From: Paraglaciecola psychrophila 170
GTDB lineage: Bacteria > Pseudomonadota > Gammaproteobacteria > Enterobacterales > Alteromonadaceae
Assembly (NCBI RefSeq): GCF_000347635.1
Contig: NC_020514.1
Coordinates: forward strand, 5,332,001-5,396,000
Direction of reading: 5' to 3'
Length of the DNA stretch: 64,000 nucleotides
The position numbers and the translations under genes are program-made. The notes beneath the pieces were generated by a model. The model was not told where the DNA came from. It did not search any database and saw only the letters and a list, made by a program, of their open reading frames with translations. The first letter of the stretch is position 1. Every line of letters starts with the position of its first letter. Positions 1 to 64,000 of the stretch are shown piece after piece.

Positions 1-780
1 ACAGACTATGTTTACCCGCGTACTACCAACAAAATTCTTGAAGCCTATTTAAAAGCGAAAGGTGTTAAAGACGAAGACATCATGATCAGCTACACACCTT
101 TTGGCCATTCTGATTGGCAAGGCATAGTGTCTGATATTAAGACGTTTGGTTCCACAGGCAAAAAAACCGCCGTGGTGTCTACTGTTAATGGTGATGCCAA
201 CATCCCATTCTATAAAGAATTAGGTAACCAAGGTATATCTGCTGAAGACATTCCTGTTATTGCTTTCTCTGTAGGTGAAGAAGAGTTATCCGGTTTTGAT
301 ACCGCACCACTAGTGGGTCATTTAGCTGCCTGGAACTACTTCCAAAGCGTAGAGTCCGAAGAAAACGATGCCTTTATTGCCGAGTGGAAAAAGTATATTG
401 GTGACGACAAGCGTGTCACTAATGACCCAATGGAAGCCACTTATATCGGTTTTGAGATGTGGGTAAAAGCGGTTGAAAAGGCCGGAACAACTGAAGTCGA
501 TGCCGTAGAGCAAGCAATGATTGGTGTAGCCGTGCCTAATCTAACAGGCGGTACTGCTGTTATGAATGCTAACCATCACTTATCTAAGCCAGTGCTTATT
601 GGTGAAATCCAAGATAACGGTCAATTCGAAGTGGTGTGGGAAACCCCAGATACCGTGATTGGTGATGCATGGTCAAACTTTTTACCTAGCTCTAAAAACC
701 TCATTTCTGATTGGACTGCACCGGTTAGCTGCGGAAACTTTGATGTCAAAACAGCGAAGTGCTCTGGTCAAAATTTCTAA
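1..780 (+). CDS. urtA: Urea ABC transporter substrate-binding protein (C-terminal part)
   Basis: This is the periplasmic urea-binding protein of the UrtABCDE importer. The reading frame is open from the first base of the window, so the N-terminus with its signal peptide lies upstream; about 259 residues are present. The sequence reads as a type I periplasmic-binding fold of the amide/urea branch, with the motifs GFEMWVKAVEKAGT and PNLTGGTAVMNANHH and a Cys pair near the end (VSCGNFDVKTAKCSGQNF). Its place directly before urtBCDE and the urease genes supports the urea specificity. A terminator-like hairpin follows 55 bases after the stop codon, which would favour excess UrtA over the permease subunits. 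Confidence 0.95.
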   Translation, partial: TDYVYPRTTNKILEAYLKAKGVKDEDIMISYTPFGHSDWQGIVSDIKTFGSTGKKTAVVSTVNGDANIPFYKELGNQGISAEDIPVIAFSVGEEELSGFDTAPLVGHLAAWNYFQSVESEENDAFIAEWKKYIGDDKRVTNDPMEATYIGFEMWVKAVEKAGTTEVDAVEQAMIGVAVPNLTGGTAVMNANHHLSKPVLIGEIQDNGQFEVVWETPDTVIGDAWSNFLPSSKNLISDWTAPVSCGNFDVKTAKCSGQNF

Positions 781-834
781 ATTTAATTTGTGTGTAGGCG
801 ACTGATAATATTTTAATTAAAACAGTCCCTGTTT

Positions 835-875
835 GTTCGGCTTCTTGTATTTTTCAGGGGAAGCCGGACTTTTTT
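835..875 (+). terminator. Hairpin plus T-run between urtA and urtB (terminator or attenuator)
   Basis: A 10-bp stem (GTTCGGCTTC at 835-844 with GAAGCCGGAC at 860-869, one G-T pair) encloses a 15-nt loop and is followed by a run of six T at 870-875. It lies between urtA and urtB, which otherwise look co-transcribed. A partial terminator here is a common way to make more binding protein than membrane components; that role is inferred. Confidence 0.7.
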
Positions 876-899
876 AATTTACAGGGCAAGGAATAAGCA

Positions 900-2549
900 A
901 TGCACCAAATATTTTTACTATTACTGTTGTTAGTAATATCTGGGCAAAGCTATGCCATAAAAACAGAGGTTAGTGATGAGGTTAATAAAAAGACTCATTC
1001 AAAACTGATCTCTCTGGTTAATCAGCTTCCCAAAACCAAATTACGTAATATGGCACCGCTTATAAAGCAAATATCCCTAACCAAAAAGCCATTAACCCGC
1101 AACGTATTACAATTTATGCTAGACGGCGATCTCTATTTCTTAAAGGCCAATAAACAACTAGTCCGCGCTCAAGTAGCCGCTAATAATCTTTATCAATTAA
1201 CAGATGTATTGACGGCAGAGCCTATGCCAGAAGTAAAAAAATCGCGCATATCAAAGATCAAAACCAATAACAGCTTACGCAGTACCTTGCGCAGTATGAT
1301 TGCCAAAATCGACTTAACAGACGAAAACAAACAGGTACGCTTACAGGCAGTACAACAATTGCTCAGTTCACCAAGCAAAAAGACAACCGCGATCATCACC
1401 GAGTTAATTGACAACGAACAAGACGAAGATGTGAAAGCATTAATGGCCACGACTGTAGCTTTGCAACAGCTGAAAGACGGTGACGTTGATGAAAAAATTG
1501 CGGCATTGAAACAACTCAACGGTTCGTTAGAGCCCACAGTTAAAAACCAAGTCGTCAAGTTATTGGCCAACCTGCCTGAAAAAGAACGCAGTGCAGAGCA
1601 ACAAATTCTCAAAGAGGCCTTAGGCACCACACTGCAAGAAATCGAAAATCGAGCCAGCTTCTATAGCCTACTGGAAACCGTGTTCTTTGGCTTAAGCCTG
1701 GGTTCGGTATTGCTATTAGCCGCTATTGGTTTGGCTATCACCTTTGGGGTGATGGGCGTGATTAATATGGCCCATGGTGAAATGATCATGTTAGGCGCTT
1801 ACACCACTTATGTCATCCAATTAGCTTTCCCTTCGATGATTGAATATTCATTACTGATTGCCGTACCCGCGGCGTTTATTGTATCGGGAAGTGTGGGGGT
1901 CATCATCGAACGCGGTGTTATCCGCTTTTTAAAAGGTCGACCATTAGAAACCCTATTAGCCACTTTTGGTATTAGTTTGATTTTACAACAGTTGGTGAGA
2001 ACCATTTTCTCGCCCCTAAACCGCCAAGTCATCAGCCCAGAATGGATGAGTGGTTCATGGCAAATCAATCCTATTTTTTCTCTTACCTTCAATCGTTTGT
2101 ACATCATAATATTTTCTATTTTTGTGTTTATTTCTTTGCTAATGATCCTTAAAAAAACCTCCTTAGGTTTACATGTACGGGCAGTGTCCCAAAACCGTGA
2201 TATGGCAAGGGCGTTAAGCATTAAAAGTGATTGGGTAGACGCGATTACTTTCGGCCTTGGTTCGGGCATTGCGGGAGTGGCAGGCGTAGTGTTAAGTCAA
2301 TTAACCAACGTTGGTCCTAACTTAGGTCAGGCCTATATCATTGATTCATTTTTAGTCGTGGTGTTTGGCGGTGTTGGCAATTTATGGGGCACTTTGGTTG
2401 CAGCCATGTCACTTGGGCTCACCAATAAATTCCTTGAACCAGTAACAGGTACAGTATTAGCCAATATCATCGTGTTGGTTGGCTTAGTGTTGTTTATTCA
2501 AAAACGTCCCAAAGGGCTATTTCCACAAAAAGGGCGGTCCACAGACTAA
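900..2549 (+). CDS. urtB: Urea ABC transporter permease UrtB
   Basis: First inner-membrane permease of the urea importer, LivH family. The first ~20 residues are a signal sequence. Residues about 30-245 form a helical, HEAT-like soluble region with repeated short helices, as is usual in UrtB proteins. Residues about 255-549 are the permease proper, with the conserved LivH/UrtB stretch GVMGVINMAHGEMIMLGAY near residue 285 and several membrane segments. The 549-aa length fits the extended UrtB type. The start has an AAGGAA ribosome site. The stop overlaps the urtC start by one base (TAATG), so translation is probably coupled. Confidence 0.95.
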   Translation: MHQIFLLLLLLVISGQSYAIKTEVSDEVNKKTHSKLISLVNQLPKTKLRNMAPLIKQISLTKKPLTRNVLQFMLDGDLYFLKANKQLVRAQVAANNLYQLTDVLTAEPMPEVKKSRISKIKTNNSLRSTLRSMIAKIDLTDENKQVRLQAVQQLLSSPSKKTTAIITELIDNEQDEDVKALMATTVALQQLKDGDVDEKIAALKQLNGSLEPTVKNQVVKLLANLPEKERSAEQQILKEALGTTLQEIENRASFYSLLETVFFGLSLGSVLLLAAIGLAITFGVMGVINMAHGEMIMLGAYTTYVIQLAFPSMIEYSLLIAVPAAFIVSGSVGVIIERGVIRFLKGRPLETLLATFGISLILQQLVRTIFSPLNRQVISPEWMSGSWQINPIFSLTFNRLYIIIFSIFVFISLLMILKKTSLGLHVRAVSQNRDMARALSIKSDWVDAITFGLGSGIAGVAGVVLSQLTNVGPNLGQAYIIDSFLVVVFGGVGNLWGTLVAAMSLGLTNKFLEPVTGTVLANIIVLVGLVLFIQKRPKGLFPQKGRSTD

Positions 2550-3694
2550 TGCATACACACATAACGCAAGACAGCACAAAGCAGTCTCTTTTTCGCAGTC
2601 AAAATCCACTGCACCTGACAATTGGAATATTGTTAATCACTACCTTACTGGTCACGTTAGGTAATCTGTTTTTTCCCGAGTCGTCAGCATTTCATGTTAG
2701 CGACTATACCGTTAGCTTATTGGGTAAATACTTATGTTATGCCTTACTTGCACTAGCGGTAGATTTAGTCTGGGGTTATTGCGGTATTTTAAGCTTAGGA
2801 CACGGTGCTTTTTTTACGCTAGGTGGCTACGCCATGGGCATGTACCTGATGCGCCAAATTGGTGATCGCGGTGTTTACGGCAACCCTGATTTACCAGACT
2901 TTATGGTCTTCCTAAACTTGACAGAACTACCTTGGTTTTGGGCAGGCTCCGACAGCATAATATGGATGGTGTGTATGGTGTTTTTAGGCCCTGGTTTACT
3001 GGCCTTCATTTTTGGTAGTTTAGCCTTTCGCTCGCGGGTGAGTGGGGTGTATTTATCGATTATGACCCAGGCCATGACTTACGCATTAATGCTTGCTTTT
3101 TTCCGCAACGAAATGGGCTTTGGTGGAAACAATGGTTTAACCGATTTCAAGGAAATATTTGGCTTTTCATTACAATCACCGAGTACTAAATTAGGTCTGT
3201 TTATTGCTACGGCTATTGCTTTGTCTTTAGCTTATTGTGTATGTCATTTTATCGTTAAATCGAAAATGGGCAGAGTGGTCACCGCCATTCGAGATGCTGA
3301 AAACCGAGTACGATTTGTGGGTTATAAACCCGAGCATTATAAAGTATGGATCTTTGTGGTCTCAGCTATGCTTGCAGGTTTAGCAGGCGCTTTGTATGTG
3401 CCACAAGTAGGTATTATTAACCCCGGTGAGTTTTCACCACTGAACTCCATCGAAATGGTGATTTGGGTCGCTGTAGGTGGCAGAAATTCTTTATATGGGG
3501 CAATCATCGGCGCTATTATTGTCAGCTACGCCAAAACCCGTTTTACCGCCATTATGCCCGAAGCTTGGCTGTTTGCTTTAGGCGGTTTATTTGTATTAGT
3601 CACCTTGTTACTACCCAAAGGTATCGCAGGATTAATACCCAGCATCAAACAGAAGTTTTCAAAAACACCTGATTCAATGGAGCAAAACTCATGA
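2549..3694 (+). CDS. urtC: Urea ABC transporter permease UrtC
   Basis: Second inner-membrane permease, LivM family, partner of UrtB. The diagnostic segment GYCGILSLGHGAFFTLGGYA lies near residue 75, and there are about eight to ten hydrophobic segments. The loop following the inner-membrane helices (FVGYKPEHYKVWIFVVSAM) is the usual coupling region for the ATPases. At 381 aa it is of family length. Its start shares one base with the urtB stop and its stop overlaps the urtD start (ATGA), a tightly packed translationally coupled operon. Confidence 0.95.
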   Translation: MHTHITQDSTKQSLFRSQNPLHLTIGILLITTLLVTLGNLFFPESSAFHVSDYTVSLLGKYLCYALLALAVDLVWGYCGILSLGHGAFFTLGGYAMGMYLMRQIGDRGVYGNPDLPDFMVFLNLTELPWFWAGSDSIIWMVCMVFLGPGLLAFIFGSLAFRSRVSGVYLSIMTQAMTYALMLAFFRNEMGFGGNNGLTDFKEIFGFSLQSPSTKLGLFIATAIALSLAYCVCHFIVKSKMGRVVTAIRDAENRVRFVGYKPEHYKVWIFVVSAMLAGLAGALYVPQVGIINPGEFSPLNSIEMVIWVAVGGRNSLYGAIIGAIIVSYAKTRFTAIMPEAWLFALGGLFVLVTLLLPKGIAGLIPSIKQKFSKTPDSMEQNS

Positions 3695-4500
3695 CCGTTG
3701 ATAAGGCAGGTTCGCCATTAACTGCCAGTGAAAACATTGTGCCTGATACCCGCCATGGTGTGATCTTATATGTGGAAGACGTGAACTTAAGTTTTGATGG
3801 GTTTAAAGCGCTGAACAACTTAAATTTATATATTAATGACGGAGAATTACGCTGCCTGATTGGCGCAAATGGAGCGGGTAAAACCACATTAATGGACGTG
3901 ATAACCGGCAAGATCCGCCCTGATTCGGGTAAAGTGAATTTTGGCCAAAAAGTAGATTTATTACAATTGGATGAGTCAGAAATTGCACGGGCTGGTATTG
4001 GCCGCAAATTCCAAAAACCGACGGTGTTCGAAGAGTTGTCAGTGTTTGAAAATATCGAACTTAGTTTAAAGGGCGATAAAGGCATTTGGACAACACTATT
4101 TCATAAGTTATCCGGAGAGCAAAAAGATCGCATTGGCGAAATCCTACATACTATTGGCTTAATAACTGAGTGCTATTATCCAGCAGGCAGACTGTCCCAT
4201 GGACAAAAACAGTGGTTAGAAATTGGTATGTTATTAGCTGCAGAACCTAGGGTGTTGTTAGTGGACGAGCCAGTAGCAGGCATGACAGGTCAAGAAACCG
4301 AACGCACTGCAGAATTACTCACCTCCTTGGCGGGCGAACATTCAGTAGTGGTGGTAGAGCATGATATGGCCTTTGTGCGCTCTATCGCTAGAAAAGTATC
4401 CGTTTTACACCAGGGGTCTGTATTGGCAGAAGGTTCCATGGCGGAAATTCAAGCCAACCCTGATGTTATTCGTGTGTATTTAGGTGAGGAGCAAGGCTAA
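3691..4500 (+). CDS. urtD: Urea ABC transporter ATP-binding protein UrtD
   Basis: Cytoplasmic ATPase of the urea importer, LivG type. Walker A is GANGAGKTT near residue 59. The signature is LSHGQKQWLEIGM rather than LSGGQ, as is common in UrtD. Walker B is VLLVDEPVAGM, followed by the switch His in VVVVEHDMAF. The ~25-residue N-terminal extension before the ABC domain is also seen in other UrtD proteins. The start overlaps the urtC stop by four bases (ATGA). The stop lies one base before the chosen urtE start. Confidence 0.95.
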   Translation: MTVDKAGSPLTASENIVPDTRHGVILYVEDVNLSFDGFKALNNLNLYINDGELRCLIGANGAGKTTLMDVITGKIRPDSGKVNFGQKVDLLQLDESEIARAGIGRKFQKPTVFEELSVFENIELSLKGDKGIWTTLFHKLSGEQKDRIGEILHTIGLITECYYPAGRLSHGQKQWLEIGMLLAAEPRVLLVDEPVAGMTGQETERTAELLTSLAGEHSVVVVEHDMAFVRSIARKVSVLHQGSVLAEGSMAEIQANPDVIRVYLGEEQG

Positions 4501-4501
4501 G

Positions 4502-5197
4502 ATGATTACTTTAAGCGCAGTGAATCAAAAATATGGTGGCACTCAGATTTTATGGGATTTGGACTTGGCAATAAAACCCGGTTCTCGCACCTGTATTATG
4601 GGCCGTAATGGGGTAGGAAAAACGACCTTATTAAAAACCATCATGGGCCTGTTACCCATTAGTTCTGGCAAACTAACCTTTGGCGAACAAGATATCACTC
4701 ATAGTTCAGTTGAATTACGTCCTGATATTGGTATAGGCTATGTACCTCAAGGGAGGCATATTTTCCCTCAGCTAACAGTTGAAGAAAACCTCACCGTCAG
4801 CTTGAACTGTAAACGTCAAACGAGTAAAACCATACCTGAACATGTATTTGAGCTATTTCCGGTATTAAAGGAAATGCTGCATCGCCAAGGCGGAGATTTG
4901 TCTGGTGGTCAGCAGCAGCAACTTGCCATTGGACGAGCCTTGGTGTTAAACCCTGACGTGCTTATCTTAGACGAACCAAATGAAGGTATTCAGCCAAACA
5001 TTGTGCAACTTATCCGTGATGTGTTGCTTAAACTCAATAGGGAGCAGGGCATGACTATCATTCTGGTCGAACAAAAATTACCTTTCGCTCGAGCCGTGGG
5101 TGAAGAGTTTGTGTTGCTGGAAAAAGGCCAAGTGATATCGAATGGCCCGATGGCAGAACTAACAAATGAGTTGGTTGGTGAGTATTTAGCCGTTTAA
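4502..5197 (+). CDS. urtE: Urea ABC transporter ATP-binding protein UrtE
   Basis: Second ATPase of the urea importer, LivF type, 231 aa. Walker A is GRNGVGKTT, the signature is LSGGQQQQLAIGRAL, Walker B is VLILDEPNEGIQP, and the switch His is replaced by Gln in IILVEQKLPF, as is usual in this subfamily. An in-frame GTG at 4484 would add six residues, but the ATG at 4502 lies about ten bases after a GAGGAG ribosome site and gives the standard MITL start. This is the last urt gene; ureD starts 62 bases later. Confidence 0.94.
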   Translation: MITLSAVNQKYGGTQILWDLDLAIKPGSRTCIMGRNGVGKTTLLKTIMGLLPISSGKLTFGEQDITHSSVELRPDIGIGYVPQGRHIFPQLTVEENLTVSLNCKRQTSKTIPEHVFELFPVLKEMLHRQGGDLSGGQQQQLAIGRALVLNPDVLILDEPNEGIQPNIVQLIRDVLLKLNREQGMTIILVEQKLPFARAVGEEFVLLEKGQVISNGPMAELTNELVGEYLAV

Positions 5198-5259
5198 ACG
5201 ATGTTTATATGTATTTTTTATAGTTGTTTTTATAAAGAGCTTTCACCCTTAGGTAACAG

Positions 5260-6150
5260 ATGACCGAAGCAGTATTAGACATAGTAAAAAGTCGGTGGTT
5301 AGCCAGCTTAGCATTGCAGTTGGGGCATTCGGCATATGGCACCCAACTGACTAAAACCAAACGTTGTGGGCCCTTGACCATTCAAAAAGCCTTTTATCCC
5401 GAAGGCAGAGATTGCGCACATCTGTATTTATTGCACCCACCAGCAGGCATAGTGTCTGGCGATGAACTTCGCATTAGCATCGATGTGCAGCAAAATGCCC
5501 ACACTTTGGTGACAACACCTGGGGCAAACCGCTTTTATCGGGCTCGCACTGATTTATCTATTGGCGATCCAAAACAAACACAAATCACTGACATTAGCTT
5601 AGAGGCAGATGCTAAGTGTGAACATTTCCCTCTTGAAACCTTGGTATATAACCAAGCCAATGGGCTCAATAACGTCGAAGTTAGACTCCATGCTTCCAGC
5701 GTATATTGTGGCTGGGATATGACCTGTTTAGGTTTACCTAGCTCAAACGAGAACTTTACTGGCGGGCGTTTTACTCAGCTCAATACTCTCTACCGTGATG
5801 ACATCTTGATTTATCACGATAAAGTATTGATTGAGCCCGAAAGCAATATTCAGCATCACGCTGCCGGTTTAGCTGGCAATACGGTATTTGGCACCTTTTT
5901 AGCCTATGCATCCAGCGACCAAGTTAGTAACGAACAAAGAGCACAGTTGATTGCACAACTTAGAGCGGTAATTGAGGAACATAATGCCAGCTCATTAGTC
6001 AGCATTACCGATATACGGCAACTATTAGTGATGCGTTATTTGGGGCATCAAGCGCATCAGTGCAAACATTTATTTATTGAACTGTGGAAACTAGTGCGCC
6101 CTTTGTATATAGAAAAACAAGGCGTACAACCCAGAATTTGGTTTACCTAA
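5260..6150 (+). CDS. ureD: Urease accessory protein UreD
   Basis: UreD (UreH) is the scaffold that binds apo-urease and, with UreF and UreG, forms the complex that delivers nickel. The 296-aa sequence shows the family stretches LHPPAGIVSGDELRI (about residue 65) and the TTPGANRFYR motif, followed by a beta-rich body. The length is normal. It opens the first urease cluster, ureDABC, and follows urtE with a short gap, so urea import and hydrolysis are probably co-regulated. Confidence 0.94.
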   Translation: MTEAVLDIVKSRWLASLALQLGHSAYGTQLTKTKRCGPLTIQKAFYPEGRDCAHLYLLHPPAGIVSGDELRISIDVQQNAHTLVTTPGANRFYRARTDLSIGDPKQTQITDISLEADAKCEHFPLETLVYNQANGLNNVEVRLHASSVYCGWDMTCLGLPSSNENFTGGRFTQLNTLYRDDILIYHDKVLIEPESNIQHHAAGLAGNTVFGTFLAYASSDQVSNEQRAQLIAQLRAVIEEHNASSLVSITDIRQLLVMRYLGHQAHQCKHLFIELWKLVRPLYIEKQGVQPRIWFT

Positions 6151-6192
6151 AGGCTGTTTTCAAAGGCCTAATTTTAAAACATAGAGAATAAG

Positions 6193-6495
6193 ATGGATTT
6201 ATTACCAAGAGAAAAAGACAAACTGCTGTTGTTTACTGCAGCCTTACTAGCAGAACGCCGCCTTAAACGTGGGGTCAAGCTTAACTACCCAGAAGCCATG
6301 GCTTATATTTCTATGGAAATTATGGAAGGCGCTAGAGACGGCAGAACTGTGGCAGAAATGATGGACTATGGCCGTACTTTGTTAACCCGTGATCAAGTCA
6401 TGGAAGGCATTGCAGAGCTGATCACAGATGTGCAAGTTGAGGCGACTTTCCCCGATGGCACTAAATTAGTCACAGTGCATAATCCAATTGTTTAA
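6193..6495 (+). CDS. ureA: Urease gamma subunit
   Basis: Small gamma subunit of the three-chain bacterial urease. The 100-aa length and the sequence [20 protein letters not shown] with [20 protein letters not shown] are classical UreA. It packs against UreC in the (alpha-beta-gamma)3 trimer. The ATG follows an AGAGAATAAG ribosome region. It sits between ureD and ureB with gaps of 42 and 27 bases. Confidence 0.97.
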
Positions 6496-6522
6496 AGACA
6501 AAGCAGATAGAGGGCGAAAGAA

Positions 6523-6828
6523 ATGATCTTAGGTGAAATAAAAACAGACGCAGGCGAACGTTTGCTCAATGTGGGTCGCGAAAAACTAGCCGTCACCGTT
6601 GCCAACTCAGGCGACAGGCCCATTCAAGTTGGCTCGCACTATCATTTTTATGAAACGAACGCAGCCCTGACCTTTGATCGTGAAAAGTGCAAAGGTTACC
6701 GTCTCGATATCACATCAGGTACGGCAGTACGTTTTGAGCCAGGACAAGAGCGTGAAGTCGCATTAGTGCCTTTCGCCGGAAAACGCCGGGTGTATGGATT
6801 TAGAGCCCTAGTGCAAGGAGAGTTATAG
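6523..6828 (+). CDS. ureB: Urease beta subunit
   Basis: Beta subunit of urease, 101 aa, the usual length. Typical features are the start [11 protein letters not shown], the core [11 protein letters not shown] and the C-terminal [16 protein letters not shown]. In known ureases UreB stabilises the flap region of UreC. The stop lies two bases before the ureC start, consistent with coupled translation. Confidence 0.97.
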
Positions 6829-6830
6829 TT

Positions 6831-8534
6831 ATGGCCAGTATAGATAAACATGCTTACGCACATATGTTTGGCCCCACAGTGGGCGACCGAGTGCGCTTAG
6901 CTGATACAGATTTATGGATCGAAGTAGAACAAGACGCGACGACTTATGGCGAAGAAGTCAAATTCGGTGGGGGTAAGGTCATTCGTGACGGAATGGGTCA
7001 AAGCCAAGGTTCATGTAAGGACACGCCAGACTTGGTGATCACCAATGCGTTGATCGTCGACCACTGGGGCATTGTCAAAGCAGATGTTGGCATCAAAGAT
7101 GGTCGTATTGCCATAATAGGAAAAGCCGGTAACCCCGATATTCAAGACAACGTTGATATCGAAATCGGCCCCGGTACCGAAATCATTGCCGGTGAAGGTC
7201 TAATCCTTACAGCTGGTGGTATCGACGCGCACATTCACTTTATTTGTCCTCAACAAATCGACGAAGCCTTAATGTCGGGCGTGACCACTATGATAGGCGG
7301 TGGCACTGGCCCAGCGACAGGTACCAATGCTACCACTTGTACGCCGGGTCCTTGGAATATCCACAAAATGCTGCAAGCCACCAATGACTTCCCCATGAAT
7401 TTTGGCTTTTTAGGCAAGGGCAACGCTAGTTTACCGATAGCCTTAGAAGAACAAATTGAAGCAGGCGTATGTGGTTTAAAACTTCATGAAGACTGGGGCA
7501 CCACCCCCGCAGCCATAGATAACTGCTTATCGGTTGCTGAAAGATACGATGTGCAAATTGCGATCCATACCGACACCTTGAATGAATCGGGCTTTGTAGA
7601 AGATACGATAGGCGCATTTAAAGGTCGCACCATCCACACCTATCATACTGAAGGCGCTGGTGGCGGGCACTCACCCGATATTATTCGTGCTTGTGGTGAG
7701 CCGAATGTGTTGCCATCATCCACCAATCCAACACGCCCCTACACCATCAATACCATTGATGAACATTTAGATATGTTGATGGTCTGCCATCATTTAGACC
7801 CTTCTATTCCTGAAGATATTGCCTTTGCCGATTCACGTATTCGCAAAGAGAGCATTGCCGCCGAAGACATCATGCATGACTTAGGCGCCATCAGTATGAT
7901 TGCTTCTGATTCACAAGCCATGGGCCGAGTAGGTGAAATGATCACCCGCACTTGGCAAACCGCTCACAAGATGAAGCAACAAAGAGGGCCATTAGCTCCA
8001 GATACTGAGCGTAATGATAATTTCAGGATCAAACGCTATATCGCTAAGTACACTATCAACCCTGCCATCAGCCACGGTATTAGCCATGAAGTGGGGTCGA
8101 TTGAAGTAGGTAAACTGGCTGATTTAGTATTGTGGAAACCGGCATTCTTTGGCATTAAACCGGCGATGATCATTAAATCAGGTTTTATTGCAGCTGCCCC
8201 TATGGGCGATGCCAACGCATCGATTCCCACACCTCAACCGGTTTATTATCGCCCTATGTTTGGCTCGTATGGTTTAGCCTCGGCTAAAATATCGATGACC
8301 TTTATGTCTAAGGCTTCTATCGACTTAGGGGTGCCTGAAAAAGTAGGCATGACACGGATGATTGGCGTGTGTAAAAACACCCGTAACATTGGCAAAGACG
8401 ACATGATCCACAATAGCTGGCAACCACACATCGAGGTAGACGCACAAACCTATGAAGTCCGTGCCAATGGTGAGTTACTTACTTGTGAACCGGCTACTGT
8501 CTTACCTTTAGCCCAACGCTACTGTTTATTTTAA
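6831..8534 (+). CDS. ureC: Urease alpha (catalytic) subunit
   Basis: Catalytic subunit, hydrolysing urea to ammonia and carbamate at a dinuclear nickel site. All metal and catalytic residues are visible and fall at the standard numbering: His134 and His136 (DAHIHF), the carbamylated Lys217 (GLKLHED), His219, His246 (IHTDT), His272 (YHTEG), the flap His320 (MVCHH) and Asp360 ([11 protein letters not shown]). The 567-aa length is exactly that of the family, so the enzyme should be active. A 176-base gap separates it from ureE. Confidence 0.98.
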
Positions 8535-8710
8535 TAGAGCTTCATAGAATGCTCTTATGCTGCATTGTTTTCGTATTTATGATGAGTCACATATTACTTA
8601 TATGCTCCTCACCAGAAAAACTCGATAACTTTGCCTAAAACGTTCTATTTTGCACAAACCGACTTTGCAGATTGCATTATAAATTTGAAAAAATAGGAAT
8701 TGAATAAAAC
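8535..8710 (+). other. Intergenic region between ureC and ureE
   Basis: A 176-base spacer inside an otherwise tight operon. It holds a short imperfect hairpin just after the ureC stop (AGAGC with GCTCT, about 8538-8557) without a T-run, and an AGGAAT ribosome site before ureE. No ORF is seen. It could carry a secondary promoter for ureEFG, but no convincing -35/-10 pair was found. Confidence 0.4.
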
Positions 8711-9172
8711 ATGTTACAAGCATTTGAACGCCTATCTCATAGTCATTCTCCAATTGATGATTCAGTGACGTTAGATCAAGACACCCGTAAGAAAGCGCGG
8801 ATTAAGATCAGCACCGACCAAGGTCAAACCTTGGGCATTTTTATGCAACGTGGTCATCCTCTGTTGGTGGGCGAATTATTAAAAACCGAGTGTGGTTTAC
8901 TGATTGAAGTAAAAGGCAAAGCAGAAGACGTTTCCACAGCTATTGCTACTGACTGGATGGACTTTAGCCGTATTTGTTATCACTTAGGCAATCGCCATAC
9001 ATCTTTGCAAATTGGTGAGTTGTGGGTGCGCTTTAAACCCGATCACGTATTAGAAGAGCTAGCCAAAAATTACGGTTTATCGATTGATCGGACTGCGGCG
9101 GTATTTGAACCAGAAAACGGCGCTTATGGAAGCCAAAAGTATCCCCACAGTCATTCCCATTCTCATGATTGA
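8711..9172 (+). CDS. ureE: Urease accessory nickel metallochaperone UreE
   Basis: UreE binds nickel and passes it to UreG for insertion into urease. The 153-aa protein has the N-terminal peptide-binding domain ([20 protein letters not shown]), the metal-binding domain with [15 protein letters not shown], and a short His-rich tail, HSHSHSHD, that would bind extra nickel. The coding end overlaps the ureF start by eight bases. Confidence 0.95.
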
Positions 9173-9866
9173 AAGCACGACTAAGCAAAGCCCGTTAGGG
9201 CTAAACCGGCTATTGCAATTATGCAGTGCCAATTTGCCTGTAGGCGGGTTTTCGTTTTCTCAAGGTTTGGAGTATGCGGTGGAAATGGGCTGGGTGAATA
9301 ACCCCGAATCCACCAAAGAGTGGATCAGTTTTAACTTAAATCAGTCTATTGCTTATACCGACTTAGCCTTGTTAAACCGTTTGCAAAATGCATTAGTAGA
9401 AGATGATTTTGGCAGTTTTCATACATGGAATCAACACGCACTAGCATGCCGTGAAAGTAACGAATTATATTTAGCCGATGTGGCTATGGGTAAGGCGCTG
9501 ATGCGTTTGCTCAAGGATATTAAAAGCATTGACAGTCAACACTATGTGCAGTTAATTAGTGAAAAAGAAATCAGTTTTGTGAGTGCCTTTGCTTTAAGTG
9601 CTCACCTGTTTGGACTTGAATTAAATGTAATGCAAAGTGGTTTTTGCTGGGCCTATATCGACAACCAAGTTGCTGCAGCCACAAAGTTAGTGCCGCTAGG
9701 TCAAACTCAAGCGCAAAACTTGTTATTTGAATTAAGCGAACAAGTTGCAGAAGCTATAGAGCAGGCCAATCAAATTGATGATGAAAATATTGGTGCCAGT
9801 TTACCGCGCTTAGCTATGGCAAGCGCTTGGCACGAAACCCAATACACACGTTTATTTCGTTCTTAA
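9165..9866 (+). CDS. ureF: Urease accessory protein UreF
   Basis: UreF bridges UreD-bound apo-urease to UreG and checks fidelity of nickel insertion. The family core [20 protein letters not shown] lies near residues 17-36 and the rest is all-helical. The frame is open further upstream, but the ATG at 9165 is chosen because it gives the family start ([17 protein letters not shown]) and 233 aa, the usual length; earlier starts would run through the His-rich end of ureE. It overlaps ureE by eight bases. Confidence 0.93.
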
Positions 9867-9936
9867 GCGAAGAACATAAATTTAGAACACTAACAAAAAA
9901 CGTAATCAATAAATTTTATTTAAGAAGAAGTGAATT

Positions 9937-10554
9937 ATGACAAAAAACAAACAAATTTTACGTATCGGTGTAGGTGGTCCCGTAGGGTCGGGTAAAACGG
10001 CTTTATTGCGTATGATATGCCTTGAACTCAGAGATAAATACGATATGGCCGTTGTTACCAACGATATTTATACCCGTGAAGACGCGGAATTTTTAACTCG
10101 CCATGGCGCACTTTCAGCAGACCGTATTTTAGGCGTAGAAACAGGTGGTTGTCCACACACCGCCATCCGCGAAGATGCCTCGATGAACCTAGCCGCTATT
10201 GATGACTTACAAGAACGTCACCCCAATTTAGACTTTGTACTCATTGAAAGTGGCGGCGACAACCTAAGCGCCACTTTTAGCCCAGAGTTATCAGACCTAA
10301 CCTTGTACGTGATTGACGTATCAGCCGGAGATAAGATCCCCCGTAAAGGTGGCCCCGGTATTACTAAGTCAGACTTGCTGATCATCAACAAAATTGATTT
10401 AGCTGAATTAGTAGGCGCCTCGTTAGAAATCATGGACAGAGACGCGAAAAAAATGCGAGGCGACAAACCCTTTGTTTTCAGCAATATGAAAACCAAACAA
10501 GGCCTGGACGACATAATCCAATTTATTGAAAAAGAAGGCATGCTGCAGATATAA
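9937..10554 (+). CDS. ureG: Urease accessory GTPase UreG
   Basis: SIMIBI-class GTPase that powers nickel delivery. The P-loop GGPVGSGKT occupies residues 13-21, the metal-binding CPH motif is residues 72-74 ([11 protein letters not shown]), and the NKIDLA guanine-specificity motif is present. At 205 aa it is complete. It follows ureF after 70 bases and precedes a small membrane-protein gene that may share the transcript. Confidence 0.97.
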
Positions 10555-10604
10555 CAGCAGCGCTACATTAACCCAATTGAAAATTAACTAATTAAGGAAC
10601 CTCC

Positions 10605-10787
10605 ATGAAATACTTATTCACATTGATATGTCTTATCGTCACCAGCAGCGCTATGGCTCACGAAGACCACGCCCTTGGCGAAAGCGTACACTTTGCCTAT
10701 CACATCGCTTTTTGGAGCTTATGTGCGCTAGTTGTGTATAAAGGGTTTGCTTGGTTTAAAGCGAGAAATATCAGCAAAAAAAGATAA
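10605..10787 (+). CDS. Small membrane protein with HEDH N-terminus, urease-linked, unknown function
   Basis: A 60-aa protein. Residues 1-18 look like a signal peptide ending in AMA; the mature form starts HEDHALGESVHFAYH and has one membrane helix (about residues 30-48) and a basic tail. The His-rich start after the signal peptide recalls the first segment of HupE/UreJ nickel/cobalt transporters, but the rest of that fold is absent. The ATG has a good AAGGA ribosome site. It follows ureG by 50 bases on the same strand. A role in metal supply to urease is a guess from context. Confidence 0.7.
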   Translation: MKYLFTLICLIVTSSAMAHEDHALGESVHFAYHIAFWSLCALVVYKGFAWFKARNISKKR

Positions 10788-10869
10788 CTTTGGGGAGTCT
10801 AGTTGTGTTGGGATCCTCTTTTTGAGAGGGCACATAACGGCTATTGTAAACCGTCAGATCATATACCGA

Positions 10870-11463
10870 TCACTTATGGTGATTGGTAATAGTGCCATCA
10901 AGTAAGTTGTTTAGTTCAAGAAGTTCTTTATCGAAGCGTTTTTGACGTTTATCAGCCCAAATCCATATGGCAATAAACACCACGGCAACAATACATGATG
11001 AAATAACCGCTTTATGTATGAGTTTTTCTATAGGGAATATATCGTAATAAAACAGAGCAAAGTATTGAATACCAATCAGCACTAATACCGGCCAAATTGA
11101 GTGTTTAGTAATAAAGGCAATTTTGCTGTTATTAGCGAGTTGTTTTTGTAATTGTTGTATATATTTTTCGGTTGATTCGCTAGACCACCCAAGAGAAAAC
11201 CTTCTTAACCAAGTCAGATAAACAACAAAAGGTACAGATAATAATAAAATTGCCAGAACAATCCGTTTAGTCACGATATCTAACTCATCCATGTACTGCC
11301 ATATCAATACAAAGGGAATAACCACGCTCAGCACATCAAGACACACATACAAATGCTGCTTTACCTTAGTCCAGCGCCACTTTTTAGTAATAGCCTGTAT
11401 ATCTGGTTGCTCTGCAGTTTGCCCCTGCCAAAGTTGGCTAAGTGGGTCTTGGATATCAGACAT
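10870..11463 (-). CDS. Membrane protein encoded with an ECF sigma factor (possible anti-sigma)
   Basis: A 197-aa protein with a soluble N-terminus (DPLSQLWQGQTAEQPDIQAI), two pairs of hydrophobic helices (about 40-85 and 120-170) and a charged tail. It overlaps the sigma-factor gene by eight bases, so translation is coupled. That arrangement is typical of sigma/anti-sigma pairs, but no zinc-binding HxxxCxxC motif is visible, so the anti-sigma role is only inferred. No close family is recognised. Confidence 0.75.
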   Translation of the reverse strand: MSDIQDPLSQLWQGQTAEQPDIQAITKKWRWTKVKQHLYVCLDVLSVVIPFVLIWQYMDELDIVTKRIVLAILLLSVPFVVYLTWLRRFSLGWSSESTEKYIQQLQKQLANNSKIAFITKHSIWPVLVLIGIQYFALFYYDIFPIEKLIHKAVISSCIVAVVFIAIWIWADKRQKRFDKELLELNNLLDGTITNHHK

Positions 11464-11953
11464 GCTGAATGCTCTCCATCAATACTTTTCTCGCTCTGTT
11501 AAGAATCACCCCAGCGTTGGAGCCACTTATACCGCAAGCTTCAGCTATTTCGCTGTAGCTCAATCCTTCCATCGACATGGTAACTACTTGGCGCGTTTGT
11601 ATGGGCATTTTCCTAATTTCTTTAAGCATGGTTTGTATCTGCTGTTGTTGAGCTATTTGCACATCAGAGCTCGGCTGCTGACTTGGCTGCGGTGTTTCTA
11701 CTTCACAATAAGAGTCGTTACGAGGTTGCTTGGCATGATAAGCCACATGGGTAATCGCTTTATTATGAGCGACACGTAATACGTAAGTTTTAACACTGCT
11801 ATCACCTTTGAATTTTTCTAACGCCTGCCACACGGCCAAAGAAATTTCTTGCAACAACTCTTGTCGCAAATGAAAATTTGCTTCATAGGTCGTAGCCACG
11901 CGGCCTAATAAGGCGGCATGTTCTTTTAAAATTTGGCTAAAATCCTTGCTCAA
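11456..11953 (-). CDS. RNA polymerase sigma factor, ECF-like (sigma-70 family)
   Basis: A 165-aa protein with sigma region 2 in the N-terminal half (LRQELLQEISLAVWQALEKF and KTYVLRVAHNKAITH) and region 4 at the C-terminus, with the helix-turn-helix GLSYSEIAEACGISGSNAGV. The region-2 wording DLxQEIxLxxWxAL is typical of ECF factors. It is the first gene of a two-gene minus-strand operon with a membrane protein that may restrain it. Its regulon cannot be read from the window. Confidence 0.88.
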   Translation of the reverse strand: MSKDFSQILKEHAALLGRVATTYEANFHLRQELLQEISLAVWQALEKFKGDSSVKTYVLRVAHNKAITHVAYHAKQPRNDSYCEVETPQPSQQPSSDVQIAQQQQIQTMLKEIRKMPIQTRQVVTMSMEGLSYSEIAEACGISGSNAGVILNRARKVLMESIQHV

Positions 11954-12139
11954 GTGGCTCTGTATTCCCTAAAAGCGAACGTCAAAATTGTAGGTTCAGT
12001 ACAATAGTCTGCATTTAAATAAAAATATTACACATTTGTTGTAATAAGTTTTTGTTACCCAAGACTATAGGTTTAAAGGTAAATGAAAATAGTCCATGAA
12101 CCTTTATCCCACTGCTAACACATGACTTAGGAGTCACTT

Positions 12140-12406
12140 ATGGATCCCCTTAAAATTATCATTTTATTATCTTCTCTTGCCGCGATTTATCTGACAATTT
12201 GTTGGTTAGATCACAAAAAAGGCTGGCAATTATCAAGCTGGATAAATGGCCGTTGCAGTAATCCTTTTACGCCGACACCAAAAGCCGCAGACAGTCAGGA
12301 TGATAAAGATTTACTGATTAAACAATTGATAGAAAGAGTGCAAGTATTGGAAAAAATTGTCACTGAACCTAGCTATGAATTAAATAAAAAGCTTAATCAG
12401 CTCTGA
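12140..12406 (+). CDS. PspB-like small membrane protein
   Basis: An 88-aa protein with one N-terminal membrane helix (residues 4-23), a polar linker and a C-terminal coiled coil, LLIKQLIERVQVLEKIV. The layout and the end resemble PspB of the phage-shock response, but the protein is longer and no pspA or pspC is nearby, so the name is tentative. A GGAG ribosome site precedes the ATG. It is divergent from the sigma-factor gene and its stop abuts the stop of the convergent permease gene inside a shared hairpin. Confidence 0.7.
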   Translation: MDPLKIIILLSSLAAIYLTICWLDHKKGWQLSSWINGRCSNPFTPTPKAADSQDDKDLLIKQLIERVQVLEKIVTEPSYELNKKLNQL

Positions 12407-12417
12407 TTAAGCTTTTT
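12386..12417. terminator. Bidirectional terminator overlapping both convergent gene ends
   Basis: A perfect 15-bp inverted repeat: arms 12386-12400 and 12403-12417 with a 2-nt centre, GCTTAATCAG flanked by five A on one side and five T on the other. It can terminate in both directions. The stop codon of the small membrane protein (12404-12406) and that of the permease (12407-12409) sit side by side in one arm, so the hairpin is coding on both strands. Confidence 0.85.
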
Positions 12418-13309
12418 GCTTACGCTTGTTAAATGGCAATTGTAGTTTACCCATAGCAACAGCATTTCCTAATAACACGACTGCCACACCAATAAATGCC
12501 TCTAAATGCCATTGATAACCTTCAAACACAGTAGATAATATCAAGGCAATAATGGGATAAACCAACACAACATATGCGGCTTTGTCTGAGCCCATTTGTT
12601 TGACCAGTTGCATATAACTTCCAAACGCCAAAACCGAACCAAACACCGACAAATAAAGCATCGAGTAATAGTAATGAGGATTGGTAGGGATCGTAAATTC
12701 AGCGCCGTTAAACATGGCCGCGGTGAAAATAAACACAACACCATAACTCATGGCCCAAAAATTCATTTGAATGACAGGTGTGCCATGGTCAAGGATCAAC
12801 TCAGAGATGACATTGCCCATAGAAGCAAAAAAGAACGAGGCCAATGCAAAACTAATGCCTAATAACAGATATTGATTAGCACTGACCTTAGCAAATTCAG
12901 GCAAGAATATTAAGCCTATACCAAACATACCCAAGGTTGCGCCTATCATGACTTCTTTACGAATAGGTTTATTTAATAGAACACGTCGTAGTAAAACATT
13001 CACATACACCATACCTGAGCTCATTAACGCCACAATCGCGCTAATGATATATTGTTGGCTTTGATATAAAAGGGTGTAATCAAGAGTATATAAACATAAC
13101 CCCACACCGGCCATTTTAATATGGATATGCCTAGGTAGGTGTAACGATAAATTTTTAATTTTGCAATAGGTAAACAGGATAATGGCAGCAATCAAGAAAC
13201 GATATGCGACCGAAAGCACAGGGTCGACTTCACCAAATTGATAAGTGATGGCCAGCCAAGTGGAACCCCAGATAAGCACTACTACAGAAAAAAGGACAGG
13301 GTTAGACAA
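12407..13309 (-). CDS. DMT-superfamily (EamA) transporter
   Basis: A 300-aa inner-membrane protein with ten predicted helices in two EamA repeats. The start NPVLFSVVVLIWGSTWLAIT is the typical EamA opening, and the second repeat has SMLYLSVFGSVLAFGSYMQL. Such proteins export metabolites or amino acids; the substrate cannot be read. It faces away from the M20 peptidase gene, with 73 bases between their starts. Confidence 0.9.
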   Translation of the reverse strand: MSNPVLFSVVVLIWGSTWLAITYQFGEVDPVLSVAYRFLIAAIILFTYCKIKNLSLHLPRHIHIKMAGVGLCLYTLDYTLLYQSQQYIISAIVALMSSGMVYVNVLLRRVLLNKPIRKEVMIGATLGMFGIGLIFLPEFAKVSANQYLLLGISFALASFFFASMGNVISELILDHGTPVIQMNFWAMSYGVVFIFTAAMFNGAEFTIPTNPHYYYSMLYLSVFGSVLAFGSYMQLVKQMGSDKAAYVVLVYPIIALILSTVFEGYQWHLEAFIGVAVVLLGNAVAMGKLQLPFNKRKQKA

Positions 13310-13382
13310 CGGTTTATTACTCTTGATGAAAGGTTATACTAGTGGCAAGTTTACCCAGTAAAGCCCTATAAGTGATTCGTTT

Positions 13383-14849
13383 ATGAAAAAAATACTGCTA
13401 TCCATCGCTACTTTTGTCTGTGTGTTATTAGTTATCGTGGTCTTTCGTGCGACCACTACTTTTGAAAACAATCAGTATCAGGTCACAGAGTCTTTAACTC
13501 TAATTACATTAGACGAAAATGCAGCAATCGACAGATTTAGTCAAGCGCTACAAATCCCCACCATTTCCTATGACGAATCCAGCAAGCTTGATCACTCAGC
13601 ATTTCAAGCGTTCCACCAACATTTAGCCCAGTCTTTTCCATTAGTACATGCACAAACAAAGCTTACCAAGTTCAATGATTACAGCATGGTTTACCGTCTA
13701 AAGGGTCAAAATCCACAGCTCAAACCTGCACTTTTTATGGGGCATATGGATGTGGTGCCGGTTGATGAGCAAACTAAAGACCAATGGTTACAACCGCCAT
13801 TTGGCGGAAAAGTAGTGGACGGGGTGATTTGGGGTAGAGGTGCAATAGACGACAAGGTCAGTGTGCTGGCACTAATGGAGTCCTTAGAGTGGTTTTTAGC
13901 AAACAATAAAATACCACAAAGAGATATCTATTTTGCCTTTGGTCACGATGAAGAGGCAGGCGGCGAAGGTGCAAAAGCGATAGCCAAATATTTTGTTGAG
14001 CAAGGTATCCAGTTTGAATTTATCTTAGACGAAGGGGGCGTGATTACCGACGGTATTATTCCCGGTACAACTCAACCCATAGCCCTAATTGGCGTGGCCG
14101 AAAAAGGCTTTGTGAATTTTAAGCTTAGCGTGAATGCTGAGGGTGGACATTCATCACAACCACCAGCACATACTGCAGCGGGCATTTTAGCCAGTGCCAT
14201 AGTGAATATAGAGAACAACCCGTTTGATGCACGAACTGAGTTTTTTGAATTGATGTTCGATAACATTGGTTATTCGATGCCGTTATCCCAACGTTTACCT
14301 CTGGCTAACTTATGGTTATTTGAACCATTAGTACTTAGCAAACTTCTTAAAAGCCCCAGCTCAGCAGCAAGCGCGCGCACTACAACAGCCGTCACTATGT
14401 TACAAGGCAGCACTAAGTCAAACGTACTCCCTACTATTGCAACCGCAGTGGTGAATTTTAGAATATTACCCGGCGATACCATAGACAGTGTTCAAGCGCA
14501 CCTTGAACGCGTAATCGATGACTCTCGAGTGGTACTATCTACTGAACTGGCCAACGAAGCATCAGCAGTATCACCCACCGATAATATTGGTTTTAAGCTA
14601 ATCGAAAGCTCAATCAGACGTTTGGACGACAATGTGCTTATCACGCCCTACCTAGTATTAGGCGCAACAGATTCAAGGCATTTTCAGGCACTATCAGATA
14701 ATATTTATCGCTTTATGATGGTCTCACTCAACTCAGACACACTAAAACAGTTCCACGGGCTGAATGAGCAAATCACTGTTAAAGACTATTTCAACGCCAT
14801 CCAATTTTATTATGCGATGTTGGAGCAGTCGGCAGGAGCCTCACCTTAG
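13383..14849 (+). CDS. M20-family metallopeptidase (PM20D1-like), membrane-anchored
   Basis: A 488-aa protein. Residues 3-22 form an N-terminal membrane anchor or uncleaved signal. Metal-binding motifs of the M20 clan follow: MGHMDVVPV, GRGAIDDKVS with the bridging Asp, FGHDEEAGG with the catalytic Glu pair, LDEGG and a late His in LKQFHGLNE. A lid-domain His is in EGGHSSQPP. The overall wording is close to the PM20D1/carboxypeptidase S group, which cleaves or forms N-acyl amino acids. It likely acts in the periplasm on peptides or N-acyl amino acids. Confidence 0.9.
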   Translation: MKKILLSIATFVCVLLVIVVFRATTTFENNQYQVTESLTLITLDENAAIDRFSQALQIPTISYDESSKLDHSAFQAFHQHLAQSFPLVHAQTKLTKFNDYSMVYRLKGQNPQLKPALFMGHMDVVPVDEQTKDQWLQPPFGGKVVDGVIWGRGAIDDKVSVLALMESLEWFLANNKIPQRDIYFAFGHDEEAGGEGAKAIAKYFVEQGIQFEFILDEGGVITDGIIPGTTQPIALIGVAEKGFVNFKLSVNAEGGHSSQPPAHTAAGILASAIVNIENNPFDARTEFFELMFDNIGYSMPLSQRLPLANLWLFEPLVLSKLLKSPSSAASARTTTAVTMLQGSTKSNVLPTIATAVVNFRILPGDTIDSVQAHLERVIDDSRVVLSTELANEASAVSPTDNIGFKLIESSIRRLDDNVLITPYLVLGATDSRHFQALSDNIYRFMMVSLNSDTLKQFHGLNEQITVKDYFNAIQFYYAMLEQSAGASP

Positions 14850-14855
14850 TAACAT

Positions 14856-15224
14856 TTAATGACTAAACAACTGATTTTTACGAGCGTAAAACCAAGTTAA
14901 CGTTAGCAGGAATAAAGTAAAGATAATAGTAACAGGTTCGAATAGATCGCCCAGCAACGCTCGATACTTTTTCGCCCAAAACAGGGCGAAAAAGCAATGG
15001 CTAGTAAGCATAAAACCGCACCAAAAATTTATATATTGGGCCCACTTCACTTGCTTTAGTCCATACCAAGCTAAATTGCCGATGAAAACCGTTACAATTA
15101 ACAATACAGTTGGGATAATAAAGTGTTTACCGATAATAAAGGTTTGCAACACTGCGAGTGATGCTAACAATGCAAAAACAGCCATTAACCAATCGAGTCC
15201 ATAACTAAGGGTCATTTTTTTCAT
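14856..15224 (-). CDS. Four-helix membrane protein, unknown function
   Basis: A 122-aa protein with about four hydrophobic helices and no recognised domain. A GTG four codons upstream (15236) is also possible; the ATG at 15224 is preferred for its spacing from a GGA-containing ribosome region and the MKK start. It is separated by 46 bases from the GFA-family gene upstream on the same strand, so the two may be co-transcribed. The function is unknown. Confidence 0.65.
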   Translation of the reverse strand: MKKMTLSYGLDWLMAVFALLASLAVLQTFIIGKHFIIPTVLLIVTVFIGNLAWYGLKQVKWAQYINFWCGFMLTSHCFFALFWAKKYRALLGDLFEPVTIIFTLFLLTLTWFYARKNQLFSH

Positions 15225-15270
15225 TGTTTTATCCACTTGGTTGAGTTGTATTATTTATCAGCTAGGCCGA

Positions 15271-15678
15271 CTAGTTTGGAAAACCATCACACTGATTTGC
15301 CTGTTTACCGTCATCATACCAGCTAGCCCGTTCAGCCCAAAAAATATTGTAATTGGGTTCAATATTTTGCCGAGCATCTAAACTGCCTGCAGGCACAATC
15401 AAGGCTTTGCCACTTTTAGTCACAAAAGGCAGGCCCGAGCCACATTCAGTGCAAAACACTACGGTAAAATCACGGTCTGGATAGTTGAATTGTTTTTTAT
15501 GTACTTCGCCTGCCGTCCATTTTATGGCGTCAGGCTCAGTAATTAAATTAGCCGCATGCGCCGATCCAGTAATTTTTTGACATTGTCCACAGTGGCAAAA
15601 ATAGAAACGTTTGAAATCATTCACCACTTTATAAGTAACAGCGCCACAAAGGCAGCTTCCAAAGATCTTATCGCTCAT
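15271..15678 (-). CDS. GFA/CENP-V family zinc protein
   Basis: A 135-aa protein with the complete zinc-binding Cys set of the glutathione-dependent formaldehyde-activating (GFA) fold: GSCLCGAV near the N-terminus, FCHCGQCQ at about residue 32 and FCTECGS at about residue 78. Despite the family name most members have no demonstrated formaldehyde activity. Cytosolic; no partner gene suggests a substrate. Confidence 0.9.
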   Translation of the reverse strand: MSDKIFGSCLCGAVTYKVVNDFKRFYFCHCGQCQKITGSAHAANLITEPDAIKWTAGEVHKKQFNYPDRDFTVVFCTECGSGLPFVTKSGKALIVPAGSLDARQNIEPNYNIFWAERASWYDDGKQANQCDGFPN

Positions 15679-15995
15679 GTGTTCTCCTAAATTAATCTGA
15701 GACTAAGCCTACTGGGTTAGATGAAGAGTGAAACTAGCCTACCTATTTTACCTGAAGTAAAATTACCTTTTGAGCCAATTTGCTTAGCGTTAATTGAGCT
15801 TTGCAGCATTTCAAATTAACTACTGGCTTCACTCAATCCAACCTCGTTAAAATAATACCAGACATTGAAAGGACAAGGTGACTCCATCGCCATACAATTT
15901 TAGAATTGGAATAATATGCAAGCGGAAAGTAGCGAGCCAAAGTATAATAAATTACCAAAACTACGCTTTTTTAAACAAGTTCATGAGAGATATAA
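15679..15995. other. Intergenic region upstream of the cytochrome b561 gene
   Basis: A 317-base region between two divergent genes. The only open frame (15878-16078) overlaps the cytochrome start in another frame and has no protein-like character. No clear promoter or repeat is recognised. Confidence 0.4.
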
Positions 15996-16514
15996 ATGCA
16001 AAACAGATACGCTGCTGTGTCAGTATGGTTACATTGGTTAATGGTGCAAATGTTTATAGGTGTTTATTCTACTATTGAGCTACGCGTTATATTTCCACGT
16101 GGCTCAGAAGATCGCGAACTGATTAAAACTGTACATTTTTTGTTAGGACTTTCGGTTTTTGTAGTGGTGTGGTTGCGCATTTTAGCGCGAGTTGTCACCG
16201 AAACTCCAAGCCGCGAAAGCTATGGTAAATTTCAAACTTACTTATCAAAATTTGTGTTTTTTGCACTCTACGCTTTAATGATCGTCATGCCCCTTTTGGG
16301 TTGGTCTATCGTCAGTTCCGAAGGGCATATTATTAATATACTGGGCTTTGAATTACCGTCTCTTCTCGATACAAATAAAGATCTTGCCCACGACATTGAA
16401 GAAATACATGAAACCTTGGGTAAAGTTGGCTATGGCTTAATTGCCCTGCATGCCATTGCAGCTTTGGGTCATCATTATATTAAAAAAGATGACACCCTAA
16501 AACGTATGTTGTGA
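15996..16514 (+). CDS. Cytochrome b561-family protein
   Basis: A 172-aa inner-membrane di-heme cytochrome b with four helices. The likely heme-ligating histidines are His13 (VWLHWLM), His47 (TVHFLLG), His138 (IEEIHETLG) and His152 (IALHAIAALGHH), the pattern of the bacterial b561 type that oxidises quinols or handles superoxide. It ends 13 bases before the VIT-family gene, so the two are probably one operon. Confidence 0.92.
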   Translation: MQNRYAAVSVWLHWLMVQMFIGVYSTIELRVIFPRGSEDRELIKTVHFLLGLSVFVVVWLRILARVVTETPSRESYGKFQTYLSKFVFFALYALMIVMPLLGWSIVSSEGHIINILGFELPSLLDTNKDLAHDIEEIHETLGKVGYGLIALHAIAALGHHYIKKDDTLKRML

Positions 16515-16527
16515 TTTAAGGAATAAA

Positions 16528-17217
16528 GTGGAATACAATCATGAACACAAGTCGGAGCGTATAAGTTGGATACGAGCCGTAGTATTAGGTGCCAACGACG
16601 GCATAGTGTCGACTGCGAGCTTAATTATTGCCGTAGCCGCTTCGCAGGCGGCTGGCGATAACTTATTCACCGTGGGTATGGCAGGTTTAGTGGCAGGTGC
16701 TATGTCGATGGCCGCGGGTGAATATGTATCTGTTAGTTCTCAAACTGATATTGAAAAAGCGGAACTGGCACTAGAAAAAAGTCACATTCAACAGAACTGG
16801 GCGCTAGAAGTAGAAGAGTTAGCTAACATTTACCACGAAAGAGGTGTTGAGCCACAGTTAGCCAAACAAGTTGCCGAACAATTAATGGAAAAAGATGCCA
16901 TAGGCAGCCACGCTAGAGACGAACTAGGAATAACCGACTTATCCCAAGGTAATCCACTACAGGCAGCGGTATATTCTGCGCTGTCTTTCTCAGCAGGGGC
17001 CTCATTACCGGTGATGATGATATTACTGGTTAGCCAGGCGGCATTAATGCCAGCCGTCATCTGTATTTCACTATTGTCGCTTGTTGTTTTAGGCAGCATA
17101 TCAGCTCACGCTGGTGGAGCCTCTAAAACTAAAGGCGCAATACGAGTGTTATTCTGGGGTAGTTTAGCGATGGCAGTATCAATGGGGGTGGGCAGTCTAT
17201 TTGACGTGAGTATATAG
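16528..17217 (+). CDS. VIT/CCC1-family iron or manganese transporter
   Basis: A 229-aa membrane protein of the VIT family. Typical stretches are RAVVLGANDGIVSTASLI at the start, GLVAGAMSMAAGEYVSVSSQ in the second helix, an acidic cytoplasmic metal-binding loop (about residues 75-130) and three further helices. The start codon is GTG with an AAGGAA ribosome site. It exports or stores Fe(II) or Mn(II) in known members. It lies just after a cytochrome b561 gene. Confidence 0.93.
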   Translation: MEYNHEHKSERISWIRAVVLGANDGIVSTASLIIAVAASQAAGDNLFTVGMAGLVAGAMSMAAGEYVSVSSQTDIEKAELALEKSHIQQNWALEVEELANIYHERGVEPQLAKQVAEQLMEKDAIGSHARDELGITDLSQGNPLQAAVYSALSFSAGASLPVMMILLVSQAALMPAVICISLLSLVVLGSISAHAGGASKTKGAIRVLFWGSLAMAVSMGVGSLFDVSI

Positions 17218-17235
17218 TCACTTGTAAAGATAATA

Positions 17236-17263
17236 CCCGTTACTTAATATCAAAAGTAACGGG
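17236..17263. terminator. Inverted repeat between convergent VIT and proA genes
   Basis: A perfect 10-bp stem (CCCGTTACTT and AAGTAACGGG) with an 8-nt loop lies between the two convergent stops. There is no T-run in either direction, so it may be a factor-assisted terminator or an mRNA 3' stabiliser. Confidence 0.5.
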
Positions 17264-17278
17264 CCGAATACTCCCTAA

Positions 17279-18529
17279 TTAGTCACGCACTTCGCCATCG
17301 CCCATCACGATAAATTTTTCCGTGGTGAGGGATTCTGCGCCCATTGGCCCATAAGCGTGTAATTTGCTGGTAGAGATACCAATTTCAGCACCTAAACCTA
17401 ACTGGCCGCCATCAGAGAAACGTGATGAAGCATTTGCCATGACCACTGCAGAGTTAATCCGGCGGATAAAAGCTTGGGTTTTAGAATAATCTTGGCTCAC
17501 AATAACTTCTGTATGCCCTGAGCTATATTCTTCAATATGTTCAATTGCTAGCTCAAAATCAGCGACGACTTTCACTGCTATTTCCATAGCTAAGTATTCT
17601 GCATGCCAATCTTCTTCGGTCGCGACTTGTGCACCACTGAAATAATCGATGCTGTTTTCACAAGCGTGAATAACAGTGTTGTATTCGGCTAATAATGCCG
17701 CCGCTTTAGGCAGAAACGTTGCTGCAACATCTTGATGTACTAATAATGTTTCTAAAGAGTTACATACGCCGGTACGCTGCGTTTTACCATTTTTAAGTAT
17801 ATTCAACGCCTTCACTTCGTCAGCTGCGCTGTCTACGTATAAATGGCACACCCCTTTGTAATGCTGGATTACAGGGATACGGCTATTTTCGCATACAAAA
17901 CGAATTAGCCCTTCGCCGCCTCTAGGGATAATCAAATCAATGGATTCATCTAGTGTCATCAACTCATTCATCACGGCACGGTCTGTATCAGGCACAACTA
18001 CCACAGCTGCAGGATCGAGTTGCTGTTTGGCTAGGGCAATTTCAATGCATTCAGCCAAGGCTAGATTTGAATGTATGGCTTCTTTACCACCCCGTAAAAT
18101 CACGGCATTACCTGCTTTTATGCATAACGCAGCAGCATCGATGGTCACATTAGGTCGTGATTCGTAAATCATCGCAATCACGCCTAACGGAATACGCATT
18201 TTGCCCACTTGAATACCGCTTGGCATACGCTGGATATTAGCAATATTGCCTACCGGATCAGCTTGACCTGCAATCTCGATCACGGCATCAGCAATGCTTT
18301 TAATCCGCTCTGGGTCAAGTGCTAATCGGTCAAGCATGGCTGCGTCTAAGTTGTTTTCTTTAGCTGCGTCTAGGTCCTTAACATTAGCGACTAAGATGCT
18401 ATCAGTATTAGCTATAAGCGCTTCGGCTATATCAGTTAGAAGCTGATTTTTTTGCTTCGCTGTTAAGTTAGCGACTTGGCGAGCTGCCTTCTTGGCTTTT
18501 AGTGCCGCTTCGGCAATTGAGAAACTCAT
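17279..18529 (-). CDS. proA: Gamma-glutamyl phosphate reductase
   Basis: Second enzyme of proline synthesis: reduces gamma-glutamyl phosphate to glutamate semialdehyde with NADPH. The 416-aa protein has the aldehyde-dehydrogenase fold with MIYESRPNVTID, ILRGGKEAIHSN and the catalytic Cys in QRTGVCNSLETLL. It is downstream of proB with a 44-base gap, forming proBA. Confidence 0.97.
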   Translation of the reverse strand: MSFSIAEAALKAKKAARQVANLTAKQKNQLLTDIAEALIANTDSILVANVKDLDAAKENNLDAAMLDRLALDPERIKSIADAVIEIAGQADPVGNIANIQRMPSGIQVGKMRIPLGVIAMIYESRPNVTIDAAALCIKAGNAVILRGGKEAIHSNLALAECIEIALAKQQLDPAAVVVVPDTDRAVMNELMTLDESIDLIIPRGGEGLIRFVCENSRIPVIQHYKGVCHLYVDSAADEVKALNILKNGKTQRTGVCNSLETLLVHQDVAATFLPKAAALLAEYNTVIHACENSIDYFSGAQVATEEDWHAEYLAMEIAVKVVADFELAIEHIEEYSSGHTEVIVSQDYSKTQAFIRRINSAVVMANASSRFSDGGQLGLGAEIGISTSKLHAYGPMGAESLTTEKFIVMGDGEVRD

Positions 18530-18573
18530 GTTGTTGATCCTTATGTAAAAAATTTAATCTAAAGATTAGATGT

Positions 18574-19668
18574 TTATAGCAGCACTAAGTCATCACGATG
18601 GATGACTGTTTCACCCAAAGAGTAGCCTAAAGTGGCTTCGATTTTTTGGCTGTTTAAACCCTTGATTGATGTTAAGTCCGTTGCGCTATACAAAACAATA
18701 CCTTTGGCAATAGCGTTGTCCTTGTAGATAATATTAACCGCTTCACCAGACAAAAACCGTCCATTGACCTCTATAATACCAGAGGGTAATAGGGATGCGC
18801 CATTTTCTAATAAAGCGTGTTGAGCTCCGTCGTCAATTTCGATAGACCCTTTCACTTTTAAAGTGTGTCTTAACCAGTTGTCACGAGCGTTATCTAAACT
18901 CTTATTGGGATTGAATAAGGTACCTGGAGAATTTCCTTTCGCCAATTCTTCGAATACTGTTGGGTCACGGCCATTTACAATCAAAGTCTGGATCCCTGAA
19001 TCCACACATTTTTGTGCTGCTTGAAGTTTAGTATGCATACCACCCGTGCCCATGGTACTGCCCGCACCACCAGCTAAACGGTAAACGCTGTCATCAATAA
19101 CATCCACTTCAGGTATTAACTTAGCATGCGTATTGCTTCTAGGGTCAGCGTCATATAAGCCGTTAATATCAGAACAAATAATCAGGGTATCTGCTTCTGC
19201 CACAAGCGCGGTATAGGCTGCCAGATTATCATTGTCGCCCACTTTTAGCTCGTTAATTGCCACTGTGTCATTTTCGTTAACGATGGGTAACGCGTTATTT
19301 TTTAGCAATTCTCGCAGGGTATTTTTAATATTGACGTAACGGGTACGATTATGTAAATCATCAGACGTTAGCAATATCTGTGCGCAATCGAAATCAAATA
19401 AGCTTGCCCAATTTGCCATCATTTGTGTTTGTCCAATCGCTGCCATGGCTTGTTTTTCTACAATTGAGGGATGGTGTTTAAACGCTATTTTACCCTTTCC
19501 AGCGGCAACACTGCCTGAAGAAACCAAAATCACTTCTTTTCCTTGTTTACGACTATCGCTAATAAATTGGGCAATAGGCCTTAGGTACACCTGACTACAT
19601 TGATTATTTGGCGCAATTAGGCTGCTACCCACTTTAATCACTGCTCGTTTCCAATTAACCTTAAACAT
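18574..19668 (-). CDS. proB: Glutamate 5-kinase
   Basis: First enzyme of proline synthesis, phosphorylating glutamate. The 364-aa protein has the amino-acid-kinase domain (VIKVGSSLIAP, ILVSSGSVAAGKG, NENDTVA, GTGGMHTKLQAAQ) and a C-terminal PUA domain from about residue 275. In known enzymes proline feeds back on this protein. It is the promoter-proximal gene of proBA; two hairpins lie just upstream. Confidence 0.97.
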   Translation of the reverse strand: MFKVNWKRAVIKVGSSLIAPNNQCSQVYLRPIAQFISDSRKQGKEVILVSSGSVAAGKGKIAFKHHPSIVEKQAMAAIGQTQMMANWASLFDFDCAQILLTSDDLHNRTRYVNIKNTLRELLKNNALPIVNENDTVAINELKVGDNDNLAAYTALVAEADTLIICSDINGLYDADPRSNTHAKLIPEVDVIDDSVYRLAGGAGSTMGTGGMHTKLQAAQKCVDSGIQTLIVNGRDPTVFEELAKGNSPGTLFNPNKSLDNARDNWLRHTLKVKGSIEIDDGAQHALLENGASLLPSGIIEVNGRFLSGEAVNIIYKDNAIAKGIVLYSATDLTSIKGLNSQKIEATLGYSLGETVIHRDDLVLL

Positions 19669-19681
19669 ACCTTACCTCGCG

Positions 19682-19760
19682 ATTTTATCGTGTTTAGAGT
19701 ACGATAAAATAAAACAGAAACAAGCCATTGTAATTATAAGCGATGATCTAAAAGATCATC
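19682..19760 (-). promoter_or_regulatory. Two inverted repeats in the proBA leader
   Basis: On the minus strand, upstream of proB, lie two perfect inverted repeats: a 10-bp stem at 19682-19691/19701-19710 (ATTTTATCGT), ending 14 bases from the proB ATG, and an 8-bp stem at 19742-19749/19753-19760 (GATGATCT). Both sit where transcription or translation of proB could be controlled. No known riboswitch or regulator site is recognised. Confidence 0.4.
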
Positions 19761-19940
19761 TGTTGACGGGCTAATTCTTTCTAAAATAACGATTATGAAA
19801 GAAAATTGAGACCAATCGGTCATAATACGGGTTACTTTAAGTAAGAATTACCCTCAAGATTATAATAAAATATAGCTACGGGTTATAAAAATACTACATA
19901 TTGGCTCGAACATGAATACTTACCACAATCAGGGAATACA

Positions 19941-22415
19941 ATGTTTAATAAACTCATCACTATAGCAGTGCTGACGTTTGCGACTATTGGCTCGGCAAAT
20001 GCAGCGATAAATCAAACTAAGGGCAACTTTGAAGATAAGTTTCGCCAATTAGACGAATCACTACCGACCCCTAACGTATACCGTAACGCTGCAGGCGAAC
20101 CCGGACACGAATATTGGCAGCAACAGGTAGACTATAAAATCAAAGCGAAGTTAGACGAAGAAAAGCGTCGAATAGAAGCTAGCCAAGTCATCACATATCA
20201 CAATAATTCGCCCGATACGCTTAAGTACTTGTGGATGCAATTGGATCAAAACGTTTTCCGCAATGACTCGATGTCAGCTATGACAACCGATTTTGGTGGG
20301 TCCAGTAATCGTGGACCAGCATCATCATCAGCCTCTAACAGTGAGCCAGCAAAACTCAGTTTAGGTGCCTTACGTCGCCAACAGTTTACTAGCGATAATG
20401 TATTGGGTTATGACATCCAATCGGTTAAAGATACAAATGGCAAAACCCTGAAACATACGATTGTGGGTACCAACATGCGTATCGACTTACCGACTCATCT
20501 TAAGCCAGGTAAAAAAGTCGAATTTAGTATCGATTACGCCTTTAATATAGTGGAAGAAGATGCAGTCTCAGCTCGTTCAGGTTACGAGCACTTTCCTGAC
20601 GACGAGCGCAAAGGTGGCAATGGAGGCAACGATATATTCTTGCTTGCTCAGTGGTTTCCACGTTTGCATGCTTACACCGATTATGAAGCTTGGACAAACA
20701 AAGAATTTCTTGGGCGTGGTGAATTTACCTTAGAGTTTGGTAACTACGACCTGGAGTTAACTGTACCTGCAGATCATATTGTTAGTTCAACAGGTGCATT
20801 ACAAAATCCTAAAGACGTATTAACCTCGACTCAACGCAAACGCTTAAAAGAAGCAGAAAAAGCGGCTCGTACAGTATTTGTCGTGACTGAAGAGGAAGCT
20901 TTAGAAAACGAAAAAGAAGGTACAGATAAATTTAAAACGTGGAAATTTAGAGCTGAAAACGTCAGAGACGTAGCATGGGCTTCATCACGTAAATTCATGT
21001 GGGATGCCCGAGGACATCAACAAGGTGGTAACGACCAACCTCTTGTTATGGCTATGTCTTTTTATCCTAAAGAAGGGGGCGATTTATGGAAGAAATATTC
21101 TACTGAAGCCGTGATCCAAACCTTAGAAGTGTATAGCCGTTTTTCTTTTGATTATCCTTATCCCGTGGCGCAATCGGTTAACGGCCCTGTAGGTGGCATG
21201 GAATACCCGATGATCACCTTCAATGGCCCTCGCACTGAATTACAAGACGATGGTAGCCGTACCTATTCACAGGCAGAAAAGCGTTTCTTAGTGGGTGTGG
21301 TTATCCACGAAGTGGGGCATATTTATTTTCCTATGATCGTCAACTCAGACGAACGTCAATGGACTTGGATGGATGAAGGCCTCAACAGCTTTTTAGACGG
21401 TGTAGCAGGTCGTGAATGGGATCCAACTATTCCTTGGGGCGTAGAGCCGCGCGATATCGTGAGCTATATGAAGTCGTCTAATCAAGTACCTATTATGACT
21501 CAGTCAGATAGTGTGTTGCGTTTAGGTCCTAATGCTTATACTAAACCTGCTGCGGCATTAAATATTTTGCGCGAAACTATTTTAGGCCGTGAGTTATTTG
21601 ATTTTGCTTTTAAAGAATACGCACAGCGCTGGAAATACAAACGTCCTACACCTTCAGACTTTTTCCGCACCATGGAAGAAGCTTCAGGTGTTGATTTAGA
21701 TTGGTTCTGGAGAGGTTGGTTTTATAGCACTGATCATGTGGATATTTCGTTAGATAAAATTTCAAAACTGCGCATGGATACTAAAGACCCAGATATTGAC
21801 TTCAATCGCTTACGCCAAGAAGAACTAGACAAGCCTATGTCTTTCACTGATGAGCGAAATAGTGCCGAAGGCAAAAAACTTTGGGTCGAGCGTTTCCCTG
21901 ACATAACTGACTTTTATGACGAAAACGATCGCTTTACAGTGACCAATAAAGAGCGTAACAAATATAAAAAATTCCTGAAGGACTTGAAACCTTGGGAAAA
22001 GACAGCTTTTGAACGCGCCGTAAAAGAAGACAAAAACTACTACGTGTTAGAGTTTTCTAATAAAGGTGGTTTGGTGATGCCGATTATCTTAGAACTTACT
22101 TTTGCTGACGGCAGCATGGAAAATCAATATATCCCTGCAGAAATTTGGCGCCGTACACCTGAAGCAGTGAATAAAATGATAATCACTGACAAAGATAAAG
22201 AATTGGTTAGTGTTACGGTTGATCCACGTTGGGAAACAGCCGACGTCGATATAAGCAATAACCATTACCCGCGTCAAATTATCCCGTCACGTATCGAAGC
22301 CTATAAAAAGAAAAAGAGTACCCAGAAAGTATCTCGCGATATCATGCAAGATATTAAAACTGAGCTGAAAGAAGACAGTGACATCGAAGAAGATGAAAAA
22401 GATAACGATGAATAA
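19941..22415 (+). CDS. Exported M1-family metallopeptidase
   Basis: An 824-aa protein with an N-terminal signal peptide (residues 1-22, ending SANA). The zinc site is HEVGH near residue 456, followed 18 residues later by the third ligand in WMDEGLNSF. The substrate-recognition stretch is GGMEYPMI in place of the usual GAMEN. The C-terminal ~200 residues are charged and contain DEEDEK-like acidic runs. It probably trims peptides in the periplasm. It overlaps the next gene, a DUF6702-type protein, suggesting the two work together. Confidence 0.92.
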   Translation: MFNKLITIAVLTFATIGSANAAINQTKGNFEDKFRQLDESLPTPNVYRNAAGEPGHEYWQQQVDYKIKAKLDEEKRRIEASQVITYHNNSPDTLKYLWMQLDQNVFRNDSMSAMTTDFGGSSNRGPASSSASNSEPAKLSLGALRRQQFTSDNVLGYDIQSVKDTNGKTLKHTIVGTNMRIDLPTHLKPGKKVEFSIDYAFNIVEEDAVSARSGYEHFPDDERKGGNGGNDIFLLAQWFPRLHAYTDYEAWTNKEFLGRGEFTLEFGNYDLELTVPADHIVSSTGALQNPKDVLTSTQRKRLKEAEKAARTVFVVTEEEALENEKEGTDKFKTWKFRAENVRDVAWASSRKFMWDARGHQQGGNDQPLVMAMSFYPKEGGDLWKKYSTEAVIQTLEVYSRFSFDYPYPVAQSVNGPVGGMEYPMITFNGPRTELQDDGSRTYSQAEKRFLVGVVIHEVGHIYFPMIVNSDERQWTWMDEGLNSFLDGVAGREWDPTIPWGVEPRDIVSYMKSSNQVPIMTQSDSVLRLGPNAYTKPAAALNILRETILGRELFDFAFKEYAQRWKYKRPTPSDFFRTMEEASGVDLDWFWRGWFYSTDHVDISLDKISKLRMDTKDPDIDFNRLRQEELDKPMSFTDERNSAEGKKLWVERFPDITDFYDENDRFTVTNKERNKYKKFLKDLKPWEKTAFERAVKEDKNYYVLEFSNKGGLVMPIILELTFADGSMENQYIPAEIWRRTPEAVNKMIITDKDKELVSVTVDPRWETADVDISNNHYPRQIIPSRIEAYKKKKSTQKVSRDIMQDIKTELKEDSDIEEDEKDNDE

Positions 22416-22908
22416 AATCGTTAATTACTTAGTAGGAGCGCTGCTGTTTGCAGCGTTCTCACTTTCAGCTCACCAACAAAAGTCAGCTATTAGCACTGTT
22501 TTGTTTAATCCGCGTACCGAGAATATCGAAATCATGCACCGTTTTAGGGTGCATGACGCTGAACATGCAGTAAGAGAAATATTGGGTAAAGATGCAGATA
22601 TCATCGACTCAAAAAAGACTCAAGAACAGTTTGGCGAGTATGTTAATCAACGCTTTAGTTTATTTGATAGTGATAAACAATCACTTCCACTAAAAATGGT
22701 AGGGGTTGAATTAGATGGCAAATTTTTCTGGGTTTATCAAGAAACAACACAACCTACCAAAATAGACAACATGACAATACGTCATGACGCACTGCGTGAT
22801 CTTTGGCCTGAGCAGGTCAATACTATTAATGTTGAGGGTAAAGGAAAATTACAAACACTGACTTTTACCGATTCAGTTGAATTACTAAAACTCACGTTCG
22901 AACACTGA
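22408..22908 (+). CDS. DUF6702-like exported protein
   Basis: A 166-aa protein with a signal peptide (VGALLFAAFSLSA) and a mature start at HQQKSAISTVLFNPRTENIE, which matches the layout of DUF6702 proteins that commonly follow M1 peptidases. It overlaps the peptidase stop by eight bases. An in-frame ATG at 22393 or GTG at 22378 could add 5 or 10 residues; 22408 is chosen as the compact signal-peptide start. The function is unknown, probably a periplasmic partner of the peptidase. Confidence 0.8.
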   Translation: MNKIVNYLVGALLFAAFSLSAHQQKSAISTVLFNPRTENIEIMHRFRVHDAEHAVREILGKDADIIDSKKTQEQFGEYVNQRFSLFDSDKQSLPLKMVGVELDGKFFWVYQETTQPTKIDNMTIRHDALRDLWPEQVNTINVEGKGKLQTLTFTDSVELLKLTFEH

Positions 22909-22928
22909 ATCATTACTTTGCAACAAAG

Positions 22929-22942
22929 CTGATCTAGATCAA
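22929..22942. promoter_or_regulatory. FNR/CRP-type box upstream of a 38-aa membrane protein
   Basis: The sequence CTGATCTAGATCAA differs by one base from the ideal FNR palindrome TTGAT-N4-ATCAA. It lies 67-80 bases upstream of the small ORF at 23009, a distance compatible with activation. Anaerobic regulation is inferred from the match alone. Confidence 0.65.
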
Positions 22943-23008
22943 TATAGGCTAATGAACATCACCTAAAATCACCTCGATTATGAAGTTATCTAACAGAGGT
23001 GAATCATT

Positions 23009-23125
23009 ATGTGGGATTTAATACTGCACGACCCAGTGGCTTGGGGCTCTATTCTTGGTATAGTGGTAGTCATGGGCGCTTATTATGCGTACTTGATTAT
23101 CCATAATGCTAAAAATAATATTTAA
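23009..23125 (+). CDS. 38-aa single-helix membrane microprotein (DUF3149-like)
   Basis: The protein MWDLILHDPVAWGSILGIVV (first 20 residues) continues with one membrane helix and ends in IHNAKNNI. The pattern of a short amphipathic start with a D-P-V pair, a single helix and a KN-rich end resembles DUF3149 microproteins. An AGAGGTGA ribosome site lies seven bases before the ATG. The near-perfect FNR box upstream suggests induction at low oxygen, as for small subunits of terminal oxidases, but no oxidase gene is adjacent. Confidence 0.7.
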   Translation: MWDLILHDPVAWGSILGIVVVMGAYYAYLIIHNAKNNI

Positions 23126-23153
23126 ACTTTTACGTCTTATCTAGCACAACCAC

Positions 23154-23471
23154 CTAGTAAGGCTGGCCCATAGAAAAAGGTAGTGTACAAGCACGTTGCA
23201 CTGATTCAGGGTTACCTATCATCTCGTCATAAGGCGATTCGTGGAGCATTTGCGCGGCTAATATATTACAGCTGTCAAACGCATCACGGATGAACTGCGA
23301 GCTATGAAAACGTTTAGGGCTATCACCTTCGTATACCAAACCAGTGATGTCACCAATGGTGAGCTTAACTAGGTATACATTCATCTCGTAAGAACACACA
23401 GTGAGCATATCCACAGTAATAGAACGCGACTCAATATCTTTAATCCAAAATTTAGTTTGCTGCACAGACAT
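23154..23471 (-). CDS. DUF6482-like small cytosolic protein
   Basis: A 105-aa protein with no signal or membrane segment. A segment IGDITGLVYEGDSPKRFHSS followed by a C-terminal SPYDEMIGN matches the general pattern of DUF6482 proteins (a small beta-alpha fold with a conserved DEM motif). The function is unknown. It stands alone, convergent with the 38-aa microprotein gene. Confidence 0.65.
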   Translation of the reverse strand: MSVQQTKFWIKDIESRSITVDMLTVCSYEMNVYLVKLTIGDITGLVYEGDSPKRFHSSQFIRDAFDSCNILAAQMLHESPYDEMIGNPESVQRACTLPFSMGQPY

Positions 23472-24057
23472 TGCTCTTAAAAAACCAATTAGTAAGCTGA
23501 ATACGTAATCATGAATGAATTGGTTCAGCTAAAAAATTTAAGAGTATATAGCTGTGAATATGTTGCCGACAAAGCAGAGGTTTATCGTTTAACTGCCTAA
23601 TTAAAACTAACAGTAGGCTATAATAATAATTCAAGGCAGCCAAAAATCGACGTAATGAATAATAAGCAGGTAATCAAAACATCTTCCACAGATTAGTCTT
23701 TCAGCCCACCTTTGCAACAATCATAAACTCCTATAGTATGAATCAAGTAAACAATTAGATACAGGGTATACAACCCATTCAAAACAGGTTTATACGGAGT
23801 TTCAGGGATACTAATAATTAACCTATCACAGGCTTGGTTTAACAATGGCAAAGATGCGTAAAGCCATGATCTTTTTGAAAAGCTCATAAAAAGAGATGCT
23901 GAATTAATTAAACGAGTCAACGAATATAAAAGGTATAACAAACACATCAAACCTGATTCCGCAAGCAGATTACTTTCTTGCAAAACACAAAAAAGCTTCT
24001 AACTAGCTAAGCTATTATATGCAAAGTGATAGCTACTTTAATCGACATGGAGATGTT
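23472..24057. other. Gene-poor AT-rich region with a possible ORF relic
   Basis: About 590 bases with no solid gene. A 29-codon frame at 23511-23600 (+) has no clear ribosome site. Frame 23751-24002 (+) reads as protein-like charged sequence (FEKLIKRDAELIKRVNEYKR) but has no start codon and carries one internal stop at 23862-23864; it may be a decayed gene. The hydrophobic minus-strand frame across the same place looks like its shadow. Confidence 0.35.
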
Positions 24058-24576
24058 ATGAAAAAATTTATGCTGTTTATGTTTATTTTGTTAATTTCAA
24101 AATCTGCAATAGCTAACAACAATGAGCAAGCTCTCAATGAGATAGTAAAATCATTCGAGAGTGCGATAATCAACAAAAATAAAAGTAAATTTTTGAGTCT
24201 ATTTTTAGACGGCACAGTGTCTTGGATTGGCGTGCACACTACAAATGATTTTGAAAAAGAATTAAAGTGGGCCAATTCAAAAGAAGGTAAAGGGTTAAAG
24301 CGTCAAATTGGGAATAAATTCCGTGAACCAGCCAAATATAGACACAGCACACCTGAAATATTCATAGACTCTATTATAGATAGTACTAAACACCCGAGAG
24401 AAGAAATATCTAATGTGAAAATCGTTAGTGATGGTGAGGTAGCTACAATATATTTTGATTACATATTCTATGATGGCGACAGAAAAAGTAATTCAGGAAA
24501 AGAGAACTGGCAACTTGTAAATACGGGTAATGGTTGGAAAATCAATGCAGTTAATTTTTCAATATTAAGAGACTAG
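24058..24576 (+). CDS. Exported NTF2-like (SnoaL-type) protein
   Basis: A 172-aa protein with a signal peptide (residues 1-19, MKKFMLFMFILLISKSAIA). The rest reads as an NTF2-like cone: helix ALNEIVKSFESAIINKNKSK, then FLSLFLDGTVSWIGVHT and a C-terminal beta section ENWQLVNTGNGWKINAVNFS. The ATG at 24058 with a GGAGA ribosome site is preferred over an upstream in-frame ATG at 24019. Catalytic role unknown; such proteins bind small ligands. Confidence 0.75.
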   Translation: MKKFMLFMFILLISKSAIANNNEQALNEIVKSFESAIINKNKSKFLSLFLDGTVSWIGVHTTNDFEKELKWANSKEGKGLKRQIGNKFREPAKYRHSTPEIFIDSIIDSTKHPREEISNVKIVSDGEVATIYFDYIFYDGDRKSNSGKENWQLVNTGNGWKINAVNFSILRD

Positions 24577-24737
24577 AAAATTAGCTCGCACGAACTTCAA
24601 ACTAAAAAAATCGAACCTATAACAGATACTGTATTACTGCCAGTTTTCAACTCGTTCCTCATCTTAGCCAGCTATTATTTGCCATTTAATGTGGCATTAT
24701 CTATTTCACTCAATTTAATGAACTACCAAGGATTATT

Positions 24738-25034
24738 ATGAAAATATTGACCTGTGTTGCAAAAATTACCGCTAAAGAAAAGCACAAAGAAACGGTGTTA
24801 TCTGAATTATCTAAAATTGTTATTCCTACTCAAAATGAGCGTGGTTGTATAAATTACGATCTGCATGTGGACAATGAGAACGATACAATTTTTATGTTTC
24901 ATGAAAATTGGGAATCAGAAAAAGATTTAGAAGCACATCAAAAGTCATCGCATATTAAAGAATGTTTTAGTGTGATTGGTGAAATGCTAGATTCAGTTGA
25001 AATATCAAAGTTAACAAAAGTGATTGTAAAATAA
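24738..25034 (+). CDS. Antibiotic-biosynthesis-monooxygenase (ABM) family protein
   Basis: A 98-aa ABM-fold protein of the YgiN type. Visible features are VAKITAKEKHKETVLSELSK, the Gly-Cys-Ile-Asn turn (ERGCINYDLHVDN) and FMFHENWESEKDLEAHQKSS. Members are small dimeric quinol monooxygenases or act on reactive carbonyls. Good AAGGATT ribosome site. Single gene. Confidence 0.88.
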   Translation: MKILTCVAKITAKEKHKETVLSELSKIVIPTQNERGCINYDLHVDNENDTIFMFHENWESEKDLEAHQKSSHIKECFSVIGEMLDSVEISKLTKVIVK

Positions 25035-25188
25035 GTAGTTAACAAACGAGGCAATTAAGCAGGACTAAAAATAATGGGTCTTGCTTGTGCCTTGCTAATT
25101 TTCGCCTATTACTGAGTCGTTTGCGAACGCAACATGAGGTATCCCGCAATTTTCTAAAATATAACGTTTTATTGATACAAGGTGAGCA

Positions 25189-25533
25189 ATGCAACAACCA
25201 TTAAAAGAAGTGTTCTGTTCAGAAATGCATAAAGCTATTCGTTTATATAAAAAGAATCAGCTGGACTCTGCATTTTATCATCTTGAACGAGCTCATATTC
25301 TTGGTCAGTTATTTATCATCCCTCATACAAAATCACATTGGTGGATGTTGAAAGTCGGTTTCAGGAAACGTAATTTCAAAGAGGTATTGGGTCAAGTGAC
25401 AAGAATTATCGCTTCAATACTATTTTCTAAGATCTGGGTTCCGTCAGGTAACACCGGAGGAACGGATGTAAATCCATTTAAATCGATGTCAATACCGGAC
25501 GATTTAAAGATTTTTTTGGAAAAGAAAACATAA
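25189..25533 (+). CDS. DUF3703 domain protein
   Basis: A 114-aa protein that fits DUF3703: a short helical pair with AFYHLERAHILGQLFIIPHT followed by HWWMLKVGFRKRNFKEVLGQ and a C-terminal VPSGNTGGTDVNPFKSM. A single-repeat TPR-like helix pair is plausible. Members are often next to metal or stress genes, but none is here. GGTGAG ribosome site six bases before the ATG. Confidence 0.82.
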   Translation: MQQPLKEVFCSEMHKAIRLYKKNQLDSAFYHLERAHILGQLFIIPHTKSHWWMLKVGFRKRNFKEVLGQVTRIIASILFSKIWVPSGNTGGTDVNPFKSMSIPDDLKIFLEKKT

Positions 25534-25541
25534 CCAGAATT

Positions 25542-25613
25542 TAAAACGGGACAAAGTTAAGTGGTCTATTTTCGTAGCTCCCACTATTCAAACAGCATTT
25601 CCTGCCCGTTTTA
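25542..25613. repeat. Long-range inverted repeat between convergent genes
   Basis: Arms TAAAACGGG (25542-25550) and CCCGTTTTA (25605-25613) are perfectly complementary around a 54-base centre, which itself can pair AGTGG with CCACT. The element fills the space between the DUF3703 stop and the convergent secreted-protein stop. It may be a 3' structured terminator or a small structured RNA. Confidence 0.4.
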
Positions 25614-25666
25614 GGGGTTAAAGTCCTAGATAAAAAATCAACTAGCTCCCTGATAAAACCAAGCGC

Positions 25667-26260
25667 CTAATCTTCATATCCCCAAGGAGCGGCAGGTGTT
25701 GGTATTGGCTTGGTTAAATCAAAATCCACTCTAAACTCTCTACCTTCTCGCACTAAGCGGTACGTAAACATTTCTGGATAAATATAGATTTGCCAAGTGT
25801 TGGTGATAGATTGCGGCAGACCTTGCTGAGCGAATAATTCTTTTGAGTATTGGTCAACAGGAAAAGATTGGATTTGGTTGTAACCAGCGTCCTGTGTATG
25901 CCCACCATACATAGTCACTGAGTCATCAGTACCATCTTTATGTCGGTGATCATGTTTTAGACTTAAACCGCTACCCGTTTTTTTAATTATCCAAGTACGC
26001 GATGCATTGTCTCCCACATAGAAGGGTATTTGTAATTCAGCTTGATCACATTTGCGTACAAACATTACTAATTTTGCATCGAATGCGGGACTAGGCTGGT
26101 TATCTACCGCCACTTTTCCTTCAAAAGCCTTACCACAGTGCTGCGCAAGATTAGAGAAAAAAGCATCATGTGTAGGTATTGATACCAAAGGGGCTTGGCT
26201 GGCAAAGGCTGCATTACTGGTAAGAATAAAGGAAACTAAGAGCCATTTTTGTATATTCAT
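25667..26260 (-). CDS. Exported protein, unknown function
   Basis: A 197-aa protein with a signal peptide (residues 1-20, ending AFA). The mature part has a Cys pair (HCGKAF and VRKCDQAEL), a His-rich turn SLKHDHRHKDGTDD and a beta-rich C-terminus ending PAAPWGYED. Conserved-looking but not assigned to a named family. Probably periplasmic. It is followed on the other side of 87 bases by the sterol-desaturase gene on the same strand. Confidence 0.7.
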   Translation of the reverse strand: MNIQKWLLVSFILTSNAAFASQAPLVSIPTHDAFFSNLAQHCGKAFEGKVAVDNQPSPAFDAKLVMFVRKCDQAELQIPFYVGDNASRTWIIKKTGSGLSLKHDHRHKDGTDDSVTMYGGHTQDAGYNQIQSFPVDQYSKELFAQQGLPQSITNTWQIYIYPEMFTYRLVREGREFRVDFDLTKPIPTPAAPWGYED

Positions 26261-26347
26261 TTGTTATTCTTCTTATTGGTTTTTTGACTATTCATAAAAT
26301 GCTTACTGGTTTAAATATGTTAACGAATTCATCGCGATAATATTATT

Positions 26348-27580
26348 TCAATTACTAGCCTCTACCATCGGCCCTGTTGCATTAATAATATCTGCCTTCC
26401 TAAATAACAACAATAATCCGTTAATCAGTATGCTTACTCCTAGGGTCCATTCAATCCATACCGGTAACGTATAAACCACCAGAGTTACCATGATTAAAGA
26501 GTATTTTATCCATTCTAAATTAATAGCTAAGGGGTTATTTTCCAAAACCAAACCAGCAGAAATACTGCCATAAAGAACAAAACCCACCACCAGAACTTGC
26601 TCTGCAAGCGTAAAAGCAGAAACATTCATCATCAGTAACAAACCAACAAACACCAACAATGAATACTGTATTAGGCTGTAAAATTTGTTTGTCAGAGACA
26701 GCGAAACATCAAATTTTCTAAATTGCGTGAGATCAACTTTACTCAAAGGATAATTTTGTTCAACATCAGCAGGTCGCCAACCAGTGCGTTTAAACCAGAT
26801 GAGTAGCTTGTCTTGCCAACGATTTGCATGCCAGCAATCTTTACCTAACTGCGCATAAACATGTACGTTCGCCCACAGTGGATTCCAGCTTTTTAATGCT
26901 TTTCGAATACCATAAATGGGTTTATCACTATCCAACTCTTCTTGAAAAGAGCCAAACAACCGGTCCCAAAGAATAAATACGCCACCATAGTTTCGGTCTA
27001 TATAGATTTGGTTTTGTGCATGGTGCACACGGTGATTAGAAGGGGTTACAAACACCCATTCATACCAACCTAGCTTAGGAATATGCCGGGTGTGTACCCA
27101 AAATTGATATATTAAGTTTAATGAACCCACCGTGATGAGCATAATAGGATCAAAACCCAATATTGCCATAGGTAAGTAAAAAATCCAGCTGAAGAAGCTG
27201 CTACCACTTTGTCGTAAAGCCGTGGTCAAATTGTATTCTTCACTAGAGTGATGCACCACGTGAGCAGCCCACAATATGTTCGTTTCGTGACCGAAGCGGT
27301 GTTTCCAATAATAACAAAAATCATAAAGCACAAACGCAGTCACCCACATCCACCAACTCGATGATATTTGAAACATAGCCAACTGCTCATAAGCGACCAC
27401 ATAAATTGTGAGAGGCAATAACTGCTTAACAACGCCCGTCATTCTGCTCAACACACCTGCGGTCAAGCTATTAATACTGTCGTTAACACGATAATAATCG
27501 GTGCTTTTATTTTTTTCCAACAACAATTCGATTAAAATTAAGAGGAAAAAAAAGGGCACTGCGTATAAAATAACATTCAT
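26348..27580 (-). CDS. Sterol desaturase / fatty-acid hydroxylase family membrane protein
   Basis: A 410-aa membrane protein with the eight-histidine di-iron motifs of the fatty-acid hydroxylase superfamily: HRFGHE (about residue 94), HVVHHSSE (about 106) and NHRVHHAQN (about 181). A C-terminal block of four more helices (residues 290-400) is an added membrane domain seen in some bacterial members. It hydroxylates or desaturates a lipid; the substrate is unknown. Confidence 0.9.
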   Translation of the reverse strand: MNVILYAVPFFFLLILIELLLEKNKSTDYYRVNDSINSLTAGVLSRMTGVVKQLLPLTIYVVAYEQLAMFQISSSWWMWVTAFVLYDFCYYWKHRFGHETNILWAAHVVHHSSEEYNLTTALRQSGSSFFSWIFYLPMAILGFDPIMLITVGSLNLIYQFWVHTRHIPKLGWYEWVFVTPSNHRVHHAQNQIYIDRNYGGVFILWDRLFGSFQEELDSDKPIYGIRKALKSWNPLWANVHVYAQLGKDCWHANRWQDKLLIWFKRTGWRPADVEQNYPLSKVDLTQFRKFDVSLSLTNKFYSLIQYSLLVFVGLLLMMNVSAFTLAEQVLVVGFVLYGSISAGLVLENNPLAINLEWIKYSLIMVTLVVYTLPVWIEWTLGVSILINGLLLLFRKADIINATGPMVEASN

Positions 27581-27758
27581 ACTATTCCCACGCTTCTTAA
27601 AGTAGGTAAGTCACACATCTAGTCTAATGGCCTATTAATTGACAGTCTATATAAGAATACAATTACACTATATTACACTCTACGCATATCATTTAGATGG
27701 AATTTTAAGTACGCTAAATCGACATGTTAATCACAGATGTTTGCTTAACGGGGAAATC

Positions 27759-28574
27759 ATGAGTGAAGAATCAAAAAAATCGTTAGTACCACATTTCGTT
27801 ATAGCTGCAATTGTATTGGCAATTGTCCTAGCCGTTGTATTTTGGCCCGCTGAGCCTGAACCAGTTATTATTGCGCCTGTTGAACCTGTTATCGAGCCGA
27901 TAGTCGAGCCGATAGTCGAGCCTATTATTGAGGCGCCGCCTGTTATTTTTATTCCAGAAGTAGTAGAGCAGCAACCTGAGCCCGAAATTATCCCAGAGCC
28001 TGAGCCATTAGATACAAGCGATGGCACAGTAAAGACTAAATTATTAGCTCTATCTGACTACGAAGCATTCGCACGTTTGCTGATTGATGAAGCCTTACTA
28101 GAGCGCTTTGTAATAATGACTAATACCTTGGCTGATGAAAATTTAGCTGATAACAATAGAGTATTAGTGCAGCCAGAAAAGCCGTTTCGGACTTACAGGC
28201 AAGCCGATAAAGAATGGATTGATCCTGCAAGCTTTAAACGTTACGTGCCTTACGTAGAAGTATTTGAGTCCCTTGAAACAGAATCACTATTGCAGTTATA
28301 TCAAGAATACAAACCAGCTATAGAAAAAATATTTTCTGAAATAAGTAGTCCATCAGATAGTTTTGACGAAAAACTTGAAGAGGCAATAGATGTATTACTA
28401 AATACCCCTGAAGTGCCTTTCCCGGTTGAAGTATATTCCGACAGCGTAATGTACAAGTTTGCTGATAAACAACTTGAATCTTTAACTGCTCCTCAAAAAC
28501 AATTGTTACGCACAGGGCCTGAAAACATGCGCCGTATCAAAACCAAATTACGTGAGATAAAAGAAACACTGTAA
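27759..28574 (+). CDS. DUF3014 domain protein, membrane-anchored
   Basis: A 271-aa protein: short cytoplasmic start, one membrane helix (about residues 11-29), a Pro/Glu/Val-rich linker (about 31-85, EPVIEPIVEPIVEPIIE) and a periplasmic DUF3014 domain. The frame is open upstream to 27639, but the ATG at 27759 has a GGGGA ribosome site and gives the family start MSEESKKS. The linker is encoded by 12-base tandem repeats. Its stop overlaps the DUF1285 start by one base. Confidence 0.85.
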   Translation: MSEESKKSLVPHFVIAAIVLAIVLAVVFWPAEPEPVIIAPVEPVIEPIVEPIVEPIIEAPPVIFIPEVVEQQPEPEIIPEPEPLDTSDGTVKTKLLALSDYEAFARLLIDEALLERFVIMTNTLADENLADNNRVLVQPEKPFRTYRQADKEWIDPASFKRYVPYVEVFESLETESLLQLYQEYKPAIEKIFSEISSPSDSFDEKLEEAIDVLLNTPEVPFPVEVYSDSVMYKFADKQLESLTAPQKQLLRTGPENMRRIKTKLREIKETL

Positions 28575-29119
28575 TGACAACATTCGACTTAGGGACTTTT
28601 CAAAAACAAATCAGTTCTCAAAATGCGGCAATGCCTCCTGTAGACAAATGGGATCCTGAATTTTGCGGGGACATTGATATACAAATAAAGCATGACGGCA
28701 GTTGGTTTTACATGGGCACACCAATTGGCCGCAAACCCTTAGTGAAACTCTTTGCCAGTGTTTTAAAACGTGAAGAAGAACATTACTTTCTAGTCACACC
28801 TGTAGAAAAGGTAGGTATTCAAGTCGAAGACGTACCTTTTCTCGTTACTCAATGGCAGAAAGAGAACGATAAGTTGGTACTTACAACCAACACAGGTCAA
28901 GATTTAATAGTTAGTACAGAAAATCCGGTAAAAATATTTGCAGACAAAAAAACAGGTGCATACCTACCTTACGCTTTAGTCCGTAGAAATTTATGGGCCC
29001 GTTTTCATCAAAATGTATTTTACCAACTCGCTGAGTTGGGAGAAGAGCAAGAGTTAGATGGCAAGCGTCATCTAATATTTAACAGTGATAACTATCACTT
29101 TAGTCTCGGCGAGTTATAA
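28574..29119 (+). CDS. DUF1285 domain protein
   Basis: A 181-aa cytosolic protein matching DUF1285: [40 protein letters not shown] and [20 protein letters not shown]. Structures of the family show a two-domain beta fold with unknown ligand. Coupled to the DUF3014 gene by a TAATG overlap, so the two likely act together. Confidence 0.9.
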
Positions 29120-29133
29120 CAGGACGTCTTAAT

Positions 29134-30453
29134 ATGAAAAATAAAATTTTAAAATCTGCCTTGGCCTTGGCAACCTTAGGCCAACTTTTTTTAACTAGTG
29201 CAGCCATAGCCACCACCGAAGTACCGGTCACAATTATCCATGCTGGTAGCCTAATCGATAGCACTTCAGACAAGGTGATAAAAAATGCGTCGGTGATTAT
29301 AACAGACAACAAAATCACAGCGATCAACGAAGGATTCACTTCAGGGAGTAGTGAAGATACCGTTATTGATTTATCTGATTACACCCTGATGCCAGGTTTT
29401 ATGGACATGCATACGCATATCTCTAGCCAAAACAGCGGCCCGGCTAGTTATATGGAAGCCTTCACCTTGAATGAAGCAGATTATGCAATTAAAGGTGTGA
29501 TGTACGCTGAAAAAACCTTGATGGCAGGTTTTACAACAATCCGAAACTTAGGTGATGGTAACAACGAAACGGTTGCACTGAGAAATGCAATTAATAAGGG
29601 GATGGTAAAAGGTCCACGTATTTACACTGCAGCGAAATCTATTGCTACAACAGGTGGCCACTCCGATCCAACCAATGGTCGCAGTAAATCAATAATGGGC
29701 GACCCTGGGCCTCTCCAAGGTGTCATTAATGGCGAAGCTGAAGCTCGTAAAGCAGTGCGTCAACGTTATAAAGATGGCGCAGACTTAATTAAAATCACGG
29801 CAACAGGTGGTGTTTTAAGTGTAGCTAAAAGTGGTCAAAATCCTCAGTTTATGGATGATGAACTCAATGCCATTGTTGCAACGGCAAAAGACTATGGAAT
29901 GACTGTCGCAGTTCATGCCCATGGTAAAGAAGGTATGTTACGCGCGATTAAAGCAGGCGTGACCTCAATTGAACACGGCACTTATATGGATGAAGAAGTG
30001 TTTAAGCAAATGAAAAAACATGGCACTTATTATGTACCGACCATCATGGCTGGTAAATGGGTAGCTGAGAAAGCCAAAATTGATGGTTTCTTTCCCGAAC
30101 TTGTAAGACCTAAGGCAGCCGCAATTGGCCCCCTTATTCAACAAACTCTTGCTAACGCCTACAAAGCAGGGCTGAAAATTGCATTTGGTACTGACTCTGG
30201 TGTTTCGGCTCACGGTGACAATGCCTTAGAGTTTGTATTTATGGTTGAAGCAGGTATGAAGCCCATTGAAGCAATACGTAGTGCCACCCAAAACGCAGCT
30301 GACTTGCTCAATATCAGCGATACTGTAGGCACCATAGAAGTCGGTAAACTAGCAGATTTAGTTGCTGTTAAAGGTGACCCTTTAAAGCAAATTTCACTTT
30401 TACAAAATATGAACTTTGTAATGAAAGACGGCGTGGTTTACAAGAATATGTAG
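29134..30453 (+). CDS. Exported metal-dependent amidohydrolase (Xaa-Pro dipeptidase/prolidase-like)
   Basis: A 439-aa amidohydrolase-superfamily enzyme with a signal peptide (about residues 1-26). Metal ligands are visible: MDMHTHIS (HxH), the Lys in [26 protein letters not shown] and [13 protein letters not shown] with the catalytic Asp. This is the arrangement of prolidase-like and imidazolonepropionase-like exported hydrolases. It starts 14 bases after the DUF1285 gene and is followed by an exported methyltransferase-like protein. Confidence 0.9.
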
Positions 30454-30541
30454 GTTGACACCAAGCCTTATTACAACGATTTTGTATATATTAAATAAGT
30501 GTCTTTCAGAATTTTAAAAAACTTTAAATGGAGATATTTTG

Positions 30542-31294
30542 GTGAAAAAATTTCTTTCTATATTACTGCTTGCAGCAAGCGCCAGTTCAATAGCGGCAGA
30601 TAGCTTTGATGCCACAGCAGAGAAAATTAAATCAGCGTTAAAAGCTGAAATCAGAACTGAAGTTGAAACCGACCGAGACAGCAACCGAAAAGCACTTCAG
30701 ACGTTGGATTTTTTTGAACTTCGTGACGATATGAAAATTATTGAGCTTATTCCTGGTGGAGGCTGGTATACCAAAATTCTGGCACCCGTGGTCAGTGCTA
30801 AAGGCGAATATTATGCTGCTTTGGGTACTGGACGTATCGAAAATTTACTTAAAGAGCCTGGGTTTGAAAAAATCAAAATTGTCGCAGAAAACGCTAAACT
30901 TTATCGTAAAGATGGAGAGCGTTTTTATTCTTTAGAAGCAGACACTCTTGGGGTAAAAAATCTTGATATGGTGTTGACGTTTCGCAACTATCATAACTTT
31001 GGAGAAGAAGGTCGCCGCAATATGAATAAACTGGCCTTTGAGTCGCTCAAGCCAGGTGGTGTTTATGCCTTAGTAGATCATACTTCTCGACATATGGAAG
31101 AACAAAATCCTGCTAACCGTCGCCGTATTGATCCTGTCCTTGCCATCAAAGAAATCCAAGAAGCTGGATTTGAATTTGTTGATTATAGCGACCTACATTA
31201 CCGCGCTGATGACGAGTTACGTTACGAAGTAGGGGTTAAATCTGTTTCTGGAAATTCCGACCGCTGGACCATAAAGTTCCGTAAACCAAATTAA
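30542..31294 (+). CDS. Class I methyltransferase-like protein with signal peptide
   Basis: A 250-aa protein with a signal peptide (MKKFLSILLLAASASSIAA) and a Rossmann methyltransferase core: MKIIELIPGGGWYTKILAP is the SAM-binding loop, followed by LDMVLTFRNYHNFGEEG and LKPGGVYALVDHTS. The start is GTG at 30542 (a TTG lies one codon earlier) after a GGAGA site. SAM is not expected in the periplasm, so a different ligand, or retention in the cytosol, is possible. Similar exported 'methyltransferases' occur in related bacteria. Confidence 0.82.
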   Translation: MKKFLSILLLAASASSIAADSFDATAEKIKSALKAEIRTEVETDRDSNRKALQTLDFFELRDDMKIIELIPGGGWYTKILAPVVSAKGEYYAALGTGRIENLLKEPGFEKIKIVAENAKLYRKDGERFYSLEADTLGVKNLDMVLTFRNYHNFGEEGRRNMNKLAFESLKPGGVYALVDHTSRHMEEQNPANRRRIDPVLAIKEIQEAGFEFVDYSDLHYRADDELRYEVGVKSVSGNSDRWTIKFRKPN

Positions 31295-31322
31295 ACATGA
31301 CGGTGTTCGTTAAGATAAAAGA

Positions 31323-31345
31323 TCGCTAAGTTAGCGACCTTTTTT
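31323..31345. terminator. Bidirectional terminator between methyltransferase-like gene and tusA
   Basis: The inverted repeat TCGCTAA-G-TTAGCGA (31323-31337) is followed by CC and six T at 31340-31345 on the + strand and preceded by an A-run that gives T on the minus strand. It serves both convergent genes; the tusA stop codon lies inside the second arm. Confidence 0.75.
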
Positions 31346-31582
31346 GATCACGTATTGATAAGGAGATGTGACACTCTGGACATCCACTAATTCATGATCC
31401 ATAAAACGGCAAAAACTGGGGATATCGCGGGTAGTGGAGTGATCGTCAGCTGTCACAGCTAACGTTTCACCCACGTTCATTTCTCGAATTTTTAAACGTA
31501 CCATCATCACAGGCTCTGGGCAGAGTAAACCTAAAGCATCTAATTGATAATCAGCAGATTCGAATCGACTTAAATCTTTCAC
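31331..31582 (-). CDS. tusA: Sulfur carrier/transferase TusA
   Basis: An 83-aa TusA that relays sulfur from cysteine desulfurase to the TusBCD/TusE chain for 2-thiouridine in tRNA. The motif [17 protein letters not shown] contains the active Cys, and [20 protein letters not shown] is the second conserved block. Length and wording match the classical enzyme. It ends seven bases before pyrE on the same strand and is likely co-transcribed with it. Confidence 0.95.
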
Positions 31583-31589
31583 TTGCTAA

Positions 31590-32231
31590 CTAAATCCCAT
31601 AGTCCAAACGATATTGCTGGATATTAGCTAAGTGCTCAGCCATATCTGCTTTATCACTCAGATAATCAACCAAATCAGCTAAACTGACGATAGAAATCAC
31701 CCTAGTATCAAAATCACGCTCAACTTCTTGAATGGCCGATAACTCACCTTGCCCCTTTTCTTGCCTATCTAAAGCAATCAGAACCCCTGCAAGTTGGGCA
31801 TTATTGGCTGCGATCAGTTGCATAGACTCACGAATAGCCGTACCGGCGGTAATTACGTCGTCCACCAGCATGATTTTACCCGCAAGCGGGCTACCGACTA
31901 AATTACCGCCTTCACCATGGGTTTTCGTTTCTTTGCGATTAAAGCAATAAGGCTTATCTACATTATGTTTATCTGCTAACGCCACTGCCGTAGAAGTAGC
32001 AATAGGAATGCCTTTGTACGCAGGGCCAAATAACACATCGTATTCAATACCTGATGTTTGCAACGTTTGCGCGTAAAACTGTCCCAATTTGGCCAAGTCG
32101 CCACCGGTATTAAATAAACCCGCGTTGAAAAAATAGGGGCTAATTCGACCTGACTTAAGAGTAAACTGACCAAATTTCAAAACATTCCGAGCTAGAGCAA
32201 ATTCAATAAAAGCACGTTGATAATCTTGCAT
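31590..32231 (-). CDS. pyrE: Orotate phosphoribosyltransferase
   Basis: Makes OMP from orotate and PRPP in pyrimidine synthesis. The 213-aa protein has the PRPP-binding motif [12 protein letters not shown] and [31 protein letters not shown] for the flexible loop. It is downstream of rph with a 9-base gap, the classical rph-pyrE order. Confidence 0.97.
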
Positions 32232-32240
32232 GATGACGTC

Positions 32241-32954
32241 CTAGTTTAAAGCTAACTTTTGCTCGTCGAACAACTCACGAATACCATTTTTCGCCAATTC
32301 CAACATTTCATTTAGCTCGTTATAATCAAAAGGTTCGCCCTCTGCAGTGCCTTGCACTTCGATAAATTTGCCGGTGTCGGTCATCACTACGTTCATATCA
32401 GTTTCAGCATCAGAATCTTCAAGATATTCTAAATCGGCAATAGCGGTGCCTTTGTAAACACCTACAGACAAAGCTGCAATCATATGTTTAATGGGATTAG
32501 TTTTGAGAATACCTTTAGCACGCATCCAACTAAGTGCATCAGCCAAAGCCACGCATGCACCTGTAATCGAAGCAGTACGTGTACCGCCATCAGCTTGAAT
32601 AACATCACAATCAACAATAATAGTGTTTTCGCCTAGCAACTTTAAATCGACTGCTGCACGCAATGAACGTGCGATTAAACGCTGAATTTCAAGAGTACGT
32701 CCACCTTGTTTGCCACGAGCGGCTTCACGATCAGAACGAGTATGCGTAGCCCTTGGCAACATACTGTATTCTGCGGTTACCCAGCCTTTACCTTGGCCTT
32801 TCATAAAACGAGGCACACCTTCAGTTACTGAGGCATTACACAACACCTTAGTATTACCAAACTCAATCAATACTGAGCCTTCTGCATGACAGGTAAAATT
32901 GCGGGTAATAGTAACGGGGCGAATTTGACTGGCGGTTCTTCCACTTGGACGCAT
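32241..32954 (-). CDS. rph: Ribonuclease PH
   Basis: Phosphorolytic 3'-5' exoribonuclease that trims tRNA 3' ends. The 237-aa protein is full length, with [41 protein letters not shown] and [19 protein letters not shown]. The gene lies upstream of pyrE on the minus strand and divergent from yicC, the conserved arrangement in gammaproteobacteria. A TATAAT-like box lies about 40 bases upstream of its ATG. Confidence 0.97.
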
Positions 32955-33098
32955 GATTTTCTCCTAAATAATAGTGAACGGAATTATAGAGGCTTCCGTG
33001 TAAATTATCTTAAGTTTTAAACAATTAATTGCCCTAGACCCTCGCTCCCAGTTTCAACAGGGGTATAATACAATTAACTAAGACAATGGAAGATTTCA

Positions 33099-33962
33099 AT
33101 GATTTACAGTATGACTGCTTTTGCCCGCCGCGAACTTAAAGCCGATTGGGGCACAGCTGTGTGGGAAGTGCGCTCCGTTAACCAACGATTTCTTGAAACC
33201 TACTTCCGTCTTCCTGAGCAATTTAAAAGCATGGAGCCCCTGCTACGCGAACGTTTTCGTAAACAATTACAACGCGGCAAAGTGGAATGTTCATTACGTT
33301 TTATAGCAAACGACGCGTCAGTAGGTAACCTTAACTTAAACGAAAGTTTAGCTAAACAGGTAATGAAAGCCGCTGATTGGGTGCAATCTCATGGCCAGTC
33401 TGCCGGTGTAAATCCTCTTGATGTATTGCGCTGGCCTGGTGTGATTTCAGCCGAAGAGAATGACATGGATAGTATTCAAGCCGAAGTACTTGCTGAATTT
33501 GACTTAACGCTCACAGATTTTATCGCCTCACGCGCCACCGAAGGCAGCAACCTCAAAACGATGATCGAACAACGTTTAGATGGTATTAATGGCGAAGTTG
33601 AAAAAGTCACAGCCCACATGCCAGAAGTCATCAAATGGCAACGTGAAAAAATTCAAGCGCGCTTCGAGGATGCTAAAATTGAACTAGACCCCGCCCGTGT
33701 AGAGCAAGAAATGGTCATGCTGGCACAAAAAGTAGACGTTGCCGAAGAGCTAGATCGCCTGTTATCTCACATTAGTGAAACCCAAAAAATTCTAAAAAAA
33801 GGCGGCGCAGTAGGTCGTAGACTAGATTTTATGATGCAAGAATTTAACCGTGAGTCGAATACCTTAGGCTCCAAATCTATCAACACCGACATCACACAAT
33901 CGGCAGTGGAATTAAAAGTGTTAATTGAGCAAATGCGTGAGCAGATCGCGAATATTGAATAA
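33099..33962 (+). CDS. yicC: YicC-family endoribonuclease
   Basis: A 287-aa YicC protein. The N-terminal domain starts MIYSMTAFARRE and contains WEVRSVNQRFLETYFRLPEQ; the C-terminal DUF1732 domain has EEMxRLxSHI-type sequence and ends GSKSINTDITQSAVELKVLI. Family members are RNases involved in sRNA decay. Divergent from rph, the usual neighbour. Confidence 0.95.
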   Translation: MIYSMTAFARRELKADWGTAVWEVRSVNQRFLETYFRLPEQFKSMEPLLRERFRKQLQRGKVECSLRFIANDASVGNLNLNESLAKQVMKAADWVQSHGQSAGVNPLDVLRWPGVISAEENDMDSIQAEVLAEFDLTLTDFIASRATEGSNLKTMIEQRLDGINGEVEKVTAHMPEVIKWQREKIQARFEDAKIELDPARVEQEMVMLAQKVDVAEELDRLLSHISETQKILKKGGAVGRRLDFMMQEFNRESNTLGSKSINTDITQSAVELKVLIEQMREQIANIE

Positions 33963-33966
33963 AAAA

Positions 33967-34887
33967 CTATTTATGCAAAATATAAGATAAGGGTGCGAGT
34001 TCAATCTCGCCTTGGAACAAAACGCTTTTATCTTGATTCAAGCCAATGCAATAGTGTGTTAACAAGACTGAACCTTGTTCTTTACCAGATGTAACTTTAT
34101 TGATGGGCGGCCCCACCAAGATATGTAATTGCTGATCACTTCTTAATTTAGCTACGTTTTCACTATGCACAGATATCTTATGGGATGTATACACCATGGG
34201 ATTACGTTTAAAATCGAGACCGTTAGCCTTACCCCTTTCTAGTAACGCACATGAAATAAGGCTAGTACAATACGTCTCTGGAAACAGGATCTTGTCATTT
34301 ACTTCATCAAAATAATTAGACTGCTCTACAGATGATCCGGTTAAAAAATTTTTAGCGTTACTATTGGTTGTATATTTACGTTTATAAAAATAATCAGACT
34401 CATCAACAGTAGTTCGGTCAAACACCTCTTTAGTATTAAATGTGGGGAACAAGCCCTGTTCATTTGCGAATAACGGCACATTCGAATTGCTCTTAAAACC
34501 CATCAAAACGATCCCTTGCTCATTTTTTATCACTACGCGGTTGGATAAAACCGTTTTATCTTCTGAATATATTCGTGATTTTTTGATGATGGCGGTCAGA
34601 TTATCTTTGGGCCTTGCAACACCAACAAAATTAAAAGAGTAGTTACTAAATTTTAATTGGTGTTGTTCAAGAGTATTCAATTCATCATTTTGTTGTCTAT
34701 ATTGTTTGATGTAATCCTCAATAAAACACTCTAATTGAAAACCTAGTACGATTGGGCCTCCAAAAGGGTTACCTGTTATCTGTTGCCATTGCTTTTTATC
34801 ATGAAATAAATTGAAATCGTCCGTAGCATTTCGAGCGACGTCTATATGGACTAAATCTAAACTAATTTTTACTGTATTTTGGTTCAT
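33967..34887 (-). CDS. Double hot-dog, MaoC-like protein, unknown substrate
   Basis: A 306-aa cytosolic protein. The segment DVARNATDDFNLFHD followed by NPFGGPIVLGFQLECFI has the shape of the MaoC/hydratase catalytic region (A-x-x-S/T-x-D-x-N-x-x-H ... P-x-G-G-x-I-x-H-G), with the final His replaced by Phe (VLGF). The C-terminal half could be a second hot-dog. It might bind an acyl thioester without hydratase activity. It is convergent with yicC (4-base gap). Confidence 0.6.
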   Translation of the reverse strand: MNQNTVKISLDLVHIDVARNATDDFNLFHDKKQWQQITGNPFGGPIVLGFQLECFIEDYIKQYRQQNDELNTLEQHQLKFSNYSFNFVGVARPKDNLTAIIKKSRIYSEDKTVLSNRVVIKNEQGIVLMGFKSNSNVPLFANEQGLFPTFNTKEVFDRTTVDESDYFYKRKYTTNSNAKNFLTGSSVEQSNYFDEVNDKILFPETYCTSLISCALLERGKANGLDFKRNPMVYTSHKISVHSENVAKLRSDQQLHILVGPPINKVTSGKEQGSVLLTHYCIGLNQDKSVLFQGEIELAPLSYILHK

Positions 34888-35238
34888 ATCAATATCCAGA
34901 TAGAAGAATATGAATTAACAAATATAGGAACGGATTGGATATCTTTTTACTGCTTTAATAACCATTATTGTAAAACAACAATCCAAAATTACAGAAAACT
35001 TTGCCAATACACAAAAAATATAGACACTTTTTGTCAGCTATTTTACATATGCCAAACTACATAATTGTCAATTTTTACCTATCTTATTGAATTATAGTAT
35101 TAAAAATTTGTTGGCTTAGATTTTGATTATATTCTAAAGTACAACCAATTAAATGCATTATGCGTATTAATTATATTAGCAAGCCCGTCGCATTCTATGC
35201 CGGAATTTTATTAATGTATTACTGATTAAGATGTACAG
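34888..35238. other. AT-rich intergenic region upstream of two divergent genes
   Basis: About 350 bases, very AT-rich. Open frames here (for example 34879-35064) are low complexity and lack ribosome sites. It probably carries promoters for the flanking divergent genes. No repeat or clear motif was seen. Confidence 0.4.
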
Positions 35239-35421
35239 ATGTCTTGTTTAACTCGAAAATTGCAGCAAAAACTCACCCGTTATGTCCAGAAAAACAGTTC
35301 TGGCTTTTCAACTAATGATCCTGAATGTATTCGTGAAGAGTTGGTTGATAAAGGCGTGTGCCCTTCTGATGTCACGACTGACCAGGTGAGAATCATATTA
35401 AAAGAAGTAAAGAATAGTTAA
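35239..35421 (+). CDS. Small protein, unknown function
   Basis: A 60-aa, helix-rich, soluble protein with two Cys (residues 3 and 25) and PSDVTTDQVRIILKEVKNS at the end. The ribosome site is weak. It ends 32 bases before the convergent HD-GYP gene, with a shared hairpin. Treated as a possible real gene because its composition is protein-like; no family is recognised. Confidence 0.45.
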   Translation: MSCLTRKLQQKLTRYVQKNSSGFSTNDPECIREELVDKGVCPSDVTTDQVRIILKEVKNS

Positions 35422-35439
35422 AAAGCGTTGTAAACGCTT
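35421..35439 (-). terminator. Terminator of the HD-GYP gene
   Basis: A perfect 7-bp stem (AAGCGTT/AACGCTT, 35423-35429 and 35433-35439) with a 3-nt loop. Read on the minus strand it is followed by a T-run, so it fits as the intrinsic terminator of the HD-GYP gene. Confidence 0.6.
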
Positions 35440-35452
35440 AGAGCTTGTTGAT

Positions 35453-36646
35453 TTAGATGACTATTGATTCATTAAAGTATTTGATAAAATCAAGTTTATA
35501 ATCACTTGCGATCACAGCATCAACAATTTTTACGCCATTGCTAGCTGCAGTTAAATCCAGTTCTTTGGGCTCCAAATAGTGGCTACCACGTACTGAATAA
35601 AATACTTTCACAACGGGTTTATTGGCATACACCGGGTGTTGTTTGAGTACCATGGCAATTTTCTGGTTGTTGAGTTTAACTAAACTGCCCGCAGGGAAAA
35701 TGCCAATACATTGCACAAATTGTGTTACAAATCCTTCATCATACTTTTCAGGCGCATCTTGCAACAAAATTTGCAGTGCTTTTTTAGATGACATTCCAAC
35801 CTTATAACATCGGTCTGCTGTTATCGCATCATATGTATCCACTATTGCAATCATACGTCCAAATGTGCTGATTTCATTCCCACGAAGACCTTCTGGGTAA
35901 CCATAACCGTCGAGCCTCTCGTGGTGTTGACCAATTGTTTCAACAATGGAATCAGGCATGCCCATTTCAATCAGCACTTTGGTGCCGTAGTACACATGGT
36001 CTTTCATAGTGGTCATTTCTTGGTCATTTAAGCGCCCTGGTTTATGCAATATTTCATCAGGAATTTTAATTTTACCTATATCGTGTAAAAAACCCGATAG
36101 CGCCAATTCTTGAATTTGTTCTTCATTCAAGCCTAGATGGGTACCAAAATTGGCTAACAAAATAGCCACATTTAATGAATGCTCTAAAAGGTAGGTGTCT
36201 TTTTCTCGTATTTTTGTCGTGCACATCAATGCATTAGGGTTGCGATTAATTGACGACACAAGATTTTTAGTAAACGCTTCTGGGATGGCAATATCGATAG
36301 GTAAGTTTTTACCTAAGCTCTCTAACATTGTTTTTTGGAGGTGTTTACCTTTGAGGTGAAGTTTGGCTGCCACTCCAAGCTCAGCTTCAAAAGATGCTTC
36401 TTCAGGCGGCTCGGTAATTTTTTCGGGCTCGGGCTCTTGTTGTGCAACAACTTCCGGCTTGATTTGTTTGCTCATATCAACAACTACTGACAAAATTCCT
36501 TTGTTTTTTAGATGTGTTATAGCGGCAAGAGAAGTAACCCTACCTCGACTAATAATCTTAAATTTGCCTTGTTGTTTTGCTATAGAGTCAAAGAACATTC
36601 CTTCTTCAACATCGTCTGTATCAAAGGTTTTCAACACAGTTAACAT
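35453..36646 (-). CDS. HD-GYP domain protein (cyclic-di-GMP phosphodiesterase)
   Basis: A 397-aa protein with an N-terminal DUF3391-like region (residues 1-~60), a Pro/Glu-rich linker (EPEPEKITEPPEE) and an HD-GYP domain. Key motifs: the HD pair in FLHDIGKIKIPDEIL, HVYYGTKVLIEMG and HHERLDGYGYPEGLRGNEI with the GYP signature. All look intact, so c-di-GMP hydrolysis is expected. In this family the enzyme lowers c-di-GMP and promotes motility over biofilm. Confidence 0.94.
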   Translation of the reverse strand: MLTVLKTFDTDDVEEGMFFDSIAKQQGKFKIISRGRVTSLAAITHLKNKGILSVVVDMSKQIKPEVVAQQEPEPEKITEPPEEASFEAELGVAAKLHLKGKHLQKTMLESLGKNLPIDIAIPEAFTKNLVSSINRNPNALMCTTKIREKDTYLLEHSLNVAILLANFGTHLGLNEEQIQELALSGFLHDIGKIKIPDEILHKPGRLNDQEMTTMKDHVYYGTKVLIEMGMPDSIVETIGQHHERLDGYGYPEGLRGNEISTFGRMIAIVDTYDAITADRCYKVGMSSKKALQILLQDAPEKYDEGFVTQFVQCIGIFPAGSLVKLNNQKIAMVLKQHPVYANKPVVKVFYSVRGSHYLEPKELDLTAASNGVKIVDAVIASDYKLDFIKYFNESIVI

Positions 36647-36731
36647 CTCGGTTAAATAAATTCAAAAAAGAAGATAAAAATATCTGGCAGATTTAGCCCT
36701 TAAGAGCAACATTTACTATTTATCGTGAAGG

Positions 36732-37076
36732 CTAATACTCTAATTTCCATAACATTTCTGCCAAATCAGGTTGCCATTGATAAAGGCTAAACTTAACTCG
36801 GTTATTAAAAACAGCAACCTCTTCTAGTTGCAATAAACCTGTTTGTATTTGTGATTGCTCAGATCCTGTGGGGAATGCAATTTGTCCATTAGAACGCAAG
36901 ACTCTATGCCAAGGTACGTTCATATTTTTTGGTACGTAACCAAGTGACTTGCCTACTAACCTTGACCGCCCTGGTAATCCTGCAAGATCAGCAATTTGGC
37001 CATAACTTGCCACTTTTCCCAAGGGAATGAGCTGCACTGTGCGCCATATTTTGGTGTATTGCGGGTGTTCAAACAT
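36732..37076 (-). CDS. Alkyltransferase-like (Atl) DNA-repair protein
   Basis: A 114-aa MGMT-fold DNA-binding domain. The active-site PCHR of true methyltransferases is PWHRV here (Trp in place of Cys), the hallmark of Atl proteins that bind O6-alkylguanine and channel it to nucleotide excision repair. Other conserved segments are GKVASYGQIADLAG and GLLQLEEVAV. It starts nine bases after the Wzz-like gene and is probably its operon partner. Confidence 0.92.
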   Translation of the reverse strand: MFEHPQYTKIWRTVQLIPLGKVASYGQIADLAGLPGRSRLVGKSLGYVPKNMNVPWHRVLRSNGQIAFPTGSEQSQIQTGLLQLEEVAVFNNRVKFSLYQWQPDLAEMLWKLEY

Positions 37077-37085
37077 AGCAACAAC

Positions 37086-39080
37086 TTAGCTTGTCACAAC
37101 AAAATTATATTGTGTTTGGATCTGCTCTAAATCAAGCAGTTTTCCTTGTTGGTTAACATTTCGATAAAGTGCTAAGTCACTGGGCGAGGTGTATCCGGCA
37201 ACCTGTTCAATATCATTGAGTCTGGCACCTTGCCTAGCCAAATACGTTAAATATGTATGCCGAAGAACGTCGAGCGATAGCTGTCCGGGGAAAGCAATCT
37301 GTGCATCATGGCCAATATTGACTAAAAGCTGCAAAAAGTCTTCGTTGCTTTTAATATTCGACCAAATTGTTGCTTCATCTTTTAATTTGTTGCATGTAAC
37401 TTGTAGTGCTTCAGCCAGTTCTTTCTGAATGTATATGTTGCGAGAAAATTGGCTATCTATCTGTAAAGTCGAATAATGTTGGCTGAAGTTTGTTTTTTCT
37501 ATTCCCCATAATTCGTTAATAGTTACACCACTCAATAGTAAACCTATTATTGCCTTGCCTTGGTTATTTGCGACAGAAAACAAAGCCTGACATTCGTATG
37601 TACTTAACAAACGCAGTGTTTGGGTTATGGGCGATAATTTAAGCGGATCTGCTGGCAATTCTGGTGTGGGCGTCGAAAGCTGCCCATGTTGGGCATAACT
37701 TAGGCTTGACGACCCAACATTGTTTGCTTGTCTGGGCATAACAACAAAATTATGAGGCGCAGCAGTAATGACTTTTTGCCTAACAATAAAGCTATACAAT
37801 AAAAGCGAAAATACGGCAGCAATAGTGGCAACAACTAGGCTCAATAAAGTATTGAATTGATAATTTGGTCCGATTGCGAAATCAGGTTCAAATGCCGGCT
37901 CAAGCAGGGTTATCTTGGCTTCAAAAGGTTTAGATACTTCTTGAGCTACCTGTTTATTTGTTATGATTAGAGCCTGAGATTGTAGCGCCTTCAATTCATT
38001 GTCTAACCTTTTATATTGCTCAAGCTTCTGACTAAAGCTTTGTGCTAATTGAACTTGCTGTACTAACATGGTGCTTAACTGCTTAGCTTTTCCATTAGCC
38101 GTGTTTAAGTCTCGTTGAGTATCTTGTATATACTTCAATTGGCTTGTTTGCATTTGCACTTTAAGCTGTTGCTCCAGTTGCTGTGCTTTTTTTTGTTGAG
38201 AGACAATAGTTGGGTCACGTTCCAAGTAGGCTTCAGTATACTTTTCTGATAAGGCTATTAATTTGGCACTGATATCTTGAAGGTTTATTTTTGTGTCATC
38301 TATTTGTGATTTATCATCTGGTCGAATAACCTCTTGGCCCCTTTCAATAGATTCAGTCAAGCTATCAAGTAATGCTTTGGCTTGAGCTTGATCTGCGACG
38401 GCTTGGTCAAGACTTTCCCCTAAGTTTTTGGTTTGACTTAAAACCCGATTTTCATCTCGTTCTAGCGATGTAATATTGTTTTCTAGGGCGAATAATTCTA
38501 AAGATTGCTGTTGATTGGCGATTTTATCTTCTAACAGTGCTAACTGTTCGCTTGAAACCTGTAACTCCACATTATTACTAACTTCAGTTTCAGACTCGAC
38601 TAACTGCAAATAGACTTTTGAGAGTACATCTAAAATTGGTTTAAGAACTTGTGGGTCATTGCCATTGGCTTTAAGTGAAAGAATACGGCTTGTTAGACTG
38701 GCTTCCACTGATAATGCCTGAAAAAGTGTTTGAACATCAATTATCAATCCCTGGCCTTGCTCTAACTCTTGGGAAACACGACTCAACACGCTATTACTTT
38801 TTAACCTTTGTTGATGCAGCGTAATTTGCTGCTGAGCCAAATCAGCGAACCCTTGGTCAGTTTTTGATTTATATGAAAAATGCAAAATAGATTGGCTTTG
38901 GTAAACCGGAGCTTGGCTCCATATCAAAGCATTGGTGATTATTAGCACCAACAAAAACATGCCTATTAAGACCTGCCATCTTCGCTTTTGAATCCGTTTG
39001 TGTTCCACGTCGGATGCATTTGTACCAACGCCAGAAAAGGGTTGATTTGGCATATAGTCTATTTTGTTATTAAATGACAT
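37086..39080 (-). CDS. Wzz/GumC-like protein with C-terminal tyrosine-recombinase-like domain
   Basis: A 664-aa protein. Residues 35-53 and about 411-432 are membrane helices; between them lie a Wzz-type beta region and a long coiled coil (residues 170-370), the layout of polysaccharide co-polymerases. In Wzc/BceF-type proteins a BY-kinase follows the second helix. Here residues 484-650 instead read like a phage-integrase catalytic fold: IIGLLLSGVTINELWGIE and LSLDVLRHTYLTYLARQGAR then VAGYTSPSDLALYRNV. The first Arg is replaced by Thr520, the HxxR His by Asp604 and the later His by Tyr630, but Arg607 and Tyr639 are kept, so recombination activity is unlikely. An adjacent Atl gene is 9 bases downstream. 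Confidence 0.8.
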   Translation of the reverse strand: MSFNNKIDYMPNQPFSGVGTNASDVEHKRIQKRRWQVLIGMFLLVLIITNALIWSQAPVYQSQSILHFSYKSKTDQGFADLAQQQITLHQQRLKSNSVLSRVSQELEQGQGLIIDVQTLFQALSVEASLTSRILSLKANGNDPQVLKPILDVLSKVYLQLVESETEVSNNVELQVSSEQLALLEDKIANQQQSLELFALENNITSLERDENRVLSQTKNLGESLDQAVADQAQAKALLDSLTESIERGQEVIRPDDKSQIDDTKINLQDISAKLIALSEKYTEAYLERDPTIVSQQKKAQQLEQQLKVQMQTSQLKYIQDTQRDLNTANGKAKQLSTMLVQQVQLAQSFSQKLEQYKRLDNELKALQSQALIITNKQVAQEVSKPFEAKITLLEPAFEPDFAIGPNYQFNTLLSLVVATIAAVFSLLLYSFIVRQKVITAAPHNFVVMPRQANNVGSSSLSYAQHGQLSTPTPELPADPLKLSPITQTLRLLSTYECQALFSVANNQGKAIIGLLLSGVTINELWGIEKTNFSQHYSTLQIDSQFSRNIYIQKELAEALQVTCNKLKDEATIWSNIKSNEDFLQLLVNIGHDAQIAFPGQLSLDVLRHTYLTYLARQGARLNDIEQVAGYTSPSDLALYRNVNQQGKLLDLEQIQTQYNFVVTS

Positions 39081-39276
39081 TAGAAACGCCCGAGGTAAAT
39101 AAACAGCTAACTAATTTAATCAAACAATTTCCGATGAGCATATAAGTCCATTTTGCTTTATATTTTATAGCTTAGGGAGGTCGACATCTAACACATACGA
39201 CCTTGGCTACCAAATTTACCAAGCCTGATCAAAAACACCAAGCATAAGTTACAGTGAGGCTAAAAAATTCAAGAAT

Positions 39277-39891
39277 ATGACGACTATAAAAACGAATAAA
39301 AGACAAATATGTGAAAAATGTGGTTACCCACAAAACACCTGCTTATGCGTTTGGGTAAATCCCATTACAGCGCCACTTAATATCATTATTTTACAGCATT
39401 CTAAAGAAGCAAAACATGCAAAAAATACAGTTAAGTTGTTAGCCTTAGGATTAAAAAAGATAACAGTGTTAGTGGGTGAAAAACCCGACGACTGGACAGA
39501 ATTAGCACAACATGTCGCTAAACAACCGCAAGATTACAGCTTATTTTATCCGCATGAACAAAGTACCTCAGTTGAATCTATTTCCTCACCAGAACTAAAA
39601 CAAAGGGTTTTCCCAGTTAATCACAATGTAATATTTATTGATGCATCATGGCGTAAAGCCCTGAAAATTTGGCACCTTAATCCTTGGTTACAGCAATGTA
39701 ATAACTGGCACTTTACTAATCCACCTGATAACCAGTACCACATTCGACACACATCTCAGCAAGATAGCCTATCGACGCTAGAGTCAGTAGCTTATGTACT
39801 TGAGCATACTCACAACATTGATTGTAGTCAGTTGCATGCTCTGTTCTCAAAAATGCAGCAGAAATGTTTCCTAGAAAACTACAAGCAATAA
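39277..39891 (+). CDS. DTW-domain protein (tRNA-uridine aminocarboxypropyltransferase-like)
   Basis: A 204-aa protein. The N-terminal Cys pairs (CEKCGYPQNTCLC) form a zinc-like knuckle, and the core has ILQHSKEAKHAKNT, FIDASWRKALKIWHLNPWL and DSLSTLESVAYVLE. The DTW/DGTW motif reads D-A-S-W. The family transfers an aminocarboxypropyl group from SAM to uridine in tRNA. Confidence 0.9.
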   Translation: MTTIKTNKRQICEKCGYPQNTCLCVWVNPITAPLNIIILQHSKEAKHAKNTVKLLALGLKKITVLVGEKPDDWTELAQHVAKQPQDYSLFYPHEQSTSVESISSPELKQRVFPVNHNVIFIDASWRKALKIWHLNPWLQQCNNWHFTNPPDNQYHIRHTSQQDSLSTLESVAYVLEHTHNIDCSQLHALFSKMQQKCFLENYKQ

Positions 39892-40000
39892 TATGATCGA
39901 TTAAAAGCGCTCGTTTTTTTGTAAATGATTTTTTAGGGTAGATTTAGGATTAGAAAAAAGCCATTTTGGCTATGCTAACTCATTTAAATGGAACATATTT

Positions 40001-40981
40001 ATGTCAGCTTCTTCAACTCGTCCACTATTTTCACGCTTTCCCGGAAATGTTATTGCTAGGCCACCATGTAGAATGACCAATGCCAATATGTATGGTTTTT
40101 TTGTGAAGGGTGATACATCTACGATACAAACTTATCTAGATGGAACCTTAAATATTGTGCCTGATAGTGGCAAAAATGATGTTCAGGACTCTAGTGATAA
40201 TTATAAATGTCTGTCGCCTTATGTATTACTCACTTTTACAGATATCCAAAACATAGCGTCATTGGCACCCGGTTTTGCCGAACAGGGGTCAATGCAAGAA
40301 ACAGATATTATAATCTGGTTACCGGTGGCCAAAATGCTTAAAGGTAAGGTTGATCATGTTTATTGGTATCCTGCATTTATCTGTGTAAACAATATTTATG
40401 CCTTAATAAACGGTATCAATACATGGGGCTACAATAAATATTTATGTGAATACACTATGCCTGATTTAGGTGCTGAACCGGATAAATTTTCAATTACAGT
40501 GGATGCTTTTCAACCTTTCAAACCTGAGACTAAAATGGCTGACCATTTACTCATGGAAGTCAAAAAAGTCAGTGATGGCCCTAGCAACAAAATCACAGGG
40601 TTTGTTGAATTAGTAAAAGAAGCATTTACCTTATTAAGTTCTGAAAAGTCTTTCTTTAATATGGATATTCACGCATTAAAACAACTGATTGATGGGTTCA
40701 AGGATCCACAAATGGATCAAATTTTATTTAAACAATTCCCTGATGGTGAAGGGATTAATGCTGTCTATCAAGGCGTTATGCACTCACCGTCAATTATCAA
40801 AAAAGTACATAGTGCACAGATTTACGGACACAGATATGACGTCACCCTGCATCAAGTTGACACGTTTAGACTGGACAAAGCGTTTGGTATTCCCCTTGGC
40901 ACTCAACGGGCATTATTGCCCTTTAATGTGGTAATGGATTTTGACCAAGAAGCGGCGTTTGCTTTAGCTGAAACCAATTAA
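40001..40981 (+). CDS. Acetoacetate-decarboxylase-like protein
   Basis: A 326-aa protein whose middle part (IIIWLPVAKMLKGKVDHVYW, YPAFICVNNIYALINGINTW and GYNKYLCEYTM) has the shape of the acetoacetate-decarboxylase fold, in which a Gly-x-x-K provides the Schiff-base lysine. The rest is unusually long for the family. It lies 46 bases upstream of a large FAD oxidoreductase and is probably expressed with it. The substrate is unknown; the pair looks like a small biosynthetic module. Confidence 0.65.
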   Translation: MSASSTRPLFSRFPGNVIARPPCRMTNANMYGFFVKGDTSTIQTYLDGTLNIVPDSGKNDVQDSSDNYKCLSPYVLLTFTDIQNIASLAPGFAEQGSMQETDIIIWLPVAKMLKGKVDHVYWYPAFICVNNIYALINGINTWGYNKYLCEYTMPDLGAEPDKFSITVDAFQPFKPETKMADHLLMEVKKVSDGPSNKITGFVELVKEAFTLLSSEKSFFNMDIHALKQLIDGFKDPQMDQILFKQFPDGEGINAVYQGVMHSPSIIKKVHSAQIYGHRYDVTLHQVDTFRLDKAFGIPLGTQRALLPFNVVMDFDQEAAFALAETN

Positions 40982-41027
40982 TCTGAGTTTGGGATAAATA
41001 AACCAGTTTTACTACTTTGAGACATCT

Positions 41028-43226
41028 ATGACTGATAAGAAAAAAATAGCGATTTTAGGTGGTGGCGTGTCTGCCATGACCGCAGCTTGTTATTTAACTG
41101 AAAAAGACAACTGGCAAAATCAATACGACATTACCGTTTATCAAATGGGCTGGCGCTTAGGTGGTAAAGGCGCCAGTGGCCGTAATGCAGAGTATGGGCA
41201 ACGTATAGAAGAACATGGCTTACATGTCTGGTTTGGTGCTTATGTTAATTCGTTTAAAACGTTGGAAAAGGTATATGCAGATTTAAATCGGCCAAGTGGG
41301 GCACCACTTGCCACATTCGATCAAGCACTTAAACCCCATAGTTTTATTGCGCTTGAAGAGAATATAGAGCAAAACTGGAAAACCTGGGGGATTGAATTCC
41401 CCCTTATTCCGGGTAATCCCGCAGATGGCAACCTTGATCCTACTTTCTGGGATCTGATTCAGTTAATTTACTATTGGCTGAAAAAATTCACCGAACAAAT
41501 GACCCATTTGCATGTACAAAAAACCAAGGCTGCAACCAAGGAGCATGACTGGTTTTCTCACGTTGTTGATGTATTAAAAACAAATACACATCATATTGAC
41601 GATGACATTCACGCCACACACCAGATGATGTGTTCTTTTATTGAAAAAATTACTCACCCTGTTCGTAAAGTCACAGATCAGCAAATGGTTGAGCAACATA
41701 TTAAACATCAAAACGCTTTATCTGGCTGGATCAATTGGTTAAAACAATGGATCGAACAAGAATTTGATCATTTATTAGATGAAGATGACAACCTAAGACA
41801 TTTATATATTGGCGCCGACTTAGCTATTACCAGTATCAAAGGCATTATCGAAGATGATGTGTACCAAAAAGGGTTTGGCTATCTAAATCAATGGGATCTT
41901 AGAGAGTGGCTGACAATACATGGCGCTAACTTCAAATATACGGTGAATTCAGCACCCATTCGAGGTTTTTATGATTTAGTGTTCGGTTACGAAAATGGTG
42001 ATTTTTCTAAGCCTAATCTTGAAGCAGGGGTCTCTATGCTGGCGATGCTGCGTATTGCACTGTGTTACCACGGTGGTGTGATGTGGAAAATGCAAGCTGG
42101 CATGGGCGATGTGATCTTTGCACCTATTTATGAGCTTCTGAAAAGACGTGGGGTGAAGTTTGAGTACTTCCATAAAGTTGATGAGCTTATTCCTAATCAG
42201 AGTAATGACCAAATTGAAAAAGTGCTCATTACCGAACAAGTTAAACTAAAAAGTGCAGATTACCACCCCTTTGTCGACGTAAATGGCCTGCCTTGCTGGC
42301 CTTCCAAGCCCAATTACAGCCAAATAGATGACACACAAGCCGCTCTTTTACAAAACAACAATATCAATTTAGAGTCTCACTGGAGCAACTGGCCAGACGT
42401 TTACAAGTCACATTTTGGCCAAACGCTGCCACAAAAAACCTTAACGTTAGGTGCAGATTTCGATCAGGTTATCTTTGGTATTTCTGTTGCAGGGTTAGAG
42501 CATATTTGTCCACAACTGTTAGCCAATGACACTAGGTTAAAAACCTGCAGTGAAAAAATTAAAACAGTCGCCACTCAGGCCTTTCAGGTATGGACAGATA
42601 TTGAATATTCAGAACTTGGTTTTGGTCGTAAACCGGAAGATGATGAAGAGCCAATTTTAAGTGGTTTTGTAGAGCCTTATGATACATGGGCAGCGATGAA
42701 TCAGTTATTGTGCCGTGAAGACTGGCCAAAAGACTGCGAGCCAAAAAATGTCGCCTATTTCTGTAGCGCTCAACCTATTAGTGAATATCCACCAGCGAGT
42801 GATCATAGTTTTCCAGTCCAATGCGCGCAACAGGCTAAAGATAACGCGACGGCATATCTAACGAATGACGTGCATCATTTGTGGCCAAACGTTGCCATAA
42901 AAGGCACATTCAATTGGTCAATTTTGACAGATATCTCGACTCAAGTAGGTGAGAAACGTTTTGATAGCCAATATTGGCGAAGTAATGTCGATCCTTCTGA
43001 GCGATATGTATTGTCAGTGAAAGATAGTAGTCAATATCGCCTAGCAACAAACAGTACACTCTATTCTAATTTATTCATCACTGGAGATTGGATCAGTACC
43101 GGTGTTAATGCGGGCTGTGTGGAAGCCGCCACTATGGCAGGCATGGAAACGTCGAGAGCCGTGTGCGGTTTTCCTGAGGTCATTAATGGTGAACATGGGT
43201 TTGAGCCTTATAAAAATAATCGGTAA
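41028..43226 (+). CDS. Large FAD-dependent amine-oxidase/desaturase-like oxidoreductase
   Basis: A 732-aa flavoprotein. The dinucleotide motif GGGVSAMTAACYLTE is at residues ~9-23, followed by the GG-motif WRLGGKGASGRN and HGLHVWFGAYVN, as in carotenoid-desaturase-like and amine-oxidase-family enzymes. The C-terminal flavin motif is NLFITGDWISTGVNAGCVEA. It is longer than phytoene desaturases because of a helical insert at ~120-290. Partner of the preceding acetoacetate-decarboxylase-like gene. The substrate is unknown. Confidence 0.82.
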   Translation: MTDKKKIAILGGGVSAMTAACYLTEKDNWQNQYDITVYQMGWRLGGKGASGRNAEYGQRIEEHGLHVWFGAYVNSFKTLEKVYADLNRPSGAPLATFDQALKPHSFIALEENIEQNWKTWGIEFPLIPGNPADGNLDPTFWDLIQLIYYWLKKFTEQMTHLHVQKTKAATKEHDWFSHVVDVLKTNTHHIDDDIHATHQMMCSFIEKITHPVRKVTDQQMVEQHIKHQNALSGWINWLKQWIEQEFDHLLDEDDNLRHLYIGADLAITSIKGIIEDDVYQKGFGYLNQWDLREWLTIHGANFKYTVNSAPIRGFYDLVFGYENGDFSKPNLEAGVSMLAMLRIALCYHGGVMWKMQAGMGDVIFAPIYELLKRRGVKFEYFHKVDELIPNQSNDQIEKVLITEQVKLKSADYHPFVDVNGLPCWPSKPNYSQIDDTQAALLQNNNINLESHWSNWPDVYKSHFGQTLPQKTLTLGADFDQVIFGISVAGLEHICPQLLANDTRLKTCSEKIKTVATQAFQVWTDIEYSELGFGRKPEDDEEPILSGFVEPYDTWAAMNQLLCREDWPKDCEPKNVAYFCSAQPISEYPPASDHSFPVQCAQQAKDNATAYLTNDVHHLWPNVAIKGTFNWSILTDISTQVGEKRFDSQYWRSNVDPSERYVLSVKDSSQYRLATNSTLYSNLFITGDWISTGVNAGCVEAATMAGMETSRAVCGFPEVINGEHGFEPYKNNR

Positions 43227-43234
43227 AACAACTG

Positions 43235-43278
43235 ACATTTGCTTGAAAAACAGGCAAGATGACGGCTTTTTTTTGGCT
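43235..43278 (+). terminator. Possible terminator after the FAD oxidoreductase gene
   Basis: Just after the stop, TTGCTTG and CAGGCAA can pair across an A-run (one G-T pair), and a nine-base segment later an eight-T run follows. A second option pairs CAAG with CTTG across the T-run. Either way it is a plausible weak terminator. Confidence 0.4.
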
Positions 43279-43383
43279 TGACTCACATACTTATAAACTA
43301 TTACTGCTAATGTGGGATAGTCGGTTTTAAATTGGCTGAGTCAAATACATAATTTCGATTAGACAAGCTTTAGTTAGCTTATT

Positions 43384-45708
43384 ATGAAATCGAAGGTTTG
43401 CGGTGCGGTATGGAAACCCGTAATTGTTAATGGGGTGACCTTGAAGTACCTGATTTTTTTACCTATCTGTTTTTTTACTATGTCGACAAATGCCGATAAC
43501 GCTGCCAGTTCATCATTGGCAGATAATATTGAGTTGATTGAAGTAAATGTACAAAAACGACCACAAGATATTCGTGATGTTGCCTTGTCTTTAAACCTTA
43601 TCGATGGCCAAACTATCATTGAGCGACAACTTAAAGACACAACAGCTCTATCAGCTATTGCGCCAAATTTTAAAATAACTCAGAACGCAGCTGAGGGTAC
43701 CCCACCAGCTTTGAATATTAGAGGTGTTGGCAGTGTAGATTACAATACCTCAACACAATCTCCTGTTGGGGTGTATTTAGACGGTGCTGCGGGGGCTTCT
43801 GCAAACTCTCAGTTGGTGAATCTGTTTGATGTGGAATCGGTCGAAATATTGCGCGGTCCACAAGGTACATTATTTGGCCGCAATACCACTGGGGGAGCAG
43901 TATTAATTAACTCAGTTAGTGCAAAAATGGATAATTCTGGTTATGTTAATCTGGGTTACGCGCAGCGCAACCACCTTTCAGCAGAAGGGGCAATTAATCG
44001 CCAATTAAATGCCGACATGGCCGCTCGCTTGGCCTTTAGCCATCAAGATTATAAATATTCAACTAACAACCTCTTACCTAATACTCCTCAAGCACAAATG
44101 CATCAGACACATGGGCGCTTATCTGTTTTAGGGCAGTGGCACAATTTAACCATCGATAGTAAAGTTTATCTCAGCAAATGGGATGGTGTTGTCAATCCGG
44201 TGGGCAGCATTGGGGTAATTAAGAGTTTCGATCCTGCTACTGGTTTACCTTCTTCATTTTGTTCGCCAGATGAAGCTGGCTCTGCAGTTTGTACCGATGC
44301 TTTTGGGTTTAATAATGGCTCAAATAATTTTCATGATGTTGCTGTTAATAATCATATCAGTGACAACAGCCCACATATAACAGACTCACATGGCATTAAT
44401 GTAAAAGTCCAATATGAACTAAATGAAAATAGTTACCTTGTTAGTTTGTCTAATTTTACGACTTTAGACAGAGATCATTATTTCAACAGTGATGGCAGCC
44501 CCGCTAGGCTAGGTGAAGGTAATCAAAATGTCAGCACAAACACATTCAGCCAAGAATTAAGACTTCACCATGAAATAGGCGATATATATCTGATAACTGG
44601 GCTGTTTTTTTTGAATGAAAAATTAAAACAGGATAGTCGCTTTGATTTGCTCAGAGATTTTCGCTCCGTTGAAGGCTTATTTAATAATGCGGTGACTTTT
44701 TTATATGACAATACAATTGAAATTCAGTCTTCGGCTTTGTTTGCCCACTTAGAGTATCCGTTATCTAAGCAAACAACGTTCACCGCAGGATTGCGATACA
44801 CCAATGAAAGCACTGACTATGATGCGATAGGTCAGGTTAATATTGCCACTTTTGCAAATGATCAAACTGGCTTGACGGTTCCAGGATGGGATATTTCTGA
44901 CAAAGTTAAGGATAACAACGTATCTGGAAAGTTAGCGATGTTGCACAAATTCAATGCCCAACATTCTGGGTTTGTCAGTTATTCTCGAGGATTTAAAAGT
45001 GGCGGTTACAATGGAGCACTTATAAGCTCTGCTGCAGAGGCACAAAATAATGATTATGGTGCAGAAACTATAAACGCTTATGAAATTGGCCTTCATAGTC
45101 AGTTAAGTCAATCAATTCGTCTGTATTCAGCCGCATTTTACTACGATTATCAAGACCAGCAAGTGTTTATGAATCAGTCTGCAATTACCCCAGGTGCACC
45201 CCCGCTGCAATTATTGAGTAACGTGGGTGAATCACTTATCTATGGTGCAGAGTTTGATTTGAGCGCACAACTGACGCCAGCCTTAGTAACTAAATTTTCA
45301 ATAGGTTATCTACCAGAGGCAAACCTGAAATCTTTTGTGGATGCATCTGGCGTTGAAATAAAAGATAATCGACTACCTTTCACATCTAAGTGGAATATTG
45401 CCGCACAGGCAAATTACGTAGTGGAGCTCAACTCGAGCCAATTAAACTTCCATATTGATGCTGATTATCAGTCAGAATTTTATTTTGATCAAAATCAAAA
45501 CCCCTTTGCTAACCAACAGAGTTACATTATTTGGAATACACGTGTGGCTTGGGAAAATGCTAATTGGACTTGGGGTGCTTGGGTTAAAAATTTAACAAAT
45601 GAAGAATATAGTCATCTGAAATTTGACTTAGTAAACCTATTTGGTATGTTGCAAGATTTTAAAGCTGAAGCGAGGCAAGTAGGCCTTGATGTGCGCTATG
45701 AGTTTTAG
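43384..45708 (+). CDS. TonB-dependent receptor
   Basis: A 774-aa outer-membrane receptor. A signal peptide (residues ~15-37) is followed by the plug domain (VNVQKRPQDIRDVALSLNLI, then RGVGSVDYNTSTQSPVGVYL and IEILRGPQGTLFGRNTTGG) and a 22-strand-type barrel ending VGLDVRYEF, the C-terminal Phe beta-signal. The plug wording is of the type typical for organic-nutrient receptors. It precedes a hybrid histidine kinase with a 50-base gap, and both proteins share a KVCG N-terminal start. Confidence 0.93.
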   Translation: MKSKVCGAVWKPVIVNGVTLKYLIFLPICFFTMSTNADNAASSSLADNIELIEVNVQKRPQDIRDVALSLNLIDGQTIIERQLKDTTALSAIAPNFKITQNAAEGTPPALNIRGVGSVDYNTSTQSPVGVYLDGAAGASANSQLVNLFDVESVEILRGPQGTLFGRNTTGGAVLINSVSAKMDNSGYVNLGYAQRNHLSAEGAINRQLNADMAARLAFSHQDYKYSTNNLLPNTPQAQMHQTHGRLSVLGQWHNLTIDSKVYLSKWDGVVNPVGSIGVIKSFDPATGLPSSFCSPDEAGSAVCTDAFGFNNGSNNFHDVAVNNHISDNSPHITDSHGINVKVQYELNENSYLVSLSNFTTLDRDHYFNSDGSPARLGEGNQNVSTNTFSQELRLHHEIGDIYLITGLFFLNEKLKQDSRFDLLRDFRSVEGLFNNAVTFLYDNTIEIQSSALFAHLEYPLSKQTTFTAGLRYTNESTDYDAIGQVNIATFANDQTGLTVPGWDISDKVKDNNVSGKLAMLHKFNAQHSGFVSYSRGFKSGGYNGALISSAAEAQNNDYGAETINAYEIGLHSQLSQSIRLYSAAFYYDYQDQQVFMNQSAITPGAPPLQLLSNVGESLIYGAEFDLSAQLTPALVTKFSIGYLPEANLKSFVDASGVEIKDNRLPFTSKWNIAAQANYVVELNSSQLNFHIDADYQSEFYFDQNQNPFANQQSYIIWNTRVAWENANWTWGAWVKNLTNEEYSHLKFDLVNLFGMLQDFKAEARQVGLDVRYEF

Positions 45709-45758
45709 AGTAGGTAATCAAACAACATCATCAAGTTTAGCCGTATATATTTTATAAA

Positions 45759-48700
45759 GTGAATTGCAAAGTGTGTGGTATTAGTTTGAAACAAGTTAAG
45801 TTACTGATTGGTTTTTTAACCTTGTGTGTTTTTATTACGGCAAATGCATCAGTTGCGCCTACCGATAATATCGCCAGCTTTAGTTTGAGCGTCATTAATA
45901 ATCAGAATATTAGTAACAAAGTGAGCTACCTTTCACTTAAGGACAGCTCCACTTTACCTCCCAGCCAATTAGATCAATTGGACACATGGCTGCACACTTT
46001 AACTTCGCATCAAAGCACCAGTGTATTGGGAGACAAATATGTTGTAGCTTTCGAAATATACAATGACACCCAGCTCACTGAATGGTTTATCTATCCTTAT
46101 GGCTCCGTTGTTCAAAGCATAGAAATATTGTGTTTTAGTATCGATAACCCTGTTAGCTACGTTAAATCAGGCCATGGCTTAAAGAACCAACAAGACTTTC
46201 ATTATGGAAACAAAATAGCAATATCTCCCGGTCAGCGTAAAACCTTACTAATGATATTTGAAAGTGAGTATTTTTTTGCGCCTATCAAAATTTTAGTAAA
46301 GCCTCATGTGCAAGCAGAGCAGCTCTTTCAATCTGAAAACGTCATATTGCTTATCAGCCTAGGTATGTGTTTGGCTCTGGGTATATACAACCTTTTCATT
46401 TTTTTTAGTACTCGAAATAAACAATACTTAACTTATGCAATAGCCACTTTAGCTTATGCCTTCGGCTGGGCAGCGGTGTTTGGTGTGCCCGAATACGTAG
46501 GACTGAATAGCTCAGAGCATTGGTTAATGCCGGCGTATATAATTGGTGCTCTTTTTACTTCTTTATTTAACATTCAATTTTTACGCTTAGAAGAATCGGC
46601 ACCTAAAACGGCTAAGACACTAAAAATAATCGCGTTATTTGCAACCCTTTCATTACCCTTTGCTTTTTATAGCCAAGGCGTAGGCCTATATCTAGCCTCT
46701 TTGTTTACCTCAATAGCGTGTATTTTGGGTCTCTATTCTGGCGTGCGCAGCTGGATGAGTGGCTACTCACCAGCTAAATATTTTGTATTTGCCTTGTTGT
46801 CAGTTGTCCTCCCAAATATGGTAGGGAACCTAATGAACTTGGGTGTACTACCCGGTTTAAACATCAATATTTATTTATTAGGCTTAATTGGTAACAGCTT
46901 AGATAGCTTATTATTAGCTTTTGCGTTGGCAGCTCAATTACGTCTCTTAACAATACAAAATATTGAGTTGACGGCATCTTTAGAAAACACAGTGCAAGAA
47001 CGCACTTTCGAACTCAGAAAATCTAATTATCAGTTAGAACAAACCAATAGCGACTTAATTGAGGCAAGTAATACTAAAGGTCGATTTTTAGCGACCATGA
47101 GTCATGAAATCCGTACTCCTTTAACCTCTATTATTGGTTATGCTGACGGTATTTTACTTGGCGATATAGACAAAGCCGAGCAAGAGCGTGTGACAAAAAT
47201 TATTGCAGAAAATGGTAATCATTTATTGAGTGTCATTAACGACATTTTGGATATTAGTAAAATAGAGGCCAACAAGCTCGACTTTGAATCTATACCCACT
47301 CCTTTGTTTTCGATCTTGGCACAAATCGAGTCTGTTGTGGGTAAACGAGCCCGAGATAAAGGTTTGGCTTTTCATTTGGAATACCAGTATCCACTGCCTG
47401 CACATATCAAAACTGACCCAACACGTTTAAAGCAGATTTTATTTAATCTCACTAATAATGCGATTAAGTTTACGGAACAAGGTTATGTAGGTTTATCCGT
47501 AAGTTTGGTCGACAACAGATTACAGATACAGGTAAAAGATTCTGGTGAAGGTATTACTGAACAGCAGCAAGAACATCTATTCCAACCTTTCACCCAAGCT
47601 GACAGTTCAATCAACCGACGATTTGGCGGTACAGGTTTAGGGCTGAGTATTTCACGGCGATTAGCTAACGGCTTGGGTGGTGATATTAAAGTGCATAGTT
47701 CTCCACGAAAGGGCTCAACGTTTACCTTAAACATCGACTTGAGTGTGGTACAAGACTCCCCTTGGATTAATAATGTGGGAGAAATATGGCAGTCAACTCC
47801 CACAAAATCTGTCAAGCGCACAGCTTTGCCAAATTTCGTGGGAAATAAAGTATTGTTAGCAGACGACCACCCCAACAATCGTGAATTAATAAGCATATTG
47901 TTAAAACGTATGAATATTACAGTCACTGAAGTAGAAAATGGTAAACAAGTATTGGAAACCATTTTTTATCAGAAATTTGACTTGATTCTGCTGGATATCC
48001 ACATGCCACAGATGGATGGCACCGAAGCGCTTAAACAGATCAGAGCAGCGGGAAATTACACACCAGTGATTGCGCTAACAGCAAACAACATGAAACATGA
48101 AATCGAACATTATATGCGCCTCGGTTTTTCTGACCACTTAGCCAAGCCAATCTCTCGGCATCACTTTATAACTAAACTGTCCTTTTACCTTAACAAACAA
48201 GGTGAGATAGATAGTCCTCTTCACCAGGGAGATATGTTGAGGTTAATCAAAGACTATCAGCTAGACTTGAGTGAACAAGTGGTTAATTTAGAGCAGGCAT
48301 TAAAACAAAGCGATTTAACCATTATTAGTGAAATAGCACACAGAATAAGAGGCTCAGCAGGCTCTTTCGGGTTTGATATTATTGGTAATAAATTTGCTGA
48401 TATTGAACACTGTGCCCTGCAAGACGATGAAATATCAGTGGCTTATGAGTTACCTAAAATTATAGCTTTAACTAAATTATGTATTGACCTGCCGGGTGTA
48501 GATATCGCACAAGGCATTGTGAAGCATCATAACAGTGCCAAACAATTTTTAGACGCTATTTTTGATTTAGTCAAACAATCTCAGCAAACGCTAATAGACC
48601 TCTCTGCTGCCCTAGACAACAATGAAATCAACAGCGCGTTAGTTCATCTATATAAGTTTTTTCCTGCCAGCTTTGATTGTGCATTGGTCAAATCTGAGCC

Positions 48701-48839
48701 TGCATTTCAAGCTTTAGAAGATATGATTAAACAAGGCAAGCCTGAGTCACATGAATATTATCCTCATCTAGACATTATTCGCGCACATTTAGCGGAGCTA
48801 AACGAAGCGTTACAACCAAGCTTAACTTACGATATTTAA
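45759..48839 (+). CDS. Hybrid sensor histidine kinase/response regulator with 7TMR-DISM input
   Basis: A 1026-aa protein. A GTG start gives a signal segment; residues ~30-190 form a periplasmic DISMED2-like sensor; seven helices (~195-400) form the 7TMR module; a coiled coil leads to HisKA (FLATMSHEIRTPLTSIIG), HATPase (DSGEGIT, GGTGLGLSIS), a receiver (LLADDHPNNREL, LILLDIHMPQMDG) and a C-terminal Hpt-like domain (HRIRGSAGSFGFDIIG). It is a full phosphorelay in one chain, probably paired with the upstream TonB receptor's nutrient; its output partner is not in the window. Confidence 0.93.
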   Translation: MNCKVCGISLKQVKLLIGFLTLCVFITANASVAPTDNIASFSLSVINNQNISNKVSYLSLKDSSTLPPSQLDQLDTWLHTLTSHQSTSVLGDKYVVAFEIYNDTQLTEWFIYPYGSVVQSIEILCFSIDNPVSYVKSGHGLKNQQDFHYGNKIAISPGQRKTLLMIFESEYFFAPIKILVKPHVQAEQLFQSENVILLISLGMCLALGIYNLFIFFSTRNKQYLTYAIATLAYAFGWAAVFGVPEYVGLNSSEHWLMPAYIIGALFTSLFNIQFLRLEESAPKTAKTLKIIALFATLSLPFAFYSQGVGLYLASLFTSIACILGLYSGVRSWMSGYSPAKYFVFALLSVVLPNMVGNLMNLGVLPGLNINIYLLGLIGNSLDSLLLAFALAAQLRLLTIQNIELTASLENTVQERTFELRKSNYQLEQTNSDLIEASNTKGRFLATMSHEIRTPLTSIIGYADGILLGDIDKAEQERVTKIIAENGNHLLSVINDILDISKIEANKLDFESIPTPLFSILAQIESVVGKRARDKGLAFHLEYQYPLPAHIKTDPTRLKQILFNLTNNAIKFTEQGYVGLSVSLVDNRLQIQVKDSGEGITEQQQEHLFQPFTQADSSINRRFGGTGLGLSISRRLANGLGGDIKVHSSPRKGSTFTLNIDLSVVQDSPWINNVGEIWQSTPTKSVKRTALPNFVGNKVLLADDHPNNRELISILLKRMNITVTEVENGKQVLETIFYQKFDLILLDIHMPQMDGTEALKQIRAAGNYTPVIALTANNMKHEIEHYMRLGFSDHLAKPISRHHFITKLSFYLNKQGEIDSPLHQGDMLRLIKDYQLDLSEQVVNLEQALKQSDLTIISEIAHRIRGSAGSFGFDIIGNKFADIEHCALQDDEISVAYELPKIIALTKLCIDLPGVDIAQGIVKHHNSAKQFLDAIFDLVKQSQQTLIDLSAALDNNEINSALVHLYKFFPASFDCALVKSEPAFQALEDMIKQGKPESHEYYPHLDIIRAHLAELNEALQPSLTYDI

Positions 48840-48848
48840 GCTTGGTTG
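48813..48848 (+). terminator. Long hairpin across the histidine-kinase stop codon
   Basis: A perfect 13-bp inverted repeat (CAACCAAGCTTAA at 48813-48825 and its complement at 48836-48848) with a 10-nt loop; the stop codon is inside the second arm. There is no T-run, so it may be a 3'-end mRNA stabiliser or factor-dependent terminator. Confidence 0.5.
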
Positions 48849-48920
48849 AGTAACTGTATTTAGGCGTCAAAACCATGCTATCCATATATTGTATATTTCA
48901 ATACTGACCTGATACCTTTA

Positions 48921-49310
48921 TTAAATGGACGAAAGTTTAAGGTGCATCGCAATTAGTTGTTGTTCACCTATAACTTCAGCTGTATGGCCATGAATATTAT
49001 TTTCAAAAATAGTGTTAGCGCTTAATTTATCTTGTGCAATAAACATATCACCCGAGGCAAAGTCTCGGTAACTGTGATCCCGTAAACCGATGCGCAAAAT
49101 ACCAGAACGAATAATAATAAGAGTGGGATCCCCAGCAACATGCCAGTCACTAAAATAACCGGGCTCACTCATTCTATGTCTAAAGTTTAACGCTTCTTGG
49201 CGAGACGATATAAACAAACCGTTATAATCATCCAAGCAATACTGCTGCTCCATAAAATAAGAACTGTCTGTTTTGATATTACATAATATCGGTACATTCA
49301 AGTTTGGCAT
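48921..49310 (-). CDS. Cupin-like small protein
   Basis: A 129-aa protein. The segment DPTLIIIRSGILRIGLRDHS followed by YRDFASGDMFIAQDKL has the cupin motif-1-to-2 shape, but only part of the usual metal-binding His set is visible. The ATG at 49310 is preferred to the one at 49319, for spacing from a GGATG region. Divergent from the alpha/beta hydrolase gene. Function unknown; sensing or an isomerase are possible. Confidence 0.7.
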   Translation of the reverse strand: MPNLNVPILCNIKTDSSYFMEQQYCLDDYNGLFISSRQEALNFRHRMSEPGYFSDWHVAGDPTLIIIRSGILRIGLRDHSYRDFASGDMFIAQDKLSANTIFENNIHGHTAEVIGEQQLIAMHLKLSSI

Positions 49311-49492
49311 TAATAGCATCCATTGGTATTCAGTTTTTCAGGGGCGGTACGCATAGTAAAATATGTTACTTATCCTTTTTACACCTCGCATTGACAATAT
49401 TGCCTTTAGCATTAACTTGCCTACAACTAGCAAAAATTCATAAAACGTCATATTCTACGCAGCATATTTTTTACACCTGTAAGAGTCAATTT

Positions 49493-50824
49493 ATGTTTTG
49501 TGGTGTTATTACAAGATTTTTTTCAATCTGTATAGTTTGTGGGATCAGTATAAATATTTTTGCCGAAAATCGGATTGATACTCAGCGTTCTGATGCACCT
49601 GAATTAGCTGCTTACGGTCAATATTCTGTTGGTGTCAAAACCTTAGAAATTATTCATGCTCAGCAACTTGATATTGTGAAAATAGATATCGATGAGCTTA
49701 AACTTACAAGCCAGCCTAAGTATGATAGACCTTTGACTTTGGAGGTTTGGTATCCAGCAATAAAGGACAGTCAAGGCAACACGTCTCTTGACGTTTATTT
49801 ACGGGATGGTAAAACTAAAGTAAGCATACAGGGCAAAGCAGTGCGTGACGCTAAACCGTTAAATAGCAGTCAACAATATCCTTTAGTAATACTTTCTCAC
49901 GGCTATCCTGGCAATCGATATCTAATGTCCCATTTAGCTGAAAATATTGCTTCAAAGGGTTATGTGGTGGTATCTATTGATCACACTGATTCAACCTATC
50001 GATCTCAAGCAGCATTCGGTTCGACTCTGCTGAATCGGCCACTCGATCAACTGTTTACGCTTGATCAAATACAGCTTATGTCAAAAGATAACTCTTCCTT
50101 TTTATATGACCTAGTTAACACCCAAAATACAGCTTTGATTGGTTTTTCTATGGGTGGTTATGGTGCAGTAATTTCTGCTGGTGGAAGCGTCACTCAAAAG
50201 GCTGTAGATTTTCCATGGGGTTTACCAGACAAAGCTTTAGGTATATATCAAAACCTTAATGAAAAACAAAAATTTCCTGATCCAAGACTCAAGACCGTGA
50301 TTGCGTTTGCCCCTTGGGGAATGAATTACGGCGTATGGGACCAAAAAACCCTTAAAGGAGTTAAAGTTCCAATATTTTTTGTAGCAGGTTCAGTTGATGA
50401 TGTATCAGGTTACGAAACAGGTGTACGCGCTATCTGGCAAGGCACAACAAGTGTAGACCGAGCATTATTGACCTTTAATAATGCTAATCATAGTGCAGGA
50501 GCGCCTATGCCAGCTCCTGATGAGTCTAATGTCTATGATGAAGCTATTGGAATTAATATCAGTGAACACTACACAGATGCTGTTTGGGACACGGTACGCA
50601 TGAATAACATATCCCAACACTTTGTGACTGCATGGTTAGAAAAGTACCTGAAAGACAATTCTGATATGGACGTTTTCTTGAACCTTAAAGCTAATTCAAA
50701 CGACGGAGTTTGGAGTAAATATGAAAAAGGCCAAGCGAAAGCTGAACACAGCCATTGGGCAGGTTTTAAAAACCGCACTGCTAAGGGCCTAAAATTTGAG
50801 AAGTTAGCAAAGGGCGAACAATAA
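49493..50824 (+). CDS. Exported alpha/beta hydrolase (dienelactone-hydrolase/PAF-acetylhydrolase-like)
   Basis: A 443-aa exported hydrolase. Signal peptide at residues ~1-25 (FFSICIVCGISINIFA). Catalytic elements: the oxyanion/HG turn VILSHGYPGNRYLMSHLAE, nucleophile elbow GFSMGGYG with the Ser, the acid in FFVAGSVDDVSGYE and the His in NNANHSAG. The open frame reaches back to 49304 but the ATG at 49493 gives the proper signal peptide. The substrate is unknown; esters or small lactones are likely. Confidence 0.88.
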   Translation: MFCGVITRFFSICIVCGISINIFAENRIDTQRSDAPELAAYGQYSVGVKTLEIIHAQQLDIVKIDIDELKLTSQPKYDRPLTLEVWYPAIKDSQGNTSLDVYLRDGKTKVSIQGKAVRDAKPLNSSQQYPLVILSHGYPGNRYLMSHLAENIASKGYVVVSIDHTDSTYRSQAAFGSTLLNRPLDQLFTLDQIQLMSKDNSSFLYDLVNTQNTALIGFSMGGYGAVISAGGSVTQKAVDFPWGLPDKALGIYQNLNEKQKFPDPRLKTVIAFAPWGMNYGVWDQKTLKGVKVPIFFVAGSVDDVSGYETGVRAIWQGTTSVDRALLTFNNANHSAGAPMPAPDESNVYDEAIGINISEHYTDAVWDTVRMNNISQHFVTAWLEKYLKDNSDMDVFLNLKANSNDGVWSKYEKGQAKAEHSHWAGFKNRTAKGLKFEKLAKGEQ

Positions 50825-51066
50825 AACATCTTTGATTTGTGCTAATTCAGACTCAATTTCCATAGACTGGAATGAGTGATAATCAGATCTTGAGCTAGTC
50901 TTCGTTAAAGATTGGCTCCGCGAGAAAAGGGGCATCCACAATTGAAATTATATCGTTGTATTATTACTCATTCACAGTCACTTTGATAATTAGTCAAAAC
51001 AGTCAACTTGATGATGAATGATAGGTTTCAACGAACCTGATTCTTCAGCGGTTTCCTTTTCCTTGG
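50825..51066. other. Intergenic region between convergent genes
   Basis: About 240 bases between the hydrolase stop and the cytochrome pseudogene. Nothing gene-like was seen. No clear terminator hairpin. Confidence 0.35.
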
Positions 51067-51752
51067 TTACGGCGCAACAACCATGGATTGAATATAAGCG
51101 CTTAAATATTTGATATCGCCCTCGTTTAAGTTTTTAACAGACTTTCTCATAACCTTATCAAGTGATTGGTCAATGGTTCGTTTTCCTGTTTTATAGTCAG
51201 CTAAGGTCATGCGAACATAACGGGCATGTTGTGCATACAGTTTGGGGATAGACTGCTGGCTGTCGCCCTCTCCAAATTTGCCATGGCAGGATTGACAAGC
51301 AACAATACCTCTGGCTTTATCACCTTGTTGATACAATACACGGCCCTTGTCTGCCCACAAGGTATCTTCGGTAGCACTGTGTTTTAAGGTATCTATGGTG
51401 GGGTCGAAAGGCAGGTTTTTTGGGGTTGCTGGGAAAAATAGAAGGCAATCTGATTGATTTCTTCAGCGCTGTAATCTTGTAATGTATTGGCCATCTCTTT
51501 AGTGTCTCGCCGGGCGAATTTAAAATGATTGAGCTGGGTGCGCAAATACTGATAATTTTGTCCTGCAAGGTTACGGGTTTGCTTATCGTATTTATCGGTT
51601 ATCGGCGGATTACCTGTTTTGCCATGGCATTCAGAGCAGGAATAGTTGCCATTTTCACGAACACTGGTGATCAACGATTTAGCATCCGCTGGCTGTTTTG
51701 TGTTGATGGTATTTGCCAGAGTATAGGTAAGAGTTTGTGTAGGTACCATCAC
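51067..51752 (-). pseudogene. Frameshifted di-heme cytochrome c (c4-like)
   Basis: Two consecutive open frames together read as a two-heme c4-type cytochrome. The upstream half (51393-51752) has YSCSECHGKTG, NLAGQNYQYLRTQLNHF and ends in QQPQKT. Its true continuation, NLPFDPTID, lies one base out of frame and leads to KARGIVACQSCHGKFGEGD (the second CxxCH) and the C-terminus YLSAYIQSMVVAP. The break is at a run of six A (51416-51421, minus strand); one extra A would restore the frame. No signal peptide precedes the first half in its own frame, so it may have been fused to the upstream barrel protein. Either a true pseudogene or a base-call error. Confidence 0.75.
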
Positions 51753-52137
51753 TGTTTTTGAACGATATCAATTCACCTGATATATGCTGATATTCACCAG
51801 TTCCACCAACAATGCCAATGGCTGAACTGCCCTGATCAAACTCTCTGCCTGCTACTTCAATAGTGCCGTTTATCAACGTCAGGGTCCATCGATATTGAGA
51901 ACTGTTGCCCACCATAGTGCGAGTACACACACCACTATCATTGCCAATTTTGTTACGTTCTGCATCCAGTAAGGGTTGGTCAAACAACCATTGATCGCCA
52001 ATCGTATCACCAGGTTCGCCTAAATCTAGTGCAACTGCCGGTGATGTTTTTGCATCAGCAATAGTGAGCAGCGTTTTCGATTTGATACTGTCAGCCACAC
52101 TGGCGGTTGAAGCGCCGAGTAAAATGACGCAAGCCAT
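51679..52137 (-). CDS. Allene-oxide-cyclase-barrel-like exported protein, possibly broken
   Basis: A 152-aa reading frame with a signal-like start (ACVILLGASTASVA) and a beta barrel of the allene oxide cyclase/dirigent type (SGVCTRTMVG, YRWTLTLINGTIEVAGREFD, SSAIGIVGGTGEYQHISGEL). The last ~20 residues (SYLYSGKYHQHKTASGC) do not look like the family end; the next frame reads QTLTYTL there, as expected, and continues into the cytochrome. Upstream in frame the signal peptide would extend to LIKKTLM but without an ATG. So the gene may be degenerating, or its 3' end may be frameshifted. Confidence 0.6.
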   Translation of the reverse strand: MACVILLGASTASVADSIKSKTLLTIADAKTSPAVALDLGEPGDTIGDQWLFDQPLLDAERNKIGNDSGVCTRTMVGNSSQYRWTLTLINGTIEVAGREFDQGSSAIGIVGGTGEYQHISGELISFKNSDGTYTNSYLYSGKYHQHKTASGC

Positions 52138-53307
52138 TAGTGTCTTTTTAATCAGGACTATCTCATTGTTATCCCATACTGCCTGCAGCCGTTAAGATCC
52201 TATTTAAAATGGACTTGTTATTAAAATCTACTTTTGAGTTTATTAAAAGGGCCGAACGCACAAAGGGTGTCAGATCTGGCAATATATCACCAAATCGCCA
52301 AACCTAAATCAATTTATGGTTATAGGTAGAATAAACCGTCATTATTCATAAAAGAACGAGACTTCTTGCCTCATATTTACCTCTCTTTTGTATCCTTGAG
52401 CGAGTGAACATTAGCTATTTTTGTCTATTACACAACTGTTTCACATAATTCAAAAAAATCGCCTACCGCTGTTGTGCAAATCAGTTTTGAATATTACTTT
52501 TATTTATGATGATGAACTGTTTTCATTCAAACAGGCTTATCTGAGGCGATGCTCTAATTTGTGATGGCAACAATTCGTCGATATCGTCATTTTTTGTATT
52601 CAGTTGAGTAAGTATCTTTTAGATCACCAATGGATGTGCATTAGGTATCTCTATGTATATAATCCCTACGGGGTAGCAATCGCTGTACAACTTGGCTTTC
52701 CTACCTATTTGTCAAAACTACCTATAACCTCGCACCACCCATTGCTCTTAGGTTTCATAGTCTATGTTAAAAACATTTTTTAATGTCTTTGCGCTTAGAT
52801 CATAGATTAATGTTTTTGTACCAGTATTTTTTTTGCCATGTCGGCAATGCTTGCTTAGCCTTATTTCTTTTAGCCGGTATTATTGACACTTTATCACGCG
52901 GTGGCGGAGGGGCCACCCCGCACAAACACACAATGAAACCTAGTGAGGTTTACGCGGGGTTTGAGTACCAAGGGCGATAAAATATAGCGACTCAAGGATC
53001 GCATTATTGTGACCGTCACTGTGTTAAGTAAACAACTTGGTAGTGGGATTTATCTGGTTTAACTACCTGATAAAAATACGCCCTATTGGTTGTTTCCTGT
53101 GTTACTACAATCATTCACTATGGTTATTGCGTTTTCTTGGCAATCGCTAAGAGACAGAGGTTTAAAATGCAGAGGTCTATATGATGATTTGTCTTGCTTA
53201 GTTGCTCAACAGTAACGTCTTCGGCGATAAATGCTCTCCTATCTCCGACGCCACCATATTTAGAGCGATGACCACCGACTGTGACTTATAATGGACCATG
53301 TAAAAAC
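52138..53307. other. Gene-poor region with one doubtful ORF
   Basis: About 1170 bases without a convincing gene. The only longer frame (52783-52980 +, 65 aa) has one hydrophobic segment and ends GGGGATPHKHTMKPSEVYAG, but lacks a good ribosome site. A GC-rich hairpin GGTGGC/GCCACC lies at about 52901-52918. The region may hold remains of genes; nothing was recognised. Confidence 0.35.
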
Positions 53308-54135
53308 TCAGCTTATTCCTGCGATCTTTGCAGCTTTGCTGGCTTCCAATTTATGGACTTCAGCGGAGCTGCTATTGGTTTCATTAAGCAGCTCATTCAG
53401 TTTTATTTTATTACTCCTGGATAACGTCAAAGCATCTCCGCTTTTTAGCACAACCGTATAGTCTCCGTTAGCATTAGACTGAAGCTCCTGCAAACTTGAG
53501 AGCCTGACAATGGATGAACGGTGAATGCGAATAAATAAGGCCGGGTCGAGTTGCTCTTCCAACACTGTTAGAGTCTCTCGATGTAAGATCACTCTGTCGT
53601 CAAACAAATGTAATTCCACGTAATTCCCCGCTCCTGTAATAAAGTTTATTTGCTCCACATCAATGAGTCGTATCCTGCCCGGCTCTTTGATCAACAATCG
53701 AGTCTTGTAATTTTTTTGGATACCGTCTTTTATAAGATTCATCAGCTCAGCAAGCTTTACGTAATCGGTTTTTACCTTATCTAATACTTTCTTTTGAGCC
53801 CGTTCCCATGCGGTAAAAAAGCGCTCATCTTCAAAGGGTTTTAACAGATAATCGGTCGCATTTAACTCAAAAGCAGCTAAAGCGTACTCATCGTAGGCCG
53901 TAACAAAAACGATCACGATACTGGGATCAAGCATTTTTGCTAATTGAATACCCGTTGTGCCTGGCATTTGAATATCCATAAAAATGATATCTGGTCGACT
54001 CTGCTGCACCTTTTCTAGCACTTGCACGCCATCCTTGGCCTCTTCAATCGTTTCAATCCCTGATTGACTTGATAGCAGCAGGGCAATGATATCGCGGGCA
54101 ATTCGCTCATCATCTGCAATCAATACTTTAAGCAT
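53308..54135 (-). CDS. LytTR-family response regulator
   Basis: A 275-aa response regulator. The receiver has VLIADDERIARDIIAL, IIFMDIQMPGTTGIQLA (phospho-acceptor Asp) and DYLLKPFED. The C-terminal LytTR DNA-binding domain has NFITGAGNYVELHL and RIHRSSIVRLSSLQELQ. The ATG at 54135 is chosen over a GTG at 54144 because AGGTGA sits at proper spacing. It overlaps the LytS-type kinase gene by eight bases. Confidence 0.93.
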   Translation of the reverse strand: MLKVLIADDERIARDIIALLLSSQSGIETIEEAKDGVQVLEKVQQSRPDIIFMDIQMPGTTGIQLAKMLDPSIVIVFVTAYDEYALAAFELNATDYLLKPFEDERFFTAWERAQKKVLDKVKTDYVKLAELMNLIKDGIQKNYKTRLLIKEPGRIRLIDVEQINFITGAGNYVELHLFDDRVILHRETLTVLEEQLDPALFIRIHRSSIVRLSSLQELQSNANGDYTVVLKSGDALTLSRSNKIKLNELLNETNSSSAEVHKLEASKAAKIAGIS

Positions 54136-55228
54136 ACAATTCACCTGTAGGTAATTTTAAAATGGTTTCAAAATGACTATCGTCTGTTTTATTACAAATT
54201 AAAGTGTAATTGCCTCCGTAAATATGCTGCAGGCGTTTTTGGCAATTGGTTAATCCGATCCCGAAGCCCTGATGAGTTTCGTGTTGCGCAACTCTATTTA
54301 TTAAACTGATTGATAAGACCTGATCATCAATAGTGATCACTAACTTAAGCAAGTTGTTGTCACTTTCTAACTGAGAGCCATGTTGTACTGCGTTTTCGAC
54401 CAGGGTATGCAGCAACATAAAAGGTACTTGCACATCTAAACTATGCTCACTGATATCCATATCAACGTCAAGTTTGTTCTCAAATCGCATTTTTTGAATT
54501 ATCAGATAACTATTAATAAACTTAATTTCATTACATAAGGATATAAGCTGAATATCATGATTCTCCAGTACTTTTCGAAACATGAGACTTAATTCGCTTA
54601 TCGCTTTCACTGCATTATCTTTTTGCTCCAGACGGATGAGTCCTGAAATGGTGTTTAGGGCATTAAACAAAAAATGGGGACTCAGTTGAGTCTTGAGTGA
54701 TTGCAATTCAACCTTAAGCAGTTGATTGCTAAGTCGCTGGTTATATGTTGCTTGCATTTTTGCCCGAGTATAATAACTCATGGTGAAACCTAAACTGGCA
54801 ATGGCCGCGTAAACCAGCAAATCCATATGTAAGGGACTAGCGAATAAATGTTCACAAGCAACAAAAAAAGCCTCCAGATCAAAGGTATAATTATTAACCA
54901 TCAGGGTAATTTCAATTAATGTCAAGCCCCAATACAAGCTCATTGAAATAGTGAGTACCAGGAGATTAGCTGCGACAAACTTATAGGTAAGCTCCTTTTT
55001 AATATTAATGTGCCTCACTAAAGCGATTACAATTGGGGCAACTACAGCCCAATTGATCCACCAGGGAAGATATTCGAGCCAAACTGACCAATAATCGGAG
55101 TTCTTACCGTAATTTAAGCGCATCCGATGGGTATTATCTGCGGCCACCGAATTAAGTAGCAACCACAAAATGAGATTCAATAACAAAAATGATAGTGAAG
55201 GAAAATAAATAAGGCGTTTCATGAACAT
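54128..55228 (-). CDS. LytS-like sensor histidine kinase
   Basis: A 366-aa kinase with four or more membrane helices (residues ~1-175) and a His_kinase/HATPase module: LKTQLSPHFLFNALNTISGL with the phospho-acceptor His, VPFMLLHTLVENAVQHGSQL (N box) and FGIGLTNCQKRLQHIYGG. No extracellular ligand domain is obvious, so it may sense within the membrane. It is translationally coupled to the LytTR regulator. An upstream in-frame start (55309) is less likely. Confidence 0.92.
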   Translation of the reverse strand: MFMKRLIYFPSLSFLLLNLILWLLLNSVAADNTHRMRLNYGKNSDYWSVWLEYLPWWINWAVVAPIVIALVRHINIKKELTYKFVAANLLVLTISMSLYWGLTLIEITLMVNNYTFDLEAFFVACEHLFASPLHMDLLVYAAIASLGFTMSYYTRAKMQATYNQRLSNQLLKVELQSLKTQLSPHFLFNALNTISGLIRLEQKDNAVKAISELSLMFRKVLENHDIQLISLCNEIKFINSYLIIQKMRFENKLDVDMDISEHSLDVQVPFMLLHTLVENAVQHGSQLESDNNLLKLVITIDDQVLSISLINRVAQHETHQGFGIGLTNCQKRLQHIYGGNYTLICNKTDDSHFETILKLPTGELYA

Positions 55229-56070
55229 AGTTAAATAATCTCGATCTGAGCGTGGATTATCCGCAGCTTTTGTCCTGCATTGCAACCGACGGTAAAAATA
55301 CAAGCCCAAAATATAGTCTTACGCTAAGCTAAAAGGCCCTTATGTCGATAGTATTCCATTTAAATCATACAGTTAAGCACTGTTTACACTTCTTTCGTCA
55401 CTCTAATCGTGTTTTTGACCTATTTATTAAACATTTATCTTAAGGCTGCGGAATATATTCATGATGGAAGGGCGATTGAGGCCAGTAGTGCGGATGCGAT
55501 CTAATTGTTTACACCTGGCTCATCCGGCTTTCCATGCAAAATGGCTCACGAATAAATAAGGCCCAATATTGATTAAATTCTCAGTTCACGTCAAACAGGC
55601 CTTAAATCACACTAAACATGCCAGCTACAAATCCCTCTAGAGATAACTTTTGACCAGACATACAGTCACTCTCTGGATATAATCAGAATAACCTCTCCGA
55701 AAACCTTTAGACAGACCAAAAATGCATGTTTATCATTCCAAAACTGACTAAGTCGCTTAGGCTAACTATTGCTAAGGTATAAATTGAAATTCCCAGTGTT
55801 ATCAAGGTCGCTAACTCCTGATGGCATTGAGTAACTTGCTGCGGCTAGCACATACCTTATAACTCTGGATTTTTACTCATCACAACCGGCTAACTTTTCA
55901 TGTTCGCGTATTGATTTCTACCATTCATCACCCCGTTCTATCCATTGGTGGAAAATCGATAGTGATATATACGGCTTAAGCATAAAGTCGATTTAGGTGA
56001 CTTAAGTTATCTCTAAAAAATCATAATAATATTTGCTCGAAGGCTACTTTGAGCGTCCAGGGGTATATAC
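55229..56070. other. Intergenic region between LytS and the large TonB receptor
   Basis: About 840 bases with no gene. A TATAAT box at 55679-55684 has no -35 at the normal distance. The TonB receptor has an AGGGG ribosome site just before its ATG at 56071. The region probably contains the divergent promoters of the kinase operon and the receptor. No repeats recognised. Confidence 0.4.
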
Positions 56071-59037
56071 ATGTTTAATAAAAAAATACTGGCGAAGTCA
56101 ATTAGCTTGTCTTTGGCCTTTGGTGCAGTTACAGCACTATCATCAATAACTGCAACCGCACAAGAAGTAGCTGCTCCGGAGACAGAAGCTGCTGAAGTTG
56201 AAAAGATTTCCATAACTGGTAGTCGTATTCGTCGACCTGGTGCTGTTTCTACCAGCCCAATTTTCTCAATGAGCTCTGAAGAGCTTGGTTTCTTTCAAGA
56301 GCCTGAAGTGGAAAGAATGCTTAAAGTATTGCCTAGTACAATTCCGGGTGATGGTGCCAACGTAAACAACGGTAGTGCGGGTGCTGCAACAGTTGACTTA
56401 CGTGGTTTAGGTACTCAACGTACATTAATTTTGATGGATGGTCGTCGTATGACACCCTTCAATTTTAATGGTCAAGTTGATACTGCTTCTATTCCTACCG
56501 CATTATTACAAAGTGTTGATGTTGTAACGGGTGGTGCTTCAGCAGTATATGGCTCTGATGCCATATCAGGTGCTATTAACTTCATCATGAAAAAGAATTT
56601 TGAAGGTGTTGAACTACAATACAATCATGCTGTAACAGGTGATAATGACGGTCAGAAAGACAACATCTCTTTAACGTTAGGTTCAAACTCTGCTGACGGT
56701 AAAGGTAATATTGCTTTATCTGTAAGCTGGATGAATCGTGACCAGGTACTATTAGGTGACCGTCCATTAGGTTTGCTGGGTATCGACAGTGAAACCGGTG
56801 CGGGTCTTAATGAATTTAGTGCCGGTCTTCCACCCGTTCCTGGCCCTGCAGGTTGTGACGGTCCTAATGTTGTTGATTTTGTTTTAGGAAGTGGTTCAAC
56901 TACTGCTATCCCAACAAAGTTTGCACTCGTGGGTTATGCGCCGGCTAATGGGCAATTTAGAAATGACGGTAGCATTGGTGCAGATTGTAGCCGATTCAAT
57001 TTCAACCCTTTTAACTTCTATCAAACTCCCGCTGAGCGTTATTCTGCGACCGCCATTGGTCATTATGAAATCAATGACCATGCTACTGTTTATAGTACAT
57101 TCAACTATAACCGTCAGTCTGTTTCACAGCAAGTCGCTCCTTCAGGTACGTTTGGCGCTAGATTTGACATACCCCTTGCTAACCCATTTATCGTTGATCA
57201 AGCTCGCCAATACATGATTGATGCCGGTAACGATGCTCTTGCAGCGGGCTTATTAAATACTCCAGGGTTGACTAACTGGATTGATAGTAATGGAAGCGGT
57301 GACGTTGATGCTGCCGATTACTTAAATGTGCAATTACGTCGTCGTACAGTAGAGTTTGGTCCACGCTCAGAACTTTTCAACACAGACCAATTTTCTTTGC
57401 TAACCGGAGTTGAAGGTGAATTGTATGGCGATTGGATGTATGACGCCTCATATCAATATGGTGAAACAAACCGTGTTACTACACGTGGTGGCTACACTAA
57501 CCTAACTAACATTCAAAACGCATTAGACAGTACGGATGGCGTTAACTGTAAAAATGGTGTTTCTTCTTGTGTGCCACTTAATTTATTTGGTGGTTTAGGC
57601 ACGATTACACCTGAAATGGCGGCTTATTCAACGGCAACCGCTCTTCAAACACAAGCCTACACGCAAGAAATTATACTTCTTACGGCTAATGGTCCTGTAG
57701 AAGCGATAAAATCTCCATGGTCTGCAGAAGAACTTTCTATCAGTGTTGGTTACGAACATCGTAAAGAGACCGGTTCATTAGAGCCTGATGAGTGCTTAAA
57801 ACAAGCGCCGGCCAGCTGTCAAGGCGGTGCCGGTGGTAACTTACTTGCCATTAATGGTGGTTTCTCTTCTGAAGAGCTTTTCATTGAAGGTGTTTTACCG
57901 GTATTGGAAGATGTTGCTTTTGCTGAACGCGTAGATATAGAATTTGGTTATCGTGGTGCAGATTATAGCTCTGTTGGCTCTGTAGATACGTGGAAACTGG
58001 GTGCCACATGGCAACCAACTGACCAAGTATTAATCCGCGTAATGCAGCAATCAGCAACACGTGCTCCAAACGTTGGTGAGCTTTCTTCTCCTGTCGTGAC
58101 AGGTTTAGATAACGCAACGCTAGATCCATGTTCAATTGCTAATGTGAGTAACATTGATGCAGCGTTAACGGCTCTTTGTTTATCAACAGGTATGCTTCCA
58201 GCGCAAGTAGGTGCGGTACAAGATATTATCTCTGGTCAAGTTAACGCCTTCAATGGCAGTGATCCCGATAATGCACCTGGTGCAGAAGATGCTGAAACAT
58301 TTACTGCTGGTTTTGTTTACACTGCTGATTTCTTGGATGATTTTGTACTTTCAGTTGATTATTACGACATTCAAGTTGACGATTATATTGGTGAATTCTC
58401 TCCTCAAGAAGTGCTTGATGGCTGTTACATAGGCGGCGATACCGTTGCATGTTCAAAAATCAAACGCATTGGTGGTGATTTAACCATTTCTGGCTCTGGT
58501 ATAGAGTTGTTTACGACTAACCTTAAGTCTCGTCAGGTTGAAGGCATCGAAGTAAACGTAGACTTTAGCGTAGATTTAGGTGAAATGGGTGAGATATCAT
58601 TTAATGCTAACGTAAACAAATATTTAACGCATGAACAACAAAGTTCTAATGAATCTGTATTAATTGATTGTAAAGGTCAGTTTGGTACAACTTGTAGTCC
58701 GACATCTGACTTGCGTTGGGTTCAGCGTACAACATGGCAGTTGAATGACTTCACAGTTTCTGCTCTATGGCGTCACATGAGCGGCGTTGATATTCAAAGT
58801 GACCAAATTGTTGACACATTTGCCCAGTTTCAAAGTATTGAAAGTTATGACTATGTCGATTTGTTTGCGAGCTATCTCTATAATGAGCATACTAAATTTA
58901 CGTTTGGTATAGATAACATCTTCGAAAAAGATGCGCCTGTTTTAGGTGGTGAAGTTGGTTCAACTTCATTTAACAGTGGTAATACTTTCCCAAGTACTTA
59001 TGACAATCTTGGACGTATGTATAAAGCACGGGGTTAA
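56071..59037 (+). CDS. Large TonB-dependent receptor, 3' end frameshifted
   Basis: A 988-aa outer-membrane receptor. Signal peptide (residues ~1-31), plug (EKISITGSRIRRPG, VDLRGLGTQRTLILMDGRRM, VDVVTGGASAVYGSDAISGA) and a very large barrel with Cys pairs in loops. This plug type is common in receptors for oligosaccharides or peptides. The frame ends GRMYKARG at 59037 without the usual aromatic end. One base out of frame, the DNA encodes GVKFTF and a stop (59048-59050), the expected beta-signal. One surplus base at about 59029 explains this. Confidence 0.9.
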   Translation: MFNKKILAKSISLSLAFGAVTALSSITATAQEVAAPETEAAEVEKISITGSRIRRPGAVSTSPIFSMSSEELGFFQEPEVERMLKVLPSTIPGDGANVNNGSAGAATVDLRGLGTQRTLILMDGRRMTPFNFNGQVDTASIPTALLQSVDVVTGGASAVYGSDAISGAINFIMKKNFEGVELQYNHAVTGDNDGQKDNISLTLGSNSADGKGNIALSVSWMNRDQVLLGDRPLGLLGIDSETGAGLNEFSAGLPPVPGPAGCDGPNVVDFVLGSGSTTAIPTKFALVGYAPANGQFRNDGSIGADCSRFNFNPFNFYQTPAERYSATAIGHYEINDHATVYSTFNYNRQSVSQQVAPSGTFGARFDIPLANPFIVDQARQYMIDAGNDALAAGLLNTPGLTNWIDSNGSGDVDAADYLNVQLRRRTVEFGPRSELFNTDQFSLLTGVEGELYGDWMYDASYQYGETNRVTTRGGYTNLTNIQNALDSTDGVNCKNGVSSCVPLNLFGGLGTITPEMAAYSTATALQTQAYTQEIILLTANGPVEAIKSPWSAEELSISVGYEHRKETGSLEPDECLKQAPASCQGGAGGNLLAINGGFSSEELFIEGVLPVLEDVAFAERVDIEFGYRGADYSSVGSVDTWKLGATWQPTDQVLIRVMQQSATRAPNVGELSSPVVTGLDNATLDPCSIANVSNIDAALTALCLSTGMLPAQVGAVQDIISGQVNAFNGSDPDNAPGAEDAETFTAGFVYTADFLDDFVLSVDYYDIQVDDYIGEFSPQEVLDGCYIGGDTVACSKIKRIGGDLTISGSGIELFTTNLKSRQVEGIEVNVDFSVDLGEMGEISFNANVNKYLTHEQQSSNESVLIDCKGQFGTTCSPTSDLRWVQRTTWQLNDFTVSALWRHMSGVDIQSDQIVDTFAQFQSIESYDYVDLFASYLYNEHTKFTFGIDNIFEKDAPVLGGEVGSTSFNSGNTFPSTYDNLGRMYKARG

Positions 59038-59229
59038 ATTTACTTTCTAATCTAGAACTTTTTGGTTAGTAAAGTAGGGTTAAGTTAACAATCTTAGCCC
59101 TACTTTTTATTCACCCGTGTACGCAAAATGTGTCAGATATTAGCCGTTAAATTCTACCCTTCTACAAACATCTCCAATGGTATTACCTACAAACCACCTT
59201 CGCCATATAAGGGGCGTTAGACAAATATT

Positions 59230-59496
59230 ACCAATCCGTATAAACAACTGACCACTCAGCAAGTTTTAAATAGCGTAACGCTTAGCACCCGATCAAAGCA
59301 CTCAAATACGATAGTGGTACCAAAACAAAATTCATGCAACGCAGAAGCTCATTTAAACCTCGTCCTTCGGAAAAACCCGAGTTAGTTTTCTGCTGCGTTC
59401 TCGCTACTTGAAAGGGGATTTGCCAGACATTCTGGCGACGCCTTGCCCAAAACCGTCTGTGGTTTTCTGAAAAAGCAATTCTTTATATGGATTGGT
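59230..59496. mobile_element. MITE-like element with terminal inverted repeats
   Basis: Ends at 59230-59250 and 59476-59496 are inverted repeats: ACCAATCCGTATAAA at the left and its complement with one change at the right; about 18 of 21 bases pair. The ~225-base interior also has short inverted segments (AACGCAGAA and TTCTGCTGCGTT) and no ORF. Size, ends and lack of coding are those of a non-autonomous transposable element. Only one copy is seen in this window, and the duplicated target site is not clear. Confidence 0.6.
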
Positions 59497-59537
59497 ATTA
59501 TAATATTACGGCAATCCCACATTTCTCTAAATAACAA

Positions 59538-59568
59538 AATGAGCACAATGAGCACAATGAGCACAATG
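59538..59568 (+). repeat. Three-copy tandem repeat of a 9-mer
   Basis: The unit AATGAGCAC occurs three times in a row followed by a partial copy. It lies just outside the MITE-like element. The 9-base period keeps a minus-strand frame open and explains a spurious hydrophobic ORF there. Confidence 0.8.
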
Positions 59569-59911
59569 TCGGATGTGGGCATTTATGTGATGGATTGAAA
59601 ATAAACTGGATCAACTCATTAATTATAATTTCTGGTTTAACTGACCCTCAAATGATTCTATTTTAATTGTCCTTATCTTTAATATGATTAACTTACTTTT
59701 AGATACAACTAATAAGTTGGTGGAACAGAGCTAATTTCTAAAGTACATATGTGTTTTATTATTGTGGTTTGCTGGAACTTTATAGTGTAAATATACATAC
59801 ATTAAAGGTTGAAACAGTCATTACCCACCAACCACTTGTCGCACCTTAGCGGTCTTTACTAATAGGCATAACTTGAATATCTTTTTTTATCTCAAGTGCC
59901 AATTCATTTAA

Positions 59912-60502
59912 TCAATATGTTGTTTTGTCGCCCCAAATATCTGTTAAGCGCTGATCACGACCACAATTCCAACGGTATAATTTGTATCTGACAGAATTAT
60001 TTTTGTAATAGTCTTGGTGATAACTTTCATTGCCTTTTATAGGATAAAAGGTGGTTGTGGCTAGGACGGGGGTTACTACTTTTTTATCTGGAAATTGCGT
60101 TACTACCTTTTGTCTGGATAATTCAGCTATTTTACGCTCTTTCTCATCGGCCACAAATATGGCACTTAAGTAACTAAAGCCTTTGTCACAGAATTGCCCC
60201 GTGCCATCAAAAGGGTCTATGTTTACCCAAAAGTGCTCAAGTAAACCTTGATAAGTGACTATTTTTGGATCGTAAGTAACTTCAACAGCTTCATAGTGTC
60301 CCTTATGATTACCACCATAGGTTGGGTTTTCTAAAGTACCACCGGTAAAGCCTGAGATAACGTCAGTCACTCCTTCAAGCTTTTCAAAATCTGATTCCAT
60401 ACACCAAAAACAACCTCCTGCGAAGATTGCTCTATCAGCCGTTGCTTGGGATGTATACAAACCAATAAATGTAACTAGCATTAACAGTATTTTTAATTTC
60501 AT
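59912..60502 (-). CDS. msrA: Peptide-methionine (S)-S-oxide reductase, exported
   Basis: A 196-aa MsrA that repairs the S epimer of methionine sulfoxide. The active site is GGCFWCMESDFEKLEGV; the rest includes TGGTLENPTYGGNHKGHYEA and a late Cys in YRWNCGRDQRL that can resolve the sulfenate. A signal peptide (residues ~1-22) places it in the periplasm or outer space. The ATG at 60502 has a GGAG site; an upstream ATG at 60514 is less likely. It follows the ATP synthase terminator. Confidence 0.93.
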   Translation of the reverse strand: MKLKILLMLVTFIGLYTSQATADRAIFAGGCFWCMESDFEKLEGVTDVISGFTGGTLENPTYGGNHKGHYEAVEVTYDPKIVTYQGLLEHFWVNIDPFDGTGQFCDKGFSYLSAIFVADEKERKIAELSRQKVVTQFPDKKVVTPVLATTTFYPIKGNESYHQDYYKNNSVRYKLYRWNCGRDQRLTDIWGDKTTY

Positions 60503-60597
60503 AAAATTCTCCATAATTACTCAATATGTCTAATCACATTGAGAGTGAATATTAGGACCAAAGATTTACCATAATCTTTCAATTTTTTATAAAATAT

Positions 60598-60626
60598 AAA
60601 AAACCCAGCTCAAGGCTGGGTTTTTT
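60598..60626 (-). terminator. Terminator of the ATP synthase operon
   Basis: An AAAAAACCCAGC/GCTGGGTTTTTT inverted repeat with a 5-nt loop, 18 bases after the atpC stop on the minus strand. It has T-runs in both directions. This is the expected end of the atp operon. Confidence 0.9.
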
Positions 60627-60643
60627 ATACTTACTAATATTGA

Positions 60644-61057
60644 TTACTTACGCAGTTTACGGATTAACCTTAACTGGGCAATTGCTTCAGCTAGCTCCAT
60701 GGCTGCCTCAGCATATTCAAAATCGGCAGTTGGATTAGCGATATGCTCTTCGGCGCGTTTTTTCGCGTCTAAGGCAGCTTGTTCGTCTAAATCTTCTGCA
60801 CGAATAGCGGTATCGGCCAATACAGTTACTGTACCGGGTTGTATCTCTAAAACACCACCGTTAATGTAGATGATTTCTTCTTCACCGAATTGCTTAACTA
60901 GACGTACCATACCAGGTAACAAAGTAGTCAATAAAGGTGCATGCCCAGGATGGATACCTAGCTCACCTTCACTACCTGTTATCTGAATAGCTTCGACTAG
61001 ACCAGAAAAAATACTGGTTTCAGCGCTTACTACGTCTAGATGTACGGTCACTGCCAT
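60644..61057 (-). CDS. atpC: ATP synthase epsilon subunit
   Basis: The 137-aa epsilon subunit of F1. The N-terminal beta barrel ([37 protein letters not shown]) and C-terminal helical hairpin with [16 protein letters not shown] are intact. It links rotor rotation to ATP synthesis and regulates hydrolysis. It is the last gene of the operon, with an intrinsic terminator just after it. Confidence 0.97.
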
Positions 61058-61189
61058 AAAAACCTCCTAAATAGGATCCTTAAAACATGCTTCTAATTCC
61101 GTCTAGTTTGGATTGATGTAGGAAATGGGCAATGTATAAGTATACTTGAGCACTTCCGACAACAATGCATAACTAAATGAACCAAAATA

Positions 61190-62593
<1,404 letters not shown>

Positions 62594-62606
62594 CTAAAAC
62601 CATTGC

Positions 62607-63467
62607 CTAAACCGCTGCAGCGCCAGCTACAATTTCACTAATTTCTTGTGTAATTGCTGCTTGACGTGCTTTGTTATATATCAATTGTAAGTCATCAATT
62701 ATGTCACCCGCGTTATCAGTCGCCGCCTTCATGGCTACCATACGAGCAGCTTGCTCAGACGCACCATTTTCAACTACGCCTTGATATACTTGGGACTCTA
62801 TAAATCGAACCAGTAACATATCTAAGATAGGTTTTGGATCGGGTTCATATATGTAGTCCCAACGGTGTTGTAATTCTTTTTCTTCAGATTTAGGCAAAGG
62901 CAACAATTGATCTATCTGCGGCTCTTGCGCCATAGTATTTACAAACTTATTAAATACCAAATATAAACGGTCTATTTTGCCGTCATTAAATGCATCCAAC
63001 ATGATGCGTACCAAACCAATAATTTCATTGATAGTTGGCGCATCACCTATACCCGACTCTGCGGCTAAAACACTGCCACCAAAACGGTTAAAGAATGCAA
63101 CAGACTTAGCACCTAATGCAGCGAAATCGACTTGAACATCTTGCTCTTGCCATTTTTTCGCATCTTTCACCACCATTTTGAATTCGTTGGAGTTTAAGCC
63201 CCCACATAATCCACGGTCTGTAGAAATTACGATATAACCAACGCGTTTTACTTCGCGGTCTTCCAAATAAGGATGACGATATTCAAGGTTAGCATTTGCT
63301 AGGTGACCGATGACGTTTCGAATATTCTCAGCATATGGACGACCTTGGGCCATACGGCTTTGCGCCTTTTTCATTTTGGACGCGGCAACCATTTCCATAG
63401 CGCTGGTGATCTTCTGCGTATTCTTAATACTGCCGATCTTACCTTTTATCTCTTTACCGCTAGCCAT
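62607..63467 (-). CDS. atpG: ATP synthase gamma subunit
   Basis: The 286-aa central shaft of F1. N-terminal helix [20 protein letters not shown] and C-terminal helix [20 protein letters not shown] form the coiled coil that turns in the alpha3beta3 ring; the middle domain has [15 protein letters not shown]. It is complete and lies between atpA and atpD as usual. Confidence 0.97.
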
Positions 63468-63539
63468 AAACTCTATCTCCGATTATTCAACATATTGACG
63501 ATTCTGTTTTTATAAATAAAAGCAGTATCGTCTAATTGA

Positions 63540-64000
63540 TTACCACGTTTGTGTTGCTTTAAATTTCTCTAAAGCTTCATTTAACGTAGCTTCAATTCCT
63601 TTGTCGAAATTACCTGTTGTATTGATAGTGTTCATCAACTCGCTATATTCACTTTTCATGAAAGAGTGTAAAGACGCTTCAAAATCTAGAATTTTATCTA
63701 GTTCAACATCTTTTAAGTAACCTCTCTCAACAGCAAACAATGAAACACCCATATCCGCAACTGCAAGCGGTGAATATTGGTTTTGTTTCATTAATTCCAT
63801 AACTCGCTCACCATGCTCCAATTGAGCACGAGTTGCCTCATCAAGGTCAGAAGCGAATTGCGAGAAAGCTGCTAATTCACGATACTGAGCTAATGCTAGA
63901 CGGATACCACCACCTAACTTCTTAATGATTTTAGTTTGAGCAGCACCACCAACACGCGATACCGATATACCAGCATTAACTGCAGGGCGGATACCAGCGT
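63540..64000 (-). CDS. atpA: ATP synthase alpha subunit (C-terminal part)
   Basis: The reading frame on the minus strand is open to the window edge; about 153 C-terminal residues are present. The wording [40 protein letters not shown] and [19 protein letters not shown] is classical AtpA, including the Arg in SRVGG. The N-terminus with the Walker A motif lies beyond the window. The stop is 72 bases from the atpG start. Confidence 0.97.

Follow-up and report, generated by a model that had tools for sequence, protein, structure and literature searches.

Tyrosine-recombinase domains form cyclic oligomers by handing a C-terminal segment to the neighboring subunit, and in Wzc kinase rings each tail is inserted into its neighbor. 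In the PCP-2a group of polysaccharide co-polymerases (PCPs), represented by Wzc, the kinase domain sits behind the second membrane helix (TM2), as described in the accessible part of PMC11986026. For EcpK/EpsV and HfsB/HfsA, excerpts of PMC12004946 propose a dead BY pseudokinase as a non-phosphorylating cytoplasmic scaffold of PCP-2 that acts by binding alone. Among recombinase-fold proteins, MrpR (YopR, the SPbeta master repressor) keeps three of seven key residues, has lost recombinase function and binds DNA, according to the available portion of PMC10516654, which also lists the active-site residues of tyrosine recombinases.

Here we describe a gene that joins a PCP to a recombinase fold. 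Within the window, i.e. the whole 64,000-nucleotide stretch of Paraglaciecola psychrophila 170 that was analyzed, an intact minus-strand open reading frame encodes a 664-residue protein with a PCP head and a recombinase-fold tail, an architecture that we regard as near certain (Table 1). A gene-prediction artefact or frameshift was rejected, as many genomes carry open frames of the same architecture. Like Wzc and other PCP-2a proteins (7nhr, 9r64), the protein has two membrane helices, a PCP-like periplasmic part and a folded cytoplasmic domain behind TM2; unlike them, that domain has a recombinase fold rather than a P-loop BY-kinase fold, and a Tyr-rich C-terminal tail is absent from the translation. 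With EcpK/EpsV and HfsB/HfsA it shares a catalytically dead cytoplasmic module, for which a scaffold role is proposed there and inferred here, but their partner is a separate protein of BY-kinase fold in the excerpted text, whereas the present recombinase fold is covalently joined. By structural match, the tail has the same tyrosine-recombinase fold as MrpR and SroF of phi3T; MrpR, however, is described in the portion consulted as a DNA-binding repressor with a core-binding domain, whereas the fusion tail is net negative, membrane-bound and devoid of that domain. The catalytic-domain fold is also that of XerA, XerC and XerD, whose Arg-II and Tyr are kept in the fusion tails, but these mostly lack Arg-I, Lys, His-II and the later His/Trp, their charge is reversed and they are fused to a membrane protein.

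Table 1. Features of the fusion gene and its downstream neighbors, in window coordinates.
Feature	Coordinates	Strand	Basis
Whole gene: PCP head, two membrane helices, linker and recombinase-fold tail; stop codon included	37086..39080	-	homologues alike in length and order
PCP (Wzz/Wzc-like) part, residues 1-435: TM1, alpha/beta base, long periplasmic helices, TM2	37776..39080	-	TIGR03007; AF2/Foldseek; PF02706 in relatives
TM1, about residues 35-54	38919..38978	-	hydrophobic stretch of the translation inside model helix 22-55
TM2, residues 407-434	37779..37862	-	model helix 407-434
Flexible cytoplasmic linker, residues 436-487	37620..37775	-	pLDDT <50
Degenerate tyrosine-recombinase catalytic domain, residues 488-664	37089..37619	-	sequence profiles and structural matches
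HxxR remnant, Asp604 (His lost) to Arg607 (kept)	37260..37271	-	His in 4/100 and Arg in 92/100 representatives
Tyr639, equivalent of the nucleophile, kept	37164..37166	-	92/100 representatives
Asp592, near-fixed in the family	37305..37307	-	98/100 representatives; Ile and Arg in two active-type reference rows
Alkyltransferase-like gene (ogt superfamily; PWHRV), 9 bp downstream of the fusion gene	36732..37076	-	follows the fusion gene in 15/34 loci
Third co-directional gene, HD-GYP-like (HDIG) protein	35453..36646	-	after the alkyltransferase-like gene in 14/34 loci

The full-length AF2 model, built on a 45-row alignment, has a mean pLDDT of 81 and a pTM of 0.37, with the relative placement of the parts not fixed. 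It has the PCP topology, in which two membrane-type helices flank a periplasmic part made of an alpha/beta base and long helices; the disordered linker and the tail come after it. Foldseek with this one model matched the head to Wzc (9r64/7nhr, E 2.5e-9), KpsE (8tsh) and WzzE (8bhw); overall TM-scores to Wzc were low (0.2-0.3 by query length), the parts being placed differently. NCBIfam model TIGR03007 matched the window protein at E 5.5e-7, below its curated cut-off, and PF02706 (Wzz) gave no Pfam match for the window protein itself; PF02706 was found in many relatives, jointly with PF00589 in 27 of the 120 listed. Three other Wzz-family matches above cut-off occur in the same genome, in open frames of 342, 751 and 404 aa. 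Assignment of the protein as a predicted two-helix inner-membrane PCP of the Wzz/Wzc fold is thus well supported by modeling.

The original prediction had placed a recombinase-like tail at 37131-37631 (residues 484-650), in the position of a BY-kinase, and had proposed structure prediction with Foldseek and an orthologue search as checks. On the tail alone, PF00589 scored 30.7-30.9 bits against a cut-off of 27.1 (E ~3e-7), NCBIfam XerA matched at E 1.7e-8, far below that model's equivalog cut-off, and two PHROG integrase families matched at E <1e-3. A profile of 38 tail sequences, three of which had no PF00589 match at E <= 1, retrieved XerA (E 1.2e-14), IntI4, a XerC-like protein and XerD from the PDB, and chance similarity was rejected on these matches. 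For the tail, Foldseek with the full-length model returned XerA, Tn1549 Int, HP1 Int and P2 Int. A model of the tail has the fold of a tyrosine-recombinase catalytic domain, with MrpR, YopR and SroF among the structural matches. Pfam and NCBIfam yielded integrase and no kinase family for the P-loop BY-kinase position. The predicted tail is therefore borne out by PF00589, XerA, the PDB profile matches and the intact frame, and its place by the model, where it lies behind TM2 as the Wzc kinase does in the accessible part of PMC11986026; the orthologue search returned 254 fused proteins (redundant). An N-terminal core-binding domain was not seen in the AF2 model, in which about 50 disordered residues and TM2 precede the tail.

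Such a fusion had been thought undescribed, and none was found in the open-licence PMC literature among the matches listed (titles and abstract starts). In the parts seen of PMC6805351, PMC10734457, PMC12472240 and PMC11376589, both kinds of term occur, but for separate genes only; neither integrase nor recombinase occurs in PMC4594306. The proteins already stand in databases under split names (GumC family protein; tyrosine-type recombinase/integrase; Tyr recombinase domain-containing protein), so the sequences themselves are not new, and either half-name alone misleads as an annotation.

Alignment columns were assigned from the known set of tyrosine-recombinase active-site residues and read against two XerC/XerD-like rows from the same genome. 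As the original prediction had read it, the window tail carries Thr520 at the first Arg, Asp604 at the HxxR His and Tyr630 at the later His/Trp, and keeps Arg607 and Tyr639. The same pattern runs through all 254 fused tails (redundant, and including two short pieces, P0111 and P0117): one tail has the first Arg and four have the HxxR His, with Arg607 in 242, Tyr639 in 243, Arg547 in 251 and Asp592 in 250. Among 100 representatives (<70% identity), the first Arg occurs in 1, the HxxR His in 4 and the later His in 7, while Arg607 and Tyr639 are kept in 92 each and Asp592 and Tyr610 in 98 each. At the putative beta2-beta3 hairpin Lys column, K is found in 30/30 active-type domains vs K/R in 4% of 93 tails. 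The full set R, K, H, R, H/W, Y is thus incomplete in the tails; a live recombinase was rejected on the residues of the 100 representatives and, with most catalytic residues lost, the domain cannot be an ordinary recombinase. A Pro in the C-terminal segment is kept in 90 of the 100 representatives and is Asn in the window protein. Judged from these columns, what remains is not random decay: a particular half-site stays and new residues are near-fixed. We consider it well supported that a tyrosine-recombinase domain, exapted and lacking the full catalytic set, forms the cytoplasmic part of the protein. Three deviating members were noted. P0180 alone among the 254 has Arg at the first catalytic position, yet lacks the HxxR His; in a Chromatiales MAG (L051) Arg607 is Trp and Tyr639 is lost too, and in Motiliproteus (L052) Arg607 is Phe, both with an eroded tail and the domain retained.

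Charge separates the tails from active-type domains, a sequence label for catalytic domains with HxxR, the first Arg and the Lys column intact, not an assay result. These were chosen as good profile matches; of 32 loci entered, the coverage filter removed L056 and L058 and left 30, among which L117 and L118 are identical. Net charge is negative in 49 of 50 tails (mean -7.5, highest +0.4), whereas it is positive in 30/30 active-type catalytic domains (mean +8.1, lowest +1.7); the first 38 tails were all net negative (-2.6 to -11.3), and the window genome's own XerC/XerD-like domains carry a positive charge. Nineteen columns hold K/R in half or more of the active-type domains; 4 of them stay basic in the tails and 15 are lost, 3 of the 15 being absent from all tails; besides the first Arg and the putative hairpin Lys, the losses include strongly basic columns at 587 and 622. 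By net charge and basic columns, the DNA-contact chemistry of the tail appears to be lost, and DNA binding by it is doubtful. Because MrpR, a dead recombinase, binds DNA, the tail may nevertheless carry a local DNA-binding patch. The earlier proposal of a recruited non-catalytic module linking envelope assembly to the nucleoid hence stands as to the loss of catalysis and is weakened as to DNA binding and the nucleoid link.

Searches with the tail region returned 94 proteins, a full-protein profile 112 (three with kinase-type domains and no tail match), and a profile started from distant members 271, of which 120 were listed, all with the tail. From 259 sequences, five lacking a tail match were excluded (the short P0121 and P0123, and P0124-P0126, which have kinase-type domains), and the resulting 254, the window's included, span Alteromonadaceae, Colwellia, Motiliproteus, the Aromatoleum/Azoarcus/Niveibacterium group and Burkholderiales. 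Named hosts are Paraglaciecola, Aliiglaciecola, Alteromonas, Colwellia, Motiliproteus, a Chromatiales MAG, Aromatoleum, Azoarcus, Niveibacterium and Burkholderiales MAGs. Across 60 genomes (the window's own and 59 relatives), the full-length protein was found in 18, comprising 17 of the 22 of the same genus (own included) and 1 of another genus in the family; a nineteenth genome matches part of the head only. In wider samples, which share genomes and whose counts are lower bounds with up to three candidates scored per genome, at least 6 of 369 genomes of the class (own included) carry it at >=416 bits, the next match being head only at 85 bits, and at least 3 of 398 genomes of the phylum (own included), all in the same class. 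Plasmid records gave no match to the protein. The fusion is thus well supported as rare yet old, scattered among gamma- and betaproteobacterial lineages. In one same-genus relative (L015), the fusion gene contains one in-frame TAA, possibly a pseudogene or a sequencing error.

Selection on the tail was quantified as dN/dS over 25 pairs, in 2 of which tail dS was not computable. Values were below 0.14 in 19 of the 23 computable pairs: 0.027-0.080 in 15/15 Alteromonas pairs, 0.074 in the one computable pair of three from Aliiglaciecola, and 0.103-0.134 in 3 Paraglaciecola pairs. Higher values were obtained for Colwellia (0.27-0.28 in two pairs; 0.88 in a third with dS 0.025) and Aromatoleum (0.38 in one pair). 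Tail dN/dS exceeded that of the head in 17 of the 23 computable pairs, head values taking in some upstream codons where the open frame passes the start, which tail values do not. The low dN/dS gives good support to a tail function that is probably kept under selection. Head and tail distances correlate over the 100 representatives (r 0.907; 0/1000 permutations as high). In a tree of 51 of these tails and 30 active-type domains, a branch with SH-aLRT 100 separates the tails from the active-type domains, with program warnings of long branches and uneven composition; a single origin of the tails is favored, not proven, given the narrow outgroup and long branch.

The alkyltransferase-like and HD-GYP-like genes accompany the fusion gene as a pair and a trio in part of the 34 loci (Table 1). 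The PWHRV of the alkyltransferase-like protein presumably places Trp at the acceptor Cys position, active alkyltransferases having PCHRV. In Colwellia L043, the fusion gene is accompanied by Wzx-like (Polysacc_synt) and acyltransferase genes that score above Pfam cut-offs; Wzy/ligase-like, TarF-like and glycerol-3-phosphate-cytidylyltransferase-like genes are also there, scoring below NCBIfam cut-offs. In L129 a GT2 gene is directly downstream. GGDEF (diguanylate cyclase) genes are near the fusion genes of Motiliproteus and the Chromatiales MAG. Elsewhere among the loci inspected the neighbors are unrelated (thiG, Band_7, malate synthase and others), and most of these loci, the window included, have no recognizable polysaccharide cluster around the gene; a conserved polysaccharide operon was rejected, as neighbors vary between lineages. 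Promoter and terminator patterns around the gene showed no clear excess over shuffled sequences (9 vs mean 12.1; 5 vs 3.6).

Our best reading, to which we give about an even chance, is an exapted scaffold that replaces the kinase in the control of PCP ring assembly. The tail would take the place of the BY-kinase domain as in PCP-2a proteins and serve as a protein-binding scaffold, governing how the PCP ring forms and comes apart around the polymerase Wzy, independently of tyrosine phosphorylation. Since the cyclic C-terminal exchange of recombinases and the tail insertion of Wzc kinases are alike, one ring-forming module may have replaced another, a recombinase domain for a kinase. The fold and its fusion, the position behind TM2, the loss of catalysis and DNA contacts, the low tail dN/dS, head-tail co-divergence, the SH-aLRT 100 branch, the retained C-terminal Pro, the L043 and L129 contexts and the EcpK/EpsV and HfsB/HfsA precedent speak for such a scaffold; ring coupling, however, is not evident from a tail joined to TM2 by about 50 disordered residues in a model of pTM 0.37, most inspected loci lack a polysaccharide cluster, constraint on the tail is weaker than on the head in 17/23 computable pairs, and a scaffold alone does not explain why Arg607 and Tyr639 are retained. 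The main rival addresses these residues: a putative remnant pocket (Arg547, Arg607, His608, Tyr639, Asp592) would bind a phosphate-bearing ligand, with a cyclic dinucleotide or a lipid-linked sugar phosphate as candidates, and relay the signal to the PCP ring via TM2. Ligand sensing fits the persistence of Arg607 and Tyr639 despite loss of the first Arg and the His, and the near-fixation of Asp592 and Tyr610, a pattern pointing to selection on particular residues and not on the fold alone; genes of the c-di-GMP type also lie nearby, HD-GYP-like in the window and 14/34 loci and GGDEF at the Motiliproteus and Chromatiales loci. Yet neighbors vary by lineage, so that the c-di-GMP link may be chance, and the kept residues may be structural; we hold a sensor to be rather unlikely.

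Third after the scaffold and the sensor comes a DNA tether, which we judge improbable: the tail would bind DNA uncut, like MrpR, and join envelope polysaccharide assembly to the nucleoid. MrpR, YopR and SroF are among the structural matches, the downstream neighbor resembles a DNA-repair type, and Tyr639 is kept; in the available portion of PMC10516654, Tyr304 of MrpR seems crucial for DNA binding. The charge reversal, the lost first Arg, putative hairpin Lys and basic columns at 587 and 622, and the missing core-binding domain, which MrpR has, argue against tethering, and the hairpin Lys absent from the tails is kept in MrpR according to the same portion. That the tail is an inert passenger, a decayed integrase remnant without a job, we consider very improbable: in its favor are the incomplete catalytic set, the loss of even Arg607 or Tyr639 in a few members and a slightly weaker constraint on the tail than on the head in most computable pairs; against it stand the low tail dN/dS in 19/23, residues near-fixed across deep divergence, and the co-divergence of head and tail. 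Extending the scaffold reading, we tentatively suggest, with clearly less confidence than in the scaffold itself, a phosphorylation-free PCP-2 subfamily in which the putative C-terminal-tail-exchange ring of a captured recombinase domain, its DNA chemistry lost, replaces the BY-kinase ring, possibly ligand-gated at Arg607/Tyr639. If true, evolution would have arrived a second time at a way of controlling Wzy-dependent polysaccharide assembly from the cytoplasm. The family provides a testable case of PCP-2 control without a kinase, bearing on what drives octamer cycling when phosphorylation is absent, and an instance of a DNA-recombination fold that was transferred to an envelope protein and has been retained in it over long divergence.

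Further observations concern genes around the fusion and elsewhere in the genome. A DTW-domain gene (PF03942; window 39277-39891, plus strand) lies divergently upstream of the fusion gene, and in Alteromonas L036 a DTW gene follows it. At C1:583915-584527 and 2340649-2341312 of the same genome (L057, L059, L060 and L062), two integrase-like genes are apparently split into adjacent frames; by their look, we take both to be integron-integrase-like.
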